Of a stretch of DNA of 64,000 bases, positions 1-64,000 are shown piece after piece; position 1 is the first letter of the stretch, and every line of letters starts with the position of its first letter. The position numbers and the translations under genes are program-made. Origin of the DNA: Gemmobacter lanyuensis (lineage in GTDB: Bacteria > Pseudomonadota > Alphaproteobacteria > Rhodobacterales > Rhodobacteraceae); the NCBI RefSeq assembly GCF_014652355.1, contig NZ_BMYQ01000001.1, positions 928,180 to 992,179 of the forward strand, read 5' to 3'. The notes under the pieces are model-generated. The model saw only the letters and a list, made by a program, of their open reading frames with translations, searched no databases and had not been told where the DNA came from.

Positions 1-53
1 GGGGCTGTCTGCCCCCGCGCCTCCCTGCGGGAGGCTCCCCCGAGGATATTTTC
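1..53. repeat. Intergenic G/C-rich repeat element, copy A
   Basis: A GC-rich hairpin-forming stretch that ends in CCCCCGAGGATATTTT. The same kind of element occurs in reverse orientation at 102-160 and at 7863-7925: AAAATATCC, a GC-rich palindrome, then a GGGGGC...GCCCCC block. It looks like a dispersed intergenic element of this genome. I see no coding potential. Confidence 0.5.
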
Positions 54-101
54 ACAACGGGAAGAGGGGAACGCGCCGCGCCCTTCTTCCATTTTCTGTC
101 T

Positions 102-160
102 GAAAATATCCGCGGGGTGAATTGGCCGCAGGCCAAGAGGGGGCGGCGAGCCCCCTTTTT
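102..160. repeat. Intergenic repeat element, copy B (inverted relative to copy A)
   Basis: Begins with GAAAATATCCGCGGGG and ends in the GGGGGC...GCCCCC hairpin at 139-155. It is inverted relative to copy A, with about 48 bp between them. Its right end doubles as a terminator. Confidence 0.45.
139..160 (+). terminator. Rho-independent terminator of a gene left of the window
   Basis: Stem GGGGGC (139-144), loop GGCGA, stem GCCCCC (150-155), then TTTTTC. The run of T lies on the plus strand, so it would end a rightward gene outside the window. Confidence 0.6.
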
Positions 161-213
161 CTTTGCCGCTTGATGGACTTGCGAATTGGGCCGTTTCGCT
201 GTCAGATCACGGT

Positions 214-1323
214 ATGACAGAGACACCGCAATACACGCCGCTGATCCGTTCCCTGCCCGCCTCGGTGCCCTTTGTCGGGCCAGAAACCCAGGAGCGCAGT
301 CGTGGCGCGCCGTTTACCGCGCGGTTGGGGGCGAATGAGAGCCTCTTTGGCCCTTCGCCCCGGGCCATTGCCGCGATGGAGGCGGCGGCAAGGTCAGTCT
401 GGATGTATGGCGACCCGGAGGTGCATGAGCTGCGTGCCGCATTGGCGGCGCATCATGGGGTGAGCCCTGACCACATCGTGGTGGGCGAAGGAATTGACGG
501 GTTGCTCGGTTATCTCGTGCGCCTGATGATTATTCCGGGCGATGTGGTGGTGACGTCGGATGGCGCTTACCCGACCTTCAACTTCCACGTCACCGGCCAT
601 GGCGGAGTGTTGCACAAGGTGCCCTATCGCGGCGATCACGAAGACCCCGAGGCGCTGTTGGCCACGGCCGCTGGAGTGCGGCCCAAGCTGCTCTATATCG
701 CCAATCCGGACAATCCGATGGGGTCGCACCATCCGGGCGCGACGATCGCTGCTATGCTCGACCGCCTGCCCCAGGGCACGCTTCTGGTGCTGGATGAGGC
801 CTATGTCGATCTTGCGCCGCCCGGTACCGCGGCTGACATCGCGGCCGATGATCCGCGGGTGATCCGGCTGCGGACCTTTTCCAAGGGCTATGGTCTTGCG
901 GGACTGCGGGTGGGTTATGCCATTGCCGCCCCTGGTCTGATTTCGGCCTTCAACAAGGTGCGCAACCATTTCGGTGTCGGGCGAATAGCCCAGGCCGGGG
1001 CGCTTGCGGCGCTACAGGATCAGGCCTGGCTGGATCAGGTTCGGGCCGAGGTCACCACCGCGCGGACGCACCTTGCGGCGATTGCGGTGGCGAACGGGCT
1101 TCGCCCCCTGCCCTCGGCCACGAATTTTGTCACCATGGACTGCGGGCGGGATGGCGATTTTGCCCGCGCGGTGCTGCGCGAGCTGGTCGCGCGGGGCATC
1201 TTTGTCCGCATGCCCTTTGTCGCGCCGCATGACCGCTGCATCCGGGTCAGCTGCGGGGATGCGGCGGCGCTGGGGGCTTTTGCCACAGCCCTGCCTCTGG
1301 CGCTGGCTGCGGCGCGGGGCTGA
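214..1323 (+). CDS. PLP-dependent aminotransferase, HisC-like (fold type I)
   Basis: Probable class I/II aminotransferase of the histidinol-phosphate aminotransferase type. It would transfer an amino group through pyridoxal phosphate in the cytoplasm. The family signatures are the substrate-loop sequence ARLGANESLFGPSP near the N-terminus, the nucleotide-side motif VLDEAYVDLAP, and the PLP-lysine motif TFSKGYGLAGLRVGYA. About 369 residues from ATG 214, a normal length for the family. The frame is open back to a TTG at 163, but ATG 214 gives a typical HisC-like N-terminus. No other his gene is adjacent, so histidine synthesis is not proven; a paralogous aromatic or broad-specificity aminotransferase is equally possible. 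Confidence 0.75.
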   Translation: MTETPQYTPLIRSLPASVPFVGPETQERSRGAPFTARLGANESLFGPSPRAIAAMEAAARSVWMYGDPEVHELRAALAAHHGVSPDHIVVGEGIDGLLGYLVRLMIIPGDVVVTSDGAYPTFNFHVTGHGGVLHKVPYRGDHEDPEALLATAAGVRPKLLYIANPDNPMGSHHPGATIAAMLDRLPQGTLLVLDEAYVDLAPPGTAADIAADDPRVIRLRTFSKGYGLAGLRVGYAIAAPGLISAFNKVRNHFGVGRIAQAGALAALQDQAWLDQVRAEVTTARTHLAAIAVANGLRPLPSATNFVTMDCGRDGDFARAVLRELVARGIFVRMPFVAPHDRCIRVSCGDAAALGAFATALPLALAAARG

Positions 1324-1689
1324 TCATTCGGCCCGGAGGCTCGCCTTCGGCAGATCCTGATCCGAGGGTGCAGGCCCGAGGGCCGGGGCCACCCCTTCCC
1401 CCGCGCGGGCCGAGCCGAGGCCGGGAATTGCCGGGGCGGCCGCCGTCACGGGCGCGGTTTTCACGCGGCGAAAGACAAGCAGGTTTTGGAAGGTCGTAGA
1501 CTTGCCGGTCAGGCCGCTGCGTTCCTCGCAGGGTAGCGTATCGGCGCGGAGGTATTCCCAGCCTTCGCGCGCGAGGTCATTCATCAGCTGCGTCAGCGCA
1601 TGGGCAAAGCGGTCTTCGGTGCTTTTGAGCCCGCGGGCCTTTTCGCCACGGCGCGGGGCCGGAACCACCCGATATTCAAAATGCTGCAT
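1324..1689 (-). CDS. DUF4177-type small protein
   Basis: 121 residues from ATG 1689. The first 75 residues carry the DUF4177-like pattern MQHFEYRVVPAPR ... LNDLAREGWEYLRAD ... LVFRR, a small alpha/beta domain of unknown function common in Rhodobacterales. The last 45 residues are Ala/Pro-rich and probably disordered. The frame extends further upstream, but that extension is Arg/Pro-rich and unlike coding sequence, so the internal ATG before QHFEYR was chosen. Its stop abuts the stop of the convergent aminotransferase gene. Confidence 0.6.
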   Translation of the reverse strand: MQHFEYRVVPAPRRGEKARGLKSTEDRFAHALTQLMNDLAREGWEYLRADTLPCEERSGLTGKSTTFQNLLVFRRVKTAPVTAAAPAIPGLGSARAGEGVAPALGPAPSDQDLPKASLRAE

Positions 1690-1816
1690 TGGTGCCTCTG
1701 CTGAAAATGCCCGCGGCCGACTGCGGCTGCGACCCGTCCTTCCGTCATAAAAAGCAACCCGCGGGCAAGCAACGCACGGCGGGACACGTCTGCGGCATCG
1801 CGCGCCACGGGAAGCG

Positions 1817-1848
1817 AAAGGCCGGCCCGCTGTCACGGTGGGCCGGCC
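1817..1848 (-). terminator. Terminator downstream of gatB
   Basis: A perfect 9-bp stem (GGCCGGCCC at 1820-1828, GGGCCGGCC at 1840-1848) followed on the minus strand by TTTCG. It begins 7 bp after the gatB stop codon. Confidence 0.65.
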
Positions 1849-1854
1849 CTGAAA

Positions 1855-3366
1855 TCACAGACCCAGCTTCTGGGCCACCATCGCATTCACGACCGCCGGG
1901 TCCGCCTTGCCGCCGGTGGCCTTGAGGACCTGCCCGGTGAACCAGCCCGCGAGCTTCGCGTTGACCTTGGCCTTTTCCACCTGCGCGGGGTTGGCGGCGA
2001 TCAGATCATCCAGCGCCTTTTCGATGGCGCCGGTGTCGGTTACCGCCTTCATGCCGCGGGCGGCGGCCACTTCGGCCGGATCACCGCCTTCGGTCCAGAG
2101 GATCTCGAACAGCTCTTTCGCCATCTTGCCGGTGATCTCGCCCTTGGCGAGCAGGTCGAGCATGCCGCCCAGCTGCGCCGCGGAAACGGGGCTCTCTGCA
2201 ATGGCATGACCTTCCTTGTTGAGGCGGCCAAAGAGTTCGTTGATCACCCAGTTCGCGGCAATCTTGCCATCACGGCCACGGGCCACCTCTTCGAAGAAGG
2301 CGGCCGAATCAAGCTCGGCGGTCAGGACATTCGCGTCGTAATCGGTCAGACCGAAATCCGACATGAAGCGCGCCTTCTTGGCGTCGGGCAGTTCCGGCAT
2401 CCGGGCGGCAATGTCATCGACCCAGGCCTGATCTATTTCCAGCGGCAGCAGATCGGGGCACGGGAAGTAGCGGTAATCGTGCGCCTCTTCCTTGCTCCGC
2501 ATCGAGCGGGTTTCGTTCTTGTCCGGATCGTAGAGGCGGGTTTCCTGCACGACCTCGCCGCCGTCCTCCAGAATGGCGATCTGGCGGCGGGCCTCATAGT
2601 CGATGGCCATCTGGATGAAGCGCATGGAGTTCATGTTCTTCAGCTCACACCGCGTGCCGAGATGCGCGAAATCCTGCGTTTCCTGATACTTCTCATACTG
2701 GCCGGGGCGACAGACCGAGACGTTCACATCGGCCCGCAGGTTGCCGTTCTGCATGTTGCCATCGCAGGTGCCGAGATAGCGCAGGATCTGGCGCAGCTTG
2801 GCAACATAGGCCGCCGCCTCTTCCGGGCCGCGGATGTCGGGGCGGCTGACGATCTCCATCAGCGCCACGCCCGTGCGGTTGAAATCGACGAAGGACATGT
2901 TGGGGTCCATGTCATGGATCGACTTGCCCGCGTCCTGTTCCAGGTGGATGCGTTCGATCCGCACATGGCGCGCGATGCCCGGCCCCATTTCCACGATCAC
3001 CTCGCCCTCGCCCACGATGGGGTGATAGAGCTGGCTGATCTGATAGCCCTGCGGCAGGTCGGGGTAGAAATAATTCTTGCGGTCAAAGGCCGAACGCAGG
3101 TTGATCTGCGCCTTCAGCCCAAGGCCCGACCGGACCGCCTGTTCCACGCAATATTCGTTGATCACCGGCAGCATGCCCGGCATGGCGCAATCGACGAAGC
3201 TCACGTTGGAATTCGGCTCGGCGCCGACCTGGGTCGAGGCCCCCGAAAACAGCTTGGCATTCGAGGAAACCTGGGCATGGATCTCCATGCCGATCACCAG
3301 TTCCCAGTCATGTTTTGCCCCGGCAATCACCTTGGGCTTGGGCGCTTCATAGGTCAGGTCGAGCAT
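1855..3366 (-). CDS. gatB: Aspartyl/glutamyl-tRNA(Asn/Gln) amidotransferase subunit B
   Basis: 503 residues, the usual GatB length. GatB is the kinase/tRNA-recognition subunit of GatCAB, which converts Glu-tRNA(Gln) and Asp-tRNA(Asn) to the amidated forms in organisms that lack the direct synthetases. Landmarks are [13 protein letters not shown] near the N-terminus, the catalytic-cradle signature [17 protein letters not shown], and the C-terminal YqeY/GatB domain ending in [16 protein letters not shown]. It stands alone here; gatA and gatC are not in the window. Confidence 0.95.
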
Positions 3367-3534
3367 CGGTTTCCCCTCGCTTTCTTGGCCCCTTCATAGG
3401 CATGGCGGGCCTGCCCGGCAAGGCGGGACGGGCGGATTTTCGCGCATCCGGAATCGCCAAGCTGGACTCGGGGGGCGGTCTTTGGGCAAAAAACGGCGTC
3501 GCGCATCGGACGCGTCGCCACTGCGGGAGCTGCA

Positions 3535-4128
3535 ATGCAGGTCAAATTCGGGATCATCGGGGCCATGGCTGCCCTTGCCTTGGCTGGATGCACCACCGAA
3601 ACTGCCGACCTCGTCGGCCGTGCGACCACACCGCCCCCGATGCGCTGGGACAATCATCCCGAAGCGCCGGAATGGACCGTCAATACCCTCATGGCTGTCG
3701 CCCAACGGGATGATGCCCTGGCCGACCGCGTGCCCGCCGATATCGGCGAATGGTGCCCGGGTTATGCCGATGCCTCGGTCACTGATCGGCGGGCCTTCTG
3801 GGCCGGGCTGATCTCGGCCGTTGGCAAATACGAAAGCAGCTACAACGAAAAGGCCGCCGGTGGGGGCGGGCGCTATATCGGGATCATGCAGATCTCGCCG
3901 CGCTCGGCCGCGAATTACGGCTGCGATGCGACTTCGGCCTCGGCGCTGAAGGACGGGTCGGCGAATCTGGCCTGCGCCGTGGAAATGGTTGCCCACCACG
4001 TCGAACGCGACGGGCTGGCCGTGGGCAATGGCAATCAGGGGATCGGGCGCGACTGGATGCCCTTCCGCAAGGCCCAGACCCGGGCCGAGATGCAAAGCTG
4101 GGTCCGCCAGCAAAGCTACTGCAAATAA
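3535..4128 (+). CDS. Lipoprotein lytic transglycosylase-like protein (SLT fold)
   Basis: 197 residues. The N-terminus is a lipoprotein signal with lipobox LALAGC (Cys near residue 19), so the mature protein should be lipid-anchored in the periplasm. Residues about 100-150 look like a goose-lysozyme/SLT fold: KYESSYNE supplies the candidate catalytic Glu and YIGIMQISP matches the GLMQI motif. It would cleave peptidoglycan glycan strands. It is a single gene ending in a clear terminator. The substrate assignment rests on motif similarity only. Confidence 0.7.
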   Translation: MQVKFGIIGAMAALALAGCTTETADLVGRATTPPPMRWDNHPEAPEWTVNTLMAVAQRDDALADRVPADIGEWCPGYADASVTDRRAFWAGLISAVGKYESSYNEKAAGGGGRYIGIMQISPRSAANYGCDATSASALKDGSANLACAVEMVAHHVERDGLAVGNGNQGIGRDWMPFRKAQTRAEMQSWVRQQSYCK

Positions 4129-4158
4129 GCAGAACTCCGAACAGACGGATGCGGCAGC

Positions 4159-4180
4159 AAGGGGGCTTTCGCCCCCTTTG
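4159..4180 (+). terminator. Rho-independent terminator after the lytic transglycosylase
   Basis: AAGGGGG (4159-4165), loop CTTTCG, CCCCCTT (4172-4178), then TG. It lies 30 bp after the stop codon, and the symmetric A/T ends could also serve the convergent pepN gene. Confidence 0.7.
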
Positions 4181-4191
4181 TCATATCCGCC

Positions 4192-6756
4192 TCAGCCCAG
4201 CATCCGCGCGGTCATTTCCGACAGATCGCGGCTGAGGCCCGGAGTCGCGGCCATGCGCGACAGCTCGGCCCGGATCAGGGCCTGCCGCCCGGCATCATAG
4301 CGGCGCCAGGTTTCAAACGCGGTAGACATGCGCGCCGCCGTCTGCGGATTGCGCCCGTCCAGCCGCAAAAGCCAATCGGCCAAAAGCCGATAAGCCGCGC
4401 CATCCGCATGGTGGAAGCCCGCATGGTTTGCCGAGACGGCGCCAAAGACCGCACGGAAGCGGTTGGGGTTGTCCATGTTGAAATCGGCCCGCGCCGTCAG
4501 CTGTTCGACGGTTGCCGCCAGTTCGGCGGGCGGGGCATGGACGACCTGCACCATGAACCACTTGTCCATGACCAGCCGGTCAGCCTTCCATTCCGCCTCG
4601 AAGGCCGCCAGCGCCTCGGCCCCGGCGCCGATGTCAATCAGCGCCACCAGCGCCGCCAGACGGTCGGTCATGTTCGTGGCCGCGGCAAAGGCCGCACGGG
4701 CGGCTTCACCCCCGTCCAGCCGGGTTTGCAGCGCAAGGCAGGCATTGGCCAGCGCCCGCCGCCCGGCAGGCCCCGCCTCGGCCGAGAACGGCCCTGAGAC
4801 GGTCATCGCCGCGCGCAGGGCGGCCAGCTCTGCCCCCAAAGCCGCCGCCAGCGCATCGCCCATGCGCCGCCGAGCGGCATGGATCGCCGCCGGATCGGGC
4901 ACATGGCCCGCCGCCGCCAGCGTCGCCGCCAGATCATCCTCGGAGGGCAGCCGCAGCGCCAGCGCGCGGAAGGCGGGGTCGAGCGTGTCATCCGTCGCCA
5001 GTCGCGCCACCCCATCCAGCCAGGGGCGCGACACCGCGGCCCCGGTCACAACCATTTCGGCCAGCACCTCTTTGGCAAGGCTCCGCCCGGCTTCCCAGCG
5101 GTTGAAGGGGTCGGTGTCATGGGCCAGCAGGAAGGCGCGCGTCTCGGGGCTGACCGGATGGTCCAGCACGACCGGCGCCGAAAACCCGCGCAGGACCGAG
5201 GCGACCGGCCGCGCCCCCAAACCTTCAAAGCGGAAGCTCTGCTCCGCCTCGGTCAGCTCCAGGATGGTGGTCCCCAGCACCTCATCGCCATTGGGGTTCA
5301 GCAGGCCCACCGCCACCGGAATCACCTTGGCCCCCTTGTCCGGCTGTCCGGGCGTCGGCGGATTGTCCTGACGCAGAGTCAGGGTGAAGGTGCCGCCTGC
5401 CAGATCGGGCTGCCAGTCTTCCGCCACCTGCACGCGCGGGGTGCCCGCCTCGAAATACCAGCGGCTGAACTGCGTCAGGTCGCGCCCCGTCGCGTCCTGG
5501 AACACCGCCAGCCAATCCTCGATTGTCGCCGCCTGCCCGTCATGCCGGTCGAAATAGAGATCCAGCGCCCGGCGATAGCCATCCTCCCCCACGAGTCGTT
5601 TCAGCATGCCGATGATCTCGGCCCCTTTTTCATAGACCGTGGCGGTATAGAAATTGTTGATCTCGACAAAGCTGTCGGGTCGCACCGGATGGGCCAGCGG
5701 CCCCTGATCCTCACGGAACTGCCGCGCGCGCAGGGCCAGCACATCCTCGATCCGCTTCACCGCATGGCCGCGCAGATCGCCCGAGAACTGCTGATCCCGG
5801 AACACGGTCAGCCCCTCTTTCAGGCAAAGCTGGAACCAGTCGCGGCAGGTGATGCGATTGCCTGTCCAGTTATGGAAATATTCATGCGCGACGATGCTTT
5901 CGATCCGGGCGAATTCATCATCCGTCATGGTTTCCGGCGTTGCCAGCACGCATTTCGAATTGAAGATGTTCAGCCCCTTGTTCTCCATCGCGCCCATGTT
6001 GAAATCATCGACGGCGACGATGTTGAAGACATCAAGGTCATATTCGCGGCCATAGACCTCTTCGTCCCAGCGCATGGAGCGTTTGAGGCTCTCCATGCCC
6101 CAAGCACAGCGGTCCTCATCCCCCGGCCGCACCCAGATGTTCAGCGCGACCTGGCGCCCTGACCGCGTGGTAATCTGATCTGAATGGGCGATCAGATGCC
6201 CCGCCACCAGCGCGAACAGATAGGCCGGCTTCGGCCAAGGATCATCCCATTCGGCCCAGCCCGGCCCCGCGCCCAGCGGATTGCCATTGGACAGCAGCAC
6301 CGGCAAATCGCCCTCGATCCGCACGCGGAAACGGGCCATCACATCGGGGCGATCGGGGTAATAGGTGATCTTGCGGAACCCCTCGGCCTCGCATTGCGTG
6401 CAATACATGCCGTTTGACATGTAAAGCCCCTCCAGCGCGGTATTGCGGGCGGGCGCGATCTCGACCTCGGTTTCCAGCACGAAGGGCCCCTCGGGCAGAT
6501 CGGCGGCGGCAATCGTCAGGCCGCGCGCATCGGGCGTGGCCGCAATCGCACGCCCGCCGATGGTCACCGACAAAAGCCGCAGCTCCTCCCCATCCAAGCG
6601 CAGGTCATTGACGCCGGGCCGCGCCGGATTGGCATGCAAATGCAGCCGCGCCATGACCCGTGTGGCCTCGGGCTGCAGGCGGAAGGTCAGCTCGACCTGA
6701 TCCACGCAATAGGGAAAGGGCTGATAGTCCTTAAGGTAAACAGCAGTATCGGCCAT
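4192..6756 (-). CDS. pepN: Aminopeptidase N (M1 metallopeptidase)
   Basis: 854 residues, close to the usual size of bacterial PepN. It is a cytoplasmic zinc aminopeptidase that removes N-terminal residues from peptides. The exopeptidase motif GAMENKGLNIF is present, as is the zinc site VAHEYFHNWTGNRI (HEXXH) with its third ligand in LKEGLTVFRDQQF. The C-terminal half is the helical PepN-type domain. It lies 69 bp downstream of hypE in the same orientation, so some read-through from the hydrogenase genes is possible. Confidence 0.95.
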   Translation of the reverse strand: MADTAVYLKDYQPFPYCVDQVELTFRLQPEATRVMARLHLHANPARPGVNDLRLDGEELRLLSVTIGGRAIAATPDARGLTIAAADLPEGPFVLETEVEIAPARNTALEGLYMSNGMYCTQCEAEGFRKITYYPDRPDVMARFRVRIEGDLPVLLSNGNPLGAGPGWAEWDDPWPKPAYLFALVAGHLIAHSDQITTRSGRQVALNIWVRPGDEDRCAWGMESLKRSMRWDEEVYGREYDLDVFNIVAVDDFNMGAMENKGLNIFNSKCVLATPETMTDDEFARIESIVAHEYFHNWTGNRITCRDWFQLCLKEGLTVFRDQQFSGDLRGHAVKRIEDVLALRARQFREDQGPLAHPVRPDSFVEINNFYTATVYEKGAEIIGMLKRLVGEDGYRRALDLYFDRHDGQAATIEDWLAVFQDATGRDLTQFSRWYFEAGTPRVQVAEDWQPDLAGGTFTLTLRQDNPPTPGQPDKGAKVIPVAVGLLNPNGDEVLGTTILELTEAEQSFRFEGLGARPVASVLRGFSAPVVLDHPVSPETRAFLLAHDTDPFNRWEAGRSLAKEVLAEMVVTGAAVSRPWLDGVARLATDDTLDPAFRALALRLPSEDDLAATLAAAGHVPDPAAIHAARRRMGDALAAALGAELAALRAAMTVSGPFSAEAGPAGRRALANACLALQTRLDGGEAARAAFAAATNMTDRLAALVALIDIGAGAEALAAFEAEWKADRLVMDKWFMVQVVHAPPAELAATVEQLTARADFNMDNPNRFRAVFGAVSANHAGFHHADGAAYRLLADWLLRLDGRNPQTAARMSTAFETWRRYDAGRQALIRAELSRMAATPGLSRDLSEMTARMLG

Positions 6757-6825
6757 GGCGGGTCTCCTTTGCGGGCCACGCTAACGCATGGCGCCGCAGG
6801 TGCAACCGCCCTTCGGCCGCGGGGT

Positions 6826-7848
6826 TCAGCAGATGCGCGGCAGCTGTTCCCCCACCAGCATGTCCACGATCCGCGTGCCACCAAAGGGTGTCCGCATGAC
6901 CACCATCCCCGGATGATCGGCCACCGCGCGGCCAATGACACAGGCCCCCGCACCCTCCGGGTGGGCGCGCATGGCCGCCAGCACCGCCTCGGCCGCGGCC
7001 TCCGGCACAAAGACGACCAGCCGCCCCTCATTGGCCAGATAGAGGGGATCGAGGCCCAGAATCTCGCAAACCCCGCGCACCTCGGCCCGCAGCGGCAAGA
7101 CGTCTTCCTCCAGCACGACTCCGACCCCGGCAGCCGCGGCAAGCTCATTCAGCGCCGAAGCCAGCCCCCCGCGTGTCGCATCCCGTGCGGCGCGCAGATC
7201 AGGACAGGCCGCCAAAACCCCCTGCATCAGATGACCCAGGGCGGCACAGTCGCTCTCAATCGCGGTGCTCAGCGCCATATCCCCGCGCGCGGCCAGGATC
7301 GTCGCGCCATGGTCGCCCAGCACCCCGTTCACGATGGCCACATCGCCGGGCCGGATCGCCTCGGCCCGCAGATCAAGGCCCGGCGCGATCACCCCTACCC
7401 CGGTCGTGGTGACAAAGACGCCGTCGCCCTTGCCCCGCTCGACCACCTTGGTATCGCCGGTGACAATCCGCACACCCGCAGCCTCGGCCTCGCGTTGCAT
7501 GCTGGCGGCGATGCGGCGCAAAAGCGCAATCTCGGTCCCTTCCTCGATGATGAAGGCCGCCGCAAGCCAAAGCGGCCGCGCGCCCCCGACCGCAAGGTCA
7601 TTCACCGTGCCGCAGACCGCGATCTTGCCGATGTCGCCGCCCGGAAACTCCATCGGGGCCACAACGAAACTGTCGGTCGTCAGCGCAAGCCGCGCGCCCG
7701 GCACCTGCAGCGCCTCGGTCATCAGGCGGGCCTGATCCTCCATCCCGGGCGGCTGGAACACCGCCGCAAAGACTTCGGCAATCAAATCCCGCATGGCCTT
7801 GCCGCCGCCGCCATGTGCCATGGTGACCCGATCTTCACGCAGCGCCAT
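6826..7848 (-). CDS. hypE: Hydrogenase maturation protein HypE
   Basis: 340 residues from ATG 7848; the open frame upstream is unrelated. HypE accepts a carbamoyl group from HypF on its C-terminal cysteine and dehydrates it with ATP to a thiocyanate, which supplies the two CN ligands of the NiFe site. The C-terminus is exactly PRIC, with the essential terminal Cys, and the N-terminus has the AIRS-fold motif MAHGGGGKAM. It is last in the hup-hyp cluster, separated from hypD by 104 bp that hold a dispersed repeat, the largest gap in the hyp block. Confidence 0.97.
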   Translation of the reverse strand: MALREDRVTMAHGGGGKAMRDLIAEVFAAVFQPPGMEDQARLMTEALQVPGARLALTTDSFVVAPMEFPGGDIGKIAVCGTVNDLAVGGARPLWLAAAFIIEEGTEIALLRRIAASMQREAEAAGVRIVTGDTKVVERGKGDGVFVTTTGVGVIAPGLDLRAEAIRPGDVAIVNGVLGDHGATILAARGDMALSTAIESDCAALGHLMQGVLAACPDLRAARDATRGGLASALNELAAAAGVGVVLEEDVLPLRAEVRGVCEILGLDPLYLANEGRLVVFVPEAAAEAVLAAMRAHPEGAGACVIGRAVADHPGMVVMRTPFGGTRIVDMLVGEQLPRIC

Positions 7849-7862
7849 CGGCCTCTCCTTCA

Positions 7863-7925
7863 TCTTGGTAAAAATATCCCGGGGGGACGCCCCGCAGGGG
7901 CGATGGGGGGCAGAGCCCCCCTTGC
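7863..7925. repeat. Intergenic repeat element, copy C, between hypD and hypE
   Basis: AAAAATATCCCGGGGGGACG, then GCCCCGCAGGGGC, then GGGGGGCAGAGCCCCCC. It has the same architecture as 102-160 and is inverted relative to 1-53. It fills the hypD-hypE gap and can fold into stable hairpins, so it may act as an RNA processing or stability element. Confidence 0.5.
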
Positions 7926-7952
7926 GCGTCAGCGCAAAGCCTTCATGCCGCG

Positions 7953-9098
7953 TCAGCGCGCCGCCACGCCCCGCGCCCCGCCGTATTGCCAATAGGCCGC
8001 ACAGGCCCCCTCCGAACTGACCATCAGCGCCCCGAGCGGCATGTCCGGCGTGCAGCCCTTGCCGAATTGCGGGCAGGCGGTGGGTTTCATGCGCCCCGTC
8101 ATTACCGCCCCGCAGGCGCAACCCTCGGCCTCTGGCACCACGGTGCGGCCCTGTGCCGCCCCATATCCGATGCCGAATTTCGCCTCGGCGTCAAAGGCGC
8201 GATAGGCGTCGCGGATGCGCAGGCCGCTGGCGTCGATCTCCCCCAGCCCGCGCCATTCAAAGCTGGGCCTGCGTTCATAGACATCGGCAATCGCGGCCAG
8301 GCTGACGGGGTTGCCATGTTCGGGCACCACGCGGGCATATTGGTTTTCCACCTCGGCGCGGCCCGCTTCGATCTGGCGCAGCACCATGAGAACGGATTGC
8401 AGCAGGTCCGTCGGCTCGAACCCTGCCACAACGATGGGTTTGCCATAGTCGCGCGCAATGAAGTCATAGGGGTGTGTTCCGATGACCATGCTCACATGCC
8501 CCGGCCCGACAAAGCCGTCCAGCACCATGTCGGGGTCATCGAGCAGCGCCTTGATCGGTTCCGGCACGGTGATATGGTTGCAGAAAACACTGAAATTCCC
8601 CAAGCCCTCGCGCGCGGCGGCCTGAATCGACAGGGCGGTCGATGGCGTCGTGGTTTCGAACCCGAGGCCAAAGAACACCACTTCGCGCGCGGGGTTGCGG
8701 CGGGCGATTTCTAGCGCGTCGAGCGGGCTATAGACCATGCGGATATCCGCCCCCGCAGCCTTGGCCTGCAACAGGCTCTTGCGGTGGCCCGGCACGCGCA
8801 TGGCATCGCCGAAGGTGCAGAAGATCACCTCGGGGCGTTCGGCCAGTTCGACACATTCGTCCACCCGCGCCATGGGCAGCACGCAGACCGGGCAGCCCGG
8901 CCCGTGGATGAATTCGATCCCCGGATGGGTCAGACGGTCCAGCCCGTAGCGAAAGATCGCATGGGTATGGCCGCCGCAGATCTCCATGATATGCACAGGC
9001 TTGTCGCGGGTGGCGCCGATCCGGTCACAGGTGGCGGCGATTTCGGCCAGCAGGGCGCGGGCGGCCTTGGGGTCGCGGAATTCGGATGCGTATTTCAT
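7953..9098 (-). CDS. hypD: Hydrogenase maturation protein HypD
   Basis: 381 residues. HypD is the iron-sulfur scaffold that, with HypC, carries the Fe(CN)2CO unit before transfer to the large subunit. The conserved Cys motifs are visible: IMEICGGHTHAIFRYG near residue 40, IHGPGCPVCVLP near 68, and the C-terminal Cys-rich region (EGCACGAVMTG, CPQFGKGCTPD) that binds the 4Fe-4S cluster. Its start overlaps the hypC stop by 4 bp (ATGA), so the two are translationally coupled. Confidence 0.97.
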   Translation of the reverse strand: MKYASEFRDPKAARALLAEIAATCDRIGATRDKPVHIMEICGGHTHAIFRYGLDRLTHPGIEFIHGPGCPVCVLPMARVDECVELAERPEVIFCTFGDAMRVPGHRKSLLQAKAAGADIRMVYSPLDALEIARRNPAREVVFFGLGFETTTPSTALSIQAAAREGLGNFSVFCNHITVPEPIKALLDDPDMVLDGFVGPGHVSMVIGTHPYDFIARDYGKPIVVAGFEPTDLLQSVLMVLRQIEAGRAEVENQYARVVPEHGNPVSLAAIADVYERRPSFEWRGLGEIDASGLRIRDAYRAFDAEAKFGIGYGAAQGRTVVPEAEGCACGAVMTGRMKPTACPQFGKGCTPDMPLGALMVSSEGACAAYWQYGGARGVAAR

Positions 9099-9379
9099 GA
9101 TGCCAATGCCCTTTCCCCTTCGCGCATCTGCTCCAGCGTTTCCTGCGCCTCGCCCAGATCGCGCAGCGCCTCAAGCGTGCGGGCGGCCTCGTCGGCGTCG
9201 ATCAACGCCATGGCAAAGCCCACATGGATCAGCGCCCATTGCCCGATCAGCGCCTCGGGCGCGCCGGTCAGCACGCAGGCCACATTCACCTCGCGCCGCA
9301 CGCCCGACACATCGGCCATGGCCATCAGCCGCGCCGCATCGGTGATCTCGACAATCTGTCCCGGAATTCCCAGACACAT
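9095..9379 (-). CDS. hypC: Hydrogenase maturation chaperone HypC
   Basis: 94 residues starting MCLGIPGQIVEI. The essential Cys2 is the Fe(CN)2CO-ligating residue after Met removal. It acts in the HypC-HypD complex and as chaperone of the immature HupL. It begins 1 bp after the hupR stop codon and overlaps hypD. HupF (15099-15419) is a second HypC-family protein in the same cluster. Confidence 0.95.
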   Translation of the reverse strand: MCLGIPGQIVEITDAARLMAMADVSGVRREVNVACVLTGAPEALIGQWALIHVGFAMALIDADEAARTLEALRDLGEAQETLEQMREGERALAS

Positions 9380-9380
9380 C

Positions 9381-10865
9381 TCAGTCTTCCTCCTCTTCCT
9401 CGGCCAGACTGCGCCCCGGCTGGGTGATGCCGTAGCGTTCCAGTTTCGCCCGCAATCCGACGCGGCTCAGCCCCAGCTCGGCGGCGGCGCGGCTTTTGTT
9501 CCAACGGTGGCGGGTCAGCGTTTCCCGCAAGATCCGCATCTCGATCAGTTCGACCCGGTCCTTCAGCGACCCCTCGCCCGTCAGCGCGGCATCGGCGCTG
9601 CGGTCGGCCCCGCTGTCCGAGGGTGGCGCCTGCAGGATATGGCGCGAAATCAGCTCGGCCCCCAGCAACGGCGCCTGCGCGAAGATGAGCATGCGCGTCA
9701 CCTCATTCTCCAGCTCGCGCTGGTTGCCGGGCCAGTCGTAATTCTCCAGAAACTCCAGCGCCGCGGCATCAAGGCCGTGGACGGGCTTGCCATGGGCGCG
9801 GGCAGCCTCGAACAAGAAATGCTGGGCGAGGATGGCCACATCGCCGGGCCGCGCGCGCAGGGGCGGAAGCGCCAGCTCGGCCAGCGAGAGGCTGTAGTAA
9901 AGGTCGGCGCGGAACTGACCCTCGGCCACAAGGGCGCGCAGGTCGCGGTGCGACCCGGCAATCAGGCGCAGGTTGGTGGTGATGGTTTCCGCCCCGCCCA
10001 CGGGCTGAAACGCCCCCTCCTCCATCAGCCGCGCCAGCGCCATCTGCAGCCGCGGGCTGAAGCCGTCGACACCATTGAGGAAGAGTGTCCCCCGGTCGGC
10101 CTTTTGCGCCAGCCCGATCTTGTTGTTGGCCAGCCCCGGCACCGCGCCACGGCGCGCGCCAAAAAGCTCCATCTCGATCAGCTCATCCGTCAGGCCCGAA
10201 CAGTTCAGCTGATAAAAGGGCCGGTCCGAGCGCAGGCTGATATAATGCATCGCCCGCGCCAGGGCGGCCTTGCCGGTGCCGGTTTCCCCCACGAGAAGCA
10301 CCGGCACATCAAAGCTTGCGAATTGGCGGGCCTGCGCGATGACCGCGTTCATCGGCGATTGCGGCGCGCGCAGCAGGGTTTCAAACCCCATCCCCTCGCG
10401 CAGCGCCTTGCGGCGCTTTTCCAGCTTCGATTCCGCGGTGGACCCCAGAAACCGCATCTCAAGCGCCATGCGCTCATTCTCGCGCGACAGCTGAAACAGC
10501 CGGGCGGCATTGCGGGCCGCCATCAGCAGCTGGTCGGGGTGCCAGGGTTTGGTCAGGAACTGGTAAATCCCGGCCTCATTGATCGCGGCAACCATATCGG
10601 CGGGGTCGGTATAGCCCGTGATGATGATCCGCACCGTTTCAGGCCAGCGTTCGCGCACCTCGGCCAGAAAATCGACACCCGTCCGCCCCGGCATCCGCTG
10701 ATCGCAAAAGATGACCTGAACCCATTCCTCTTCCAGCAGGCGCTGCGCCTCGGCGGCGTCGGCGGCGGTGAGGATGTCGAAATCATCCTCAAGCGCCATC
10801 TTCATGGCGGCCAGCGAATGGGGTTCATCATCCACCAGCAGAATGGCGGGACGGGGCGAAGCCAT
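9381..10865 (-). CDS. hupR: Hydrogenase response regulator HupR (NtrC-type)
   Basis: 494 residues from ATG 10865, which overlaps the hypB stop (TAATG). Domains: receiver 1-125 with phospho-acceptor Asp55 in [10 protein letters not shown] and Lys in LTKPW; AAA+ domain about 165-400 with Walker A GETGTGK (193-199); Fis-type HTH about 455-476 ([20 protein letters not shown]). HupR is the HupT partner that activates hupSL. The sigma54-contact loop GAFTGA is replaced by GAVPGL (240-245), and the Walker B acidic pair of the family (LFLDE) is LFLNG (261-265). Both changes agree with the known sigma54-independent action of R. capsulatus HupR. Confidence 0.95.
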
Positions 10866-11821
10866 TATTGCGCCGCCTCGACGCGGGCCTTGGCCGCCAG
10901 CCCCCGGCGCAACCACGCGAGCCAAAGGTCCATCCCCTCGCCCGTGCGGGCCGAGACGCGGAGGATCTCGATCTCGGGGTTCACGCGGCGCAGGTTCGCC
11001 TCATAGGCCTCCAGATCGGCATCACAGGCGGCGGCCAGATCGACCTTGTTGATCAGCGCCAGCCGCGCGGCGGTGAACATGTCGGGGTATTTCAGGGGTT
11101 TGTCCTCGCCCTCGGTCACCGAGAGGATGGCGACCTTGGCATCTTCGCCCAGATCGAAGGCGGCGGGGCAGACAAGGTTCCCCACGTTTTCGATGAAGAG
11201 CAGGCTTTCCGGCCGCGGGCGCAGATGGTCCATGGCATGGCCCACCATATGGGCATCCAGATGACAGCCCTTGCCGGTGTTCACCTGCACCGCCGGGGCG
11301 CCGGTCGCGCGGATACGGTCGGCATCGTTGCTGGTCTGCTGGTCGCCCTCGATCACCGCAAGGGGGGCGTCATGCAGCAGGGTGATCGTCTTGCACAAAA
11401 GCGTGGTCTTGCCCGAGCCGGGCGAGGACACAAGGTTCACCGCAAAAACCCCAAGCGCATCCAGCACCCGCCGGTTCGAGGCGGCATAGCCATCGTTCTT
11501 GGCGAGGATCGAAGTTTCGACAGCGATCAGCCGATCCTGCGACATGCCCGGAACCGAGGTGCCGGCCAGCCCCATGCCATAGTGCAGATCGCCCTGCGCG
11601 CCATGGTGATGGTGGTCGTGATGGTCGTGCGCATGGTGGTCATGGTCGTGGTGGTGATGCCCGCAGCCGCAAGCCCCGTGGTCATGGTCATGGCTGTGGT
11701 CATGCCCGTGCCCGTGGCTGTGGTCGTGGGGGTGGTCATGGTGATGGTGCCCATCGTGTTGATGGGCGTGGGGGTCCTGCCCCTCAAGCCGCGCCGTTCC
11801 GCATCCGCATACCGTGCACAT
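10865..11821 (-). CDS. hypB: Hydrogenase nickel-incorporation GTPase HypB
   Basis: 318 residues from ATG 11821, one base overlapping the hypA stop (TGATG). A GTG codon lies directly before this ATG. HypB is the GTPase that works with HypA to insert nickel into HupL. N-terminus: high-affinity Ni site MCTVCGCG, then about 30 His residues in the first 80 positions (nickel storage), then the G domain with P-loop [11 protein letters not shown] and NKVDLA. The long His tract suggests a nickel reserve, consistent with a HupE importer in the same locus. Confidence 0.97.
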
Positions 11822-12162
11822 CACAGCACCTCCATATCCTTGATCCGCATCTCATCGCCGCCCTGTGGCAGCAGCTTTCCCCCACCGCATCGCGGGCAGG
11901 GGTCCAATCGGTCGGCCAGCTCCACCACCTCGGCGCAGTCATAGCACAGCGCCTGTCCGGGCAGGTCGATCATCTCCAGCGCCGCGCCCTCGGCCGGGCT
12001 GCCGCGCATCACCACATCGAAGGCAAAGGCCAGTGCGGGCTTTTCCACCCCGGCAAAGCGCCCGATTTCCAGCCTGAGCCGCGTCACGCGGGCAAAACCG
12101 TGGCGGCGGGCCTGATCTTCGACAATGCCGCGGATTCCCTCGGCCAAAGACATCTCATGCAT
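11821..12162 (-). CDS. hypA: Hydrogenase nickel-insertion protein HypA
   Basis: 113 residues from ATG 12162. Nickel site MHEMSL at the N-terminus (His2), and zinc ribbon CYDC ... CPRC in the C-terminal half. It delivers Ni(II) to HupL together with HypB. The start overlaps the hupK 3' end by 8 bp, and an in-frame extension upstream is just the hupK region, so MHEMSL is the correct start. Confidence 0.96.
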
Positions 12163-13045
12163 CGCCGCCCTCCCTGATTTGTACGGCCATGCAGGGATCG
12201 AACAGATCCACCAGCAGCGGCGCCAGCGCCCGTTTGGCCGCGGGTAGCCGCGCCAGCGCCGCGCCAAGCGCCAGCGGCAGCATGTCATCAGTGGGGGTGC
12301 GCCGGTCAACCCCCAGCACCCGCCCGCCCAACACCCGGACCGAGACGCGGAACATCCCGCGCGACGCCGGCGCCACCGCCCGACCCGGCGCAATACGGCG
12401 CGGCTGCGGCAGGGTATCGTCAAGACAGGCCGCCACATCCAGCACCCGCCCCATCGCGCGCCACAGCGGCCCGCGCCCGCCGCGCACCGCAAGACGCTGC
12501 AGGATCGGGTGATCCGCATGCCGCGCGGCGAGGCTGTTTTCACAGGGGCCCTCCCCCTCGGGCGACCAGAGCGGCAGGTCCGGCCCCACCCCTTCGCCGG
12601 GGGCAAAGCCTTCGGCCAGCGCGGCGATCACCGGGGCCACGCCCTCACCCCGCGCCAGCCAATCGTCCAACACCACGGGCCGCGCCGATCCAAAGACCGA
12701 GCGTTCCACGACCGCCGCATCCTGATCCCAGCCCGGCGGCAGGGCGCGGGGCGGCAAACCCAGATGGCGGGGCCAGTTGACCAGCAGCCGGAACAGATGG
12801 TCGCGCAGCACATCGCGGCGCAGCGCCGCCATGGCCCCTGCATCGGCGGGCAGATCCAGCGCCAAGCGCAGCGCCAGCGCCTGACTGGCCGCACAGAGGT
12901 TAAACAGGCGCGGCAGCAGCTCCACCACCTCCTCGGGCGTCTTGCCGCGCACCAGGGGAGCGAGCGGCAAAGCGCGCGGCGGCACCAGCCGGGGGACCAG
13001 ATCGCCCCCCGCCTCGGTCAGTGTGATCTGCAGCGCGCCCTGCAT
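12155..13045 (-). CDS. hupK: Hydrogenase expression/assembly protein HupK
   Basis: 296 residues. HupK is a hydrogenase large-subunit paralogue thought to act as a scaffold for the Fe(CN)2CO unit before HupL. It lacks the complete N- and C-terminal CxxC pairs of the large subunit. It keeps one Cys in [17 protein letters not shown] and ends [13 protein letters not shown], a remnant of the DPCxxC region. It lies 3 bp after the hupJ stop and overlaps hypA by 8 bp. Confidence 0.88.
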
Positions 13046-13048
13046 GGC

Positions 13049-13864
13049 CTAGTCCTCTGCCGGGTCCGCCGCCAGACCGGCGGTGATCAGGCGACGGCGC
13101 GTGGGCGCGGGATCGGCCTCGGGCTCGGGCGGGGGTGCCAGCTCGGCCTCGCGCGCCGCGCGGATTTCGGCGGCGCGGTCGGTTTCGGCCCGGTTTTCCG
13201 CATCAAACAGCGCAGCCATGACCGCGCGCGCCACCTCGACCGCCTGCATCTGGCTGTTGAAATCCTCCATCGGCGAAAACAGCGAACAGGCCTTGTAGCC
13301 ACCCACCTGTTCGCGCCGATTGTGCAGGAATTCATAATCGCCCGAGGGGAAGGCGATCACCTCTTTTTCGCCGGGCTTCAGCGCTTGCCAATCGTCATCC
13401 GGGCCGGGCAGCAAGATCAGGTTCATGAACCAGGGCGCAATCAGCACCCCCAGAACCGCATCGCCATGCGGCTGAAACCCCACCGCCTGCACATGCAGCG
13501 CCGCGTTGATGACAGGCATGTCCCGCATCTTGGCATGATAGATCTCGGTGAAATCGGCAACCAGCGCGCGGGTGCGGTCCTCAATCCAGTCGGACATCCG
13601 CGCGGCCGCGGACCCCGGATCGCGCAGCACCATGAACTGTTCATGCGCTCCACCACATTCCGGGCAGGTCCAGTCATCGGGCAGATCAAGGAAGGGGGTG
13701 CCGGGCAGATCAAGGAAGGGGGTGCCGGGCAGCACCTGCCGCGTGTCATCGCCCACAGCCGGGTCATAGACATGCCAGCAGATCTTGCATTCCATCACGG
13801 CGGCGGCGGAAATCTTGGCCCCCGCCCCCATGAAAGACCCCTCAAACCGCGGCGCCTCGGTCAT
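13049..13864 (-). CDS. hupJ: HupJ with fused N-terminal rubredoxin domain
   Basis: 271 residues. Residues 26-70 form a rubredoxin: Cys26-x2-Cys29 (CKIC) and Cys67-x2-Cys70 (CPEC). The rest is the HupJ/HoxT domain needed for hydrogenase assembly in air. In Rhizobium these are two genes (hupI, hupJ); a fusion is typical of R. capsulatus. The unusual point is an exact duplication of 8 residues (PGTPFLDL, 46-53 and 54-61) between the two Cys pairs, coded by a 24-bp tandem repeat. The pairs are therefore 38 instead of the usual 30 positions apart. The start overlaps the hupH stop (ATGA). Confidence 0.9.
   Translation of the reverse strand: MTEAPRFEGSFMGAGAKISAAAVMECKICWHVYDPAVGDDTRQVLPGTPFLDLPGTPFLDLPDDWTCPECGGAHEQFMVLRDPGSAAARMSDWIEDRTRALVADFTEIYHAKMRDMPVINAALHVQAVGFQPHGDAVLGVLIAPWFMNLILLPGPDDDWQALKPGEKEVIAFPSGDYEFLHNRREQVGGYKACSLFSPMEDFNSQMQAVEVARAVMAALFDAENRAETDRAAEIRAAREAELAPPPEPEADPAPTRRRLITAGLAADPAED
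13681..13728. repeat. 24-bp perfect tandem duplication inside hupJ
   Basis: Two identical 24-bp units, 13681-13704 and 13705-13728, in frame with hupJ and coding PGTPFLDL twice. Removing one unit restores the standard spacing of rubredoxin cysteines. Confidence 0.9.
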
Positions 13865-14694
13865 CGGATCGCCTCCAGCACTTCGCGGATGCGTTCGCCG
13901 CTGTCGGACAGATCCTCGACCGCGGCCAGCGCGACCTCGGGCATGGTCGTCACCTCGAAGGTATCAAGGATCAGCGTATCCATCGAATTGTAGAACTGCA
14001 CCCGCCAGACCGCCGCCAGCGCGGTAGCGGTGATGCGGCAATTGCCATAGCCGCGCGACAGCAGCGTCACGCCCCCGCGCCCCAGCGCAGCATCCAGCCA
14101 ATCCAGATCCTCGGGCGTATGGGGCAGCAGGGTCAGGTTCACCACATGGGGTGACTGGCCGGGGCAAAAGCGGGCGGAATGGTCGATCAGCTCGGCCAGC
14201 AGCGCAGGCGCATTGACCACGCCCGCCGCCCGGGGCGCCAGCGTCAGCAGCGCGGGGCGCTCAGCCTCATGCGCGCGGGTGATGGCGGCCTGCGGGATGG
14301 GTGCAACCTCGATCCGCTGCACATCGGCGCCGCTGATCGTCCAGACCCCGGCAAAGACGCTTTCCTGCGCCGCTAGGGCGGGCTTGCCGCGCATCTTCAC
14401 GCTCACCTCGCCCTGCCCCAGCGTTTCGGCCAGCAGCGCGCGGTTTGCGGCATCCAGCCCGGTCAGGTCAAAGACCTGCGCGGCCCCGCCTGCGGCGGCA
14501 TCGTCACAGGCATCGGCCAAACGCGCGAGCAACGTCAGCGCCGGGGCGAGCGGGCCGGTATCCTCGACCTCGGGCAGATGGGTGGAATAGGTCCGCATCC
14601 CCGAAGGCAGCGGCATGTATTCCAGCGCCTCGCCTTCGTCGCCTTGCGATCCGGGGCCAAAGCCGATGGGGGGCAGGTGGAAATTCTGAACCAT
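13861..14694 (-). CDS. hupH: Hydrogenase expression/formation protein HupH
   Basis: 277 residues, beginning MVQNFHLPPIGFGPGSQ. The N-terminal PPIGFGPG and the later FCPGQSPHVVNL and LSRGYGNCRI are recognisable HupH/HyaF family blocks. The family helps mature HupL or process HupS, but the exact reaction is unknown. It lies 13 bp after the hupG stop and overlaps hupJ. Confidence 0.92.
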   Translation of the reverse strand: MVQNFHLPPIGFGPGSQGDEGEALEYMPLPSGMRTYSTHLPEVEDTGPLAPALTLLARLADACDDAAAGGAAQVFDLTGLDAANRALLAETLGQGEVSVKMRGKPALAAQESVFAGVWTISGADVQRIEVAPIPQAAITRAHEAERPALLTLAPRAAGVVNAPALLAELIDHSARFCPGQSPHVVNLTLLPHTPEDLDWLDAALGRGGVTLLSRGYGNCRITATALAAVWRVQFYNSMDTLILDTFEVTTMPEVALAAVEDLSDSGERIREVLEAIR

Positions 14695-14707
14695 GGTCTC
14701 TCTCCGC

Positions 14708-15085
14708 TCAGGCCGATTGCAGGCCGAGGATGGTCTGGATGCGGGTCAGGTAATCGGCCCAGTCGCGGACCTTGGGGATGCCGCCCAGGCAGCGCCCCTC
14801 ACGGTAGAAGATCAGGCTGGGGGTCTTTAGAACCCCGCTGCGTTCGCGCAGGTCAGCCTCGATGGCATCGCCCACCACGGCACAGTCAAAGGCGTGCTGA
14901 AACACCATCCGCAGTTCCGGAAGGATCACCGCGGCATCGTTGCTTTCCAGATTGCGGACCGGATCCCCCGGCACAAAAAGGCAATGCGTGCCGGGCGTGG
15001 CCAGATGTTCGGCCAGGGCCGCCTCGGTCTCCAGCCGGGGCCAGCCGAGTTCGGTCGTGAGACGGTCGATCAGGGGCGAGGTCAT
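14708..15085 (-). CDS. hupG: HupG/HyaE-type thioredoxin-fold chaperone
   Basis: 125 residues from ATG 15085. HyaE/HupG family: thioredoxin-like fold without the CxxC active site, proposed to chaperone the small-subunit precursor before Tat export. The order of elements (HCLFVPGDPVRNLE, then AVVGDAIEADL, then KTPSLIFYREGRCLG with a cis-Pro-like turn) follows the thioredoxin fold. No redox CxxC is present, so it is not a redox enzyme. Confidence 0.88.
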   Translation of the reverse strand: MTSPLIDRLTTELGWPRLETEAALAEHLATPGTHCLFVPGDPVRNLESNDAAVILPELRMVFQHAFDCAVVGDAIEADLRERSGVLKTPSLIFYREGRCLGGIPKVRDWADYLTRIQTILGLQSA

Positions 15086-15098
15086 GGGGGTCTCCGGG

Positions 15099-15419
15099 TC
15101 AGGCGGTGGTGCGGCCCGCGTCCAGCGCGGCCTGAAGATGGGGGGGAAGCTGCGGGCTGCGGGTATCAAGATCGGCGAAGGCATCGCCCGCATCCCCCCC
15201 GGCCATGATCGCCCGCAGCCCATCAAGTGCAGCGGCAATGCGGGCGGCGGTTTCGGCGTCGATCACCTCGCGCGCAGCGCCAAGGAAGGTCAGCACCCAG
15301 TCACCGGGGCGCAAAGGCCCGGTCAGGCTGAGGTCGATCAGGGTTTCGGCCTGCCCGTCGGTCGCCCAACCGGCAATGCCATCGACCGACAGGATCTGCA
15401 TGGGAACGCCAAGGCACAT
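15099..15419 (-). CDS. hupF: HypC-family hydrogenase chaperone HupF
   Basis: 106 residues from ATG 15419, starting [10 protein letters not shown] like HypC and longer at the C-terminus, as in HupF. HupF binds HupL during maturation and protects it against oxygen in Rhizobium. The start overlaps the hupD stop by one base (TGATG), and a GTG lies directly before the ATG, as in hypB and hupU. Confidence 0.93.
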
Positions 15420-16057
15420 CACGACTGCTCCGGCAGAAAGCGCGGATCACCGATCCGGCAGGCGTCTTCGGCGGCGGGGCGACCGGATTCATAGGCATCG
15501 CGGCGGATCGACGGATCGGCCAGCAGACCATCATCCGCCCGCCCGTCACGGGGGGCAAAGCCCCACTGGGCCAGCCGGTCCAGCGCGATCTGCAGCGCGG
15601 GGTCGATCCGGGCGGCCACCTCGGGACGCAGGCCGCCGCCATAATCCTCCAGCTCGACCGGCTGGCAGCCGATCAGCAGCATCTGTTCGGGGCAATAGCC
15701 CATCAGTTGCGCCGTCGCGATGACATCCTGAAACCCGGTCTGGTGCAGGCTCATCTTCTTGGCGCCCATGAAGGCCGGCACCTCATCATTTTCAACGATC
15801 TTCAGCGTGCCGGGGGGCAGACCGTAATCCACCGCGTCAAAGACGATCAGCGCGTCAGCCTCCTCCAGGAAGGGCAGCAGATAGAGCCCCTGCGTCCCGC
15901 CATCGAGCAGCGTCACCTCGGGCGCAAAGGCGTGGCGGTCGGCCAGCGCCTCGATACAGCGCACCCCGAAACCTTCGTCCGCCCAAAGCACATTTCCGAT
16001 CCCGAGGATCAGGACAGAGGTGGGTTTCCCTGACGGGCTGGGGATGGGGCTGGACAT
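15419..16057 (-). CDS. hupD: Hydrogenase-specific endopeptidase HupD
   Basis: 212 residues. It cleaves the C-terminal extension of HupL after nickel insertion. The HyaD/HybD motif is clear: [18 protein letters not shown] with the metal-binding Glu, then IVFDAVDYG (Asp), and the His in [15 protein letters not shown] is placed 4 bp before ATG. A terminator and 329 bp without a gene separate it from hupC, so transcription may restart here or the gene may depend on read-through. Confidence 0.95.
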
Positions 16058-16386
16058 GGGGCCTCCGCTGGCTCTGTCGGGCTGGTCGCGGCATTTCCGG
16101 CCGCTGCTGAAAGTGAGAGTAATGTTTTCAGCCCCACGGGGTAAGAAAATGCATACCGCGGGATGCAGGATTATTTCATTTTGAAATCAAATGCTTGACC
16201 AGAAAACGACTAGAGCAACCACCAAAGAAGTGAAAACCTTCCTTCCATTATTGTGCGAAACTGGGATCCAGCCTTCCACACAGGCGCCTGGCGATTCAGC
16301 AATCCCCCCGGTCCTGCTGAAAGCGCACGCAAAAAGAAAAGGGCGACCCGTCGCCGGATCGCCCCTTAGGTCACGTTTCTGGCGGA
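16058..16386. other. 329-bp non-coding interval between hupC and hupD
   Basis: Contains a terminator directly after hupC (16329-16365) and then about 270 bp of lower-GC sequence before the hupD ribosome site. I see open frames only as shadows and no protein I can support. The AT-rich part (16140-16210) is a candidate region for a hupD promoter, but no good -35/-10 pair stands out. Confidence 0.5.
16329..16365 (-). terminator. Terminator or attenuator between hupC and hupD
   Basis: Minus-strand stem GGGCGA / TCGCCC around an inner GC-rich loop (16341-16364), followed by TTTTCTTTTTG. It lies 22 bp after the hupC stop and would separate the structural hupSLEC messenger from the accessory genes. 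Confidence 0.65.
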
Positions 16387-17172
16387 TCACTCCACCCGGT
16401 CGTCCTTGAAGGTCCGGTGGCCCGAGATCATGGTCGAGACCATGCTCTGACGGCTCATGATGTCTTCGCGGATCGCGGCATAGATGTGGATGATCATGAA
16501 AACCACGATGGCCCACATCCCCAGATGGTGCAGCGTGTGCAGGCGCTGGCTGTTCTGCACCAGACCCAGCACCCAACCCATCGCGGTATCGGGCAGGCTG
16601 CCCTGCCCCACGCCTTCGGCATAAAGCGCCCAGCCGGTGATCATCATGAAGGTGATGCCCAGTGTCATGAAGAAGAACATGGCGATCTGTGCCAGCGGGT
16701 TGTGGCCCACATATTTCTTCGGCTCGGCCTCGAGGAAGAAATACCAGCGCAGCTCGAAGAACAGCTCGCTCCAGAACCGCTTGTTGAAGATCGGGATGTA
16801 GAACATCTGCCGGGCGTGGTGATTGCCCATGAAGGCCCAATAGACGCGCCCGAAGAAGGCCACCGTCAGCACCATGCCCGCCGCGAAATGCGCAAAGCGG
16901 ATATAGCCGAAGATGAACTGGTCATAGGCCTCGGCGATCTGCATCGTGGGCAGCGGGCGGCCGATCAGGTAGCCCGTGACGATCAGGATCGTGATCGCCA
17001 GCGCGTTGATCCAGTGCCAGAGCCGCACCGGCGCCTCATAGACATAGACCGAGGTGCGGCGACGGATGCTCTCGATATCGGCGGCCGTGGCGTCGCCGGT
17101 CAGACGCGCAGCCTCAAGCGGCAGCGGGGCATCAGGATTCGGGGTGTTGATGCGCGGAACCGTGTCGGTCAT
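16387..17172 (-). CDS. hupC: Ni/Fe-hydrogenase b-type cytochrome subunit HupC
   Basis: 261 residues. Membrane cytochrome b that anchors HupSL and passes electrons from H2 to the quinone pool. Transmembrane helices with candidate heme ligands are visible: PVRLWHWINALAITILIVTG (His in the first helix), FAHFAAGMVL, MFFFMTLGITFMMITGWAL, and LHHLGMWAIVVFMIIHIYA. It starts 4 bp after the hupE stop and ends at a terminator. Confidence 0.95.
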   Translation of the reverse strand: MTDTVPRINTPNPDAPLPLEAARLTGDATAADIESIRRRTSVYVYEAPVRLWHWINALAITILIVTGYLIGRPLPTMQIAEAYDQFIFGYIRFAHFAAGMVLTVAFFGRVYWAFMGNHHARQMFYIPIFNKRFWSELFFELRWYFFLEAEPKKYVGHNPLAQIAMFFFMTLGITFMMITGWALYAEGVGQGSLPDTAMGWVLGLVQNSQRLHTLHHLGMWAIVVFMIIHIYAAIREDIMSRQSMVSTMISGHRTFKDDRVE

Positions 17173-17176
17173 GGCA

Positions 17177-17761
17177 TCACCCGGCCATCAGCAGCAGACC
17201 GCCAAGCGCGATGCCCGCACCCATGGCCCCCTGCACCAGATGCGCCGCCCGCCCCGTCGCGACCGACCGCGCAAGCGCGATCCCCGCCAGGTGCAGCGCC
17301 GCCGTGGCGATCAGAAACCCGGCAAGGTAGGACGCGACGTGGCCGGTCGCCTCGGCCGCATGGGCGTGGCCATGGGCAAGCGCGAAGCCAGCGATCGCCA
17401 CAAGCGATGCGCCGGTCAGCGCAGGCGCCTGCCCCCGACGCGACAAAAGCGTCAGTGCCCCGAAAACCACAACCGAAAGGGTGATCCAGCCCTCGACCAG
17501 CGGCAGGCCGATGCCCGACCACGCCATCCCGGCCCCGGTGGCCATGGCCGCAAGGAACATCGCGCCCCCGGCCCAGACGTGCCGCGGCAGCACGAACCCG
17601 GACCAGAGCCCCACCGCCAGTATGGCCAGCAGGTGATCCATCCCCAGCATCGGATGGGCAAGCCCGTTCAGCAGCCCCTCGGCCCCACCATGCCCGGTAT
17701 GGGCCAAGGCGGGCGCGGCGATCAGGCTGGCTGTCGCGGCGACAAATGCAAGTTTCTTCAT
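17177..17761 (-). CDS. hupE: HupE/UreJ-type nickel transporter
   Basis: 194 residues. Signal peptide about 1-20 (MKKLAFVAATASLIAAPALA), then the HupE/UreJ motif HPMLGMDHLLAILAVGLW, with His and Asp thought to bind nickel, and about six transmembrane helices. Probable Ni(II) permease feeding HypA/HypB. It sits between hupL and hupC (10 bp and 4 bp gaps). In the R. capsulatus arrangement I know, hupL is followed directly by hupC, and in Rhizobium hupE follows hupD, so this position is unusual. Confidence 0.9.
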   Translation of the reverse strand: MKKLAFVAATASLIAAPALAHTGHGGAEGLLNGLAHPMLGMDHLLAILAVGLWSGFVLPRHVWAGGAMFLAAMATGAGMAWSGIGLPLVEGWITLSVVVFGALTLLSRRGQAPALTGASLVAIAGFALAHGHAHAAEATGHVASYLAGFLIATAALHLAGIALARSVATGRAAHLVQGAMGAGIALGGLLLMAG

Positions 17762-17771
17762 CTGGGCCTCC

Positions 17772-19565
<1,794 letters not shown>

Positions 19566-19567
19566 GT

Positions 19568-20653
19568 TCAGCCCTCAACCTTGTCTTGCGTCTTTTTCTG
19601 TGCGCGCTTCAGCGCCGAAACGGCCGCGTGAACGGCCACCGCGCCACCCACGACCCCCGCCGCCGCCATGCCGACCTTGTCGGCATTGGCCTCGACCCCG
19701 AACTGCTTGATGTTGGTCAGCCGGTCGTAGAACGACCCCTGATCCCAGAACCCGTCCTCGGAACAGCCGATGCAGCCATGGCCGGACTGGATGGGGAAGC
19801 TCACCCCTTCGTTCCAGCGCACGGTGGAACAGGCGTTGTAGGTGGTCGGGCCCTTGCAGCCCATCTTATAAAGGCAATAGCCCTTCTTGGCGTATTCGTC
19901 GTCCCAGGCCTCGACGAACTGGCCCGCGTCGAAATGCGGACGGCGATAGCATTTGTCGTGGATGCGCTGGCTGTAGAACATCGCCGGGCGGCCCTGACGG
20001 TCCAGCTCGGGCAGGCGGTCGAAGGTCAGCATATAGGTGATGACGCCGGTCATCACCTCGGCGATGGGCGGGCAGCCCGGCACCTTGATGATGGGCTTGT
20101 CAAGGATGACCTTGTGAACCGGGGTCGCGCGCGTCGGGTTCGGGCTGGCCGCCTGCACGCAGCCGTAAGAGGCGCAGGCCCCCCAGCTGATGATGGCCTT
20201 GGCCCCTTCCGCAGCATGTTTCAGCTTTTCGACAAAGGGCTTGCCGCCGGTGATGCAGAACATCCCGTCTTCGTTCAAGGGCGGGTTCCCCTCCACCGCG
20301 AGGATATAGTTCCCGTGGTATTTCTGGATCGTCTCTTCAAAGGCCGCCTCGGCGGCATGGCCTGCCGCGGCCATCAGCGTGTCGTCGTAATCAAGGCTGA
20401 TCATCGACAGCACCACATCCTTGGCCAGCGGGTGCGCCGACCGGATGAAGCTTTCCGAACAACAGGTGCATTCCAGACCATGCACCCAGATCACGGGGGT
20501 GCGGGGCTTCGTCTCCATCGCATGGGCGATCTTGGGCACGAAGCTGGGGCCAAGCCCAAGCGCCGCCGCCGTGAGCGAGCAGTATTTCATGAAACTGCGC
20601 CGCGTGATGCCCTGGCGGCGCATCACATCATAGAACGTCTCGATCTGGGCCAA
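19568..20653 (-). CDS. hupS: Uptake [NiFe]-hydrogenase small subunit HupS
   Basis: 361 residues. Electron-transfer subunit with three Fe-S clusters. The Tat signal is in the N-terminus ([12 protein letters not shown], cleavage near IAHA). The cluster-ligand block LECTCCSES marks the proximal cluster, and [12 protein letters not shown] ... [10 protein letters not shown] the distal and medial ones. A C-terminal hydrophobic helix precedes a Lys-rich tail. The start is a TTG at 20653: it has GAGGGAGG 6-7 bp upstream and gives the family N-terminus ([14 protein letters not shown]). The open frame further upstream is not conserved in character. Confidence 0.95.
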
Positions 20654-20675
20654 TGCCGTCCCTCCCTCGTCTGGC

Positions 20676-20686
20676 TTGCGCCCCAA
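20676..20686. promoter_or_regulatory. TTG-N5-CAA palindrome in the hupS leader
   Basis: TTGCGCCCCAA matches the TTG-N5-CAA box reported for HupR binding in R. capsulatus. Here it lies only 23 bp before the hupS start codon, downstream of the best promoter guess, so activation from this place is unlikely; it could be chance or a second-site repressor. Confidence 0.3.
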
Positions 20687-20713
20687 GGGGGGCGTCGCGC
20701 GTGGTATTCCGAG

Positions 20714-20742
20714 GTATGCAGCCCCGGCAGGGGGGCGCGCAA
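20714..20742 (-). promoter_or_regulatory. Candidate sigma70-type promoter of hupS
   Basis: Minus-strand TTGCGC (20737-20742), 17-bp spacer, GCATAC (20714-20719), giving a leader of about 55 nt. The elements are weak, as expected for an activator-dependent promoter. It lies in the 213-bp gene-free gap between hypF and hupS, the only sizeable break in this part of the cluster. Confidence 0.35.
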
Positions 20743-20866
20743 AGAAAAGGCAGCTTTGCGGACAGAGGAGAATTTCGTCAGCGTTTCCGGGGCTTTGCGG
20801 AAGATGCTGCAAGGCGGCACTGCGGGCGCGGCGGAAAGCAGCCATGCAGGCGGAAGGCTGGGCTGG

Positions 20867-23065
20867 TCAGCCGCTTACCGCCAGCGCCACCAGCGCCTGC
20901 CCGAAGGCCAGCCCGCCGTCATTCGCAGGCACCTGCCGATGGACCAACACGGGCAGGTCGGACAACGCCTCTTGCAGCAATGCCATCAAGCCCGCGTTCT
21001 GCAGGCAGCCCCCCGACAGGGCCACCGCCCGCGCCTGCCCGGCCTCGACCAACGCGCGGGCCGCATCGGCAAAGGCCAGCGCCAGACCGGCCTGAAAGGC
21101 CCCCGCCATCTGCCCCACCGGGCGCCGCCCCAGATCAGCCGCCAGCGCGCGGAACATGGGCGCGGGGTCCAGCCCCGGCCCGAAGGGATAGGGCGCGGCG
21201 GGTTCGGCCACGGCCTCAAGCCGCATCGCTGCCTCGCCCTCATAGCTTTGCACCTGACAGAGGCCCAGCACCGCCGCCACCGCATCAAAGAGCCGCCCGG
21301 CAGAGGAGGACAGCGGCGCATTCACCCCCCGCGCGGCCATCTGGCGCAGCGTGGCCAGCGGTTGATCGGCAAAAAGCCGGTCGGCCAGATCGCCGCACCC
21401 CGCCTGATCCAGCCGGATGACGGCGTTGCGCCAAGGCTCGCGGCTGGCGCGGTCGCCACCGGGCAAGGCCGCGGGGGTCAGATGGGCCACCCGCGTGACA
21501 GCGTGGTAGTCGCCCAGCAGCAGCTCCCCGCCCCAGACCGTGCCGTCGGTGCCAAGTCCCAGCCCATCCAGCACGATCCCCGCAACTGGCCCGCCCCCCA
21601 GCGGCCACAGATTGTCGCCCAGACAGGCCGCCAGATGGGCGTGGTGATGCTGCACGCGGATCAGGGGCAAGCCGCGCCCCTCGGCATGGCGGGTCGCGCG
21701 GAATTCGGGGTGAAGATCGCAGGCCACGATCTGCGGTTGATGGTCGAAGAGCGCGGCATAATCACGGTCGGCCTTCTGAAACTCGGCCCAGGTCAGTGCC
21801 TCATCCAGATCACCCAGATGATGCGACAGCAGCGCCTGCCCCCGTTTGGTCAGGCAAATCGCGGCCTTCATCTGCCCGCCATAGGCCACCACCTGCCGGT
21901 CCGGGAACCCCTCAGGTAGGGGCAATGTTCCGGGCACAAGCCCCCGCGCACGACGCAGCACCATGGGCGGGTCGGCGCGTTCGACGGAATCGTCCAGCCG
22001 CCGCGCGATCTCGCGGTCATGCAGCAGGAAGGCATCGACAAAGGGGCCAAGCTTGTGGCGCGCCTCATCATTCCCCACCACTTGCGGCGCACCGGACAGA
22101 TTGCCCGAGGTCATCACCAAGGGCCGGCCCACCGCCGCGCAAAGCAGATGGTGCAACGGCGTGTAGGGCAGCATGACCCCCAGTTCACGCATGCCGGGGG
22201 CGATCGCGTCAGGCAGGTCGCGCCCCGCCGCAGGCACCAGCACCACCGGCGCGGCCGGGTCGGTCAGGCGGCGCAGCGCCGCCACGGACAGGTCGCAATA
22301 GTCGCGCAACACCTCAAGCGGGGCCATCACCGCGAAGGGCTTGGCCGGGCGGCGCTTGCGCGCGCGCAACAGCGCCACCACCGCCGCATCAGTCGCGTCA
22401 CAGGCCAGATGGAACCCGCCCAGCCCCTTGACCGCCAGCACCTGCCCCGCCTGCAAGCGCGCGGCAGCGGTGGCGATGGGGTCGCCCGGCAGCTCGGCCC
22501 CCGCGACCTCCAACCACAGGCGCGGGCCGCAGGTCGGGCAGGCAATCGGCTGGGCATGAAAGCGGCGGTCGCCAGGATCGGCATATTCCGCCGCGCAATC
22601 GGGGCAGAGCGGGAAACCCGCCATGGTCGTGCGCGCACGGTCATAGGGCAGCGCGTTCAGAATGGTGAAGCGCGGGCCGCAATGGGTGCAATTGGTGAAA
22701 GCATAGCCCTGCCTGCGGCCGGGGTTCCGGATTTCCTCGGCACAGGCCGGGCAGGTCGCGGCATCGGGGGTGACCCGCGTTTCGGCCCCCACCTGACCCG
22801 AGGCCGCGATGCGGAACCCCGCCCCTTCGGGCCTCGGGGCGGGCGTCACCTCCACCGCGTCGATGCGGGACAGGACCGGGGCCTCGGCCCGCAGGGCGGC
22901 CAGAAAGGCCTCGGGCGCGGCATCGCACAGGATAAGCACGCCTTCTGCATCATTGGCCACCTGCCCCGACAGGCCAAACCGTTGCGCCAGCTGCCAGACA
23001 AAGGGGCGAAAGCCCACCCCCTGCACCTGCCCCCGAACGCGGATCTGCCAGCCTGACCCCGCCAT
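20867..23065 (-). CDS. hypF: Carbamoyltransferase HypF
   Basis: 732 residues from ATG 23065. It makes the carbamoyl group that becomes cyanide on HypE. Domains in order: acylphosphatase (VRGQVQGVGFRPFVWQLAQR, 1-90), two zinc fingers (CPAC...CTHCG and CPDC...CPTCG, about 105-185), YrdC-type domain (LAVKGLGGFHLACDAT, about 200-390), and Kae1/carbamoyltransferase domain with VQHHHAHLAACLGDN. Position between hupV and hupS is the R. capsulatus arrangement. It begins 2 bp after the hupV stop. Confidence 0.96.
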   Translation of the reverse strand: MAGSGWQIRVRGQVQGVGFRPFVWQLAQRFGLSGQVANDAEGVLILCDAAPEAFLAALRAEAPVLSRIDAVEVTPAPRPEGAGFRIAASGQVGAETRVTPDAATCPACAEEIRNPGRRQGYAFTNCTHCGPRFTILNALPYDRARTTMAGFPLCPDCAAEYADPGDRRFHAQPIACPTCGPRLWLEVAGAELPGDPIATAAARLQAGQVLAVKGLGGFHLACDATDAAVVALLRARKRRPAKPFAVMAPLEVLRDYCDLSVAALRRLTDPAAPVVLVPAAGRDLPDAIAPGMRELGVMLPYTPLHHLLCAAVGRPLVMTSGNLSGAPQVVGNDEARHKLGPFVDAFLLHDREIARRLDDSVERADPPMVLRRARGLVPGTLPLPEGFPDRQVVAYGGQMKAAICLTKRGQALLSHHLGDLDEALTWAEFQKADRDYAALFDHQPQIVACDLHPEFRATRHAEGRGLPLIRVQHHHAHLAACLGDNLWPLGGGPVAGIVLDGLGLGTDGTVWGGELLLGDYHAVTRVAHLTPAALPGGDRASREPWRNAVIRLDQAGCGDLADRLFADQPLATLRQMAARGVNAPLSSSAGRLFDAVAAVLGLCQVQSYEGEAAMRLEAVAEPAAPYPFGPGLDPAPMFRALAADLGRRPVGQMAGAFQAGLALAFADAARALVEAGQARAVALSGGCLQNAGLMALLQEALSDLPVLVHRQVPANDGGLAFGQALVALAVSG

Positions 23066-23067
23066 GG

Positions 23068-24498
23068 TCAATGCACCGTGCAGACCATGCAGGGATCAAA
23101 GCTGCGCACGATATGCTGGACGGCGATGGGCGTGTCCTCGCCCGGCCCGACGGGGGCGCCAACCAGCGCAGCCTCGACCGCGCCGGGGGTGCCTTCGGCA
23201 TCACGCGGGCTGAAGTTCCAGGTCGTCGGCGCGATGATCTGGTAATTGGCGATCCGCCCCCGTTCAATCCGCAACCAATGGCCTAGGGCGCCGCGCGCGG
23301 CCTCGACCAGCCCCGCCCCTTCGCCCTCGCGCGTGGGTTCGGCCTGCAGCATGAACCGTTCGCGCGGGTCGATGGCCTGGGCCAGATCCTCCAGCAAAAG
23401 CTGGGTCAGCGCCATTTCCAGAAGCCGCCCGGCCACACGGCCCAGCACCCCCCCGCCCCCCGGCAGAGCCGCCAGCACCCGGGCCAGCGGATGCCCCGCC
23501 ACCACCTGCCGCGGCAGGGCGCCCACCTCGAACACCTGGCCATCATAGCGGGGCGCCTTGCACCAGCTATAGGCGGCGTCGCGCATCTCCTCATCCGGGC
23601 GGGTTTCACCTTGGGCGGGGTGGGCCGCAGCACCCAGCATCCAGGCATGGGACAGGTCCTCGCGGATGCGGCCGGCATCGAACGGGGCCGCCCCACCCTG
23701 CCAAAGCCCCCCGGCCCAGGCCGGACCCTCCTCGAGCGGATAGGCCCCGAAAGACAGATAGCGCCCCTGCGACGGGCCAAGGCCCGCAAGGTTCAGATCC
23801 GCAGCGATCTCAAGAAACAGGCCCGCATCGCCCCGGTCCCAGCACATCAGGGCAGGCACATCCGCAAGCGCGGCGAAATCCTCGACCCGGGCACCCAGAA
23901 CCACCTCTTCCAGATAGCGGCGAAAGGCCCGCAGGCTGACCAGAATACGAAGTCGGTCCCGCTCGGTCGGGGCCTTGGTCACGCCACCGGGCTGCACGGC
24001 CAGCGTATGCGGCCACTTGCCCGCCAGCAGCCCGACGATATGCAGGATCTGCGCCCGCGCGGAAACGGCGGCCCGCTGGGCGCCCCCCTCCATCGCGGTG
24101 AAGCGCTGCACGGCGCGCCCGTGCCAGCTGCGCCCCGCATAAACCGGCCGGGCGAAATCGGGCATGAAGAACAGGTTGAAATGGGTGATATGGTCGCAAA
24201 GATTTTCAACCGCATGGATCAGCGCGGCCACCCGCTGCCCCTGCGGGCTGGGCGCGACACCCCAAGCGGCCCCCAGCGCGCGGGCGGCAGCAATGCTCTG
24301 GCTGATCGAACAGATGCCGCAAATCCGGGGGGTCAGCGTCAGCGCATCGCGCGGGTCCTTGCCCAGCAGCATGGCCTCAAACCCCCGGAACAGCGGCGAA
24401 TTCACCTGCGCCGCCGCCACCTGCCCCTCGGCCAGCGTCAGTCGGATTTCCAGATCGCCTTCCACCCGGTTGAAGGGGCCGACAAGAAGTTCGGTCAT
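23068..24498 (-). CDS. hupV: Regulatory (H2-sensing) hydrogenase large subunit HupV
   Basis: 476 residues. NiFe-binding pairs RICGICSISQSIAAARALG and, at the very end, DPCMVCTVH. The protein stops at this His: there is no cleavable C-terminal peptide, the hallmark of the sensor class (HupUV/HoxBC), so HupD is not needed. With HupU it detects H2 and controls HupT. The start overlaps the hupU stop (ATGA). Confidence 0.96.
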   Translation of the reverse strand: MTELLVGPFNRVEGDLEIRLTLAEGQVAAAQVNSPLFRGFEAMLLGKDPRDALTLTPRICGICSISQSIAAARALGAAWGVAPSPQGQRVAALIHAVENLCDHITHFNLFFMPDFARPVYAGRSWHGRAVQRFTAMEGGAQRAAVSARAQILHIVGLLAGKWPHTLAVQPGGVTKAPTERDRLRILVSLRAFRRYLEEVVLGARVEDFAALADVPALMCWDRGDAGLFLEIAADLNLAGLGPSQGRYLSFGAYPLEEGPAWAGGLWQGGAAPFDAGRIREDLSHAWMLGAAAHPAQGETRPDEEMRDAAYSWCKAPRYDGQVFEVGALPRQVVAGHPLARVLAALPGGGGVLGRVAGRLLEMALTQLLLEDLAQAIDPRERFMLQAEPTREGEGAGLVEAARGALGHWLRIERGRIANYQIIAPTTWNFSPRDAEGTPGAVEAALVGAPVGPGEDTPIAVQHIVRSFDPCMVCTVH

Positions 24499-25487
24499 GC
24501 CTTGGGCTTTCTGAGCGTGGGGGGCACCTCGATGCGGTCGGCCACCGCATTGCGGGCGATGCGCGGCGGTGTCGCGGCCTTGGACAAGGAGGCCAGCGCC
24601 ATGAACCAGGCCTTCGGCATGTCCGAGGGCAGGCCGACCGGAATACCCGCCACCTTGGGCGTTTCGGTGAAACTGTGGCGCGGCTCCTCAAACTCCGGGG
24701 CGGTGCAGGCGATGCAGGGATAGCCCGCGCGGGTGCAGGACCCCTCCCCGTTCCAAGGGCGGATGTTGCAATCGCCCACGGCCTGCGTGCCAACACAGCC
24801 CAGATGTTCCATCATGCAACCGATATCCGACAGCTGCCGGGCGCTGGCCTTGTATTCGTAAAATTCATTCTTGGGGCAGCCATGATGCACCAGATGGTCG
24901 GCGTAAAAGCGCGGGCGGCCGAGCGCGTCCAGATCCCCGGCCCCCATCCGCCCCGAGGCAAGAAGAAGCAATGTCTCCAAAACCCAGCCCGGATGCGTCG
25001 GACAGCCCGCGACATTGACCACCGGCAGACCGCCCTTGGCGATGAAATCGGCCTCCAGCGCGCCGCCGCGATGGCTGCCCTCATATTGCAGGCCCACCGC
25101 ATCCGAGGGATTGCCCCCCGCCGTGGTCACGCCGCCATAGGCTGCGCAGGTCCCCACTGCCACCACATGCCGCGCCCGTGCGGCCAGACGGCGGGCCCAG
25201 TCGAGCATGGGAACCCCGGTTCCCGACAGCATGTGATAGCGCCCCGTCCCCCGCGGCCCCCGTGCGATGGCACCTTCAACGCAGAGCACATCGACCGGGC
25301 TGTGCCCCTCTGTCGCCGCCTGCAATAGGCGCCGCACCTCACCCCCGGTTTCAACCGAAAGTGCGGGATGCCAGACCATCTCGATCCCTGCTGCGGCCAG
25401 CGTGTCAAACACATCCGGGTTTTCCGCACAGAGGAGCGACATGGTGCAGCCCCCGCAGCCCGCCGATTGCAGCCAGATCACCCGCAT
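24495..25487 (-). CDS. hupU: Regulatory hydrogenase small subunit HupU
   Basis: 330 residues from ATG 25487. It begins MRVIWLQSAGCGGCTMSLLC, the proximal-cluster motif at the extreme N-terminus, with no Tat signal, so the sensor stays in the cytoplasm. Other cluster ligands appear in HHGCPKNEFYEYKAS and RAGYPCIACTAPEF. It overlaps hupT by one base (TGATG). Confidence 0.96.
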   Translation of the reverse strand: MRVIWLQSAGCGGCTMSLLCAENPDVFDTLAAAGIEMVWHPALSVETGGEVRRLLQAATEGHSPVDVLCVEGAIARGPRGTGRYHMLSGTGVPMLDWARRLAARARHVVAVGTCAAYGGVTTAGGNPSDAVGLQYEGSHRGGALEADFIAKGGLPVVNVAGCPTHPGWVLETLLLLASGRMGAGDLDALGRPRFYADHLVHHGCPKNEFYEYKASARQLSDIGCMMEHLGCVGTQAVGDCNIRPWNGEGSCTRAGYPCIACTAPEFEEPRHSFTETPKVAGIPVGLPSDMPKAWFMALASLSKAATPPRIARNAVADRIEVPPTLRKPKA

Positions 25488-26821
25488 CACTGCGCCCCCA
25501 GCGCAAGCGTCAGGCGGAAACAGGCGCCCCGATCCCCCGGCACCAGCCGCAGACTGCCGCCATGTTCCTGCGCGATCTTGTGGCTGATCGACAGGCCAAG
25601 GCCGGTGCCCGCCCCCACGGGTTTGGTGGTGAAAAAGGGATCAAAGACCGAAGCCTCAAGGGCCGCAGGAATCCCGGGGCCGTTGTCCCGCACCGTCAGA
25701 CAGGCCAGCCCCGCCTCTTCGGACAGGGTCATCACGATTTCGGGCTCGGCCGTCCCGTCAAGCGCATCGACCGCGTTCTGCACCAGGTTCATCACCACCT
25801 GCTGGATATGGCCGGGGCGGCCATGGGCCATCAGGCGGGTCGCGCCCTCGATCCGCACCGGAACCTTGCGCTTGGCCCCGCGCAGCACCCATTGCGCGGC
25901 GACGCGCGCGGTTTCGGTCAGGTCGAAATCCACCCGATCCCCCGATCCGTCCGACGACAGACGGCGCAGATCCTCGACAATGTCGCGCACCCGTTCGGCC
26001 CCATCCCGCGCGCCCCGCACGGCTTCGCGCAGGTTCCGCAGCTCGCGGTCCAGTTTCAGCTCTTCGCGCAGGCGGATCAGCTCGTCCCGGGTGGCGCCTT
26101 GCTGGACGCGGGTGAAATAGGTCTCGAACTTGGCGGCATAGCGTTCGAGCGCATGGGCATTGGCATAGACAAAGCTGATGGGGTTGTTGAGCTCATGCGC
26201 GACGCCCGCCAGCAGCCGCCCCAGCGAGGCGAGCTTTTCGTTCCGCACCAGCTGGGCCTGCGCCTCTTGCAGGTCGCGGTGGCTTTGGGCAAGTGCGGCA
26301 TAGGCCTGCCGCAATTCGCCCAAGGGGCGCCCGGTCAGCACCGTGCCCGTACCGCGCCCGCGATCATCGACCAGGGGGCTGATCGAAAGCTCAATCGGGG
26401 CCGGGCCGGTCGGGGTGGTCAGCTGCACCTCGATGGTAACGGCGGCCTTGGTGGAAAGCGCCTTTGCAATCGCCGCGGTCAGGCGGTCACCATCTTCCCG
26501 GTCGAAAAGCGCGGTCACGGGCTGCCCCACCGCCGCCGGCTTGGCCTGCGCGGTCAGCGCAAGGAAAGAGGCATTCACCTCTTGCACCCGCCCCTGCCGC
26601 GACAAGACCAGCAGCACGTCTGAGACAGAGCCCAGGACCGAGGCGAGAAACCCCCGCAGCTCATCCAGCTCGGCATTCTGGCGCTCCAGCCGTTCCTGAT
26701 AATCGACAAGATCGGCATAGGTCCGGTCCACCGCCGAAAGCACCTCGGCCCAGGCGGTTTCCGAAAATTCGGTCGTCGTATCGAAATCCTGCCCGAACAT
26801 CCGTGCCATATTGCCCCCCAT
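25487..26821 (-). CDS. hupT: Sensor histidine kinase HupT
   Basis: About 444 residues. Soluble kinase: N-terminal coiled region, a PAS domain about 60-170, H-box LLAGVAHELNNPISFVYAN with the phosphorylated His, then N box (NLVQNAVDAL), G1 (VRDNGPGIP) and F/G2 (GTGLGLSIS). In R. capsulatus HupT phosphorylates HupR in the absence of H2 and so lowers hupSL expression, with HupUV controlling the switch. ATG 26821 is preferred; ATG 26809, with GGGGGG just upstream, is a possible alternative start. It lies 43 bp downstream of an MprF-like gene. Confidence 0.93.
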   Translation of the reverse strand: MGGNMARMFGQDFDTTTEFSETAWAEVLSAVDRTYADLVDYQERLERQNAELDELRGFLASVLGSVSDVLLVLSRQGRVQEVNASFLALTAQAKPAAVGQPVTALFDREDGDRLTAAIAKALSTKAAVTIEVQLTTPTGPAPIELSISPLVDDRGRGTGTVLTGRPLGELRQAYAALAQSHRDLQEAQAQLVRNEKLASLGRLLAGVAHELNNPISFVYANAHALERYAAKFETYFTRVQQGATRDELIRLREELKLDRELRNLREAVRGARDGAERVRDIVEDLRRLSSDGSGDRVDFDLTETARVAAQWVLRGAKRKVPVRIEGATRLMAHGRPGHIQQVVMNLVQNAVDALDGTAEPEIVMTLSEEAGLACLTVRDNGPGIPAALEASVFDPFFTTKPVGAGTGLGLSISHKIAQEHGGSLRLVPGDRGACFRLTLALGAQ

Positions 26822-26864
26822 GGCCAAGGATCGGTCCGGGCTGCGGGCGGGTCAAGCCCAAAGG

Positions 26865-28691
26865 CTAGCGCCGCCGATGGATGCCCAGGGTGCAGATCAG
26901 AAGACCGAGTGCAAGCGCAGGCCAGGATGTGGCGGCCAGATAGCGCGGCTCCCACCGGGGGCGGAAAGCAGCCTTGAACTGATGCAGACCCCGCGCCTGC
27001 GCCGCAGCGCGCCCAAGGCCCCAACCGTAGAGGCCATGCCCCCCCGCCTGCAGCACTGCCGCCAGCGACAGCCGCCCCACCTTCAGCGCGGACGCACTGT
27101 CAATTGCCGCAACAACCAGCGCATAGAGTGTCCCATCCGGCACATCGGGCCGATAGCGCACCAGATCCAGGACCCATTCGCCGCGGCAGGCATGGAAACT
27201 GATCCAAGCCACAAGCTGCCCCTGCGCGTCACGCGCCAAAAAGACGCGCTGGCCGCGCACATAATCCACCCCCCAACGCCCCATGGAAAAACCGCGTTCA
27301 TGGCGCCGCTTGCCAAGCCAGGCACGATGCACGGCCTCCATCTCCGGCAGGGGAAGCGCCTCGGCCTCGCTGACCGCGATTCCGGCACGGGCGGCATGGT
27401 TCAGCTTGCGACGCAGCCCGGCCCGGGCCGGACCGCCCAGGGTGAAGCGCGTCGGACAAAGCACGGCTTCCTGGGCATAAGGCAGCACAACCATGCAGCT
27501 TGCCCGTGCCAGGGCCGCGGTGCGGCCGCCGATCTTGTAGCAGAACCGCGGGCGAAGGCCGCCTGTCAAATCGGCGGGATGCAAATCCAGCGGCGCACCC
27601 ATGGGCCGACCGACCGGATCGCCCACCCGCAGATCGCACAATGGCGTCTGCCGACCCAACCAGACCGCCCCAACACCCAGAGGCCGCAACGACAGGGTCC
27701 CGGCGCGGCAAAGCTGTAGTTCGGCGCGGGGGGCGGCATAAAGGTCAAACTCCAGCACGCCGGGTCTTGGCCCGCGCCCCGCCGCCGCAGCGGGGGCCCG
27801 CAGGCCCGCCCCCGGCGCCAACACCGCATAGCCCGCACCGATCACGGCCGGGATCACGTAGCTGATCAAACGGAAGGCCACGATGGCAGCGGCAGCCTCG
27901 GCCGCATCAACCATGGGCAAATGGGCCAGCACCGTCACCTCGAACGGCCCCGCCCCGGCAGGGCTGCCCGAAACGAGGCCAAAGGCGAGGGCCAGAATGA
28001 AGACCGGCAGGAACGACAGCCCCGGCAGCGCCGCAGACTGCGGCAGCAACAGGTGAAAGGCCAGGCACAGCATCGCCACATCCAGCACGATCCACACCAG
28101 AAGGCGCAGCACGACCTGCGGGGCTGGCCGTACAAGGCCAAAGGGCCAGAGGGGAAAGGCATGGAAGGCCAGCGTGCCAAGACCGATCAAGCCGACCAAG
28201 GCCAAGGCCCCTTCGCGCGCCAAACCCATTTCGGGCGTGAGGATCAGCGCCGCGGCACCCAGAAGGCCGATCCCGGCAAAGAACGCCAGGGTGATGGTGC
28301 CGGAAATCGCCACAGATTGCGCCACAGTCAGATCCGGACGCAGCCGCCGCCGCAGAATGGCACCGATCACGGGACCAAAGCCGAGCGTCTGCGACACCGC
28401 CGCCGCGGCGGCACCAACCCGTCCCACCCGCGGGGCAGCGAGGCCCATGGCGCGCACGATCTCCCGCTCTTGTCCGGCGACGGCGATGAAGGCGACCAGC
28501 GTCGCCAGGGCGGCCCCCGCCCATTGCCAGAGCGCCAGATCTGCCACCTCGGCCCCGACGCTGCGCAGATCGAGTTCGGCAAAATGGCGATGCACCAGCC
28601 AAGCCGAGCCTGCAATCAGCCCCCCGGAAACCAGAAGCCGCCCCAGCGCCCGACCCAGCCCCCGGTGTTTGACGATGGATGTGACGGGCAA
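26865..28691 (-). CDS. MprF-like bifunctional flippase / phosphatidylglycerol aminoacyltransferase
   Basis: 608 residues. The N-terminal half has about eight transmembrane helices (LPG flippase type, about 10-300). The C-terminal 300 residues are a DUF2156/GNAT-like domain with ERGFSMGRWGVDYVRGQRVF and LVAWISFHACRGEWVLDLVR, which in MprF/LpiA transfers an amino acid from tRNA to phosphatidylglycerol. It would change membrane charge and resistance to cationic peptides or acid. The start is TTG 28691, fixed by a strong GGAGGT 5 bp upstream; no ATG follows for 80 codons. It is close upstream of hupT, so the two may share a transcript. Confidence 0.8.
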   Translation of the reverse strand: MPVTSIVKHRGLGRALGRLLVSGGLIAGSAWLVHRHFAELDLRSVGAEVADLALWQWAGAALATLVAFIAVAGQEREIVRAMGLAAPRVGRVGAAAAAVSQTLGFGPVIGAILRRRLRPDLTVAQSVAISGTITLAFFAGIGLLGAAALILTPEMGLAREGALALVGLIGLGTLAFHAFPLWPFGLVRPAPQVVLRLLVWIVLDVAMLCLAFHLLLPQSAALPGLSFLPVFILALAFGLVSGSPAGAGPFEVTVLAHLPMVDAAEAAAAIVAFRLISYVIPAVIGAGYAVLAPGAGLRAPAAAAGRGPRPGVLEFDLYAAPRAELQLCRAGTLSLRPLGVGAVWLGRQTPLCDLRVGDPVGRPMGAPLDLHPADLTGGLRPRFCYKIGGRTAALARASCMVVLPYAQEAVLCPTRFTLGGPARAGLRRKLNHAARAGIAVSEAEALPLPEMEAVHRAWLGKRRHERGFSMGRWGVDYVRGQRVFLARDAQGQLVAWISFHACRGEWVLDLVRYRPDVPDGTLYALVVAAIDSASALKVGRLSLAAVLQAGGHGLYGWGLGRAAAQARGLHQFKAAFRPRWEPRYLAATSWPALALGLLICTLGIHRRR

Positions 28692-28811
28692 GGCGACCTC
28701 CAGAAGATATTCAGGCAGAACGTGACGCAGAGGTGTTAATTTTAGCCTTCCTGCGAATGCACGTGGCGACCATACCTTCGGATGAACCTTGCCCCGTTCC
28801 GCGCCCGCCGG

Positions 28812-29030
28812 TCAGCGTTTCCACCGGGCGCGCATTTGGCGCATCCGCATGAAAACGCTCATGAAAGCAAAGAAGACCGCGACCCACATAAGGCCATTCC
28901 AGACCTCGTCACTGGCGGTTGCCTGAAAGGGCATGGTGCCCGTCAGCTGATAGGCGAGGAAGGCGCCGCCCCCAAAAGCCAGAACAAAGCGACGGATCAT
29001 GCGGCAGGTGGTGCAGGCAAGCGGTCCCAT
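28812..29030 (-). CDS. Small membrane protein, unknown function
   Basis: 72 residues. Two hydrophobic segments (RFVLAFGGGAFLAYQLTG and VWNGLMWVAVFFAFMSVFM) and a basic C-terminal tail (RMRQMRARWKR) facing the cytoplasm. AAGGA lies about 10 bp before ATG 29030. It follows the stator gene by 72 bp in the same orientation. No known family recognised. Confidence 0.5.
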   Translation of the reverse strand: MGPLACTTCRMIRRFVLAFGGGAFLAYQLTGTMPFQATASDEVWNGLMWVAVFFAFMSVFMRMRQMRARWKR

Positions 29031-29102
29031 GGCGCGGTTCCTTTCAGGTCAGAGGGGCCGGATGGCCCGGAAAAGGGCGCCCCGCCGCGGCGGGGCCACC
29101 TG

Positions 29103-30488
29103 TCATTCTTCAAATTCGATCTTGATTTCGATCCGGCGGTTCTTGGCGCGCCCTTCGGCCGTTTCGTTATCTGCGATCGGCTCGGTATCGCCCTTGCTGA
29201 CGGCCTGAAGTTCGGCATTGGGCAGGACGCCGCTTTCTTCAATGGCCCGGACCACGCTTTGCGCCCGTGCCGAGGCAAGATCCCAGTTATCGCGGAATTC
29301 GCCGCCGCTGACGGGGACGTTGTCGGTGTGGCCGGTCACCACGATCCTTTTGGCCGATTGCGACACCTGTTCCAGCTTGCTGATGATGTCCTGGGCCTGC
29401 GCCGTCATGTCCGACGACCCGGACTGGAACGCCCCGCCCGATCCGACCGTCAGCACCACCTCGCCGTCCTTGCGTTCGACGCGGACATCCCCGGAGGAGA
29501 GCTGGTCATCCAGCACCATGCCAAGCTGGATGGCGGCGATCTCGGCCTTGATCGCACCCGCGCCCCCCGAAGAGGCAGGCGTTTCCCCACCAAGGCCTGC
29601 CGCCCCCGCGCCACCTTGCGCGCCGGCGTTGCTCTGGGCACCAGCCCCCCCGGCGGCATCGCCCGCCTGTTGACCCGCAGCCCCGGATTGTGCCCCGGCG
29701 GCACTGGCGCCACCCGCAGCCCCGGCCCCGGCATCCGCGCCCTGTTGCGCGGCCCCGGCACCCTGACCGGCATCACCGCCTTCGGATTGCGGCGCGGCAT
29801 CCTTGCCTCCGGTCGGCGCATCGCCCGGCTGGCCGTTCTGCCCGCCGGCGCCGGATTGCCCTGCACCTTGGCCTGCCCCCGCGCCCTCGGCCGCGGCGGC
29901 CTCGGCCGCCTGACGCAGGGATTGCGCGATCTGTTCGGCCTCTTTCGCGCCCGCACCGGGGGGAAGCCGGACGATCACCTCGCCCTGATCGCTTTCGACC
30001 TTGATCTGCCCTTTGGACACCGCATCGCGCATCGCCTTGCCAAGCGCCTCGGCAGCCTCTTTGGCGGCATCGCCCGACCCGCTGCCCTTCTTGCCGGTCC
30101 CCTCTTCATCACCGCTTTGCGGGGTGTTTGGATCGCCCGATTGCGGCGTGGTTCCAGGAGGTTCGTCCGTCTGTTCACCCGATTGCGGGCCGAAATTGAG
30201 CTGCAGCACCGAATCGCCCCCATCCGGCACGGTGCCGAAGGTCTGGCGCATCACCGCGGCAAAGGCATTGAACTTGGGCTGGTCGGATTTCGCGGTCATC
30301 AGCATGATCACGAAAAAGGCCATCAGAAGCGTGGCCATATCCGCAAAGGTGATGATCCACGGCGGCGGGCAGTGGCCGCCTCCGCCATGGTCGTCATGGC
30401 CGCCACCGCCATGACCGCCGCCATGCGCGCCATGATGCCCGTGGTCATCATGACCGCCCCCCTTCTTGCCCGCCGGCGCCTTGCTCAT
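29103..30488 (-). CDS. MotB/PomB-like stator protein with Gly/Ala/Gln-rich insert
   Basis: 461 residues. His/Gly-rich cytoplasmic tail (1-40), one transmembrane helix PPWIITFADMATLLMAFFVIM with the ion-binding Asp50 typical of MotB, and a C-terminal OmpA-like peptidoglycan-binding domain (about 324-461: VVTGHTDNVPVSGGEFRDNW, RRIEIKIEFE). Two unusual parts lie between: a short copy of the pre-OmpA segment (151-177, KGQIKVESDQGEVIVRLPP, resembling 324-350) and a long low-complexity linker rich in Gly, Ala and Gln (199-312). With the MotA-like protein 11 bp upstream it should form a proton or sodium channel coupled to force. No flagellar genes are near. Confidence 0.8.
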   Translation of the reverse strand: MSKAPAGKKGGGHDDHGHHGAHGGGHGGGGHDDHGGGGHCPPPWIITFADMATLLMAFFVIMLMTAKSDQPKFNAFAAVMRQTFGTVPDGGDSVLQLNFGPQSGEQTDEPPGTTPQSGDPNTPQSGDEEGTGKKGSGSGDAAKEAAEALGKAMRDAVSKGQIKVESDQGEVIVRLPPGAGAKEAEQIAQSLRQAAEAAAAEGAGAGQGAGQSGAGGQNGQPGDAPTGGKDAAPQSEGGDAGQGAGAAQQGADAGAGAAGGASAAGAQSGAAGQQAGDAAGGAGAQSNAGAQGGAGAAGLGGETPASSGGAGAIKAEIAAIQLGMVLDDQLSSGDVRVERKDGEVVLTVGSGGAFQSGSSDMTAQAQDIISKLEQVSQSAKRIVVTGHTDNVPVSGGEFRDNWDLASARAQSVVRAIEESGVLPNAELQAVSKGDTEPIADNETAEGRAKNRRIEIKIEFEE

Positions 30489-30499
30489 CGTTCTTGTCC

Positions 30500-31264
30500 T
30501 CAGGCTGCGGCCAGCAGTTCTTCACGCTGATCCGGCGGCAGACGCACGGCCAGTTTGTAGATGATCATCCGCGGGGCTTCTGACCGCGACAGGCTGCGCA
30601 ACCCCTCGATCGCGGCTTCGCAATAGGCGACCTCGCGGTTCGTATTGTTTTTCAGCTTTGTGGCCATGGGGCCGAAAAAGACGTTGGCCGCGATCGCGCC
30701 GTACATCGTGCCCACCAGTGCGGTGGCCATCCCTTTGCCCACCAGCGTCGGGTCCGACATATTGCCCATCATCTCGACTAGACCGATCAGCGTGCCGATC
30801 ATCCCATAGGCGGGGCCCAGTTCGACCCAGGCCTTCACCACGTCCTGCCGGGCCGTATGGCGGCCCTTCATGGCTGCGATGTCCTGGGTCAGCTGTTCTG
30901 CCATTTTGTGTTCATCAGAGCCGTCGATCAGCATCTGCAGGCCGGATTGCACGAATTTGTGCGGCATCTGACGCCCTTCGAGCGCCATCAGCCCGTCCTT
31001 GCGCGCAACCGCCGACAGTTCGGACAAGGTCTTGGCGAGGGGGCCGATTTCATAGTCATGTTTCTTGAAGGCGGTGCCCATCGCCTTGAATGATCCAAGG
31101 AACACCGGCATGGGGGCCGTATACATCACCGCGAAAAAGCCCCCCACGAACACGATGATGAAGCCGTGCATCGAAACGAAGGGGGCGATGTGCCCCCCGG
31201 TCAGCATTGTGCCGACAACGGCGAGAATCCCGCCAAAGAAGCCGATGGTAGTCGCCAGATCCAT
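30500..31264 (-). CDS. MotA/PomA-like stator subunit
   Basis: 254 residues with the four-helix MotA plan: TIGFFGGILAVVGTML, FIIVFVGGFFAVMYTA, VELGPAYGMIGTLIGLVEMM and MATALVGTMYGAIAANVFFGP. The cytoplasmic loop carries LEGRQMPHKFVQSGLQMLIDG, where charged residues contact the rotor in MotA. Compact size and the NMSDPTLVGKGMATALV block resemble PomA (sodium type), but ion choice cannot be read safely. It is the first gene of the stator pair. Confidence 0.85.
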   Translation of the reverse strand: MDLATTIGFFGGILAVVGTMLTGGHIAPFVSMHGFIIVFVGGFFAVMYTAPMPVFLGSFKAMGTAFKKHDYEIGPLAKTLSELSAVARKDGLMALEGRQMPHKFVQSGLQMLIDGSDEHKMAEQLTQDIAAMKGRHTARQDVVKAWVELGPAYGMIGTLIGLVEMMGNMSDPTLVGKGMATALVGTMYGAIAANVFFGPMATKLKNNTNREVAYCEAAIEGLRSLSRSEAPRMIIYKLAVRLPPDQREELLAAA

Positions 31265-31644
31265 AACCGTTCCCTCTCAGACGCGGCGAGGGCAGCAAGA
31301 TCTGTGCCATGTGCCGCAAGCCGGGCGACGGTCCGACCGCCGATCCCCGACAGATCAACGGACAGAAACCGAACGGCTTAAGCGGGCAGCGCGCGACCGT
31401 GTTTCGAAAGGAGCGGAGGAGCGGTGGTGCCTGCGGCGGGCACCTAATTTATCATTACAATCATCTACATGACGCAGATCATGCGTAAATTATGCGCATG
31501 GACAACCCAGCGAATACGCGGGCAGAGTCCTCGCAATCTAGGGCGTGCCAGGCAATCCAGCAAAAACCCGCACAGAAAATTCCTCGGACTTGCGCCGATG
31601 TTCTCATTGCGTTCTCATTGGTGGCCATATCAGGACACGCCGCC
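31265..31644. other. Gene-free junction, probable left end of the prophage
   Basis: 380 bp between the MotA-like gene and the first phage gene. Holds a hairpin GGTGCC...GGGCACC (31427-31445), an AT-rich stretch (31446-31500) with ATGCGTAAATTATGCGCAT-like symmetry, and the LexA-type box. No tRNA is present. The attachment core should lie in or near this stretch, but its other copy is outside the window, so I cannot mark it. Confidence 0.4.
31600..31614 (+). promoter_or_regulatory. LexA-type SOS box (GTTC-N7-GTTC)
   Basis: GTTC (31600-31603), TCATTGC, GTTC (31611-31614). This direct-repeat form is the LexA site described for Rhodobacter and other alphaproteobacteria. It lies 30 bp before ATG 31645, a normal place for repression of that gene. 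Confidence 0.6.
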
Positions 31645-31959
31645 ATGCCCGCCGCAGGACCATCAGCAAACCCATTCCGCAACCCGACCTTGGCCGATGC
31701 GGCACGGGATGGCATGCTCCTATCCGTCACCTGCCTTTTGTGCCACCGAACCGTAAATTACTGGGCCGAGGATCTGGTCCGCGTCGTCGGGCCCCGTCAC
31801 CAGCGGCACCTGCCCCCATTCGCCTGCTCGCGCTGCCGCACGGCCGAGCACATGGCCGTGCGCTGGTGCATCCCGACCAGCGCCGAGCGTCAGGCCATAA
31901 CCGTGCGGCGCCCGGTCGAGCAGATTATCAAATGGCGCTGGCGCGACGAGCCCGCATAA
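31645..31959 (+). CDS. Phage zinc-ribbon protein, unknown function
   Basis: 104 residues. CLLCHRTVNYW (Cys-x2-Cys) pairs with FACSRCRTAEHM (Cys-x2-Cys) about 35 residues later, a four-Cys zinc ribbon. The C-terminus is basic (RRPVEQIIKWRWRDEPA). It may bind DNA or a protein partner; no function known. First gene of the left plus-strand module, with a LexA-type box upstream. The frame is open further upstream, but the region before ATG 31645 does not look like coding sequence. Confidence 0.6.
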   Translation: MPAAGPSANPFRNPTLADAARDGMLLSVTCLLCHRTVNYWAEDLVRVVGPRHQRHLPPFACSRCRTAEHMAVRWCIPTSAERQAITVRRPVEQIIKWRWRDEPA

Positions 31960-32070
31960 AAAAACGCCCCGGTTGCATTTTCCGGCTTGCACACCAAAAC
32001 AAAATGCCCTAATTATAGTGCACGGCAAGGGGATCAGCCCCGGCCAGAAGGAAGAGCAAGGAGGCTCGCC

Positions 32071-32289
32071 ATGACCCGCTACACCGCCACCATCCGTCAC
32101 CACAGCATCGCCAGCGCCCGCGTCGTCAATGTGGGCAACGATCTGACCGCTGCCAAGACGGCAGCGACCAAGGAATTCGGCGGCGAGATGCGTGACTACA
32201 CCATCGTCATCATCGACACCCAATGCCCCGACCCGTGGAATGGCGATGTTGTTGCCTCCAAACGCGTTTGCGCGCGCAGCTGGAAATGA
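32071..32289 (+). CDS. Small conserved phage-type protein
   Basis: 72 residues: MTRYTATIRHHSIASARVV, then DLTAAKTAATKEFGGEMRDY and TIVIIDTQ. A beta-alpha-beta-beta pattern is plausible. AGGAGG lies 6-7 bp before ATG. Function unknown; I expect relatives in Rhodobacteraceae prophages. Confidence 0.55.
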   Translation: MTRYTATIRHHSIASARVVNVGNDLTAAKTAATKEFGGEMRDYTIVIIDTQCPDPWNGDVVASKRVCARSWK

Positions 32290-32343
32290 TCATCGGTGCG
32301 CAGCCCCCTCGGGGCTGCCATCCCATGGCCAAGGAGGGCTGGC

Positions 32344-32580
32344 ATGACAGACAAGCACGACATGATCGAGCGCATCGGCACGGCACTGTGGGGCGATACC
32401 TGGCAATCGCAGATGGCCCGCGCGCTCGAAATTGACAGCAGCACCGTACGGCGCTGGGTCGCACGCAAGACCGACCCACGCCCAGGCGTGTTTGTCGATC
32501 TCATCAGGATCATGCAAGAGCGGGCGGCGGCGCTGGACGATCTGGCCGAAGAGACAAAGAGATATGGCGGCGGACTATAA
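32344..32580 (+). CDS. Helix-turn-helix DNA-binding protein
   Basis: 78 residues. WQSQMARALEIDSSTVRRWV is a clear HTH, followed by the Arg/Lys segment ARKTDPRPG and a helical tail. Probably a small regulator of phage or cargo genes. AAGGAGGG lies about 6 bp before ATG 32344. The next gene starts inside its 3' end, so the two are co-transcribed and coupled. Confidence 0.65.
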   Translation: MTDKHDMIERIGTALWGDTWQSQMARALEIDSSTVRRWVARKTDPRPGVFVDLIRIMQERAAALDDLAEETKRYGGGL

Positions 32581-33136
32581 CCCAGCCTCGCTGCTCTTTG
32601 GCCCATACGCCCCTCCAGATGTCAAAAGTGGCTGGGTAGAGGATGCCATCGACGGGCTCATCGAGGTCGGCGGCTGGACGGATGCGCCCATACCATGGCC
32701 GCGACGCAAAAAGACCGGGCGCCACTCTCCGATCTTGTGCGGCGACCTGATACGCGCAGTGCAGACCGAGAGCAGCGCCGCAGTCCAACATCACTGGGGT
32801 GTGTCAATGGGCACCGTTTGGCGCTGGCGGCAGGCCTTGGGGGTTGGGAGGATCACAGACGGGACGCGCAAGCTACTGGCCAATGTTACCGGCCCACCCG
32901 CCGAGGCCGCGGCACGAGGCAGGGAGGCAGCCTCTGCACCCGCGGCACGCGCAAAAATGGCCAGCACCAAGCGAGGCCGCGCCGCGCACCCGGAAACCGC
33001 GAAGGCGCTGCGCGAAGCTGCAAAGAGGCCCAAGCCCGAAGGATGGGGCGCCAGGGCTAATGCATGGATGCGCGACGGGCGCCAAGGCAAGCGTGGCGGG
33101 GACAGGGCGCCGGAACAGCCGACGGATTGTGATTAA
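32564..33136 (+). CDS. HTH-containing phage protein with basic tail
   Basis: 190 residues from ATG 32564, overlapping the preceding gene by 17 bp. The middle holds AVQHHWGVSMGTVWRWRQAL, an HTH-like segment; the C-terminal 70 residues are rich in Arg, Lys and Ala, typical of a nucleic-acid-binding tail. It ends 4 bp inside the convergent gene at 33133. Function unknown. Confidence 0.55.
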   Translation: MAADYNPASLLFGPYAPPDVKSGWVEDAIDGLIEVGGWTDAPIPWPRRKKTGRHSPILCGDLIRAVQTESSAAVQHHWGVSMGTVWRWRQALGVGRITDGTRKLLANVTGPPAEAAARGREAASAPAARAKMASTKRGRAAHPETAKALREAAKRPKPEGWGARANAWMRDGRQGKRGGDRAPEQPTDCD

Positions 33137-33459
33137 CGCATATCCCCCATCTTAGCCCGCGCCAGATTGGCCAGCACATCATCCCGCGCCCCTAGCGCCG
33201 CAATGGCATCCGGCACGCTGGCCCGCGCATAGCCCACCGCCAGTTCGGCCGCCTGCGGGCCGGACATGCCCCGCTGCAGCGCCAATTTGATCCCGGTCAT
33301 AATGGCGCTGTGCAGCGCCTCGCGATGCGCCTGCTCGATCTGGATGCCCCACCGGCGGCGGGCGGTATCGGCGGCCCAGCCGATCAGGACAGTCAGCAGC
33401 GCGCCGATGGCAGTCAGCAGCTGCGGCGCGATCGCCGCAATGACGGTATTGAGGTCCAT
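33133..33459 (-). CDS. Holin-like membrane protein (LLH-type candidate)
   Basis: 108 residues. One N-terminal transmembrane helix (IAPQLLTAIGALLTVLIGWAA), then an amphipathic helical region, the layout of LLH-family holins. Located directly after the endolysin (2 bp gap) as last gene of the late operon. It may be a second holin, a pinholin or an antiholin next to the LydA-like holin at 34218-34541. Confidence 0.55.
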   Translation of the reverse strand: MDLNTVIAAIAPQLLTAIGALLTVLIGWAADTARRRWGIQIEQAHREALHSAIMTGIKLALQRGMSGPQAAELAVGYARASVPDAIAALGARDDVLANLARAKMGDMR

Positions 33460-33461
33460 GG

Positions 33462-34157
33462 TCAGTCTCCGAATTTGACGGGGGGTTGGTCAGTCAGCGC
33501 CGCATGCAGCGTGGCGCGCGTCGTCGGCCCGGCGATGCCATCAGCCCCGATGGACCACGCTCGCTGAAACTCGCGGATCTGGGTCGGGCCATAGCCCAAC
33601 AGGACCAGCGCGGCGCGGACGTAGCGGTCACGGCGATCCACCTGGCCATTGTCTCCGCCGTTGATCGCGCGCGTGATGCCGTCGAGATTGTTGGCATCGG
33701 CCAGGCGATTGAGGCCGCGCGTCTCCCAGTACCAGATCGGCGCGATTCCCTCCCAAGGATCGAGCAGCACCATGTCGGGCTGCGCCACGAAATCCGGCGC
33801 AGGCTGGCCGATGCCCCGGCACCAGTCGCGATATTGCCGATAATTGGCCTTGCCCGTGATCTGGATCGGACCCCGGCCACGGTAGAGATAGCCATCCCCG
33901 TCCCGCGCCGGTGTGTTGCCCAGATCGGCCCGCGTGTCATAGCGCGCCTGCGCGGGCGTCGCCCCCCAGATCTCGCGATCCCACCGCCATCCGCCGCTCT
34001 CATGCGCGATCTGGCCCAGATAATGCGCCAGCCGGTGCGGCACATCGAGGCCGGACGCCGTGCCGAGCGCGCGCAGCCCGGCAATGACTGAGCGCATGTT
34101 GCTGTTGACCGGCGCGCCCGCGATGGCGGCCAGCGTATGTGCAGTGACCTGCATCAT
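33462..34157 (-). CDS. Endolysin: GH19 chitinase-like glycosidase with peptidoglycan-binding domain
   Basis: 231 residues. GH19-type lysozyme core about 20-180: LGQIAHESGGWRWDREIW (catalytic Glu in HESGG), YRGRGPIQITGKANYRQYRD and WYWETRGLNRLADANN. The C-terminal 50 residues (REFQRAWSIGADGIAGPTTR) are a PG_binding_1 repeat. It cleaves the cell wall at lysis. No signal peptide, so a holin is required. Tandem ATG codons at 34157 and 34154; GGGGA upstream fits the second slightly better. A terminator lies just before it. Confidence 0.88.
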   Translation of the reverse strand: MMQVTAHTLAAIAGAPVNSNMRSVIAGLRALGTASGLDVPHRLAHYLGQIAHESGGWRWDREIWGATPAQARYDTRADLGNTPARDGDGYLYRGRGPIQITGKANYRQYRDWCRGIGQPAPDFVAQPDMVLLDPWEGIAPIWYWETRGLNRLADANNLDGITRAINGGDNGQVDRRDRYVRAALVLLGYGPTQIREFQRAWSIGADGIAGPTTRATLHAALTDQPPVKFGD

Positions 34158-34166
34158 CGATCCCCA

Positions 34167-34193
34167 TAAAAAAGCCCCGCGCGATGGCGGGGC
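34167..34193 (-). terminator. Intrinsic terminator between holin and endolysin
   Basis: Stem GCCCCGC / GCGGGGC (34174-34193), then six T on the minus strand (34168-34173), 10 bp before the endolysin start codon. The Shine-Dalgarno GGGGA follows the T-run directly. Confidence 0.7.
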
Positions 34194-34217
34194 GGTGTTA
34201 GACGGATGTTAGACCGA

Positions 34218-34541
34218 TCAGGTTTTGGTCTTGCCAGTCGCCCGCTCGATCACATCGCGGGCGCCGCGCGGGCCGAGATAGGCCAGCACCGCGACGACTC
34301 CGGTCGTCACCTGCGGCGGCAGATTGAGATACGCCGCCAGAGACTCCGCGACCAACGCCATGACGACCGCCGTCGGCACCTCCCAAATCAGATGCAGCCC
34401 GATGGCCGGGCGCCGCCCCGCGCGCACCTCGCCCGAGTGATAGACCAGGCGGCCTAGCCCCGCGGCAATGATCGTCGTTGCGCCAGCGCCGAAAAACGCC
34501 TGCATCCAGCCGATCAGCCCGCCGCTCGATTGTGTGTCCAT
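34218..34541 (-). CDS. LydA-like phage holin
   Basis: 107 residues from ATG 34541. Pattern of the LydA/Phage_holin family: first helix GGLIGWMQAFFGAGATTIIA, then LGRLVYHSGEVRAGRRPAIG, second helix PTAVVMALVAESLAAYL, third helix GVVAVLAYLGPRGARDVIE. It forms the inner-membrane hole for endolysin release. It is separated from the endolysin by an intrinsic terminator, so their relative amounts can be set at that point. Confidence 0.8.
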   Translation of the reverse strand: MDTQSSGGLIGWMQAFFGAGATTIIAAGLGRLVYHSGEVRAGRRPAIGLHLIWEVPTAVVMALVAESLAAYLNLPPQVTTGVVAVLAYLGPRGARDVIERATGKTKT

Positions 34542-34687
34542 TATGCCCCCCGGCCCAGACCATAAAGAAAGGCGCCCGGCCACCCCGGACGCCCCATCTG
34601 CGACACTCGGCGCGCGGGCCGGTGCCGTCACCATCCAACATCGATGCAAGGCCGCAACGCGCCCCTACGAAACCATTACCCGATTTA

Positions 34688-34717
34688 AGAAAAAAGGGGG
34701 GCTTGAAGCCCCCCCTT
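34688..34717 (-). terminator. Terminator downstream of the tailspike gene
   Basis: GGGGGGC (34696-34702), loop TTGAA, GCCCCCC (34708-34714), followed on the minus strand by TTTTTTC. Runs of A and T on both sides allow action in both directions. It lies in the 253-bp gap 34542-34794, which holds nothing else I can support. Confidence 0.8.
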
Positions 34718-34794
34718 TACGACTCAGCCAATCAAGCGAACCAAGCCTCGCCAGTCCAGTGCATACGCAGCCCACGACCGGCATGATCCGCTAA

Positions 34795-37302
34795 TCACAT
34801 AGGCGTCACCGTGGCTGAGCCATCCACCACATCCCACGAGTCCGTCGCAGATGCGCCGCGCGCGATCATGAGACGGTTGTTGGTCGCGTCCTTAACAAGC
34901 TTGCCGGCGAATTTAGCGCTGGTGTTGATGCCAGCCGCCGCCGCAGCGATTTGAGACGCGGTGTCGGTCGGGATGCCGATCTGCCCCTCAACTGCAAATA
35001 CCGCCCTCACAGCAACGAAATCCCATACTGCTGTGCCGTCGCTAATGGCCGCGCCCGTCCCAGTCGGCCCGCCGCTTGAAGCAGACGTGCCAGCAGTCAC
35101 ACAGACATATACGTTTGCTCCATTGTAGCGCCGCGCCCCAATCGAATACGCTGTCGTTGGCGCCCACGCCGTTTGGCACGATGACCCAGCAGTCACGCAG
35201 CGCAGCGCGTCAACCTGCCCTGCCGATGGGTCACGCCGATAAATGCGGGTGCCGCGCACCCAGCCATCGGTATCACGCGGGCCAGATGTCAGAGCAAAGT
35301 CAGTCCCAGAAACAAGATATTCTGCCGACCGCCCCTGCGCGACAGATGCGTCAAGCGTCTCGTTGTCCATCACCCACCGCTGATCAGCCGCGAAAGTGCG
35401 GGTGTTTTCAATCCGAAGCGGCTCATCAATTGCCACTTGGCCCGCACGGATGCGGCGGGTGGGGCTGCCGGTGATATAGGCACGATGCTGGACAATGCGC
35501 CTGTTGGCATAGGGCGTTCCGGTGCTGACAGCGCCGACAATTTCCACCCGACCGATGTTGATTATGGGGTCAAATGCGTCGGACCGGGTGGCGATGACCG
35601 CCCCGGTGAAATTGCCCAGAACAGCCCCATCCGCGATGGTCAGGTAGCCGTTCGGCAAATCGTCAATGCAGGCCGGGCCCTCCAGTGTGGCGCCGATACG
35701 GCAATCGCCACCGACAAAGACCCGCGCAGGCTGCGTGCCGTCGAAATTGACATGCCCGGCCAGATCAAGGCCCCGCAGGGACACGGCGCGATGGCCCGTG
35801 AAATTCAGCGCATCATCCTGTTGCAGTCGCAGACAGCAATTCGACCCCGCGTCACCGCCGTTGCGTGTCGTCAGCCCGTCAATGTCAAGCCGCTGGAAAT
35901 TCACGAACTTGATGGAATCTGGCCCGCCCTGATTTGGATAGTCAGCGAACAGATTTCGCGCTGTGATTTTACCGCCAATCACGGTCGAACTGTCCACGAC
36001 GATGAGTGATTGGTGGGTGCTACTCGTCGAGTGCCCATAAATATTCTCGAACAAAAGCCAGGTGAACGGGTTGTTGCTCTCATCGCCACCGTCCCACACC
36101 AGGACCTTGTTGCTGACGCCAACACTCGGCTGGATGTTGCGCCCAACAACGTTGCGGATCGTGGCAAAGTCCGCTCGCCCCCGCAGCAGGATCCGCCCGG
36201 TGCCATCGCCCGTCACGCCGTCCACAATCACGTGCTTGCCCGTGATGTAGATGCCTGCAGCGAAATCCTTGACGTGCCCGCCGACGATAGAAACATTGCG
36301 CACCACCTGACGATCACCAGACATTTTGAGCAATTCGCCGCGGCCGGTATAGCCTGCGGTCGGATTGCCCGCATTGTTAGCGTCGATCTGCAGACCGTGG
36401 ACCTCCGCGCCAAGGCCAGAGAGGGTGACCAGCGTGTCGATTGAGCCAGTGCCAGATCTTTGCATAATCTTGGAGCCAACATCGGCCACGATTTTGATGC
36501 CTGGCTGAGCAAATGCTATCTGTGCGCCGATGATCCGCGTGCCGCCGCCAGCGATCCGAAGCGTCTTGCCCGGAGGCAGTTTTGACGCGATCCGCTGGTA
36601 AGCCGCAGTGTCGTCCGCAATGCCGTCAGCAGCGACAAAAAACTGGCGATCAACGTATTCTGCAGGCAACGGCTGCGCATAGACCTCTACGCCACCAGCC
36701 GTGGTCGCGTCTCCATCGTTGATGACCGCCTGATAGTCGCCGGTACCGCGCACCGTCAGTTTTGTACCAACCGGCCAAGCCGTTTCGTCAGCCAGCAGCG
36801 CAGAAACCGTATCATACGTCCGCGAGGCAGCAGCGATTGTCTGATCGCGCGCCGCCAAAACCACCTCTCGCGCAGCCTGCGCCGCGGCGCGATCCGCATC
36901 AACCTCGATCGCCTTGGCGGTCACCTGCGCCAGCGCATCCGGCGCGGACGGGATCACACCGGGGTCTGACAGCAGAGACCGGATGCTGACACTGTCGCCC
37001 TCGGCAACCTCCGGGACCGAGATCAGGCCGAGGTCGGTGGTCTCCATCGCACGGGTCGCGACGTTGAAATGCGTCACGCTCACACGATATGGCATCTCGC
37101 GCAGGCTGGTCGTGCTGGGCGACAGGTAGACATCGACCAGGCCACCGGACGGGCCCAGCTCAAAGCTGCGCGTGGCCGGGGGCTGCACCTTGCCCGCCGC
37201 CGGGCAATCCCAACCAACGGGGGTAAAATGGACGCGGCCCTCATACGGCACAGAGCCATCGGGCAGCACGACGCCGCCCGTGATTTGGGTCAGATCAGGC
37301 AT
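34795..37302 (-). CDS. Phage tailspike / receptor-binding protein (beta-helix)
   Basis: 835 residues. N-terminal adapter (1-120) similar in style to proteins that join tails. Then a collagen-free helical stretch rich in Ala. Then DFFVAADG-type start of a spike (FVAADGIADDTAAYQRIASK) and long runs of beta-helix rungs (VHGLQIDANNAGN, VRNVSIVGGHVKDFAAGIYI, GLTTRNGGDAGSN). It probably binds or degrades a surface polysaccharide. The C-terminal part repeats carbohydrate-binding-like WxPTTAYSIGARRYNGANVY. Start ATG 37302 has GAGGTG just upstream. Last gene of the tail block. Confidence 0.75.
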   Translation of the reverse strand: MPDLTQITGGVVLPDGSVPYEGRVHFTPVGWDCPAAGKVQPPATRSFELGPSGGLVDVYLSPSTTSLREMPYRVSVTHFNVATRAMETTDLGLISVPEVAEGDSVSIRSLLSDPGVIPSAPDALAQVTAKAIEVDADRAAAQAAREVVLAARDQTIAAASRTYDTVSALLADETAWPVGTKLTVRGTGDYQAVINDGDATTAGGVEVYAQPLPAEYVDRQFFVAADGIADDTAAYQRIASKLPPGKTLRIAGGGTRIIGAQIAFAQPGIKIVADVGSKIMQRSGTGSIDTLVTLSGLGAEVHGLQIDANNAGNPTAGYTGRGELLKMSGDRQVVRNVSIVGGHVKDFAAGIYITGKHVIVDGVTGDGTGRILLRGRADFATIRNVVGRNIQPSVGVSNKVLVWDGGDESNNPFTWLLFENIYGHSTSSTHQSLIVVDSSTVIGGKITARNLFADYPNQGGPDSIKFVNFQRLDIDGLTTRNGGDAGSNCCLRLQQDDALNFTGHRAVSLRGLDLAGHVNFDGTQPARVFVGGDCRIGATLEGPACIDDLPNGYLTIADGAVLGNFTGAVIATRSDAFDPIINIGRVEIVGAVSTGTPYANRRIVQHRAYITGSPTRRIRAGQVAIDEPLRIENTRTFAADQRWVMDNETLDASVAQGRSAEYLVSGTDFALTSGPRDTDGWVRGTRIYRRDPSAGQVDALRCVTAGSSCQTAWAPTTAYSIGARRYNGANVYVCVTAGTSASSGGPTGTGAAISDGTAVWDFVAVRAVFAVEGQIGIPTDTASQIAAAAAGINTSAKFAGKLVKDATNNRLMIARGASATDSWDVVDGSATVTPM

Positions 37303-37320
37303 GATCACCTCGGATAGATT

Positions 37321-39519
37321 TTATGGTGTTGTCGCGGTGCCCGCAGCGGATACCCCGCCGCGATTGCCCCATTGGTCGCGCGGCTGGACCCAGTAAAACC
37401 AGGTCGCGCCACTGGTCAGGCCGGTATGATCGCGCTGCACGGCCACGCTCGCACCGGCGGCCACGCTCAGCCATTCGGTCGCTGTGATCGAGTTGTTGAC
37501 CGTGTTGCGCAGGATGATCAGGTGCGTGGCGCTCGGATCGTCGATCTGCTCCGCCCGCACGCGGATTGTGCTGCTGGACAGCGCGGTGACGGTCGGCGCG
37601 TCGGGTGTGGCGAGGATGTTGGCCGGGGCCGAGGCCGTCACGGCGACAGACACAGACCAGCCCGATTTGCCGTATTCGCCGACCGTGCGGGCCTGCACCT
37701 GATAGTCAGATCCGACCGACACTGGCGTCACATAACCCGTGATCGTGCCGCTCTCGACCGCATCCTCACTAAACGTCCCGACCGCCTGCCAGCGGCCCCA
37801 GCTGGTGCCATCGTGGCGGCGATACTGGACCTCGTAGGCCTCGGCCGAGGCGCTGGCAGATGCCGCAAACGTAAACTGCACGCGTGGCGTAACCTGCTCA
37901 CCGCTCGTCAACGCCGCCGCGCCACCGCTGATCACAGATGGCACACCCGGCGCCTGGACGCCGCCGATGGTCGCGCCCAGATCACCCAGCTCCACGTCCT
38001 GCTCCTCTGTCGCCGCGTCCCAGTCGTAGATCGCAGCCGAGGTCTCCCGCAGCGTGGCGGGCAATCTCAGCGTGATCGACTGATCGTCATTGATGCCCGC
38101 GGCGGGGTGGATGCTCTCCACCTCATAATCGCCTGACCATGGGCCAAACGGGTCGCCCAGATCCACGGATGCGACCGACCCCGCGACGAGGTCAAATGCG
38201 TCCGGCCACAGCTCGGCCGAGATGGCCCGCTGCAACCGCCCGCGCCGCGCCGCGATTTTGGCGAGGCGCTGCGCCTGGCGGTGATCAGTCACAAAATCCA
38301 GAGCCAGATCCAGCCGTTTGGGCAGCCCACCGTCTGCCGCCACCGCCCCCGGCACCACATAGACCGGCGCCTCTGCCGCCTCATAGTTGCGATCCGGCGC
38401 GGTGTAGGTCGCGACACACTCGGTATAGAGGCTGTCAGACGGCTGCCATCTGGTAAGCTCCAGCGGCTGGCCATCGGCAACATCCTCGATCGTATGGACC
38501 GGGTCGCGGGCAATGGCCGGGACGATGCCCAGCCTGCCCCCTACCCGCACCAGCCGCGATGCCCCGGCGGCGAGCAGCGGGTCAAGCTGATCCTCTAGCT
38601 CTGCCCCATCAGCAAACACCAGCACGCCATCACACCGATAGCGCGGGATCGTGCCGCCAGCCTTGACCGCCACGGCCTGTGCAGCCACATCCGCAGCCCA
38701 CCCGAACGTGTCGAGCATCAGATAATCATCGGCGTAGGACCGGATCGGGTTGGTCCGCAGCGCATCGAGCACGATCAGCGCCTGATTGCGCGAAAACTTG
38801 GTCAGGCCATCGCGCGGGTCGTGAACAAGGCTCCAATCCCCATCAACCGTAAGCGCCGGTGGCGTGGCAGGCCAGCGCTCGCTGCGCTTGTTTTTCTTGC
38901 CGCAATCGAGGCGCGCCCACAGGACCGTCCGGCCGCGCCAGGCATCGGTGCTCGCAAAATACTCGCTCTCGGCCACAATCTGCGCCGGGCATGTCGTCTG
39001 ATCCCCGCGCCCGATCCAGATCTGCACATGTCCATCAAACGGCGCCTCGACCGCCGCGCCACCGGGGCCGGTAAAATCAAACGGGTTGCCGTCCAGCACC
39101 ACGGCCCGCTCGTCAAAATAGACCGTGTAGGAGGTCAGCGCAGACGGGCGGCTGTTCAAGAGATAGCAGATGTAGAGGACCTTGCCCTTGACGGCCCAGC
39201 CTACCGGGGTGCCGGGCGCCCAGCATCGACCATATGCAAATCGGTAGGCGGGGAGCGCGCTCGGGCGCTGCAATTCCTGCCGCTGGGTCTGCGCGCTGGG
39301 TCGCCCCATGAGCGCCGTCGCGGCCGCCGACAGGATAAATGACCCCCCAAGCTGAACCAGCGCAGCACCAACAGCGCCAAACGTTGCAGTAAGAGCCGCG
39401 CCGAATGTCGCGCCATTTGCCATCAGGGCGACGATGGTGCTGATCGGATCAGCGCGCGCCATCGTAGGGTTGAACGCCAGTCCAGTCAGCGCGGTGGTGA
39501 TCAGCAAGAGTTTACGCAT
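37321..39519 (-). CDS. Phage tail tip / host-specificity protein (J-like)
   Basis: 732 residues from ATG 39519. Hydrophobic N-terminal segments (MRKLLLITTALTGLAF and a membrane-like stretch near 40-70), a central tail-tip domain of the gpJ/phage-tail_3 type, and one or two fibronectin III-like domains at the C-terminus (YEVQYRRHDGTSWGRWQAVG, DPSATHLIILRN). It should form the baseplate hub and contact the cell. Its start overlaps the next gene by 8 bp. Confidence 0.75.
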   Translation of the reverse strand: MRKLLLITTALTGLAFNPTMARADPISTIVALMANGATFGAALTATFGAVGAALVQLGGSFILSAAATALMGRPSAQTQRQELQRPSALPAYRFAYGRCWAPGTPVGWAVKGKVLYICYLLNSRPSALTSYTVYFDERAVVLDGNPFDFTGPGGAAVEAPFDGHVQIWIGRGDQTTCPAQIVAESEYFASTDAWRGRTVLWARLDCGKKNKRSERWPATPPALTVDGDWSLVHDPRDGLTKFSRNQALIVLDALRTNPIRSYADDYLMLDTFGWAADVAAQAVAVKAGGTIPRYRCDGVLVFADGAELEDQLDPLLAAGASRLVRVGGRLGIVPAIARDPVHTIEDVADGQPLELTRWQPSDSLYTECVATYTAPDRNYEAAEAPVYVVPGAVAADGGLPKRLDLALDFVTDHRQAQRLAKIAARRGRLQRAISAELWPDAFDLVAGSVASVDLGDPFGPWSGDYEVESIHPAAGINDDQSITLRLPATLRETSAAIYDWDAATEEQDVELGDLGATIGGVQAPGVPSVISGGAAALTSGEQVTPRVQFTFAASASASAEAYEVQYRRHDGTSWGRWQAVGTFSEDAVESGTITGYVTPVSVGSDYQVQARTVGEYGKSGWSVSVAVTASAPANILATPDAPTVTALSSSTIRVRAEQIDDPSATHLIILRNTVNNSITATEWLSVAAGASVAVQRDHTGLTSGATWFYWVQPRDQWGNRGGVSAAGTATTP

Positions 39520-39883
39520 GCCACGCTCGATCAACGGCCCGCACGACGGCGAGGCCGGTTTCGGTTTTGCCCGCCCAAACGCCGGGGCGAACGCAAATCA
39601 CAAGGGTGCGGCCCGCCAGACCGATGGCACCGATGGCATCGCCATCCCGAAGCCCAGCCCGCCGCGCCATTTCGATGGCCAGTGCCTCATGCCCGCCCAT
39701 GCGATGGATCAGCCGGGCGGCCGACAGCGCGCTGTCATACGCGCCGCGCCACGGCGCCAAAGGATCAACACCCCAGAGCGCCGCGAACACGTCGCAGGCG
39801 GACGTGCTGCAGTCCGACCGCCCCCACTCAAATGGGCGATGCATGACGGCCTCCACCGCCGCCCACACTGTCGTCGGGGTCAC
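39512..39883 (-). CDS. DUF6950-type phage tail assembly protein (NlpC/P60-like)
   Basis: 123 residues from GTG 39883, which overlaps the preceding stop (GTGA). The motif RPFEWGRSDCSTSACDVFAAL holds a candidate catalytic Cys and is typical of DUF6950/NlpC-P60-like proteins next to the tail tip (lambda K position). A His (HRMGGHEAL) could complete the site. Possible peptidoglycan hydrolase for DNA entry. An ATG at 39844 is a less likely start, because it would remove the first helix. Confidence 0.65.
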   Translation of the reverse strand: MTPTTVWAAVEAVMHRPFEWGRSDCSTSACDVFAALWGVDPLAPWRGAYDSALSAARLIHRMGGHEALAIEMARRAGLRDGDAIGAIGLAGRTLVICVRPGVWAGKTETGLAVVRAVDRAWHA

Positions 39884-40464
39884 GGCTCAGGCCACAGCGT
39901 CGTACGGGCGCGGGACATGGCGCCAATCAGCCGCAGCCCAGCGGTGTCGCCGGGGTATTTGCGCGACTGATCCTCATGGCTGTGCACGATGGCCGATGCA
40001 CTGCGATAGCTCGGGCCGGTCGTCATGCTGACGGTCAGGCGGTAGAGCTGCACCCCGTCCTGCGCGTCCAGCGTCAGGACCAGACCGTCCATCGTGCCCG
40101 AGGCCAGCGCAACGGGATTGCCGACCAGCAGATTGCCGCCCGGCGCCGTCGTGGCGCCGAGATAGACAGTGCCCGGCCGACCCCGGATGACGGCATCAGC
40201 ATAGGACGCCAGATCTGGCAGATCGCAGACCAACGAAAGCGAAAAGTCCGACGGCAGGCCATTTGCGGCCTCCTCCGGGATCGACACCTCGCCATATTTG
40301 CCCACGCCGGACCATGTCGCAGACGCCCAGCTGATGGCGCCAACTCCGCTATGCGCGCGCACCCGGCCACTTGGCCAGTCCAGATCCACCATCAGGACCG
40401 GGTGCCACACCCCGCCGCCGATCTGCGCCATCAGTGCAGCGCCAACACCCCGCGTCAGGTCCAT
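39880..40464 (-). CDS. Phage minor tail protein
   Basis: 194 residues of mainly beta character (WHPVLMVDLDWPSGRVRAHSG, WSGVGKYGEVSIPEE, GQ-poor). Found in the lambda L/I position between tape measure and tail tip. It overlaps both neighbours (10 bp and 4 bp). Exact role unknown; probably part of the distal tail or baseplate. Confidence 0.6.
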   Translation of the reverse strand: MDLTRGVGAALMAQIGGGVWHPVLMVDLDWPSGRVRAHSGVGAISWASATWSGVGKYGEVSIPEEAANGLPSDFSLSLVCDLPDLASYADAVIRGRPGTVYLGATTAPGGNLLVGNPVALASGTMDGLVLTLDAQDGVQLYRLTVSMTTGPSYRSASAIVHSHEDQSRKYPGDTAGLRLIGAMSRARTTLWPEP

Positions 40465-41117
40465 GGGTCGACCTCCGAAAATCCACCAACCTCGTCCGCA
40501 AAAACCTCGCGGAACGACCAGCTATAGGACCAATCGGCACCCGCAGTCTGGATGCCGATCGGCAAAGCCTCGGGCCGAAACACCCGGCTCTCCCATGCGT
40601 CAAACGTCACGGGCCCACCCGCGAGCGGCTCACCCAACACCTTGATATCCACAGACCCGGCGTCATTGACCGTGGCCAGATTGATCACCTGCCAGACCGA
40701 ACCCGCCACGCTGATCCGGTCGCCCGGGCGCGCGACTGGATAGCCCGGCGGCAGACCCGTGGCCCGGAACGCGGAGACCCCGCCCGACGTAACGACCGTG
40801 GCAGAGATCGTGGGCCGCCAGAATGCTGCATCGCCGAATTGGGCGTCGGACAGCTGCCAATACGGTCGCCATGATGTCAGGCGCACCGCATTGACGCCGC
40901 CATCCAGTAGCCCGATCAGACCCTCCATGTAGCCGGGGGCAAGCAACCCGCCAGCCTTAGCCGAGACAGTCATCTCAACCATGCGCCGCGGGCGCTGGCT
41001 GGCCTGCATCTGGTCGCGCCCGGTCAGGGCCGATCTGATGCGTGCAACCGGCTGCGCAATGGTCCAGCTACGCGCAGACGCGCGGACCGGTGGCCAGGCA
41101 ATGACCTTGATTGTCAT
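40455..41117 (-). CDS. Phage distal tail protein candidate
   Basis: 220 residues. Trp-rich beta protein (SWRPYWQLSDAQFGDAAFWR, VFRPEALPIGIQTAGADWSY). It directly follows the tape measure gene (ATGA overlap), the usual place of the distal tail/baseplate adapter. No catalytic motif. Function inferred from position. Confidence 0.6.
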   Translation of the reverse strand: MTIKVIAWPPVRASARSWTIAQPVARIRSALTGRDQMQASQRPRRMVEMTVSAKAGGLLAPGYMEGLIGLLDGGVNAVRLTSWRPYWQLSDAQFGDAAFWRPTISATVVTSGGVSAFRATGLPPGYPVARPGDRISVAGSVWQVINLATVNDAGSVDIKVLGEPLAGGPVTFDAWESRVFRPEALPIGIQTAGADWSYSWSFREVFADEVGGFSEVDPWT

Positions 41118-43147
41118 ATGATCCGTCCGAACTTTTTGGTCGATGCCATCGCCCTACCCGTCGCGCTGACGGATTGGCGCACGATCGTCGGGGCGGCGCC
41201 TTGCACCTCCCCCCTTGCCGCCTGACGTGCCACCCTCAGGATCACGCCCTCGTCGCTATAGGCCGTCACAACCAGCCCCTGCGGCTGCGCCGAGGCGGCC
41301 TTGGTGTGATCGATCACGGTCTCATTTGGGTGCAAGAGGGCCGGGAAGCCACCTTTCCCGTCAAGGCCGCCAGAGCGGCCGCCCTTTCCGGTGTACCCTC
41401 CGCCATCAAAGGACAGCAGACCACCGAGCCAAGATACAATCCCGCCGCCGCCCGCCGCGTCGATCAGCCCGAGGCCAGCCTTCTGCATCTGGATCTTCGC
41501 AATCTCCATCAAGAGGTTAGCCAGCGCCTGTTTGGCAGCATCTGACCCCTCCAGGATTGCCCCGAACACATCTCCCAAGGCATCTCGGCCACGCGCTGCC
41601 TGTTGCTGCATGGCGCTGATCTTGTCCCGCGCATCCTCCGCACGCTGCGCCGCCTCAGCATATGCTGCGGCCTGCTTCTCAATCTCGGCCGACAGCTCCG
41701 GCGTGACGGCCTTGCCCTCCTTCTGGGCCGCGATCAGCAGCTCAGCCTTCTTCTTGGCATAGTCCGCCGCATCGCCATATTTCAGGTGAGAGTCGGCGGA
41801 AGCCGAGACCGCCTCAGCCTCGAGGGTGAATGCCTCGATTTGCTGCTGCAACCGCTCCACCGCAGCGGCGTAGTCGTCCTTCGACGCCGCCTTGCCACCA
41901 CGCCCGCCGCCAGTTGACTTGCCTGCATCCAACCATGCCGATTGCGTGCGCTCGAGACGAATCCCGCGGGCCTCATTCACGCCGGCGCGGTTCTCAAGAA
42001 TGGCCTCGCGCCGATCATCAGTGACCACTGGCGCATCCGTCGCTGCGGCCTTCGCCTTAGCGGCATCCCAAAGCGTTGCCGCCAAACCAGCTGCACTTTT
42101 GATGGCATCGTCCAGCCAGTCCGACCCTGGAACTGAATCCAGTAGCGCGGCAGCGGCAGCCCTGATTTTATCCATCGACACCAAAGCATCAGCCGCAGCG
42201 TCGCGCGTCGCGTACAGCTGCAGCGCTGCATCTGCGAGGCTCTTCCCCCATTCGCTCGTTTCTAGAGACGTGCCACTGATCGCAGCCAGCACAGCCGAGG
42301 CCGCATCTGCCTGTTCATATAGGCTATTCGCAGAAGACCATGCTTCTAGCGCATCGGAAACTCGGTAAATTTCTTCAACCGTCAAGCCTAGGCTTTCGGT
42401 AATTACCCCAATCGACTCGTTTGCCAGAAGGATATTGTCCGCGACACCTATACCGAGCGCACGCGCCTCGTCCACGCTCATCGCCTCATATTCAGCGAGG
42501 CGCTGCTGCAACTCGCGTACTTGGGCCGCAGCGCTGATGATGCCATTGTCTGCAAGCCCGGAAATCGCGCCACGCGCCGCTTCACGCGCCTCGAATTCTG
42601 CAAGCTCCTGCTTTTTATTGAGGACGAGCTCAAGCTCTTCCGTGATCGCCCCATAACGCTTGATGATATCCTCACTCGACATTTCAGTCATGGAGCGAAG
42701 ACCATCTGTCGCATCGGATAGGCGCTTGAGAGCCGCCGATGCATCGCCAGCGCTTGCCCCTGTTTCGAAGAGGCTGCCAACTAATGGCCCAAGAATAGCA
42801 ACCGCGGCACCAGCAGCTGCGCCAAAAGCGCCAAAACCACCGAGCAACTGCGGAAGCTGCTGGCCGAGAGCCTGAGACGCTGAAGTGCCAGCTGCAACCT
42901 GAACAGCGAAGTCCTGCAGCTGAAAGCTGGCATTCTGGATCATCATGGTACGCCCACCAGCTCGGCCTATAGCCTCGCCAGCCCTCTCAGCGTTGCGCGC
43001 AATATTGCGATTCATCGTCGCCATGCGGTCTTCCATGCCTTTCGCCGTGCGATTGGTCAGGCCCTGGGCTTTGGCCATCTGTGCCTCAAATTTTTTGAGG
43101 GTGGCTTCCATGCGGACGATGAGGGCGGACTCGGCGCTCTGGGCCAT
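41114..43147 (-). CDS. Phage tail tape measure protein
   Basis: 677 residues, Ala-rich and largely helical. One strong membrane segment (GAFGAAAGAAVAILGPLVGSLF, about 120-140), long coiled-coil stretches, and a Gly-rich C-terminal end. It sets tail length; by the usual 1.5 angstrom per residue rule this gives a tail of about 100 nm. Located between tail chaperone and distal tail genes. Confidence 0.85.
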   Translation of the reverse strand: MAQSAESALIVRMEATLKKFEAQMAKAQGLTNRTAKGMEDRMATMNRNIARNAERAGEAIGRAGGRTMMIQNASFQLQDFAVQVAAGTSASQALGQQLPQLLGGFGAFGAAAGAAVAILGPLVGSLFETGASAGDASAALKRLSDATDGLRSMTEMSSEDIIKRYGAITEELELVLNKKQELAEFEAREAARGAISGLADNGIISAAAQVRELQQRLAEYEAMSVDEARALGIGVADNILLANESIGVITESLGLTVEEIYRVSDALEAWSSANSLYEQADAASAVLAAISGTSLETSEWGKSLADAALQLYATRDAAADALVSMDKIRAAAAALLDSVPGSDWLDDAIKSAAGLAATLWDAAKAKAAATDAPVVTDDRREAILENRAGVNEARGIRLERTQSAWLDAGKSTGGGRGGKAASKDDYAAAVERLQQQIEAFTLEAEAVSASADSHLKYGDAADYAKKKAELLIAAQKEGKAVTPELSAEIEKQAAAYAEAAQRAEDARDKISAMQQQAARGRDALGDVFGAILEGSDAAKQALANLLMEIAKIQMQKAGLGLIDAAGGGGIVSWLGGLLSFDGGGYTGKGGRSGGLDGKGGFPALLHPNETVIDHTKAASAQPQGLVVTAYSDEGVILRVARQAARGEVQGAAPTIVRQSVSATGRAMASTKKFGRII

Positions 43148-43149
43148 GA

Positions 43150-43695
43150 TCAGGTCTCCGGTTCGTATTTCGCCAGGATTTCGGCAAATTCATCTTCGGA
43201 CATCGGCGCGACCTGCGTCTTGCCCGCGGCATTGAAGCCCCTGACCATGTTGACAAAATCCGCATATCTGGTCTGGCGCAGGTCGCTTGGCGTCATGCCG
43301 AGCGTCTGGCAGATCATCGCGACATCAGACAAGCGCAGGGGCCTTGGCTCTTGCCGCTCAGGCGCAGCAGTCTCAGAGCCCTCGATCCCCGCCATGACAT
43401 GCATCAGCAGATCAAGGGCAAGATCGGCCATGCCCATAAACCCCGCACCAGCCGACAATCGATCATCGATGAGCGATTTCGCCCGAAGGGCATCCATCCC
43501 GCCGCCGATCAGGCCAAGGCGGATCGTGTGGTATACATCGCGCGCGGCGAAGCGCGACATGCTGAGGCGCTGGAAGATGACGCCGATCGGGGCAGGATCC
43601 TTCCCATCCCCACAGGCCTGCTCCAAGTCTAGGATCTCGCCAAAGCGGAGCGCAAACTTGCGCTCTCGCCCTGCAAACTCTCGGATCAGCTCCAT
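43150..43695 (-). CDS. Tail assembly chaperone, GTA/Phage_TAC_11-like
   Basis: 181 residues from ATG 43695 (TGATG overlap with the tube gene). The first 100 residues (MELIREFAGRERKFALRFGE, VYHTIRLGLIGGGM) match the gene-transfer-agent family chaperone. The remaining 80 residues (LRLSDVAMICQTLGMTPSDL, MVRGFNAAGK) look like the second chaperone part (GpT type). Both are in one frame, so no programmed frameshift seems needed. It sits between tube and tape measure as expected. Confidence 0.7.
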   Translation of the reverse strand: MELIREFAGRERKFALRFGEILDLEQACGDGKDPAPIGVIFQRLSMSRFAARDVYHTIRLGLIGGGMDALRAKSLIDDRLSAGAGFMGMADLALDLLMHVMAGIEGSETAAPERQEPRPLRLSDVAMICQTLGMTPSDLRQTRYADFVNMVRGFNAAGKTQVAPMSEDEFAEILAKYEPET

Positions 43696-44132
43696 CAGGT
43701 CGCAGCCGTCCAGACGCGGCGCCCAGCAGCGGTCAAGGTCGCGCTGAAGTTGACAACACCGCCGCCTTCTTTGGTCAGCTCCAGGCTGGTCAGGATCGTG
43801 GGAACGGTCCAATGGCCGCCGTGATTGACCGAGCTCTCGTCAAAGATGATCCGGGTGTTTTTGGCAGCACCGCTGTCGGACCACGAGCGCCACGTCTGCC
43901 AGGCTTCCTGCGTCACGGTACCGCTCATGGTGACCGTGGTGTTCTGGGCCTCTGTCCAGCGCTCCCAGAATACCTCGTTGTCCAGCGGGTCCGTGCAGTC
44001 AAACGTCATCGCCTCGCCCGTCGTATTCTCGAGCTGCACCGACCACTGATTGGCGCCACAGGTGAATGCAAACACCTCGGTCGGGCTTGCGCCATTCCCG
44101 ACCTGGACAACAAGCCGTTTCGATTTCGCCAT
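43695..44132 (-). CDS. Phage major tail tube protein
   Basis: 145 residues, all-beta: FAFTCGANQWSVQLENTTGE, WERWTEAQNTTVTMSGTVTQ, ending in a beta-rich tail. Size and position fit the tail tube subunit of siphoviruses. I infer this mostly from order and fold character. Confidence 0.7.
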   Translation of the reverse strand: MAKSKRLVVQVGNGASPTEVFAFTCGANQWSVQLENTTGEAMTFDCTDPLDNEVFWERWTEAQNTTVTMSGTVTQEAWQTWRSWSDSGAAKNTRIIFDESSVNHGGHWTVPTILTSLELTKEGGGVVNFSATLTAAGRRVWTAAT

Positions 44133-44135
44133 GGA

Positions 44136-44303
44136 TCAATCCTCCGATTTGGCGTTGCGTTTTGCCGGGATGACCTCGGCCAGCCTCGCCGCAACGAGCG
44201 CGTGCCCGATGCGGCGCGGAACAGTGTGACAGCCCGGCGCATAGGCCAAGCTGAGCCCGCTGCTGACCCGAAAGGTAGCAGGAGAAATTACCAGTATTTT
44301 CAT
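44136..44303 (-). CDS. Small phage protein between tail completion and tube genes
   Basis: 55 residues: MKILVISPATFRVSSGLSLA ... IGHALVAARLAEVIPAKR. It starts 5 bp after the stop of 44309-44785 and ends 3 bp before the tube gene, filling the gap exactly. Short but in the right frame and spacing. Unknown function; a small tail-adapter or a head-tail joining cofactor is possible. Confidence 0.5.
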   Translation of the reverse strand: MKILVISPATFRVSSGLSLAYAPGCHTVPRRIGHALVAARLAEVIPAKRNAKSED

Positions 44304-44308
44304 GGGGC

Positions 44309-44785
44309 TCAGGCGCTCTTTATTGCCCGCGTGATCGCGCGAGAAATGTTGCCCTTGACCTTCGTTCGCTTGGCCCGCCATGCGGGAAAAAAGAAGGGGT
44401 GCGCATTCATAACCTTTGTGCCGAACTCTTGCAGCCTCGCGACATCGGTGTCGAAATAGCCACCGCGTTTTTGGTCGCGTGCCCGAGTGCCCGAAGCTCT
44501 GGCCTGCCGTCGCTTTGTCTGCTCTGTGCCGCCGGCGTAAATTGTGATCAGCATCGTGCCGTATTCGGTCTTGCCGACCTTGCCGATCGTCAGCGCCCCC
44601 GCCGGAGCATCCCCCCACGTCCAACCGATGCTTTCTCGCAAAGCTCCAGTATCGACAGGAGCAAATCGGCGCATGGTCGCCACGACATCATCCGCGGCCT
44701 TTTCCATCTCGACGCGGACAGCATCACGAACCTTCTTCGGTATAGCCGTCCACCGGCGGTTCAGCTCATTGAGCCCCTGCACCAT
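44309..44785 (-). CDS. HK97 gp10-like tail completion protein
   Basis: 158 residues. The HK97-gp10 pattern is clear: MEKAADDVVATMRRFAPVDTG ALRESIGW, then TEYGTMLITIYAGG and NAHPFFFPAWRAKRTKVKGN. It joins the neck to the tail. It is followed by the DUF3168 gene upstream, the standard order. Confidence 0.8.
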   Translation of the reverse strand: MVQGLNELNRRWTAIPKKVRDAVRVEMEKAADDVVATMRRFAPVDTGALRESIGWTWGDAPAGALTIGKVGKTEYGTMLITIYAGGTEQTKRRQARASGTRARDQKRGGYFDTDVARLQEFGTKVMNAHPFFFPAWRAKRTKVKGNISRAITRAIKSA

Positions 44786-44788
44786 CCC

Positions 44789-45187
44789 TCAATCCTCGAT
44801 CGTGCATTCGACGGGCACGACGCCGTGATATCCGCCCCCGGGATCATCAAAGACCCGCATCGAAAGCACCTGCATGGCAATGAGCTGGCCGTCGATCAAA
44901 CTGGGCTCCGCCCCATCTAGCGCCCGTTTTACGGCGTCGCACATCGCCTTGACCTCGCGCTTCCCGTCCTGCGCGTCCGACCAGAGGTCGAGCTGCACCG
45001 TCTCCACCCTCCCCGAGGAACAGACCTCCTCGTCAAAGACCACATCGCTGGGCCCGAAGGTGATGCAGGGCGACTGCACAGTTGACGGCGGGGCATCACA
45101 GACCCTGTCCCCCACGAAAGCGGAAACGGCGGCATCGCCGATAAGCAGCTCATAGATGGCGCGCTGCAGAGCATTGCTCACGCTCAT
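44789..45187 (-). CDS. DUF3168 tail terminator protein
   Basis: 132 residues from ATG 45187: LQRAIYELLIGDAAVSAFVG at the N-terminus and VQLDLWSDAQDGKREVKAMC in the middle, both typical of DUF3168 (HK97 gp11-like). The long open frame upstream is another reading of the previous gene. It overlaps that gene by 4 bp. Confidence 0.8.
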   Translation of the reverse strand: MSVSNALQRAIYELLIGDAAVSAFVGDRVCDAPPSTVQSPCITFGPSDVVFDEEVCSSGRVETVQLDLWSDAQDGKREVKAMCDAVKRALDGAEPSLIDGQLIAMQVLSMRVFDDPGGGYHGVVPVECTIED

Positions 45188-45522
45188 TGCGGCACCCCGC
45201 TCTCTGCTGTGATTTCCAGCCAGGCCCGGTCCTGTGACGGCACCGGCGCGGTGCGGACATTGTAGACCCGGCCGGTGCGCAGGTCTCGGATACGCCAATC
45301 GATCGCGCAGCTCCGCGCGGCCGAGCAATTGCGCACCGTGATCACGACGGGCTGGCGCCCTGCCAGCCGAGCCGCAATTACGGTTTCGGACCCACGAAGG
45401 TATCGGATGTTCGCCCAACAGGCATACTGCTCGGACCATCCCTGCAGGACACCACCCTGGCCATTCGGCGCCACAGTGGGGGCGTCAAACGCGATCCTCG
45501 AACTCAGTTGACCTGCCTGCAT
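45184..45522 (-). CDS. Head closure protein (SPP1 gp16-like)
   Basis: 112 residues from ATG 45522. Family pattern LSSRIAFDAPTVAPNGQGGV, then WANIRYLRGSE and CAIDWRIRDLRTGRVYNV. Closes the portal after packaging and links to the tail. Standard order: connector, closure, gp10, terminator. Confidence 0.75.
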   Translation of the reverse strand: MQAGQLSSRIAFDAPTVAPNGQGGVLQGWSEQYACWANIRYLRGSETVIAARLAGRQPVVITVRNCSAARSCAIDWRIRDLRTGRVYNVRTAPVPSQDRAWLEITAESGVPQ

Positions 45523-45596
45523 TTTGCATCCCTCGCGTGTTGACGATCTCGATCCGCGCAACCAATGATGGATCATCGGTAACCATGGAGTTTGGT

Positions 45597-45749
45597 ATGG
45601 AAATTCTTCTGCTTATTTGGCTGGTCTGCGCGGGACTTGCATACATGGTCGCACGAGACCGAGCCCCCAACAAAGCCGGCCTGGCCGCGCTGTTGGGCTT
45701 TCTCCTTGGTCCAATCGGGGTCTTGATCAGCTTCTTCATGAAGCCTTAA
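45597..45749 (+). CDS. Two-helix membrane protein inside the late operon (moron candidate)
   Basis: 50 residues on the opposite strand to all neighbouring head genes. Start ATG 45597 has TGGAG 6 bp upstream; an ATG at 45585 is less likely. Two hydrophobic helices (ILLLIWLVCAGLAYMVA and GLAALLGFLLGPIGVLISFF) around a short basic loop (RDRAPNKA). Resembles small inner-membrane proteins carried by prophages for superinfection exclusion or host membrane change. Independent expression from the lysogen is likely. Confidence 0.55.
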   Translation: MEILLLIWLVCAGLAYMVARDRAPNKAGLAALLGFLLGPIGVLISFFMKP

Positions 45750-45783
45750 TGCCAAGCGGCGCCCCTCAACGGGGCGCCACACG

Positions 45784-46353
45784 TCATAAAATCTTGCGAT
45801 ATCTCGCCAACAATGCGCTGCATGTCATTGGCAACTCTGCTGGATCGCCGCCAGTAAGACCACGATTCCTGTACCAGTGGTCAACTAGCATCAGAGCCGC
45901 CAAACGAATAGGGGCTGGAACCTCCTCCGGCGATCCAAACCCAGCGACGAAGTCAATCACGATCGGGAAGCGAGCATGCCCGAGCCGAGGCAGCTCTTCG
46001 CCAGACCCCCATTGCAACGTCGGCGCAGCACCAAGCGGCGCGACAAGACGATAAGCTGATGCGTCGAGCACTTGCTCCACGCCAGCGACGTCAAGATAGC
46101 GAACCTCTGCAGATATGACTGGCTCTACCGGGAGCTCGATAAACGGAGGCCAAGATGGCAACTCAAGCCGCCAAGTCTGGCCTAGGATAGCCCTCCCGAG
46201 AATCCCGGAGGGGCCGTCGAGATAGTCAGCCGCCGCGGAGGCCAGCGCCAAAATCACTGCATCGTCATCGTCACCGTCGATGCGGCAGTGCGCTTTCGCC
46301 TCGTCTACCGCGACAAGCGCCGCGCTTGGTGCAGAAATCCGCGACAGCATCAT
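45784..46353 (-). CDS. Head-tail connector protein (gp6-like)
   Basis: About 189 residues from tandem ATG codons 46353/46350. VAVDEAKAHCRIDGDDDDAVILALASAAADYLD is split here as the gp6-type start, ending RLAALMLVDHWYRNRG ... ALLARYRKIL. The family forms the ring below the portal. The upstream part of the open frame is a reverse reading of the repeat gene and was left out. Confidence 0.75.
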   Translation of the reverse strand: MMLSRISAPSAALVAVDEAKAHCRIDGDDDDAVILALASAAADYLDGPSGILGRAILGQTWRLELPSWPPFIELPVEPVISAEVRYLDVAGVEQVLDASAYRLVAPLGAAPTLQWGSGEELPRLGHARFPIVIDFVAGFGSPEEVPAPIRLAALMLVDHWYRNRGLTGGDPAELPMTCSALLARYRKIL

Positions 46354-46354
46354 T

Positions 46355-46666
46355 TCAGGCCCTCTTTCCCTTGGCGGCTTCTGCTTCGGCCTTGGCTTTC
46401 GCCGCCTCGGCTTCCGCTTTGGCAGCGGCTTCTGCTTCGGCCTTGGCTTTCGCCGCCTCGGCTTCCGCTTTGGCAGCGGCTTCTGCTTCGGCCTTGGCTT
46501 TCGCTGCTTCGGCTTTTTCCCTGTCCGCAGCGGCCTTCGCCTCAGCCTGATCCGCATTCTCGGCGGCACCAGCCGCAATGATTGCCTCAGCCACTGCATC
46601 ATCGAACCCAGCGACCTCGCCCGGCTGATACATCAAGTAGCCTTTCACGAACAGCAGCCGGATCAT
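46355..46666 (-). CDS. Ala/Lys/Glu repeat coiled-coil phage protein
   Basis: 103 residues. The first 40 residues (MIRLLFVKGYLMYQPGEVAG, DDAVAEAIIAAGAA) are a small folded head of the kind found in gp6-neighbour proteins that give small head genes. The remaining 60 are AEAEAAKAKA-type heptad-like repeats that should form a long charged helix. The repeat comes from a 51-bp tandem repeat in the DNA. The stop is 1 bp from the connector start; the start overlaps the previous stop (ATGA). Confidence 0.6.
   Translation of the reverse strand: MIRLLFVKGYLMYQPGEVAGFDDAVAEAIIAAGAAENADQAEAKAAADREKAEAAKAKAEAEAAAKAEAEAAKAKAEAEAAAKAEAEAAKAKAEAEAAKGKRA
46376..46510. repeat. 51-bp tandem repeat (2.6 units) in a phage head gene
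   Basis: Unit starts GGCTTCTGCTTCGGCCTTGG at 46376, 46427 and 46478. The first two units are identical over the full 51 bp; the third is cut after about 30 bp. Each codes 17 residues of Ala/Lys/Glu helix. Confidence 0.9.
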
Positions 46667-47124
46667 GCGGGCAAGCGGTCCGAGCCGCCAAACACGATCA
46701 CCGCCGAAAGCGCCGCCGTATCGGTATTGGCCGCCGACAGGTTTGGGGTGAAGTTCAGTCGCACATAGCGGCCAGCGCCTGCCAAAGAGACATTGGCCTC
46801 GAAGGTGCCAGTGACGGTGCCCCCCCCGGCCGGGCCGGTCGCAACAACGGCCGCCGCGGCAGACGTCAGCACGTCAGCATCTGACAGGCCGGAATTGTTG
46901 CCCTCATCGATATCCCAGGCGATGGCCAAGGTCGCCCCCGCCGCCAGCGTAGCGGTGTAGGGGATGGCCACGACAGCCGACTGCGGGAAACCCAGTGCTG
47001 CACGGTCAAGAATGACCCCGACAACCTCGGTGTTGTCGCCGCTGCCACCCGCCGTCGCGGCGGTATTAGCTGCAGCACGGCGCACGGCGATCAGTTCGCC
47101 GATGCTGCGGATCTGCGTCGTCAT
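46663..47124 (-). CDS. Phage head-associated protein, unknown
   Basis: 153 residues, beta-rich and Ala/Gly/Thr-rich (VVAIPYTATLAAGATLAIAWD, GTVTGTFEANVSLAGAGRYV). It directly follows the major capsid gene, where decoration or head-fibre proteins are common. Structural role inferred from place and composition only. Confidence 0.55.
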   Translation of the reverse strand: MTTQIRSIGELIAVRRAAANTAATAGGSGDNTEVVGVILDRAALGFPQSAVVAIPYTATLAAGATLAIAWDIDEGNNSGLSDADVLTSAAAAVVATGPAGGGTVTGTFEANVSLAGAGRYVRLNFTPNLSAANTDTAALSAVIVFGGSDRLPA

Positions 47125-47204
47125 GATGTTTCTCCTCGGGCAAGGCCCATCAAAATGGCACGGGCCGCACGATGGCGGCCCGCATGTCAGATCAGATCAG
47201 GCGA

Positions 47205-48503
47205 TCAGGCGCCCCAGGTCACGCCGGTCAGCACCGCAACGGCAGGCAGGTGACGCAGACCGATGTCATGCTGCATGATCATCCGCAGGATGGTTTCGTC
47301 ACGGCTGAAGGCTGCCTGCATGTTGCCGCTCGCGTCCTTGTAGGCCGCCTCGGTGGACATCGCGATTTCGATGCCCATGTGCTCGCCAACCAGCACATGC
47401 GCGGGATGAACCAGCATGATTTCCGACTCGGTACCAGCGCCCAGGTTGTCCGGCACCTCGGTGGTGATGTGCACCGGCTTGCGGCGCAGCTGACCATCCT
47501 GCATTTCCGGGAAGGCAAGATTGCCGTTACCGTCGCGCAGATTGGTCAGATACATCGCAACGCGCGGCGCCATGACCCAATGCGCCCCGGTGAACACGAC
47601 ATTCGCCTTGCCAAGCGCCAGCTCCATCCGGCCAAGGTCATTCGTGACTTTCGCCAGATCCGGCGAACCGGTCATCGTCAGGACATGGGTGGTTTCAAAC
47701 GCCGTGCCCAGCGTCTGCCAACGCAGGCCCTTCGGGGCGAAATCGGTGCCCGAGCCGCGCAGGAAGAACCGATCCTGAATCTGCGCCGCATCCGCCAGCG
47801 CATCATCGCGGATCATCCGATCCACAGCAGTCGAGGCGCTGCGCAGAAGGTCGTTCGAAATCGGGATCAGGCCCGACAGCTTCTTGGCCGACAGCTTGAC
47901 CTGACCGAACGAAACGCCCGTCGCCTTGATGTCCTGCTGCTCGCCGCCATAGGTAAAGGTCGCCCCGCTGGCGCGGCGGTTGGTCGTCAGATTGCCGTTC
48001 GGCATCGGCACGACGCGCGGCCCCATGGCGGTGACCACCGACAACGGGCGCAACATCTCGATCACCTCGGTCGAGACATCCTCGGGCACGAGAAAGCCGC
48101 CAGCCACGCCAGAGCCCATGTTCTGGTTGGCAAACAGGCCGCTGTCGCCATTGGCCTCGGCAATCTGCATGGCCACATGCGGAATGCCGCCCGCTGCCGC
48201 GATGGTGCGGGTCATGCGGGCAAAGGTCAGGCCCTTTTCCGCCGGGGCTGCCGGGACAGTCGCGGCGGGCTGGGTGACACCGGGCAGCGGCGCCAGCGGA
48301 CGGGCCGCCGCTGCGCGACGACGCTCCAGATCCTCGGCCTGGGTGATCTGCGCAGCCACCGCATCATCCTGCGCGCGCAGCGCATCAAAGGCGGCAGTCT
48401 GTTCAACGGTCATGTCACCGCCTTCCGGGACAGAGGCCACGATAGCCTCCATCTGTTCGATGATGCCCGCACGGCGGGCTCGCAGGGCCGTGATCCGGTC
48501 CAT
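47205..48503 (-). CDS. HK97-type major capsid protein
   Basis: 432 residues from ATG 48503. The N-terminal 110 residues form a coiled-coil scaffolding region (ALRARRAGIIEQMEAIVA) to be removed by the protease; the rest is the HK97 fold (GGFLVPEDVSTEVIEMLRPL, KKLSGLIPISNDLLRSAS, ending AVLTGVTWGA). It follows the S49 protease gene with 1 bp gap. Confidence 0.92.
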   Translation of the reverse strand: MDRITALRARRAGIIEQMEAIVASVPEGGDMTVEQTAAFDALRAQDDAVAAQITQAEDLERRRAAAARPLAPLPGVTQPAATVPAAPAEKGLTFARMTRTIAAAGGIPHVAMQIAEANGDSGLFANQNMGSGVAGGFLVPEDVSTEVIEMLRPLSVVTAMGPRVVPMPNGNLTTNRRASGATFTYGGEQQDIKATGVSFGQVKLSAKKLSGLIPISNDLLRSASTAVDRMIRDDALADAAQIQDRFFLRGSGTDFAPKGLRWQTLGTAFETTHVLTMTGSPDLAKVTNDLGRMELALGKANVVFTGAHWVMAPRVAMYLTNLRDGNGNLAFPEMQDGQLRRKPVHITTEVPDNLGAGTESEIMLVHPAHVLVGEHMGIEIAMSTEAAYKDASGNMQAAFSRDETILRMIMQHDIGLRHLPAVAVLTGVTWGA

Positions 48504-48504
48504 G

Positions 48505-49452
48505 TCAAATCCTTTCTGCGGCCCGTTGCCGCGTTTCCAACTCGGCCGCCGCCAACGCACGGCTGCGGCCCCTCTTTTCCGGCGTGCGCCCGGAACCTTG
48601 CTGCAGCACGCTCTCCAGCGTGCCGATCCGGTCGGCCATGCCGACCTCTACTGCGCGGGCGGCAGGCACCATTGCGCCCCGCCCGAACCTTTCCCGAACT
48701 TGTTCGACCGATACCCGGCGACCTGCCGCTACATCGGCGATGAAAACTGCCTCGATCGCATCGACATCGGCCTGCACCGCGGCGCGGCCTTCTTCGGTCG
48801 TGACATCCGGGCGTTTGAGCGGGGCGCCGGAGCTGACGATCTCATAGGCCCGTCTGCCGCTAGCATCCGGCCCCTCTTGCCGCGACGTTGTCGCAACGAT
48901 GCCGATCGATCCAACCGACGCCGCCCGGTCCAAAACAATCTCGCGCGCCTGCGACCCCAGCCAGTAGGCCAACGAGGCCCCCATGCCGGTCACAAACGCC
49001 GTCACCGGCTTGGTCGAGGCGCGCAGCATTTCTGCTGCCTCACCCACATGCGAGACAACCCCACCCGGGCTATCGATCAAGAGTACGATCCGCTCGACAT
49101 CCGCACTCGCCTCGGCCACCCGCAGATCGTGGCTCAGGGCATCCAGCGACGTGCCACCGGTAGATGCCCCGATCATGCTGGCCCGCGGGAAAATCGTGCC
49201 AATCATCGGCACTACCGCGTTGCCGTTGCGGATGGTGCTGCCACGAGACCCATCTAAGCGCGTCCCGAGTGCGGACACGGCCATGCGGCTCGCATCCATA
49301 CTGACATCGTGACCATCCCGGGATAAAAGCTGAAGCACATCGGCATCCATCGCCCGAACCGCAATGGCCTCGATCGCTTCCAGGTATTCGGGCACGATGG
49401 CCCATGGCTGCGCCCGGATTGCCGAAATCAGGGCCTGCAGATCATTCCGCAT
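48505..49452 (-). CDS. S49-family prohead protease
   Basis: 315 residues from ATG 49452. ClpP/SppA fold with IVLLIDSPGGVVSHVGEAAE, nucleophile Ser in FVTGMGASLAYWLGSQA, and the Lys-region block SVGSIGIVATTSRQEG. It should cut the capsid delta domain during head maturation. It overlaps the portal gene by 11 bp. S49 proteases with this order are common in HK97-like phages. Confidence 0.85.
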   Translation of the reverse strand: MRNDLQALISAIRAQPWAIVPEYLEAIEAIAVRAMDADVLQLLSRDGHDVSMDASRMAVSALGTRLDGSRGSTIRNGNAVVPMIGTIFPRASMIGASTGGTSLDALSHDLRVAEASADVERIVLLIDSPGGVVSHVGEAAEMLRASTKPVTAFVTGMGASLAYWLGSQAREIVLDRAASVGSIGIVATTSRQEGPDASGRRAYEIVSSGAPLKRPDVTTEEGRAAVQADVDAIEAVFIADVAAGRRVSVEQVRERFGRGAMVPAARAVEVGMADRIGTLESVLQQGSGRTPEKRGRSRALAAAELETRQRAAERI

Positions 49453-50740
49453 TGTCGGCATCCTCTCTGGATTGTTGCAATTCTTGCGGCTCCGGCATTG
49501 GCCGACCAGCCAGCGCCATGTTTGACGGCCGCCAGTACTCGGTGCCCGCCTCGCCCGGTATATTGTTTTCATTCTCGCGACGGCGCAGCTCATTGGCATT
49601 GACGATGCCCATCTGGCGCTGCAGCCAATAGGCCTCCATCCGGCTCTTGAGGTCGCCGCGCACCAGTGCGTCAGTGACATGCTCGAAATACATGCCTTCG
49701 GGCGCAAACTGTCGCGTGGCGGCCTGCGCCACTCGAGTGAAATGCGGGCCAAGGTGGTAGGTCAGGAACTCGAGGCTCTGATGCTCGATGTTTGAGAATG
49801 TCGCCTTCGACAGCTCGAATATAAGATGCGGCGGGACACCCCAGATCCGTGCCAGGTCCACGACCTGGAACTGACGCGTTTCAAGGAACTGACTATCCTT
49901 GAGATTGTGCGTGAGAAACGCGCTTTTCAGATCCTGATCCAATACCGCAATGGCACTGCCGTCAGGTCCGGAATGAATGCGGTCCCAATCGCTACGGATC
50001 CTCATCTTGTCTTCTGGACTGACCTTTTGCGTGGTCGTCAGAACTGTCGATGGCCTTCCGCCCTTGTTCCAAAACCTGTTGCTGTGATCCGCCGTCGCGA
50101 TTGCGCCACCAAGCGCTTCGCGGCTGTATTGCACCGGATTAAGGCCAACAAGACCATCACGGGACATGCCTCGCACATGCCAAATGTCGCGAGCGGGGAA
50201 CCTTTCACGCGATCCGTCAGGAAGCGTCGCGTCGTAGAAAAGGATCGTCCCCTCCGCGCGGTCAAAAAACTTGGCCACGAGCACGGTCTGCGGCTCTAAC
50301 CGAGTCAGTGCGACGGGGTCACCGCGCATGTTTCGCGAGACATAGGCATAAAAGTTACCTGCCAGAAGCAAGTCGGCCATCAGCAACTCAAACAGGTCGA
50401 ACGGCGTCTGAAAACCGTTTGGCCTGGACGCGAGCAGGACCTCTGCAGGAACTCCATCCATGCGCTGCCGGCCGACACTGGACCTGCTGTACAGATGCAG
50501 GGGCGCCATGGCGAATACACCACTGATCACGCGCAATGCCTGCAGTGTTGCGGGCAAGGACAGGGCAGCACGCTCATCAACCCGCACACCAGCTTTGGAA
50601 ACACCACCGACGGGGGTAAAACCACGCCATTGGCTCTCGCTTTCCACAGGCGCTGCGCTCGCAACGACAGGCGGCTCAACGCGCATGGGCGCGGCAGCCG
50701 ACGCGCCTGCGCCAGCCTTCAAGAAACTGAAAATGCCCAT
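49442..50740 (-). CDS. HK97-type portal protein
   Basis: 432 residues. Typical HK97 portal blocks: FSFLKAGAGAS start, ALRVISGVFAMAPLHLYSR, LLLAGNFYAYVSRNMRGDPV, WGVPPHLIFELSKATFSNIE and RQMGIVNANELRRRENE. Forms the DNA gate at one vertex. It starts 1 bp after the terminase stop. Confidence 0.92.
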   Translation of the reverse strand: MGIFSFLKAGAGASAAAPMRVEPPVVASAAPVESESQWRGFTPVGGVSKAGVRVDERAALSLPATLQALRVISGVFAMAPLHLYSRSSVGRQRMDGVPAEVLLASRPNGFQTPFDLFELLMADLLLAGNFYAYVSRNMRGDPVALTRLEPQTVLVAKFFDRAEGTILFYDATLPDGSRERFPARDIWHVRGMSRDGLVGLNPVQYSREALGGAIATADHSNRFWNKGGRPSTVLTTTQKVSPEDKMRIRSDWDRIHSGPDGSAIAVLDQDLKSAFLTHNLKDSQFLETRQFQVVDLARIWGVPPHLIFELSKATFSNIEHQSLEFLTYHLGPHFTRVAQAATRQFAPEGMYFEHVTDALVRGDLKSRMEAYWLQRQMGIVNANELRRRENENNIPGEAGTEYWRPSNMALAGRPMPEPQELQQSREDADNAE

Positions 50741-50741
50741 G

Positions 50742-52442
50742 TTACATTCCCGTATATTCGAACCTTCCGGACCCGGCGGCTGTCGGATTTCGGCTCATCA
50801 GCGTAAAGGCGTTGAATGCTGCGATGAGCGGATCGATCTTTCCCTTGCCCGCAGCTTCTTTTGTGATCAGCACGGCATTGCCGCGTTGCTCGGAGCGGGC
50901 ATTTCCGATGCACCAAGCCATGATTTCTTGGCCGCAGTGGCGGTAAGTCCCGTCCATCAGCTTGCGCTCCATCCCCCAGATGGCCGATGACAGACGATAC
51001 CCCTGACCGACAGCAACCATTTGCTCGGGCGCGATGCCAACCGCGGACAACTCATCAACCAAAGCAGCAACCCCCGCCGGATCTAGCCCGATGGCAGCTG
51101 CCTCTGGCAGGAGCCCCGCATCTTGCAACTTAGCGACAATGTCACATACGCCCGCATGGTCCTCAGATGGATGGCTGCAGATCGTGAGCTGACCTCGCGC
51201 CTCAAAGTCATGCATGGTGGCGATGTTTTCTTGGCGACGCTGCAGTGCGACCGGGTGGCACCAAGCATGCGACCAGCTCAGCCATTGGCGCGTTTCCCGG
51301 CAACGCCCGGTGACGTTCAGGCCCAATAGGTCATCTGCACCGCCGCCATCAATTCCGACCACCGCGACTTCACTGCGCTCAATCAACTGGTCAAGCCCGG
51401 TCAAACTCACATCACGGGCGGCCAACCAGAAGTCAGCGCCAACCCAGCGATTGCTGTGCAGCGCCAGACCGATTTCAACGTTGAGATGCTGTGTCGCCCA
51501 GGCGATCAGCTCGCCGATTCCGTCCTGCTTGGCACGCGTGAAACCATCAAGCAGCTTCTCCAGAGTGATGGATCGGCCAAGGTTTGGCGTAACCATGTGC
51601 CAATATGCAGGATCCTGCCACGGCTTGTGCTCCGCGGTCTGCATAGCCTCCGGAAACTCGTAGAGCACCGGCAGCATCCGCACCCGCTCAGTGATCAGAC
51701 CATCCCTGACACCGCGCGCATACTGCAGCTCGGTTTTGAATACGCCCGCAGGAGGGTGGTCTGACTGCGTCGTAATCATCACCAAGAGCGCCTCGGGAAA
51801 CGGCATCATCCCGCCACGGATCTGACGGATGACGTCAGCCGCATACGGCACTGTCCCGAGCAGGTGAATTTCGTCGATCAGTGCAAAAACCGGCTTTGCA
51901 CCCGTCAGCACATCCATGCCGAATGTCCGCACCATCAGCTTGGCACCGGTCACACGGCACTTGATCTGCTTTTTGTGATCCTGGACATGGAACCGCTTTT
52001 GCAAGAACCCCTCAGGGTCCGCATCAATCATGTCCCGCGCCTGTCCGAACGCGACATCGCTGATCTTCTGCGTCGGCCCAATGACCAGCAAGTCCGCGTT
52101 CCGGCGCTTGTTAAGCAGCATGAATGTCAGCGCGATGGCCGCAGCACTTGTGGTCTTCGCGTTCTTCTTTGGGACAAGGATGAACACCTCGCCGACTTGA
52201 CGTACTTCCGGCACCAACGAGGATGTGGACATCGAGCCAAACACTGCCCGCACGACATCCCGGATCCACTCCCCAGCCCCCTCCGCCAAGCTTGGTTGTC
52301 CAATCACGTCCGGCAACCGCAAGCGATTAAACACCTGGACCGCGCGGTCGGCTGCCTCAGCATCAAGAGGCAAATCCGCGATTGGCGTTTGTCCGCGCTC
52401 TAACTTCTCAACCCAGTCGGGGCAGGCGAAATCAAATGCCAT
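50742..52442 (-). CDS. Terminase large subunit
   Basis: 566 residues. ATPase motor with Walker A-like VPKKNAKTT (90-98), Walker B VFALIDEIHLL, coupling motif VMITTQSDHPP. Nuclease domain begins with VVGIDGGGADDLLGLNV and continues to the C-terminus. Translocates DNA into the head and cuts it. Next to the small terminase (4 bp). Confidence 0.93.
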   Translation of the reverse strand: MAFDFACPDWVEKLERGQTPIADLPLDAEAADRAVQVFNRLRLPDVIGQPSLAEGAGEWIRDVVRAVFGSMSTSSLVPEVRQVGEVFILVPKKNAKTTSAAAIALTFMLLNKRRNADLLVIGPTQKISDVAFGQARDMIDADPEGFLQKRFHVQDHKKQIKCRVTGAKLMVRTFGMDVLTGAKPVFALIDEIHLLGTVPYAADVIRQIRGGMMPFPEALLVMITTQSDHPPAGVFKTELQYARGVRDGLITERVRMLPVLYEFPEAMQTAEHKPWQDPAYWHMVTPNLGRSITLEKLLDGFTRAKQDGIGELIAWATQHLNVEIGLALHSNRWVGADFWLAARDVSLTGLDQLIERSEVAVVGIDGGGADDLLGLNVTGRCRETRQWLSWSHAWCHPVALQRRQENIATMHDFEARGQLTICSHPSEDHAGVCDIVAKLQDAGLLPEAAAIGLDPAGVAALVDELSAVGIAPEQMVAVGQGYRLSSAIWGMERKLMDGTYRHCGQEIMAWCIGNARSEQRGNAVLITKEAAGKGKIDPLIAAFNAFTLMSRNPTAAGSGRFEYTGM

Positions 52443-52446
52443 CGTT

Positions 52447-52899
52447 TCAATTTAGCAAATCGCCCCACCCCGTTGGCGGAGCTTTTGCTTCCTGTGCAAG
52501 AGCTGCTTTCTTCCCAAGTGGCGCAGGCTTGTGGACATGTGCCTTTGGTGTGCGTGGCGCGGCGCGCGCCGCCGCGATGGTGCGAACCTCTTTGGCCGCG
52601 GAAACGTTTCCCTCGAGCATGCGTTGCACAAGAGCCTGCATCGCAAGCCCCTCCAGAAGCATCGCTCCATGATCCAGCTCACGGGAAAAATACTTCCGCA
52701 GCGTCTTGGCATCGATCCCCATGTATTGGGCAATCTCATCCGTTTTGAGGCCCGCTGCCGATAGGGACATGACAACTCTTTGATTTTCTTTGCGAATTGA
52801 CGCATTTCCAACCGCCGACTTTCGGCCACGTGGGTCGCGAAGCGGCCGGATAGGGTCGCCCAGCAGGTCAACCTCTTCCCCATTGTCGTTTTTCATCAT
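52447..52899 (-). CDS. Terminase small subunit-like protein
   Basis: 150 residues. HTH AAGLKTDEIAQYMGIDAKTL at 50-70, helical oligomer region MLLEGLAMQALVQRMLEG, and a basic C-terminal tail. Position directly before terL makes this the DNA-recognition subunit. Two tandem ATG codons (52899, 52896); no strong ribosome site helps to choose. Confidence 0.75.
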   Translation of the reverse strand: MMKNDNGEEVDLLGDPIRPLRDPRGRKSAVGNASIRKENQRVVMSLSAAGLKTDEIAQYMGIDAKTLRKYFSRELDHGAMLLEGLAMQALVQRMLEGNVSAAKEVRTIAAARAAPRTPKAHVHKPAPLGKKAALAQEAKAPPTGWGDLLN

Positions 52900-52955
52900 G
52901 GCCGGAATTAAAACCCCGCTATTTTATGGCTGCGGGTCTAGGGCGCGAGGGCTTC

Positions 52956-53378
52956 CTAGGGATTTACCCCCCCCCTCCCCTTCTCCTCTGCCTGCTTGGT
53001 CGAGTTGTGGCACTTGGCGCAGAGACACTGCAGGTTCCGCTCATCCCAAAACAACGACGCATCGCCACGGTGGGGCGTCACATGGTCAGCGACAAATCCA
53101 GATGCAGACTGACGCGGAACGCCCGAAGGACAGCCCGCGCTAGCCAATGCATGGCACATGGGCGCAAGAACAGGATGCGCGGCACCGCAGAACCGGCACA
53201 CGAAGCCATCACGCTCAAGCACGCGCCACCTCAGCTCTTGCCAGCGCGCTGTCTTGTACCACTTTCGCCACTCTACCCGCGCATCCCTCGCGCGACTGGC
53301 CTCGGCGGGCGTGCTGTCCACAAACCGCACCATCGGCGGCAATGCAGCAATGCGCGGCGGCAATCGCTTTAGCACCAT
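52956..53378 (-). CDS. HNH endonuclease
   Basis: 140 residues from ATG 53378. Zinc/HNH core: VCRFCGAAHP, VADHVTPHRGD, NLQCLCAKCHNSTKQ with the catalytic His in DHVTPH. In HK97-like phages this gene lies next to the terminase and helps cut the cos ends. The frame is open upstream across a terminator, which was not used. Confidence 0.88.
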   Translation of the reverse strand: MVLKRLPPRIAALPPMVRFVDSTPAEASRARDARVEWRKWYKTARWQELRWRVLERDGFVCRFCGAAHPVLAPMCHALASAGCPSGVPRQSASGFVADHVTPHRGDASLFWDERNLQCLCAKCHNSTKQAEEKGRGGVNP

Positions 53379-53389
53379 AGGCGCACCCC

Positions 53390-53429
53390 CAAAAGCAAAG
53401 CGCCCGGCAGGGTTATCCTGTCGGGCGCT
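53390..53429 (-). terminator. Terminator between early/replication and late genes
   Basis: AGCGCCCG (53399-53406) pairs with CGGGCGCT (53422-53429), inner stem CAGG/CCTG, loop of four, then TTGCTTTTGG on the minus strand. It lies 20 bp after the stop at 53450 and before the HNH gene, so late genes need read-through or their own promoter. Confidence 0.65.
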
Positions 53430-53449
53430 CGTGTGGTGCTGGCAATTTG

Positions 53450-54202
53450 TCAAATCTGCTGCGGGACGTCAAATTCTTTTTTCCAGGGCGAGAGCGGCGG
53501 CAGCTGACCAGTGATCGCAACCGACGACAGATAGCCCGGCTGGCCGACGACATGGGCCAGATGCAGCAGCGCGCCATACCACCCGAGATAGGCCCGGCGC
53601 GCCGCCGCGACAGACCAGACGCCACCCGTAATACTGACCGGGCAGTAGGTCGCGCGCCCGGTGCGAACCCGGCTGCGAGCCGCGACGAACCGATACTCAT
53701 CGCCCTGTTCAACATGCGCCGACCAGCTGCCGTCATCCTGCAGATCCCAGCCCTTCGGAACAACACGACGACGCTCATCACCGCGCCAGTCAGGCGCCCC
53801 ACCGGCCCGCGCGCACTCCGCCACCAGCACGGCCATCCGCCGCCCGCCGCAACCCTCGGGCAGAGCCTCGACCGCCGCCGCGATCAGCTCGGCATCAGGA
53901 TGCACGCCCGACACCCCACCACCATCGACGTTGCAGCCCAGCCGGGCGCGCTGCATCAGCACATATTCCGGGCTGACACCGACCCGGTCGAACTGCCGCG
54001 CGCCGGTCAGGTCAAAGTCGATCCGCGCATGTTCCACCCCAAACGCCCATTCCAGCGCGCGCTGGATCGGCATCTCGCGCACCACGCGGCGCATCGGCTG
54101 TGCAACCCGCACCGCACGATGACCGACAACACGACCCGACTGACGATCAAAACCCATTGCCTGCACCACATCTTGTTTCATTTTCGCGCCATCAAACTGC
54201 AT
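53450..54202 (-). CDS. Phage protein of unknown function near the replication array
   Basis: 250 residues from ATG 54202. Contains VGVSPEYVLMQRARLGCNVD, PEGCGGRRMAVLVAECARAG and a Trp-rich C-terminal half (ITGGVWSVAAARRAYLGWYG). No motif identified. The gene lies directly downstream of the iteron array and upstream of a terminator, so it is the last gene of the early block. The frame is open into the array, but the ATG at 54202 is the natural start. Confidence 0.55.
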   Translation of the reverse strand: MQFDGAKMKQDVVQAMGFDRQSGRVVGHRAVRVAQPMRRVVREMPIQRALEWAFGVEHARIDFDLTGARQFDRVGVSPEYVLMQRARLGCNVDGGGVSGVHPDAELIAAAVEALPEGCGGRRMAVLVAECARAGGAPDWRGDERRRVVPKGWDLQDDGSWSAHVEQGDEYRFVAARSRVRTGRATYCPVSITGGVWSVAAARRAYLGWYGALLHLAHVVGQPGYLSSVAITGQLPPLSPWKKEFDVPQQI

Positions 54203-54579
54203 CTTGTTTCGCCTGACATTCTTATGGGGAGGATAGGGAGGATAGATGAAAGATTGGGGAGGTTTCTTTTCGCCGTTCTTTCCTATGTTTCCCTTTATTT
54301 TCATTGGCTTGATGAATGTTTGGGGAGGATGGGGAAGATGGGGAGGATATTTCAAACACATGTAAGACAGTCGCCGCCCTATACTGCCCCATACCCCAAT
54401 GAAGGCCCCTCACATGCGTTACGCGGAAATTGCTCCCCATACTCCCCATCCTCCCCGAAACAGGCGCAAGCCACTGATCCGCAAAGAAACTCACCCCTGA
54501 CCCCATGTTTTCGCCTTTCTCCCCACACATGCCGATATGCTCCCCATCCTCCCCGAACCGAGCGAGGGGTGCGGGGAAA
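54203..54579. other. 377-bp gene-free interval holding the iteron palindrome
   Basis: Non-coding interval between helicase and the next leftward gene. Minus-strand translation gives only repeat-derived SSPSSPSSP-like low-complexity peptide. Pyrimidine-rich, lower-GC tracts lie at 54265-54320. Confidence 0.75.
54226..54554. repeat. Mirror-symmetric array of twelve 9-bp iterons, candidate phage replication origin
   Basis: Left arm, consensus GGGGAGGAT: 54226, 54235 (A at first place); 54256 (GGGGAGGTT); 54322, 54331 (GGGGAAGAT), 54340. Right arm, inverted: 54430 (TTGCTCCCC), 54439 (ATACTCCCC), 54448; 54516 (TTTCTCCCC); 54537 (ATGCTCCCC), 54546. The grouping is 2-1-3 and 3-1-2 with gaps of 12 and 57 on the left and 59 and 12 on the right. 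The arms also share CAAGCCA(A/C)TGA and AAAG-GAAAC-like blocks, so the whole is an imperfect inverted duplication around 54390. Confidence 0.8.
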
Positions 54580-56439
54580 TCAGTCCTCATAGGCCGTGCG
54601 GCCCGCGATCGGGCGACCGTCCTGATCCCGTGGTGCGGCGCTGAACTTGGGACCAAAGACATCGTCAAAGCGGATGCCCGTGTAGGTCATCACGCCGTGT
54701 GACTTGACCGCGCTATAGCCCCGACCATCCCTTGGGCTGCGCCATCGGCCTGCCTTGTCCTTGATCCGGGTCGAGACCCTGCGCTCTGTCCATCGCCCTT
54801 CGCCGCGCGTCTCGAGCCAATAGTTGAATGCCTGCACCAGCTCGCGCGCGCCGATCCTGTCGGCATCATTGCCGGTGCACAGGCAGCAGCTGGCGATGAA
54901 TGCGCCAATCGGGTCGCTATCCTCGCGGTATTCCGCCGTCGCATCGCGCACCTGATCCGGTTCCTGCAGACCACCCTCCAGGTAGTCCATCAACCCATCG
55001 ACCAGCCACCGCAGAATACCGTCACGCTCCTCCCACAGCTTGGCGCCGAGGTCAGGGTCACGCTCGGCCTCTGGGATCTGCACATCCCATGGCACCAGCT
55101 TCATCCTGCGCCAAATGCCATCATCGGTGGACCGGATATCAGGCTTGTGGTTGCCGCTCATCGTCAGCTTGAAATACGGGTAGAGCCGGAAGAAGGCCCC
55201 GTAGTTTGGCCGCACCATGATCGGCTCGCCGGAGGTGATCGACTTGATCAGCGCATCCTGAAGCTGCTCACCCTCGCGCGGCTCACTGGCCCGGGCCATG
55301 CGCGCGCCGACCAGATAGACCAGATCGGGCGTTGCCTGAGCGCCGCTCTGGGTGTTCTTCCCTGTCAGCGTCTCAATCCGGATCTCGGCCGCATATTCGC
55401 CCAACATCTTGGCGATCAGCTCTGCCAGCACGGATTTGCCGTTGGCCCCGGCGCCATACCAAAACATCATGGCCTGGACCGGTATGCCGCTGATCGAAAG
55501 CCCCAACCAGCGCTGCAGGTATCGGCGCATCTCCTCCGAAGGCTGGACCCGTTCGAGAAACGCCATGAACCGCGGGCACTTGGCCCTCGGATCATAATGC
55601 GCGTGGATCACCTTCGAAATCCGGTCGCGCTTATCGTGGGGGTCCAGCCTGACTGAAGCCGTTTTCGAAAACCCAGAATCGCCGCCGCCCTGCACCTCGA
55701 ACCGCAGAACACCCGACAATGTGTTGACGGCCATCGGATCGGCATCGAGCTCTTCGTGACGCACGGCAAGGTGCGGCGCGGCCTCTTTCAGCGCCGCGTC
55801 AATTCGGCCAGAATTCCCCGCCGTCCGCGCGAAATTGCGATGCGCCTTGCGCTTGTCACCCAACACCTTCTTGATATCCGCGATTGCCTTCAGCTTCTTC
55901 TGGATATCGGATATCTCTTGCTCGGCCTCGGCTTCCGGCTTGCCATCTTCGGTGACCATGCCCTGCAATTCGACCATCCTGTCGCGCAGATCACGTTCCT
56001 TGCCAATGGCCTCCATCTGCCAATCTTCAAGCTGAAGCCACGGGATTTCCCGAGCGATCAGCTCGCCCAGCTCCTGCGCCTTGGCGCGCACGGCCAGCTG
56101 ATGCATGTCGATCTGGTAATGCGTCCCGCACCAGACGTGCCAGCCGAGGGTCGGGACCGAGATGACATCCTCGCCGAAATGCCGCACGTACCGTTGGCCA
56201 TTGCCAAAATCGTTCAGCGGCAGCGGCGCGCATTCCCGTTCGATCCCTTGCCCCTGATCATCCGCAGGGTGGTGCGGGGGCAGTGCAGGCTCATCCGGAT
56301 AGGGCGTATCCTCGTCACCCATGGGCGCGTCATGGTCGTCCGCCATGGCTGCAGCCTCAGCTGCGATGTCTTCCGGCAGATCGACGTCCTCTGCGGCAGA
56401 CATGACCTGCCGCACACGCCCCAAGTTGTCCTCTGTCAT
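54580..56439 (-). CDS. Phage D5-type primase-helicase (SF3 helicase)
   Basis: 619 residues from ATG 56439 with GAGGCGGGAA upstream; a GTG at 56451 overlaps the primase stop but is less likely. Helicase domain: D5_N-like region about 200-310, Walker A GAGANGKS (329-336), then LTMSGNHKPDIRSTDDGIWR (SF3 motif C region with Asn) and RMKLVPWDVQIPEAERDP. Acts as replicative helicase together with the split primase. Charged coiled coil at 140-200. The iteron array lies 25 bp after its stop. Confidence 0.88.
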   Translation of the reverse strand: MTEDNLGRVRQVMSAAEDVDLPEDIAAEAAAMADDHDAPMGDEDTPYPDEPALPPHHPADDQGQGIERECAPLPLNDFGNGQRYVRHFGEDVISVPTLGWHVWCGTHYQIDMHQLAVRAKAQELGELIAREIPWLQLEDWQMEAIGKERDLRDRMVELQGMVTEDGKPEAEAEQEISDIQKKLKAIADIKKVLGDKRKAHRNFARTAGNSGRIDAALKEAAPHLAVRHEELDADPMAVNTLSGVLRFEVQGGGDSGFSKTASVRLDPHDKRDRISKVIHAHYDPRAKCPRFMAFLERVQPSEEMRRYLQRWLGLSISGIPVQAMMFWYGAGANGKSVLAELIAKMLGEYAAEIRIETLTGKNTQSGAQATPDLVYLVGARMARASEPREGEQLQDALIKSITSGEPIMVRPNYGAFFRLYPYFKLTMSGNHKPDIRSTDDGIWRRMKLVPWDVQIPEAERDPDLGAKLWEERDGILRWLVDGLMDYLEGGLQEPDQVRDATAEYREDSDPIGAFIASCCLCTGNDADRIGARELVQAFNYWLETRGEGRWTERRVSTRIKDKAGRWRSPRDGRGYSAVKSHGVMTYTGIRFDDVFGPKFSAAPRDQDGRPIAGRTAYED

Positions 56440-56447
56440 TTCCCGCC

Positions 56448-57581
56448 TCACAAATCATCGGGGTGCGGGGCATCGGCGCCCACACCCAACAAAACGTCAT
56501 TCAGATCAACCCCGGCCCCGGCCATCACGATCTGACCGCGCAGCCCTGGCCGTAGCGCCATGGCGCGGCGCAGCCCCGCCAGCAGCTGGGCGCGTGTCAA
56601 TTTCGGCTCGCTGTCCCCATCCTGGACGTAGATCAGCCGCTCTACCCCGGGTGGCGGCACAAAGGCCTCGGCATCGCCCAGATCCGGCAAACCCGCATAT
56701 TTCAGGCCCTGCCCCAGTCGGCGCTGACCAGCCATGTTGCCGAGGCTGATCCCGGACCAATACCCGGCACCCGCCGGAACATCGGCGATCAAGGCGGTCA
56801 ACGTCGTCTCGATCCCCTCGCCCATGATCAGCACAGGGGCAGGCCGCGTCAGACGGATCGACCCGCCCTTGACGCTGCCCAGGGATTTCTTGACCTTGAC
56901 CCGCTCACCCGTCGTCGGGTGCAGGATGACCGGCTTGCCCTTGGGCGCGCTCACGTCAAACCAGGTGCGATGGACACCCTGAAACCGGCCATCCGGCCCC
57001 TGAATCGCGGCCAGCATGGCAGGCCCGCGATGGACCTGAACCCATTTGCGATCGACCTGCACCGTATAGGCCAGATCCGGGTGATACCGCAGCGCGATCG
57101 GCATGCGTGGGTAAAGCGCCTGGGGAATGCCCCGCAGGGCGAGATAGTCATGCACCGGCGACCCTTGGGCGCTGACAGCGGCCTGCCAAATCTCGCGCGC
57201 CCCACGGATTGCCTCGGCCCGCTCTGCCCGGGCGCGCTCCTCGTTGCGCCGGCGGTTTTCCTCGGCCTGCCGCTCACGGGCGCGGCGCTCCTCTGGCGAT
57301 ACACCCTCCAACGACCCACACAGCCATTCCAACGCCGCACGGAAATCCATGCCCATGACGAACATGACCAGATCGATTGACCCGCCCCCGGCACCGCATT
57401 TGCGGCAGCCGAACACGCGCTTCTGAGTGTTGATCCCAAACCGGTCTGTCCCGCCACAGCGCGGGCAAGGCCCGATCATCTCGCGCCCTGCCCGCGCCAG
57501 ACGCTGGATCGCCAGACGGTCGGCAACCTCCGCGATATCCATTGCCTGCGCCTCGGCCACCCTCGGATCGTCGCGCACCAT
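56448..57581 (-). CDS. Phage DNA primase with zinc finger and Toprim domain
   Basis: 377 residues from ATG 57581. CHC2-like zinc finger: CPRCGGTDRF and CRKCGAGGGSIDL; helical region with Arg/Glu-rich coiled coil; Toprim domain with VLIMGEGIETTLTAL (catalytic Glu) and IYVQDGDSE (DxD). It makes RNA primers. In P4-like phages primase and helicase are one protein; here they are two genes with adjacent ends. Confidence 0.88.
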   Translation of the reverse strand: MVRDDPRVAEAQAMDIAEVADRLAIQRLARAGREMIGPCPRCGGTDRFGINTQKRVFGCRKCGAGGGSIDLVMFVMGMDFRAALEWLCGSLEGVSPEERRARERQAEENRRRNEERARAERAEAIRGAREIWQAAVSAQGSPVHDYLALRGIPQALYPRMPIALRYHPDLAYTVQVDRKWVQVHRGPAMLAAIQGPDGRFQGVHRTWFDVSAPKGKPVILHPTTGERVKVKKSLGSVKGGSIRLTRPAPVLIMGEGIETTLTALIADVPAGAGYWSGISLGNMAGQRRLGQGLKYAGLPDLGDAEAFVPPPGVERLIYVQDGDSEPKLTRAQLLAGLRRAMALRPGLRGQIVMAGAGVDLNDVLLGVGADAPHPDDL

Positions 57582-57582
57582 G

Positions 57583-58626
57583 TCAGCGCACCGCGGCAGC
57601 TGACTGCGCGCGAATCCGCAGCACCTCGAGCAGCGTCTGCTGACCGTCAATCGTCACACGGCCGCGCGGGTCACGGATGGGGCGCGACAGCTCCTCAAAG
57701 CGCAAATGCGCCGAAAACGTGTCGCAGCCGAGGTCCGCACAGATCTCGCCCAACTTGAGACCGCCCGCCAGCCCCTCGACCAGATCGAGGTCCGTCTTTG
57801 CGTTCCACTCTTTGCGATAGCCGATCCGCACCAGATGCTCATAAAGCACCCGCTGCTTCGGCAGCATGTGGGGCAAGGGTGCTGCGCCGCCAGCCTTCGG
57901 CGCAGCGCTCTGTGAGACCCCGTTGGCAGCGGCGCAAGGCCCACTCTCGCCGCCACCTTCACAGAGCACGGGGGTTTCGCCTGCATCAGACACCGGGAGG
58001 GAGGACCTGGCATCTGCGCCCGAGGCATGACCAACCCCGGCTTCGGCGGGCTGGCCCGCATCGGATTTCTTGGCGCGCAGGATCGATGCAATGGTCTGCA
58101 CCCGGCGCCGCGTCTCTTTCGCAATCTCATGCGCGCTAAGGCCACGGGCGGCCATCTCACGCACCACAGCCTTCTCGCCGTCGGTCATCGGCCCAAGAAT
58201 CGGCTCACCGCCCTCAGCCCCCTCAGCCCTAAGGGGCGCGACCGGCACGGCGGTGACAGCCTCAGGAACCGCCTCAGCCGCGGCCTCTGGCACGGCCTGA
58301 GCCACGGCTGCGGTCACAGACCGAGCCGATCGCACAAAACGGCAAAACGGCTCAGGATCCATGCGGGGCGGAACCACATCGACCACCTGCTGCACAACCG
58401 GCGCCGGATCAGCGGCAGGCTCCAGCACGAAGGGCGGTGGGGGCCCGAACTCGACCGCCGCAGGCATGGTCCACCCCGTCCGGATCACCGCCTCGCGCCC
58501 CGGCACGATGCTGATCACAACATCCAGACGCAGGCTCGCCTCGATCCGCCCGGCGGCATCCGCAATATGACCCAGTTGCCCCAGCAGAGCCCGCAGATCA
58601 TCCACGCTCATCTCGGTCAAATTCAT
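57583..58626 (-). CDS. Phage early protein with HTH, unknown
   Basis: 347 residues. The middle has EMAARGLSAHEIAKETRRRV, a helix-turn-helix of the homeodomain-like type, between two Ala/Pro/Val-rich flexible regions. The C-terminal 100 residues form a folded domain (LVEGLAGGLKLGEICADLGC, LRFEELSRPIRDPRGRVTID). A DNA-binding replication accessory is possible. Stop is 1 bp before the primase start codon. Confidence 0.6.
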   Translation of the reverse strand: MNLTEMSVDDLRALLGQLGHIADAAGRIEASLRLDVVISIVPGREAVIRTGWTMPAAVEFGPPPPFVLEPAADPAPVVQQVVDVVPPRMDPEPFCRFVRSARSVTAAVAQAVPEAAAEAVPEAVTAVPVAPLRAEGAEGGEPILGPMTDGEKAVVREMAARGLSAHEIAKETRRRVQTIASILRAKKSDAGQPAEAGVGHASGADARSSLPVSDAGETPVLCEGGGESGPCAAANGVSQSAAPKAGGAAPLPHMLPKQRVLYEHLVRIGYRKEWNAKTDLDLVEGLAGGLKLGEICADLGCDTFSAHLRFEELSRPIRDPRGRVTIDGQQTLLEVLRIRAQSAAAVR

Positions 58627-58898
58627 TTCACACCCCCGGCAAAGCCCGCAGTCAGCGCCGCGGCGGCATCGACCACCCCGGCCAGCGCGCGCAGCTGGTC
58701 GCCCATCCCGGGCGCCAGAAAATCGTTGAAGATCGCCTGGCCCGCGATTGGCCCCTCAGCGCCCCGATGCCAGATCAGCTGGCCACAACCCTCGGCCACC
58801 AGAACCGTCGCCGTGGCATCGCCGACGGCCAGATCCACCCGCATCTGCTGCTGCACGAGCTGCGCGGCGATTTTCCCGATCGGACGAAACTGTGACAT
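58623..58898 (-). CDS. Small phage early protein, unknown
   Basis: 91 residues from ATG 58898: FRPIGKIAAQLVQQQMRVDL, then AEGCGQLIWHRGAEGPIAGQ and an Ala-rich end. It overlaps the next gene by 4 bp (ATGA). The 226 bp upstream (58899-59124) hold no gene I can support. Confidence 0.5.
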   Translation of the reverse strand: MSQFRPIGKIAAQLVQQQMRVDLAVGDATATVLVAEGCGQLIWHRGAEGPIAGQAIFNDFLAPGMGDQLRALAGVVDAAAALTAGFAGGVK

Positions 58899-59124
58899 GT
58901 TGGCCCCGATGGCTGGTCCGGCGCATCGGCCCGGGCGGAACGTCCCGGGCCGCGCAACACCAGACGAGAACCCGGAAAGCGTCCGGGCGGCGCACCGGGC
59001 CCACCACAGCCCGGATCGGAATAAAAAGGGCGCGGCGGCCTGTAACGCCGCGCCAGTCACCGTGCGTCTGGCCGCACGATGAACCCTGCATCCGGGGAAA
59101 ACGGGTCGGATGCCGGGCGGGAGG

Positions 59125-59472
59125 TCACTGCCCGAACTCCTCAGGCCACAGCGCCATGGCCATCATGACCTTGTCGCCGGTCGGGCAGGAAAACCCATCG
59201 AACCAGTTGCACGCGGTCTGAAAGGTGACCTGAAACACCACCGCGCATTCCTCGCGCGATCGGCAGCGGCGGGCGACAAGATCAGCCCAGAAGGCCGTCG
59301 CCTCATGCCGCGTGATCACCGGCGCAACCGAGACACGACGCGCGGCGGCGGCACCCCGGCCACCGGCGCGGCGGTCGAACGGATTGGCGCGGGACTTTTG
59401 ATCGCGCCCGGGCGCATGCTGCGATGGAAGCGCGGAGTCGATGCGACGAAATGGGAGGGGCTTCGATGACAT
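59125..59472 (-). CDS. Phage HTH-type regulatory protein
   Basis: 115 residues. Arg/Ser-rich N-terminal half (possibly disordered), then a folded C-terminal half with SREECAVVFQVTFQTACNWF, an HTH-like segment, and KVMMAMALWPEEFGQ. Similar proteins sit next to Cro in prophages. The start overlaps the stop of the upstream Cro-like gene (TGATG). Confidence 0.55.
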   Translation of the reverse strand: MSSKPLPFRRIDSALPSQHAPGRDQKSRANPFDRRAGGRGAAAARRVSVAPVITRHEATAFWADLVARRCRSREECAVVFQVTFQTACNWFDGFSCPTGDKVMMAMALWPEEFGQ

Positions 59473-59690
59473 CAGGCGACGTCCCTTGCTTGTTCAGGCT
59501 CCGCTGGTGGCGGGTTTTCAGCCATGTAGAGGCGAATTCTGTCTGCAACAGCCATGGTTGGGCTTGCCTTGCCGGATCGCCAGTTGTCCCAGCTTCCCCA
59601 GCTCGCGCCGACAGCAGCGCGCAGTACACCCTGCGGCTTTCGTCCAATCGCAGCTGCGTAGGTTTCAACTTCTTGGATGAACTGTTCCAT
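59472..59690 (-). CDS. Cro-like regulator
   Basis: 72 residues. AAAIGRKPQGVLRAAVGASW and GSWDNWRSGKASPTMAVAD fit a lambda-repressor-like HTH with recognition helix near SWDNWRSG. It is divergent to the CI gene with 51 bp between starts or 87 bp to the preferred CI start. First gene of the long leftward block; operator 59703-59717 lies between its candidate -35 (TTGCAT) and -10 (CATAAG). Confidence 0.65.
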   Translation of the reverse strand: MEQFIQEVETYAAAIGRKPQGVLRAAVGASWGSWDNWRSGKASPTMAVADRIRLYMAENPPPAEPEQARDVA

Positions 59691-59702
59691 GCCCTACTTA
59701 TG

Positions 59703-59717
59703 GGGGATATTTACCCC
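59703..59717. promoter_or_regulatory. Repressor operator O1
   Basis: GGGGATATTTACCCC, near-palindromic. It lies between TTGCAT (59720s) and CATAAG (59700) read leftward, 18 bp apart, so binding would block leftward transcription of the cro block. Confidence 0.55.
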
Positions 59718-59726
59718 ATAATGCAA

Positions 59727-59741
59727 GGGGAAATCTAACCC
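59727..59741. promoter_or_regulatory. Repressor operator O2
   Basis: GGGGAAATCTAACCC. Centre-to-centre distance to O1 is 24 bp. It ends at the base before ATG 59742, so it may also control the CI gene. Confidence 0.5.
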
Positions 59742-59777
59742 ATGCGGCGCGCGCTGTCGGCGGGTACACTCCGCATC

Positions 59778-60407
59778 ATGGAAAACAGCTTCAAAGAAGC
59801 GCTCGAAGTCGCCCTCAAGATCACCGGAAGATCTCTTCGTAGCGTCGCTATTGCTTCCGGCGTGAGCTACGAGCAACTAAAGGGGCTTAAGCAGGGAAAG
59901 GCATCATCGACCAATGTCGACGATGCGATGCGCGTCGCCCGCGCCTTCGGCGTAACATTAGATGATTTCTATACCGGTCGCCTGGGCGCCACTCAGTCTG
60001 TAGCGGTGGCAGGGCGTGTTGGTGCAGGCGCAGAGGTTGTGCTTAGCGATGACCACGCAAAAGGTGACGGACTCTACCACGTGGCATGTCCGCCGCAGCT
60101 CGCACCACGCGGCGTGGTGGCAGTCGAGGTCGTTGGCGACAGCATGGAACCAGTTTTTTACGAAGGGGATATTCTTTTCTATTCACGACAGACCATTGGC
60201 ATCCCGACCGAGGCGATCGGGCGACCGTGTATCTGCGAAGATTATGATGGACTCGTCTGGGTGAAACAGGTCAAGGTGGGAACATCTCCCGGGCTATTCA
60301 ATCTACTCTCCATCAACCCAACCGGGACAAATCGCCTCGACGTGGCTCTCAAGTGGGCAGCGCCGGTGCTTTTCCATCTGCCAATGACTTACGTTACCAA
60401 ACTGTAG
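59778..60407 (+). CDS. CI-type phage repressor with S24 peptidase domain
   Basis: 209 residues from ATG 59778; ATG 59742 in frame would add 12 residues and touches operator O2. N-terminal HTH: RSLRSVAIASGVSYEQLKGL. C-terminal LexA/CI domain: candidate cleavage Ala-Gly in VAVAGRVGAG, Ser in VVGDSMEPVFYEGD, Lys in WVKQVKVG. All parts for RecA-stimulated self-cleavage are present. It keeps the prophage silent through the four GGGG-TTTACCCC-type operators. Confidence 0.85.
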   Translation: MENSFKEALEVALKITGRSLRSVAIASGVSYEQLKGLKQGKASSTNVDDAMRVARAFGVTLDDFYTGRLGATQSVAVAGRVGAGAEVVLSDDHAKGDGLYHVACPPQLAPRGVVAVEVVGDSMEPVFYEGDILFYSRQTIGIPTEAIGRPCICEDYDGLVWVKQVKVGTSPGLFNLLSINPTGTNRLDVALKWAAPVLFHLPMTYVTKL

Positions 60408-60433
60408 AATCTTCAAGGCCTAAGAGCTATATA

Positions 60434-60784
60434 ATGATTGAAATTCAAAAACTTGCGCTTGCCTTCATCACCTCGCTCGTGCCGTTTGCTCTCGCTCACC
60501 CTGCGTTTCCGGCGACCATGGAAGAAAATCTGCAAACTTGCAAAAAGGTCGGGCAGCTTGCGGAGAGCATAATGAACGCGAGGCAGGCAGGCGCAACGCC
60601 ATCCAAGATGATTGAAGTGGTAATTACTCCGACGATGGAGGAGGACGCCAAGAGCCTTATCATGAAGATGATTACCAACGCGTTCGATGAACCACGTTAC
60701 AACTCTCCCAAATTCATCACCAGATCAGTGCAGGATTTCCGCTCAAAAGCTGAGTCGGAATGCCTTAGCGTGGTCATGAAATAG
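60434..60784 (+). CDS. Exported small prophage protein beside the repressor
   Basis: 116 residues from ATG 60434. Signal peptide about 1-25 (LALAFITSLVPFALAHPAFP, cleavage near HPAFPA), then a helical mature part with CKKVGQLAESIMNARQAGAT and a second Cys near the end, which could form a disulfide. It follows CI by 26 bp and so is probably transcribed in the lysogen. Lower GC than the structural genes. Periplasmic role unknown: superinfection exclusion or lysogenic conversion. Confidence 0.6.
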   Translation: MIEIQKLALAFITSLVPFALAHPAFPATMEENLQTCKKVGQLAESIMNARQAGATPSKMIEVVITPTMEEDAKSLIMKMITNAFDEPRYNSPKFITRSVQDFRSKAESECLSVVMK

Positions 60785-60893
60785 CAGGCCCACCTGCAAC
60801 AAGACCATCTACGGTTCGTACTACACGTCACCCGGCGCCGAGTCATCGGCGCCGGTTCGATTCGTCATGCTTGCTCGCAGTTGGCGGCCAATA

Positions 60894-60908
60894 GGGTAAA
60901 TTTCACCC
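60894..60908. promoter_or_regulatory. Repressor operator O3
   Basis: GGGTAAATTTCACCC, the same near-palindrome as O1/O2. It lies upstream of the -35 element of the rightward early promoter. Confidence 0.55.
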
Positions 60909-60915
60909 ACAGCAC

Positions 60916-60944
60916 TTGACGGGGGAAATTTACCCTATCATATT
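60916..60944 (+). promoter_or_regulatory. Early rightward promoter
   Basis: TTGACG (60916-60921), 17-bp spacer, CATATT (60939-60944). About 22 bp further starts GATGGAGG with ATG 60974. Operator O4 fills the spacer. Confidence 0.6.
60922..60936. promoter_or_regulatory. Repressor operator O4
   Basis: GGGGAAATTTACCCT, between -35 and -10 of the early promoter, 28 bp centre-to-centre from O3. Its position predicts direct repression by CI. Confidence 0.6.
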
Positions 60945-60973
60945 GACTCCATCGAAACCCGATGGAGGCCCAC

Positions 60974-61447
60974 ATGCCCAGCAAGACGGACACCCTCGAC
61001 GATGCCGTGAAGCGCGAGACGCCACGGCCCTATATCTTGGCAAAGGACGGTGGCGCAGGGGCGCGCGAAAGGCTGCTGGTTGCCCTTTGCGATCACTCTT
61101 ACATCGGGCGGGTCACCGACACGCCGGCCATCGACGCGCCCATCACCCAAGATGAAGCGCAGCGCTTCATCCTGTCCCAAATCGGCCCGGTGTCCGAAGC
61201 GAAGCTGCAGAACATGCTGCACGTTGCCTGGACGCGCCTCTCCTACGCCACCAGCCCCGAACAGATGCTCAGCCTCGAACATCTGATCACGGCAATCAGC
61301 ATCGGCATCGGCATGATGCGCCACGAAGAGGCGCCCCAGATCATCGAGCGCAATCTGCTGCGCGAAGAAACGCGCGGCGCCGCAGAGATGCAGACCCACG
61401 CGCTCAACCGTTGGCGGCGGCTTTCGCGCTTGGCAGATCAGGGCTGA
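60974..61447 (+). CDS. Phage early protein, unknown
   Basis: 157 residues from ATG 60974 (GGAGG 5 bp upstream). All-helical: ILSQIGPVSEAKLQNMLHVA, ITAISIGIGMMRHEEAPQII, ending HALNRWRRLSRLADQG. First gene of the rightward early operon under CI control. No known family recognised; ends directly against the convergent gene at 61448. Confidence 0.6.
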   Translation: MPSKTDTLDDAVKRETPRPYILAKDGGAGARERLLVALCDHSYIGRVTDTPAIDAPITQDEAQRFILSQIGPVSEAKLQNMLHVAWTRLSYATSPEQMLSLEHLITAISIGIGMMRHEEAPQIIERNLLREETRGAAEMQTHALNRWRRLSRLADQG

Positions 61448-61669
61448 TCAGATGCCGAGCTTGGCCTTGATCGCCGCAACGTCGCGCTGGATCGCGCGGA
61501 TCGCCGCCCCCAAACCGGCAACGTCGCTCTTTGTGTGGTCAAGCTCGGTCACAATCTGGCTCAGCGAGATGGTGCGACCGCCCGTCAGTTGCGCCACCGG
61601 CTCGGCGCCATCCAGCGCGCTGATCGCAAACTCCAGCTCGGTCACGCGATCCTCAAGATCACTGCTCAT
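61448..61669 (-). CDS. Small coiled-coil protein on the opposite strand
   Basis: 73 residues from ATG 61669. Two heptad stretches (SSDLEDRVTELEFAISALDG, LGAAIRAIQRDVAAIKAKLG) suggest a dimeric coiled coil. AGGA about 9 bp upstream. It is the only minus-strand gene among the right-hand early genes, so an antisense or cargo role is possible. Confidence is limited by its size. Confidence 0.5.
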   Translation of the reverse strand: MSSDLEDRVTELEFAISALDGAEPVAQLTGGRTISLSQIVTELDHTKSDVAGLGAAIRAIQRDVAAIKAKLGI

Positions 61670-61780
61670 TTCCCGCGTCCTTTCGTTCTTCGCGTGGGGA
61701 ATCGCGGGTGGCGTTTCCACCGCCACCCGCACCTGACCTTCGCCGTCTCAACCTGTCCTTGCAACCCGATGGAGGCCACC

Positions 61781-61981
61781 ATGTCCGCACACAGTTATCC
61801 CGTCGATCTGGTGGCGCAGGCGCGCCATCTCGTCACCCACGCCCATGACTACATGGACCTGCCCGCCAACGAGCTGGCCGATGACCTGAGCGCCGCGTGG
61901 GCCGTCCTGCGCGATGATCTGCAGCGCCGCCGACGGGCGCGGGTGCGGTTCCTGCCAATCCACCCCGGGGACGCCGCCTGA
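61781..61981 (+). CDS. Small phage protein, unknown
   Basis: 66 residues from ATG 61781; leader AACCCGATGGAGGCC is identical to that of the gene at 60974. Helical N-terminal half (VDLVAQARHLVTHAHDYMDL), basic C-terminal end (LQRRRRARVRFL). The next gene starts on its stop codon (TGATG). Confidence 0.55.
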   Translation: MSAHSYPVDLVAQARHLVTHAHDYMDLPANELADDLSAAWAVLRDDLQRRRRARVRFLPIHPGDAA

Positions 61982-62286
61982 TGCGCCCCGCGACCTATGC
62001 CATTCACCCGGCCTTGCGCCGCCTGCGCGATGCCTGGGCATGGGCCCGCAGCATTGACCACACCGCCGACATGATCGGCGCCGAATGCCCCGGCCTGCGC
62101 CACGTCGCCCCGCGCGACGGCGCCTTCGTCCTTCAGGGGCAGACCGTGACCGGCGGCGGTGTGGGCATCTCGATCACCGACACCGACCAGATTGTCATCC
62201 TGCGCACCGAACCGGACCGCGAGCCCACGCATATCGTGATGGCCCTGCCCGCCCGCCTGCGCCGCACCATGGGGTCAGCCGCATGA
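61981..62286 (+). CDS. Small phage protein, unknown
   Basis: 101 residues. HPALRRLRDAWAWARSIDHT, then a beta part (GAFVLQGQTVTGGGVGISIT, DQIVILRT). Translationally coupled to both neighbours (TGATG before, ATGA after). Function unknown. Confidence 0.55.
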   Translation: MRPATYAIHPALRRLRDAWAWARSIDHTADMIGAECPGLRHVAPRDGAFVLQGQTVTGGGVGISITDTDQIVILRTEPDREPTHIVMALPARLRRTMGSAA

Positions 62287-62489
62287 AAACCGCTCAGTCC
62301 AACCTCAACGCGCGCACGATCCGCGCTGACCGCCTGCAACGCGCCATGCCTGCCATGCGCACGGCGGGCACCGCCGCCCTGTTTCTGGTGATCCTGACCG
62401 GCGCGCTTGTCGCCGCGGATACCGGCCTGCGCATCGCCCGTGATCTGCCCGATCTGATCGCCGAGGCCGAGGCCCGGGCCAGCTGGTGA
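62283..62489 (+). CDS. Small single-helix membrane protein
   Basis: 68 residues from ATG 62283. One transmembrane helix (AGTAALFLVILTGALVAADT) after a basic N-terminus (NARTIRADRLQRAM). Coupled to the preceding gene by ATGA and to the next by GTGA. Confidence 0.55.
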   Translation: MKTAQSNLNARTIRADRLQRAMPAMRTAGTAALFLVILTGALVAADTGLRIARDLPDLIAEAEARASW

Positions 62490-62674
62490 CGACAGACCGT
62501 CGCTGCCTCATCTGCGGCAGCCCGAACGCGCCCTTCGGTTTTCGCGCGCCCGGTCCGCTCCGCAGCCTGCCGCCTCATTTGCGCGCCTACCGGTGGGCCT
62601 GCATCCGCCATCGCGAGCAGGTCGAGGACACGCCGATCAAACCACAGCCGGACCGGCGCCCCGCGCCACGTTGA
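62486..62674 (+). CDS. Small Cys-containing phage protein, GTG start
   Basis: 62 residues from GTG 62486, overlapping the previous stop (GTGA). CLICGSPNAPFGFRAPGPLR and later RWACIRHREQ give CxxC plus Cys/His, a possible zinc knuckle. Coupled translation is the main support. Confidence 0.45.
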   Translation: MTTDRRCLICGSPNAPFGFRAPGPLRSLPPHLRAYRWACIRHREQVEDTPIKPQPDRRPAPR

Positions 62675-62693
62675 CCGCGCCCCTTTGCCACAA

Positions 62694-62954
62694 ATGGATT
62701 TGACCATGCCGCACCGCGCCAATCCCGACGACCACCGCGACCAACTGGACTGGCGCGGTGAACACCTGATCCGGCGCCGGCCGACTGCCACGGAACGCAA
62801 AAAAGCGGGCTGCAGCGCCATGGCCTCGACCATCGCGGAAATGAACCGCCGAAAGGGGATCAAGCCCCGATCCGCCGCCGACCATGACCGGTTCGTGCGG
62901 GGCGTTTTCAAAGATCTGAGCATCATCATCAAAATGGAGGCCAAGAATGCGTGA
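62694..62954 (+). CDS. Small basic phage protein, unknown
   Basis: 86 residues from ATG 62694; ATG 62706 is possible. Arg/Lys/Asp-rich (HRANPDDHRDQLDWRGEHLI, RRRPTATERKKAG), then an amphipathic helix. The next gene starts inside its end (8-bp overlap). Confidence 0.5.
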   Translation: MDLTMPHRANPDDHRDQLDWRGEHLIRRRPTATERKKAGCSAMASTIAEMNRRKGIKPRSAADHDRFVRGVFKDLSIIIKMEAKNA

Positions 62955-63108
62955 CGACAATGACCCAGCCCAGCTGGCCCGCATGGCAGAGGCAGACACT
63001 CCCGAACTCGAACAGGGCGCCGTCACCCTCGGAGGATTTGCACTCGCCGCCCTGTTCGCTCTGGCCCTGATCGTGGCGGGCGCGGCGCTGGTCGCATGGG
63101 TGCTGTGA
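62947..63108 (+). CDS. Very small single-helix membrane protein
   Basis: 53 residues from ATG 62947. Acidic N-terminus (MRDDNDPAQLARMAEADTPE), one hydrophobic helix (FALAALFALALIVAGAALVA), short end. It lies between coupled genes (8-bp overlap before, TGATG after), which supports it despite its size. Confidence 0.55.
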   Translation: MRDDNDPAQLARMAEADTPELEQGAVTLGGFALAALFALALIVAGAALVAWVL

Positions 63109-63734
63109 TGGCTGATCAGATCAGATTCCTGCGCGATGTGCGCGACCACCGCATGACCATCGAACTGGATCAGGGAGTCCACCGATCCATCAAGTTCAGT
63201 CGCCCTGGCTCAAACACCTATTACTTCCGCCTGAACACATGGCCCGGCCACCTGGCAATCAGTGGCGACATGGGAAGCTACGTCTTTTCGCGGGTTCAAG
63301 ATATGTTCGATTTTTTCCGTGATCGGGAAATGATCGGCCGTATTAACCCGCAGTATTGGCATGAAAAAGCTGATGCTGTTGATCGGAATGGTGGAGCAAA
63401 AAGGTATAGCCCTGAAAAGTTCCGTGCAGCCATAAGGGAAGAATCTGCGGAATGGCAGGTTCGCCTTGGTGACGCCCAGAAAATCCTTGCAGAAATCGAG
63501 GAATTGGCCTCGGAGGGGTTCGGCCACGAGCATGAAGCCTATGCGGCTGTGCGAGACTTTGAAGCATCAGGCGGGAACAGTTTCGACTGCTTTGAAAGCG
63601 AGCTGACTGACTGGGATTTTGGCTACCTGTGGCTCTTGCGAGCAATCGTGTGGGGCATCAAGCAATACGACCTACACCACCAGGGCCGCACCCAAGCAGA
63701 CCATGACAAGCGCGTCTTGGCGGGGGTGCTGTGA
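63108..63734 (+). CDS. Phage early protein, unknown
   Basis: 208 residues from ATG 63108. Beta-rich first half (FLRDVRDHRMTIELDQ, NTYYFRLNTWPGHLAISGDM) and helical second half with HHQGRTQADHDKRVLAG. Resembles nothing I can name, though the first 90 residues look like a small nucleic-acid or ligand-binding fold. Lower GC than the neighbours. Coupled to the next gene (TGATG). Confidence 0.55.
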   Translation: MADQIRFLRDVRDHRMTIELDQGVHRSIKFSRPGSNTYYFRLNTWPGHLAISGDMGSYVFSRVQDMFDFFRDREMIGRINPQYWHEKADAVDRNGGAKRYSPEKFRAAIREESAEWQVRLGDAQKILAEIEELASEGFGHEHEAYAAVRDFEASGGNSFDCFESELTDWDFGYLWLLRAIVWGIKQYDLHHQGRTQADHDKRVLAGVL

Positions 63735-64000
63735 TGTTCATATCCGAAACGAAGCACACCGCGCGAAAGGCGCATCGGTGCGACTATTGCCGGGGGACCA
63801 TTCCCGCGGGCACTTCCTACCTCAACATTTCCGGGAAATGGCAGGGCGATTTCTACTCAGCGCGCGGGCACACAGACTGCCGCGACCTCTGGCTGGCGCT
63901 CTACGACGAATACGCAGATCACGGCGAGGGCATGGCCTTCGATCTGCCAGAGGTGATCAGTGATCTTGTCAGCCCCCAAGAGGCGCAGGAGTCGCTGGAC
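63734..64000 (+). CDS. Phage zinc-ribbon protein, cut by the window edge
   Basis: 89 codons seen, no stop before the edge. CDYCRGTIPAGTSYL gives Cys-x2-Cys, and ARGHTDCRDLW gives His-x3-Cys, together a zinc site of the kind found in phage anti-host or recombination accessory proteins. Function unknown. Confidence 0.55.
   Translation, partial: MFISETKHTARKAHRCDYCRGTIPAGTSYLNISGKWQGDFYSARGHTDCRDLWLALYDEYADHGEGMAFDLPEVISDLVSPQEAQESLD

Follow-up and report, generated by a model that had tools for sequence, protein, structure and literature searches.

A prophage in the window (the whole stretch of 64,000 nucleotides analysed here) contains an array of twelve 9-mers in two facing arms, which lies between the gene of a D5-type helicase and the next gene, both transcribed in the same direction. 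With a probability of roughly 87%, we consider this array to be a phage replication origin that would be read by the D5/SF3-type helicase encoded directly upstream, with one hexamer per arm, a reading drawn from comparative sequence analysis. It is based on the position of the array, on the covariation of its sites with the helicase, on the situation in Paracoccus phage Pben1, on intact arrays displaced from the helicase gene, and on the annotated origins of phages A2, phi-adh and Sfi21.

The array and its surroundings

The array spans positions 54226-54554 and comprises six sites on each strand, in groups of 2-1-3 and 3-1-2. A word scan of the window confirmed this arrangement of twelve near-identical 9-mers, which the sequence-only reading had described, and all twelve sites have at most one mismatch to the consensus GGGGAGNAT; the gaps of 12/57 and 59/12 given in that reading were exact. 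The sites, each located by the word scan and by the template fit described below, are as follows.

54546..54554, minus strand, helicase-proximal arm, outer site 1, GGGGAGGAT
54537..54545, minus strand, helicase-proximal arm, outer site 2, GGGGAGCAT
54516..54524, minus strand, helicase-proximal arm, single site, GGGGAGAAA
54448..54456, minus strand, helicase-proximal arm, triple site 1, GGGGAGGAT
54439..54447, minus strand, helicase-proximal arm, triple site 2, GGGGAGTAT
54430..54438, minus strand, helicase-proximal arm, triple site 3, GGGGAGCAA
54340..54348, plus strand, distal arm, triple site nearest the centre, GGGGAGGAT
54331..54339, plus strand, distal arm, middle site of the triple, GGGGAAGAT
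54322..54330, plus strand, distal arm, outer site of the triple, GGGGAGGAT
54256..54264, plus strand, distal arm, single site, GGGGAGGTT
54235..54243, plus strand, distal arm, outer site 2, AGGGAGGAT
54226..54234, plus strand, distal arm, outer site 1, GGGGAGGAT

The start-to-start steps are 9, 21, 66, 9 and 9 in the plus-strand arm and, mirrored, 9, 21, 68, 9 and 9 in the minus-strand arm, and the innermost starts of the two arms are 90 apart. The scan with GGGGAGNAT, allowing at most one mismatch, gave a thirteenth match (GGGCAGTAT at 54381), which lies unphased in the centre.

Same-strand pairs of the 9-mer spaced by 9 bp were found six times in the window, all within the array, and not once in any of 20 Markov shuffles. 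The loose count was not significant, since GGGGAGGAT with one mismatch occurred 33 times against 24.4 expected and 8 of 100 shuffles reached 33; single copies lie also outside the array (for example at 5581). It is the clustering and phasing of the 9-mers, rather than their loose count, that is beyond chance. The doubled word GGGGAGGATGGGGA (1 mismatch) occurs at six places in the 4.03-Mb genome, every one of them inside the array.

The neighbouring genes are the following.

54580..56451, minus strand, D5_N/DUF5906 (SF3-type) helicase of 623 amino acids, the proposed initiator (Pfam, PHROGs, covariation)
56448..57650, minus strand, primase with a CHC2 zinc finger (PF01807) and DUF7146, in a gene separate from that of the helicase (Pfam, PHROGs)
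53450..54361, minus strand, downstream ORF of PHROG 9306, function unassigned (ORF list, PHROGs)

The helicase, for which PF08706 and PF19263 were over the Pfam cut-off, is the second gene of a split pair and is preceded by the CHC2 zinc-finger primase; the first site of the array lies 25 bp past its stop codon. Past the array come the PHROG 9306 ORF, an HNH endonuclease and the terminase genes. The listed start of the PHROG 9306 ORF falls inside the array; this start is probably mechanical, and translation probably begins at the ATG of MQFDGAK slightly below 54210. An ORF among the structural genes (46355-46666) has long repeats of an AKAEAEAA-type unit, of low complexity and probably forming a coiled coil. 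A Pfam scan of eight neighbouring proteins, four of which had no family at all, found no Rep-type family, and an iteron plasmid origin was rejected because this initiator is absent among them and the iterons stand in two facing arms, not as direct repeats.

Conservation of the layout and of further elements

Helicase relatives were taken from phage records, genome contigs, IMG/VR (one search of which gave 432 matches, the best 80 being used) and three overlapping draws of 394, 390 and 385 genomes. From the 141 loci with a helicase ORF, 3 with less than 250 nt downstream and 32 near-duplicates were dropped, and 106 were kept: 86 with a helicase at least 41% identical to that of the window (its own copy included) and 20 below this value. 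In a motif-free test, with pairs summed over both strands within 520 nt of the helicase stop codon, 79 of the 86 loci had at least four 9-bp-spaced pairs of one 6-mer present on both strands; any other spacing from 5 to 24 was found in at most 24 of the 86, and 9-bp pairs in the next 380 nt in 10 of 84.

We then fitted a rigid template derived from the window (9, about 21, about 67, 9, 9, a centre of about 85, 9, 9, about 67, about 21, 9), scored by the self-consistency of each locus' own twelve 9-mers with a maximum of 108. The sequence-only reading, which had proposed a helicase-linked origin, had named the lack of such an array next to homologous helicases as the result that would speak against it; the full layout was found at 76 of the 86 related loci with scores of 78-107, 64 of them in the first search and 12 in a wider search from 250 nt before to 1,500 nt after the helicase stop codon. 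The window itself scored 99, and the shuffle maxima were 73 (636 shuffles over all loci, first search) and 72 (66 shuffles, wider search). The threshold of 78 was set after shuffles had been seen to reach 73, and at 75 the first-search count would be 69, not 64. Ten of the 86 loci were below the threshold (L074, L079, L083, L007, L101, L113, L115, L130, L133 and L141). In L007 (Rhodobacter phage RcapNL, 5107-5174), no more than about 20 bp separate the right triple from the annotated cohesive end. The linear record thus cuts the proposed origin, and the missing outer sites would be at the start of the record.

Over the 76 loci, the step of the outer pair is 9, the next is 20-22 in 75 loci (23 in one), the next 64-69, followed by 9 and 9; the centre is 75-97 in 72 loci, and the corresponding steps of the mirrored arm are 64-70 and 19-23, for which the template permitted 64-71 and 19-23. 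Good matches were present at each of the twelve positions in 59-69 of the 76 loci. When the sites were judged one by one and more strictly, 58 of the 76 loci had ten or more good sites and only 18 had all twelve, six in both arms; a strict requirement for exactly six per arm does not follow from these counts. An earlier layout call had the single site of one arm reversed in 7 of 55 loci with facing triples. The distal-arm single site is called in reverse in L012, L028, L029, L104, L107, L111 and L120, most of which have distances of about 60 and 27 where the others have about 67 and 21. Six loci (L025, L039, L081, L082, L087 and L088) have the array starting 278-625 bp past the helicase stop codon with the geometry intact.

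Among the 20 distant loci, L012 (86) and L060 (78) reached the threshold, and L056, L057, L058, L060 and L069 have 9-bp-spaced sites in other layouts. The helicases of L056, L058, L060 and L069 are 33-36% identical and the site words are unrelated (TGACGCTTG, GGGACAGTT, GTGTAGGGT); in L069, a long CGCGCG-type run lies between the arms. A 6-bp period in the 20 distant loci was discarded, as it came mainly from CGCGCG-type runs where the winning words were inspected. The same helicase module and 12-site layout as in phages of Rhodobacter relatives were seen in three records named as Pseudanabaena, Nostoc and Microcystis phages (L009, L010 and L015); speculatively, these phages may in truth infect a heterotroph present in the culture.

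A generic search for facing arrays in the window and 15 other regions (60 shuffles each) was noisy. The score was above the best shuffle in the window (13 versus 11), Eponine (8 versus 6) and Honk (15 versus 11), the Honk winner being a low-complexity CGACGAG word in mixed order, and not above it in L4768, Brahms, R4C, RcCronus, RR1-A and the Listeria phage; homopolymer-like words won in A2, Sfi21, phi-adh, phi105, A9Y and P4 crr. When 10 such regions were scanned for periodicity, most lacked a 9-bp array, L4768 being an exception; RR1-A has neither a gap nor an array. The GC skew of two relatives, Pan4 and Pthi1, gave no origin signal. Paracoccus phage Pthi1 carries a protein annotated as DNA polymerase III beta subunit (L172:5627-6745).

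An unsupervised motif search over the 66 loci that reached 78 in the first search, whatever their helicase identity, pointed to further elements, which in the window are the following.

54349..54429, strand not assigned, central segment between the triples, with TACGCGCG-type and G-run elements conserved across the 66 loci (motif search)
54467..54479, minus strand, IHF-like element GATCAGTGGCTTG, 7/9 to WATCAANNNNTTR, 23 nt before the proximal triple (consensus scan, motif search)
54299..54311, plus strand, partial mirror of the IHF-like element in the distal gap, TTTCATTGGCTTG with a TGGCTTG block (sequence, inverted pair)
54494..54504, minus strand, direct G-run element GGGGTCAGGGG in the proximal gap (sequence; conserved)
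54387..54397, minus strand, direct G-run element GGGGTATGGGG in the centre (sequence; conserved)
54566..54576, minus strand, CCCCGCACCCC just past the helicase stop codon (sequence; related pattern conserved)

In the helicase-side gap, WTCARNGGSTTR lies 21-24 nt before the triple in 60 of the 66 loci (12.3 bits versus 5.0-5.4 in shuffles), and the element at 54467..54479 corresponds to it. A looser form occupies the other gap, in both orientations (8.0 bits versus 5.1-5.2); in the distal gap of the window, the IHF scan preferred an equally weak match on the other strand over 54299..54311. WTCARNGGSTTR contains most of WATCAANNNNTTR, the consensus sequence of IHF, and both IHF subunits are encoded in the genome; IHF may bind this gap element. 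The centre contains TACGCGCGCGCG, for the most part 9-12 nt inward of the helicase-side triple, and, 8-10 nt inward of the opposite triple, CTACGCATGAG in 45 of the 66 loci. The pattern GGGG-N(1-3)-GGG occurs in the helicase-side gap of 55 of the 66 loci, against 5.0 expected, and in the centre of 41, against 2.8 expected; its counterpart on the other strand occurs in none of these gaps and in one centre, and past the stop codon a related inverse pattern is present in 45 loci (2.8 expected). The mean AT content over the 66 loci is 45% in the centre, which is only mildly AT-rich, 33% further downstream, 55% in the distal gap and 52-53% next to the triples.

The sequence-only reading had noted CAAGCCA-TGA blocks shared by the gaps and concluded that a unit of roughly 330 bp had been duplicated in inverted form. 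The shared block is real (54467-54477 and 54301-54311, 91% complementary) and is part of the element seen in relatives; the duplication was not borne out, as the complementarity of the two 58-bp gaps is 0.353, against 0.345 between different loci (76 loci). The same comparison bears on an origin recognised by shape, with the inverted arms forming a hairpin or cruciform as proposed for pRN1. Folding of the strand was better than that of every one of 100 shuffles (z = -5.4), and sites that are mirror partners resemble each other slightly more than other pairs across the arms do (0.789 versus 0.741; per-locus difference 0.048, SE 0.007), as such a structure would have it. However, the fold is already predicted by the inverted sites alone, the gaps are complementary at background only, and the G-run element occurs in one gap only (55 of 66, versus 0 of 66 in mirror orientation in the other), leaving this explanation a very slim chance. 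A hairpin origin was rejected on the gap complementarity although the strand folds well, and a pRN1-type stem-loop likewise, because a continuous stem needs complementary gaps. An RNA element was also discarded, Rfam giving four implausible matches, all below threshold.

Covariation with the helicase and proposed initiation

The 9-mers of the 76 loci fall into about six classes of 36, 26, 7, 3, 3 and 1 loci by average linkage at a cut-off of 0.3, although the class number ranges from 3 to 19 over the cut-offs tried. The three largest classes are GGGGAGGAT-like, GGGCCTGA/CGGCCCGA-like and GGGGCAGA-like; the 43 different consensus strings are an inflated count because the registers are unaligned. 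Iteron similarity was compared with the helicase in the 54 loci of alignment A2 having a first-search score of at least 78. The correlation with overall helicase identity was low (rho = 0.09), and the top 15-column window was at residues 574-589 (partial r = 0.32, and 0.33 in the comparison with the control proteins, n = 54), followed by 579-594 (0.27) and by 519-533 and 554-568 (0.23). Eleven of the 12 best windows are within 499-599, the remaining one, at 189-203 (0.18), being also above the 95% permutation level; the three lowest, in the ATPase core at 429-458, had values of -0.02 to -0.06. In 200 permutations, which ignore the relatedness of the loci, the best-window maximum was 0.186 and the 95% level 0.125. 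The best windows of the control proteins were 0.06 for the primase (n = 42; the helicase gave 0.39 in the same 42 loci) and 0.096 for the downstream protein (n = 53). The correlations are not independent events, because the loci share ancestry, and the control genes share much of that ancestry without such correlations. A cruder per-column ranking placed 20 of the top 30 columns outside 530-605. Since the iterons track the C-terminal part of the helicase and hardly the primase or the downstream protein, the helicase is most likely the protein reading the 9-mers, as judged from these alignments.

Residue patterns at the C-terminus follow some of the classes. KSG-VTGYRGIRL was found in eight of nine GGGCNTGA loci, L091 being the exception with KRG-ATGYRGIRL; all ten CGGCCCGA loci carry K[RQ][DERTK] at this place, all six GGGGCAGA loci have KR[NV]G, and the large GGGAGGAT class has mixed residue patterns. 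Prophages L091 and L094, from the same IMG/VR genome number, have helicases 97.5% identical, with 19 differences, of which 8 fall in an N-terminal stretch and 9 within the final ~35 positions of the alignment; at 11 of the 12 template sites in each, the iteron begins with G for the one prophage and with C for the other. L088 and L096 also come from a single genome number (G589 contains L043 and L054, the near-duplicates of the two), and their helicases are identical over about the last 95 aligned residues, with iterons that nearly throughout differ at base 1 (AGGGCCNGA versus CGGCCCGAA). This pair was outside the covariation test because L096 is not in alignment A2 and L088 is below the first-search threshold. 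A one-residue specificity rule at the position of H585 of the window fits L091/L094 and is contradicted by L088/L096, and was abandoned; a simple one-residue code is therefore unsupported, and base 1 is read elsewhere or not read. Both pairs look like avoidance of cross-talk, yet the second has the same C-terminal residues.

The sites might instead be read by a host initiator or another phage protein (DnaA-like or an iteron-plasmid Rep, for example), the helicase being loaded afterwards. The G-run, TACGCG and IHF-like elements, which are common to the iteron classes, may indeed be read by other proteins, but the covariation singles out the helicase among the three phage proteins tested, a host protein is not expected to follow several iteron classes, and the Pfam scan of the eight neighbours (four without a family) gave no Rep-type candidate; we regard this explanation as quite improbable.

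Paracoccus phage Pben1 bears on a second alternative, an operator array, with the 9-mers bound by a regulator from phage or host that controls transcription of the helicase operon or the downstream gene, and with replication starting elsewhere. A stretch of 177 bp of the downstream region of the window is matched at 75% in Pben1 gene p34, which lies two genes behind an annotated different and shorter replication protein, with p33 between, and no 9-bp array was present in the 413 nt examined behind the shorter replication gene. CTGTAA/TTACAG repeats are seen there instead (L014:4740-5040). An operator would suit the place between two co-directional genes, where a promoter could lie. Against it, the downstream-region match in Pben1 occurs without the array, one gene further on behind another replication protein; the six displaced arrays keep their geometry 278-625 bp past the helicase stop codon; the iterons follow the C-terminal part of the helicase (0.33), not the downstream protein (0.096); and the mirror-image six-plus-six layout is, in our judgement, not operator-like. 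We therefore consider an operator highly improbable and retain the reading as a helicase-linked origin.

Beside the observed sites, geometry, conservation and C-terminal covariation peak, we propose a mechanism in conditional terms. The C-terminal DNA-binding part of each helicase subunit would bind one 9-mer; with six sites per arm, we infer that one hexamer would be assembled per arm and, as the arms face each other, that two rings would load in opposite orientations across the ~80-bp centre. The result would be a double hexamer; SV40 T antigen is known to form one, and the same has been suggested for SaPI Rep. In each arm, the ~58-bp gap would probably be bent by IHF or a similar protein, which would bring the outer 2+1 sites beside the inner three. 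The rings would then melt the centre, where 54349..54429 is the candidate zone of melting and fork start, and the separate zinc-finger primase would prime both forks, giving a bidirectional start.

A stronger version treats the array as a ruler, in which 6+6 sites at fixed distances (9, 21, 67, 9, 9) would specify two helicase hexamers with one subunit per site and a bend in each 58-bp gap would fold 3+3 sites into one ring. Selection would then fix the geometry together with the IHF-like, G-run and TACGCG elements, and iteron and helicase C-terminus would drift together into replicon classes, so that near-identical prophages could share one cell. We put this forward tentatively, giving it somewhat less than an even chance.

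SF3/D5-type helicases self-load on origins as hexamers, and the loci compared here bear on how, in bacteria, sites would be counted and two opposed rings formed. The present set comprises dozens of probable natural origins with one geometry and several iteron classes, each with a matching helicase, and site number, spacing and specificity are thereby directly testable in small, non-pathogenic hosts such as Rhodobacter and Paracoccus. The natural iteron/helicase pairs are useful for studying replicon independence, and a 9-bp-phased facing array behind a D5 gene gives a rule for finding origins in unannotated prophages.

Comparison with known systems

Origins directly downstream of primase or helicase genes are already known (A2, phi-adh, Sfi21). 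The apparent novelty lies in the conserved ruler-like arrangement of twelve sites, six in each arm, and in the fixed TACGCG, G-run and IHF-like elements. To our knowledge, and in the mainly open-access literature searched, no hexamer-counting origin has been described in bacteria. Such an array is not reported for RcapNL or Pthi1 in the accessible parts of PMC8601537 and PMC6536676, nor in those searches.

The records of Lactobacillus phages A2 and phi-adh and of Streptococcus phage Sfi21 have origins annotated directly downstream of primase or polymerase/primase genes, and the helicase search found A2 and phi-adh to be D5 relatives. These three origins have been tested experimentally. They resemble the array in their place relative to the gene and in having facing iteron arms around a centre; the facing repeats of phi-adh and Sfi21 were seen by reading, those of Sfi21 also by a targeted scan. 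The annotated A2 origin contains CGGGAGGAT, nearly the same 9-mer as in the window, in two facing arms; the 354 nt past the stop codon contain six sites with no more than one mismatch (0.06 expected). Allowing two mismatches, the plus-strand sites of A2 (L152) start at 2839 (2 mismatches), 2857, 2869 and 2933, and the minus-strand sites at 3006, 3014 (2 mismatches), 3070 (1) and 3082 (1), with steps of 18, 12, 64, 73, 8, 56 and 12. Nearly the same steps were found in phage CL2 with ACGGATG (12, 63 with one extra match between, 72, 9, 55, 12, 9), whose score of 9 only equalled the best of 60 shuffles. A2, phi-adh and Sfi21 differ from the window in having fewer inner sites and an AT-rich core, and the 2-1-3/3-1-2 pattern was not seen there; A2 and CL2 have a 12-bp outer step, and A2 and phi-adh long primase-helicase proteins.

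SaPI5 Rep and Cch2 are self-loading helicases of the D5/Primase_Cterm kind, whose C-terminal domain is reported to bind duplex iterons directly downstream of their own gene, and SaPI Rep appears to bind as two hexamers (PMC7581432). The SaPI origins are described at the place of the array, directly downstream of the helicase gene; the putative origin of SCCmec Cch2 differs from the array in having three 5-nt iterons in a 23-bp direct-repeat region (PMC7581432). The sequence-only reading had taken the 9-bp spacing, which does not match one helix turn, as an argument against ordinary double-strand contacts, and this argument is not supported in view of the reported duplex binding of the related helicases through their C-terminal domain (PMC7581432), the covariation peak in the C-terminal part and the 9-bp-spaced sites of P4 crr. 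Its statement that no described system has such a layout also needs revision, since the annotated origins of A2, phi-adh and Sfi21, the facing CGGGAGGAT arms of A2 and the SaPI origins resemble the array.

In P4, crr lies directly downstream of the alpha gene and has 8-bp type-1 repeats, with one 9-bp-spaced pair per unit (4314/4323); alpha binds the repeats with a winged-helix domain (PMC4234260). The array differs from it, as the sequence-only reading had held: crr consists of two direct copies of a 120-bp unit with sites in mixed orientation, and a separate ori lies ~4.5 kb away. Primase and helicase are in one protein in P4, whereas the primase of the window (56448-57650) is a separate gene. 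An origin of the P4 ori/crr type was rejected, the window having one inverted array and the doubled word occurring nowhere else in the genome. The origin of pRN1 also lies directly downstream of a gene with an SF3 helicase and a C-terminal winged helix, but is a 100-nt stem-loop without iterons (PMC4234260).

The six sites per arm, as counted in the sequence, would be in keeping with a double hexamer of the T antigen/E1 type. The SV40 T antigen origin differs from the array in site number and geometry. Like the model proposed here, SV40 large T antigen is an SF3 helicase that forms two opposed hexamers on the origin (PMC9894130), but its origin-binding domain is N-terminal to the helicase. Of the plan of D5/SF3-helicase-linked origins (A2, phi-adh, SaPI), the D5-type helicase gene directly upstream and the facing iteron arms around a central segment are present in the window.
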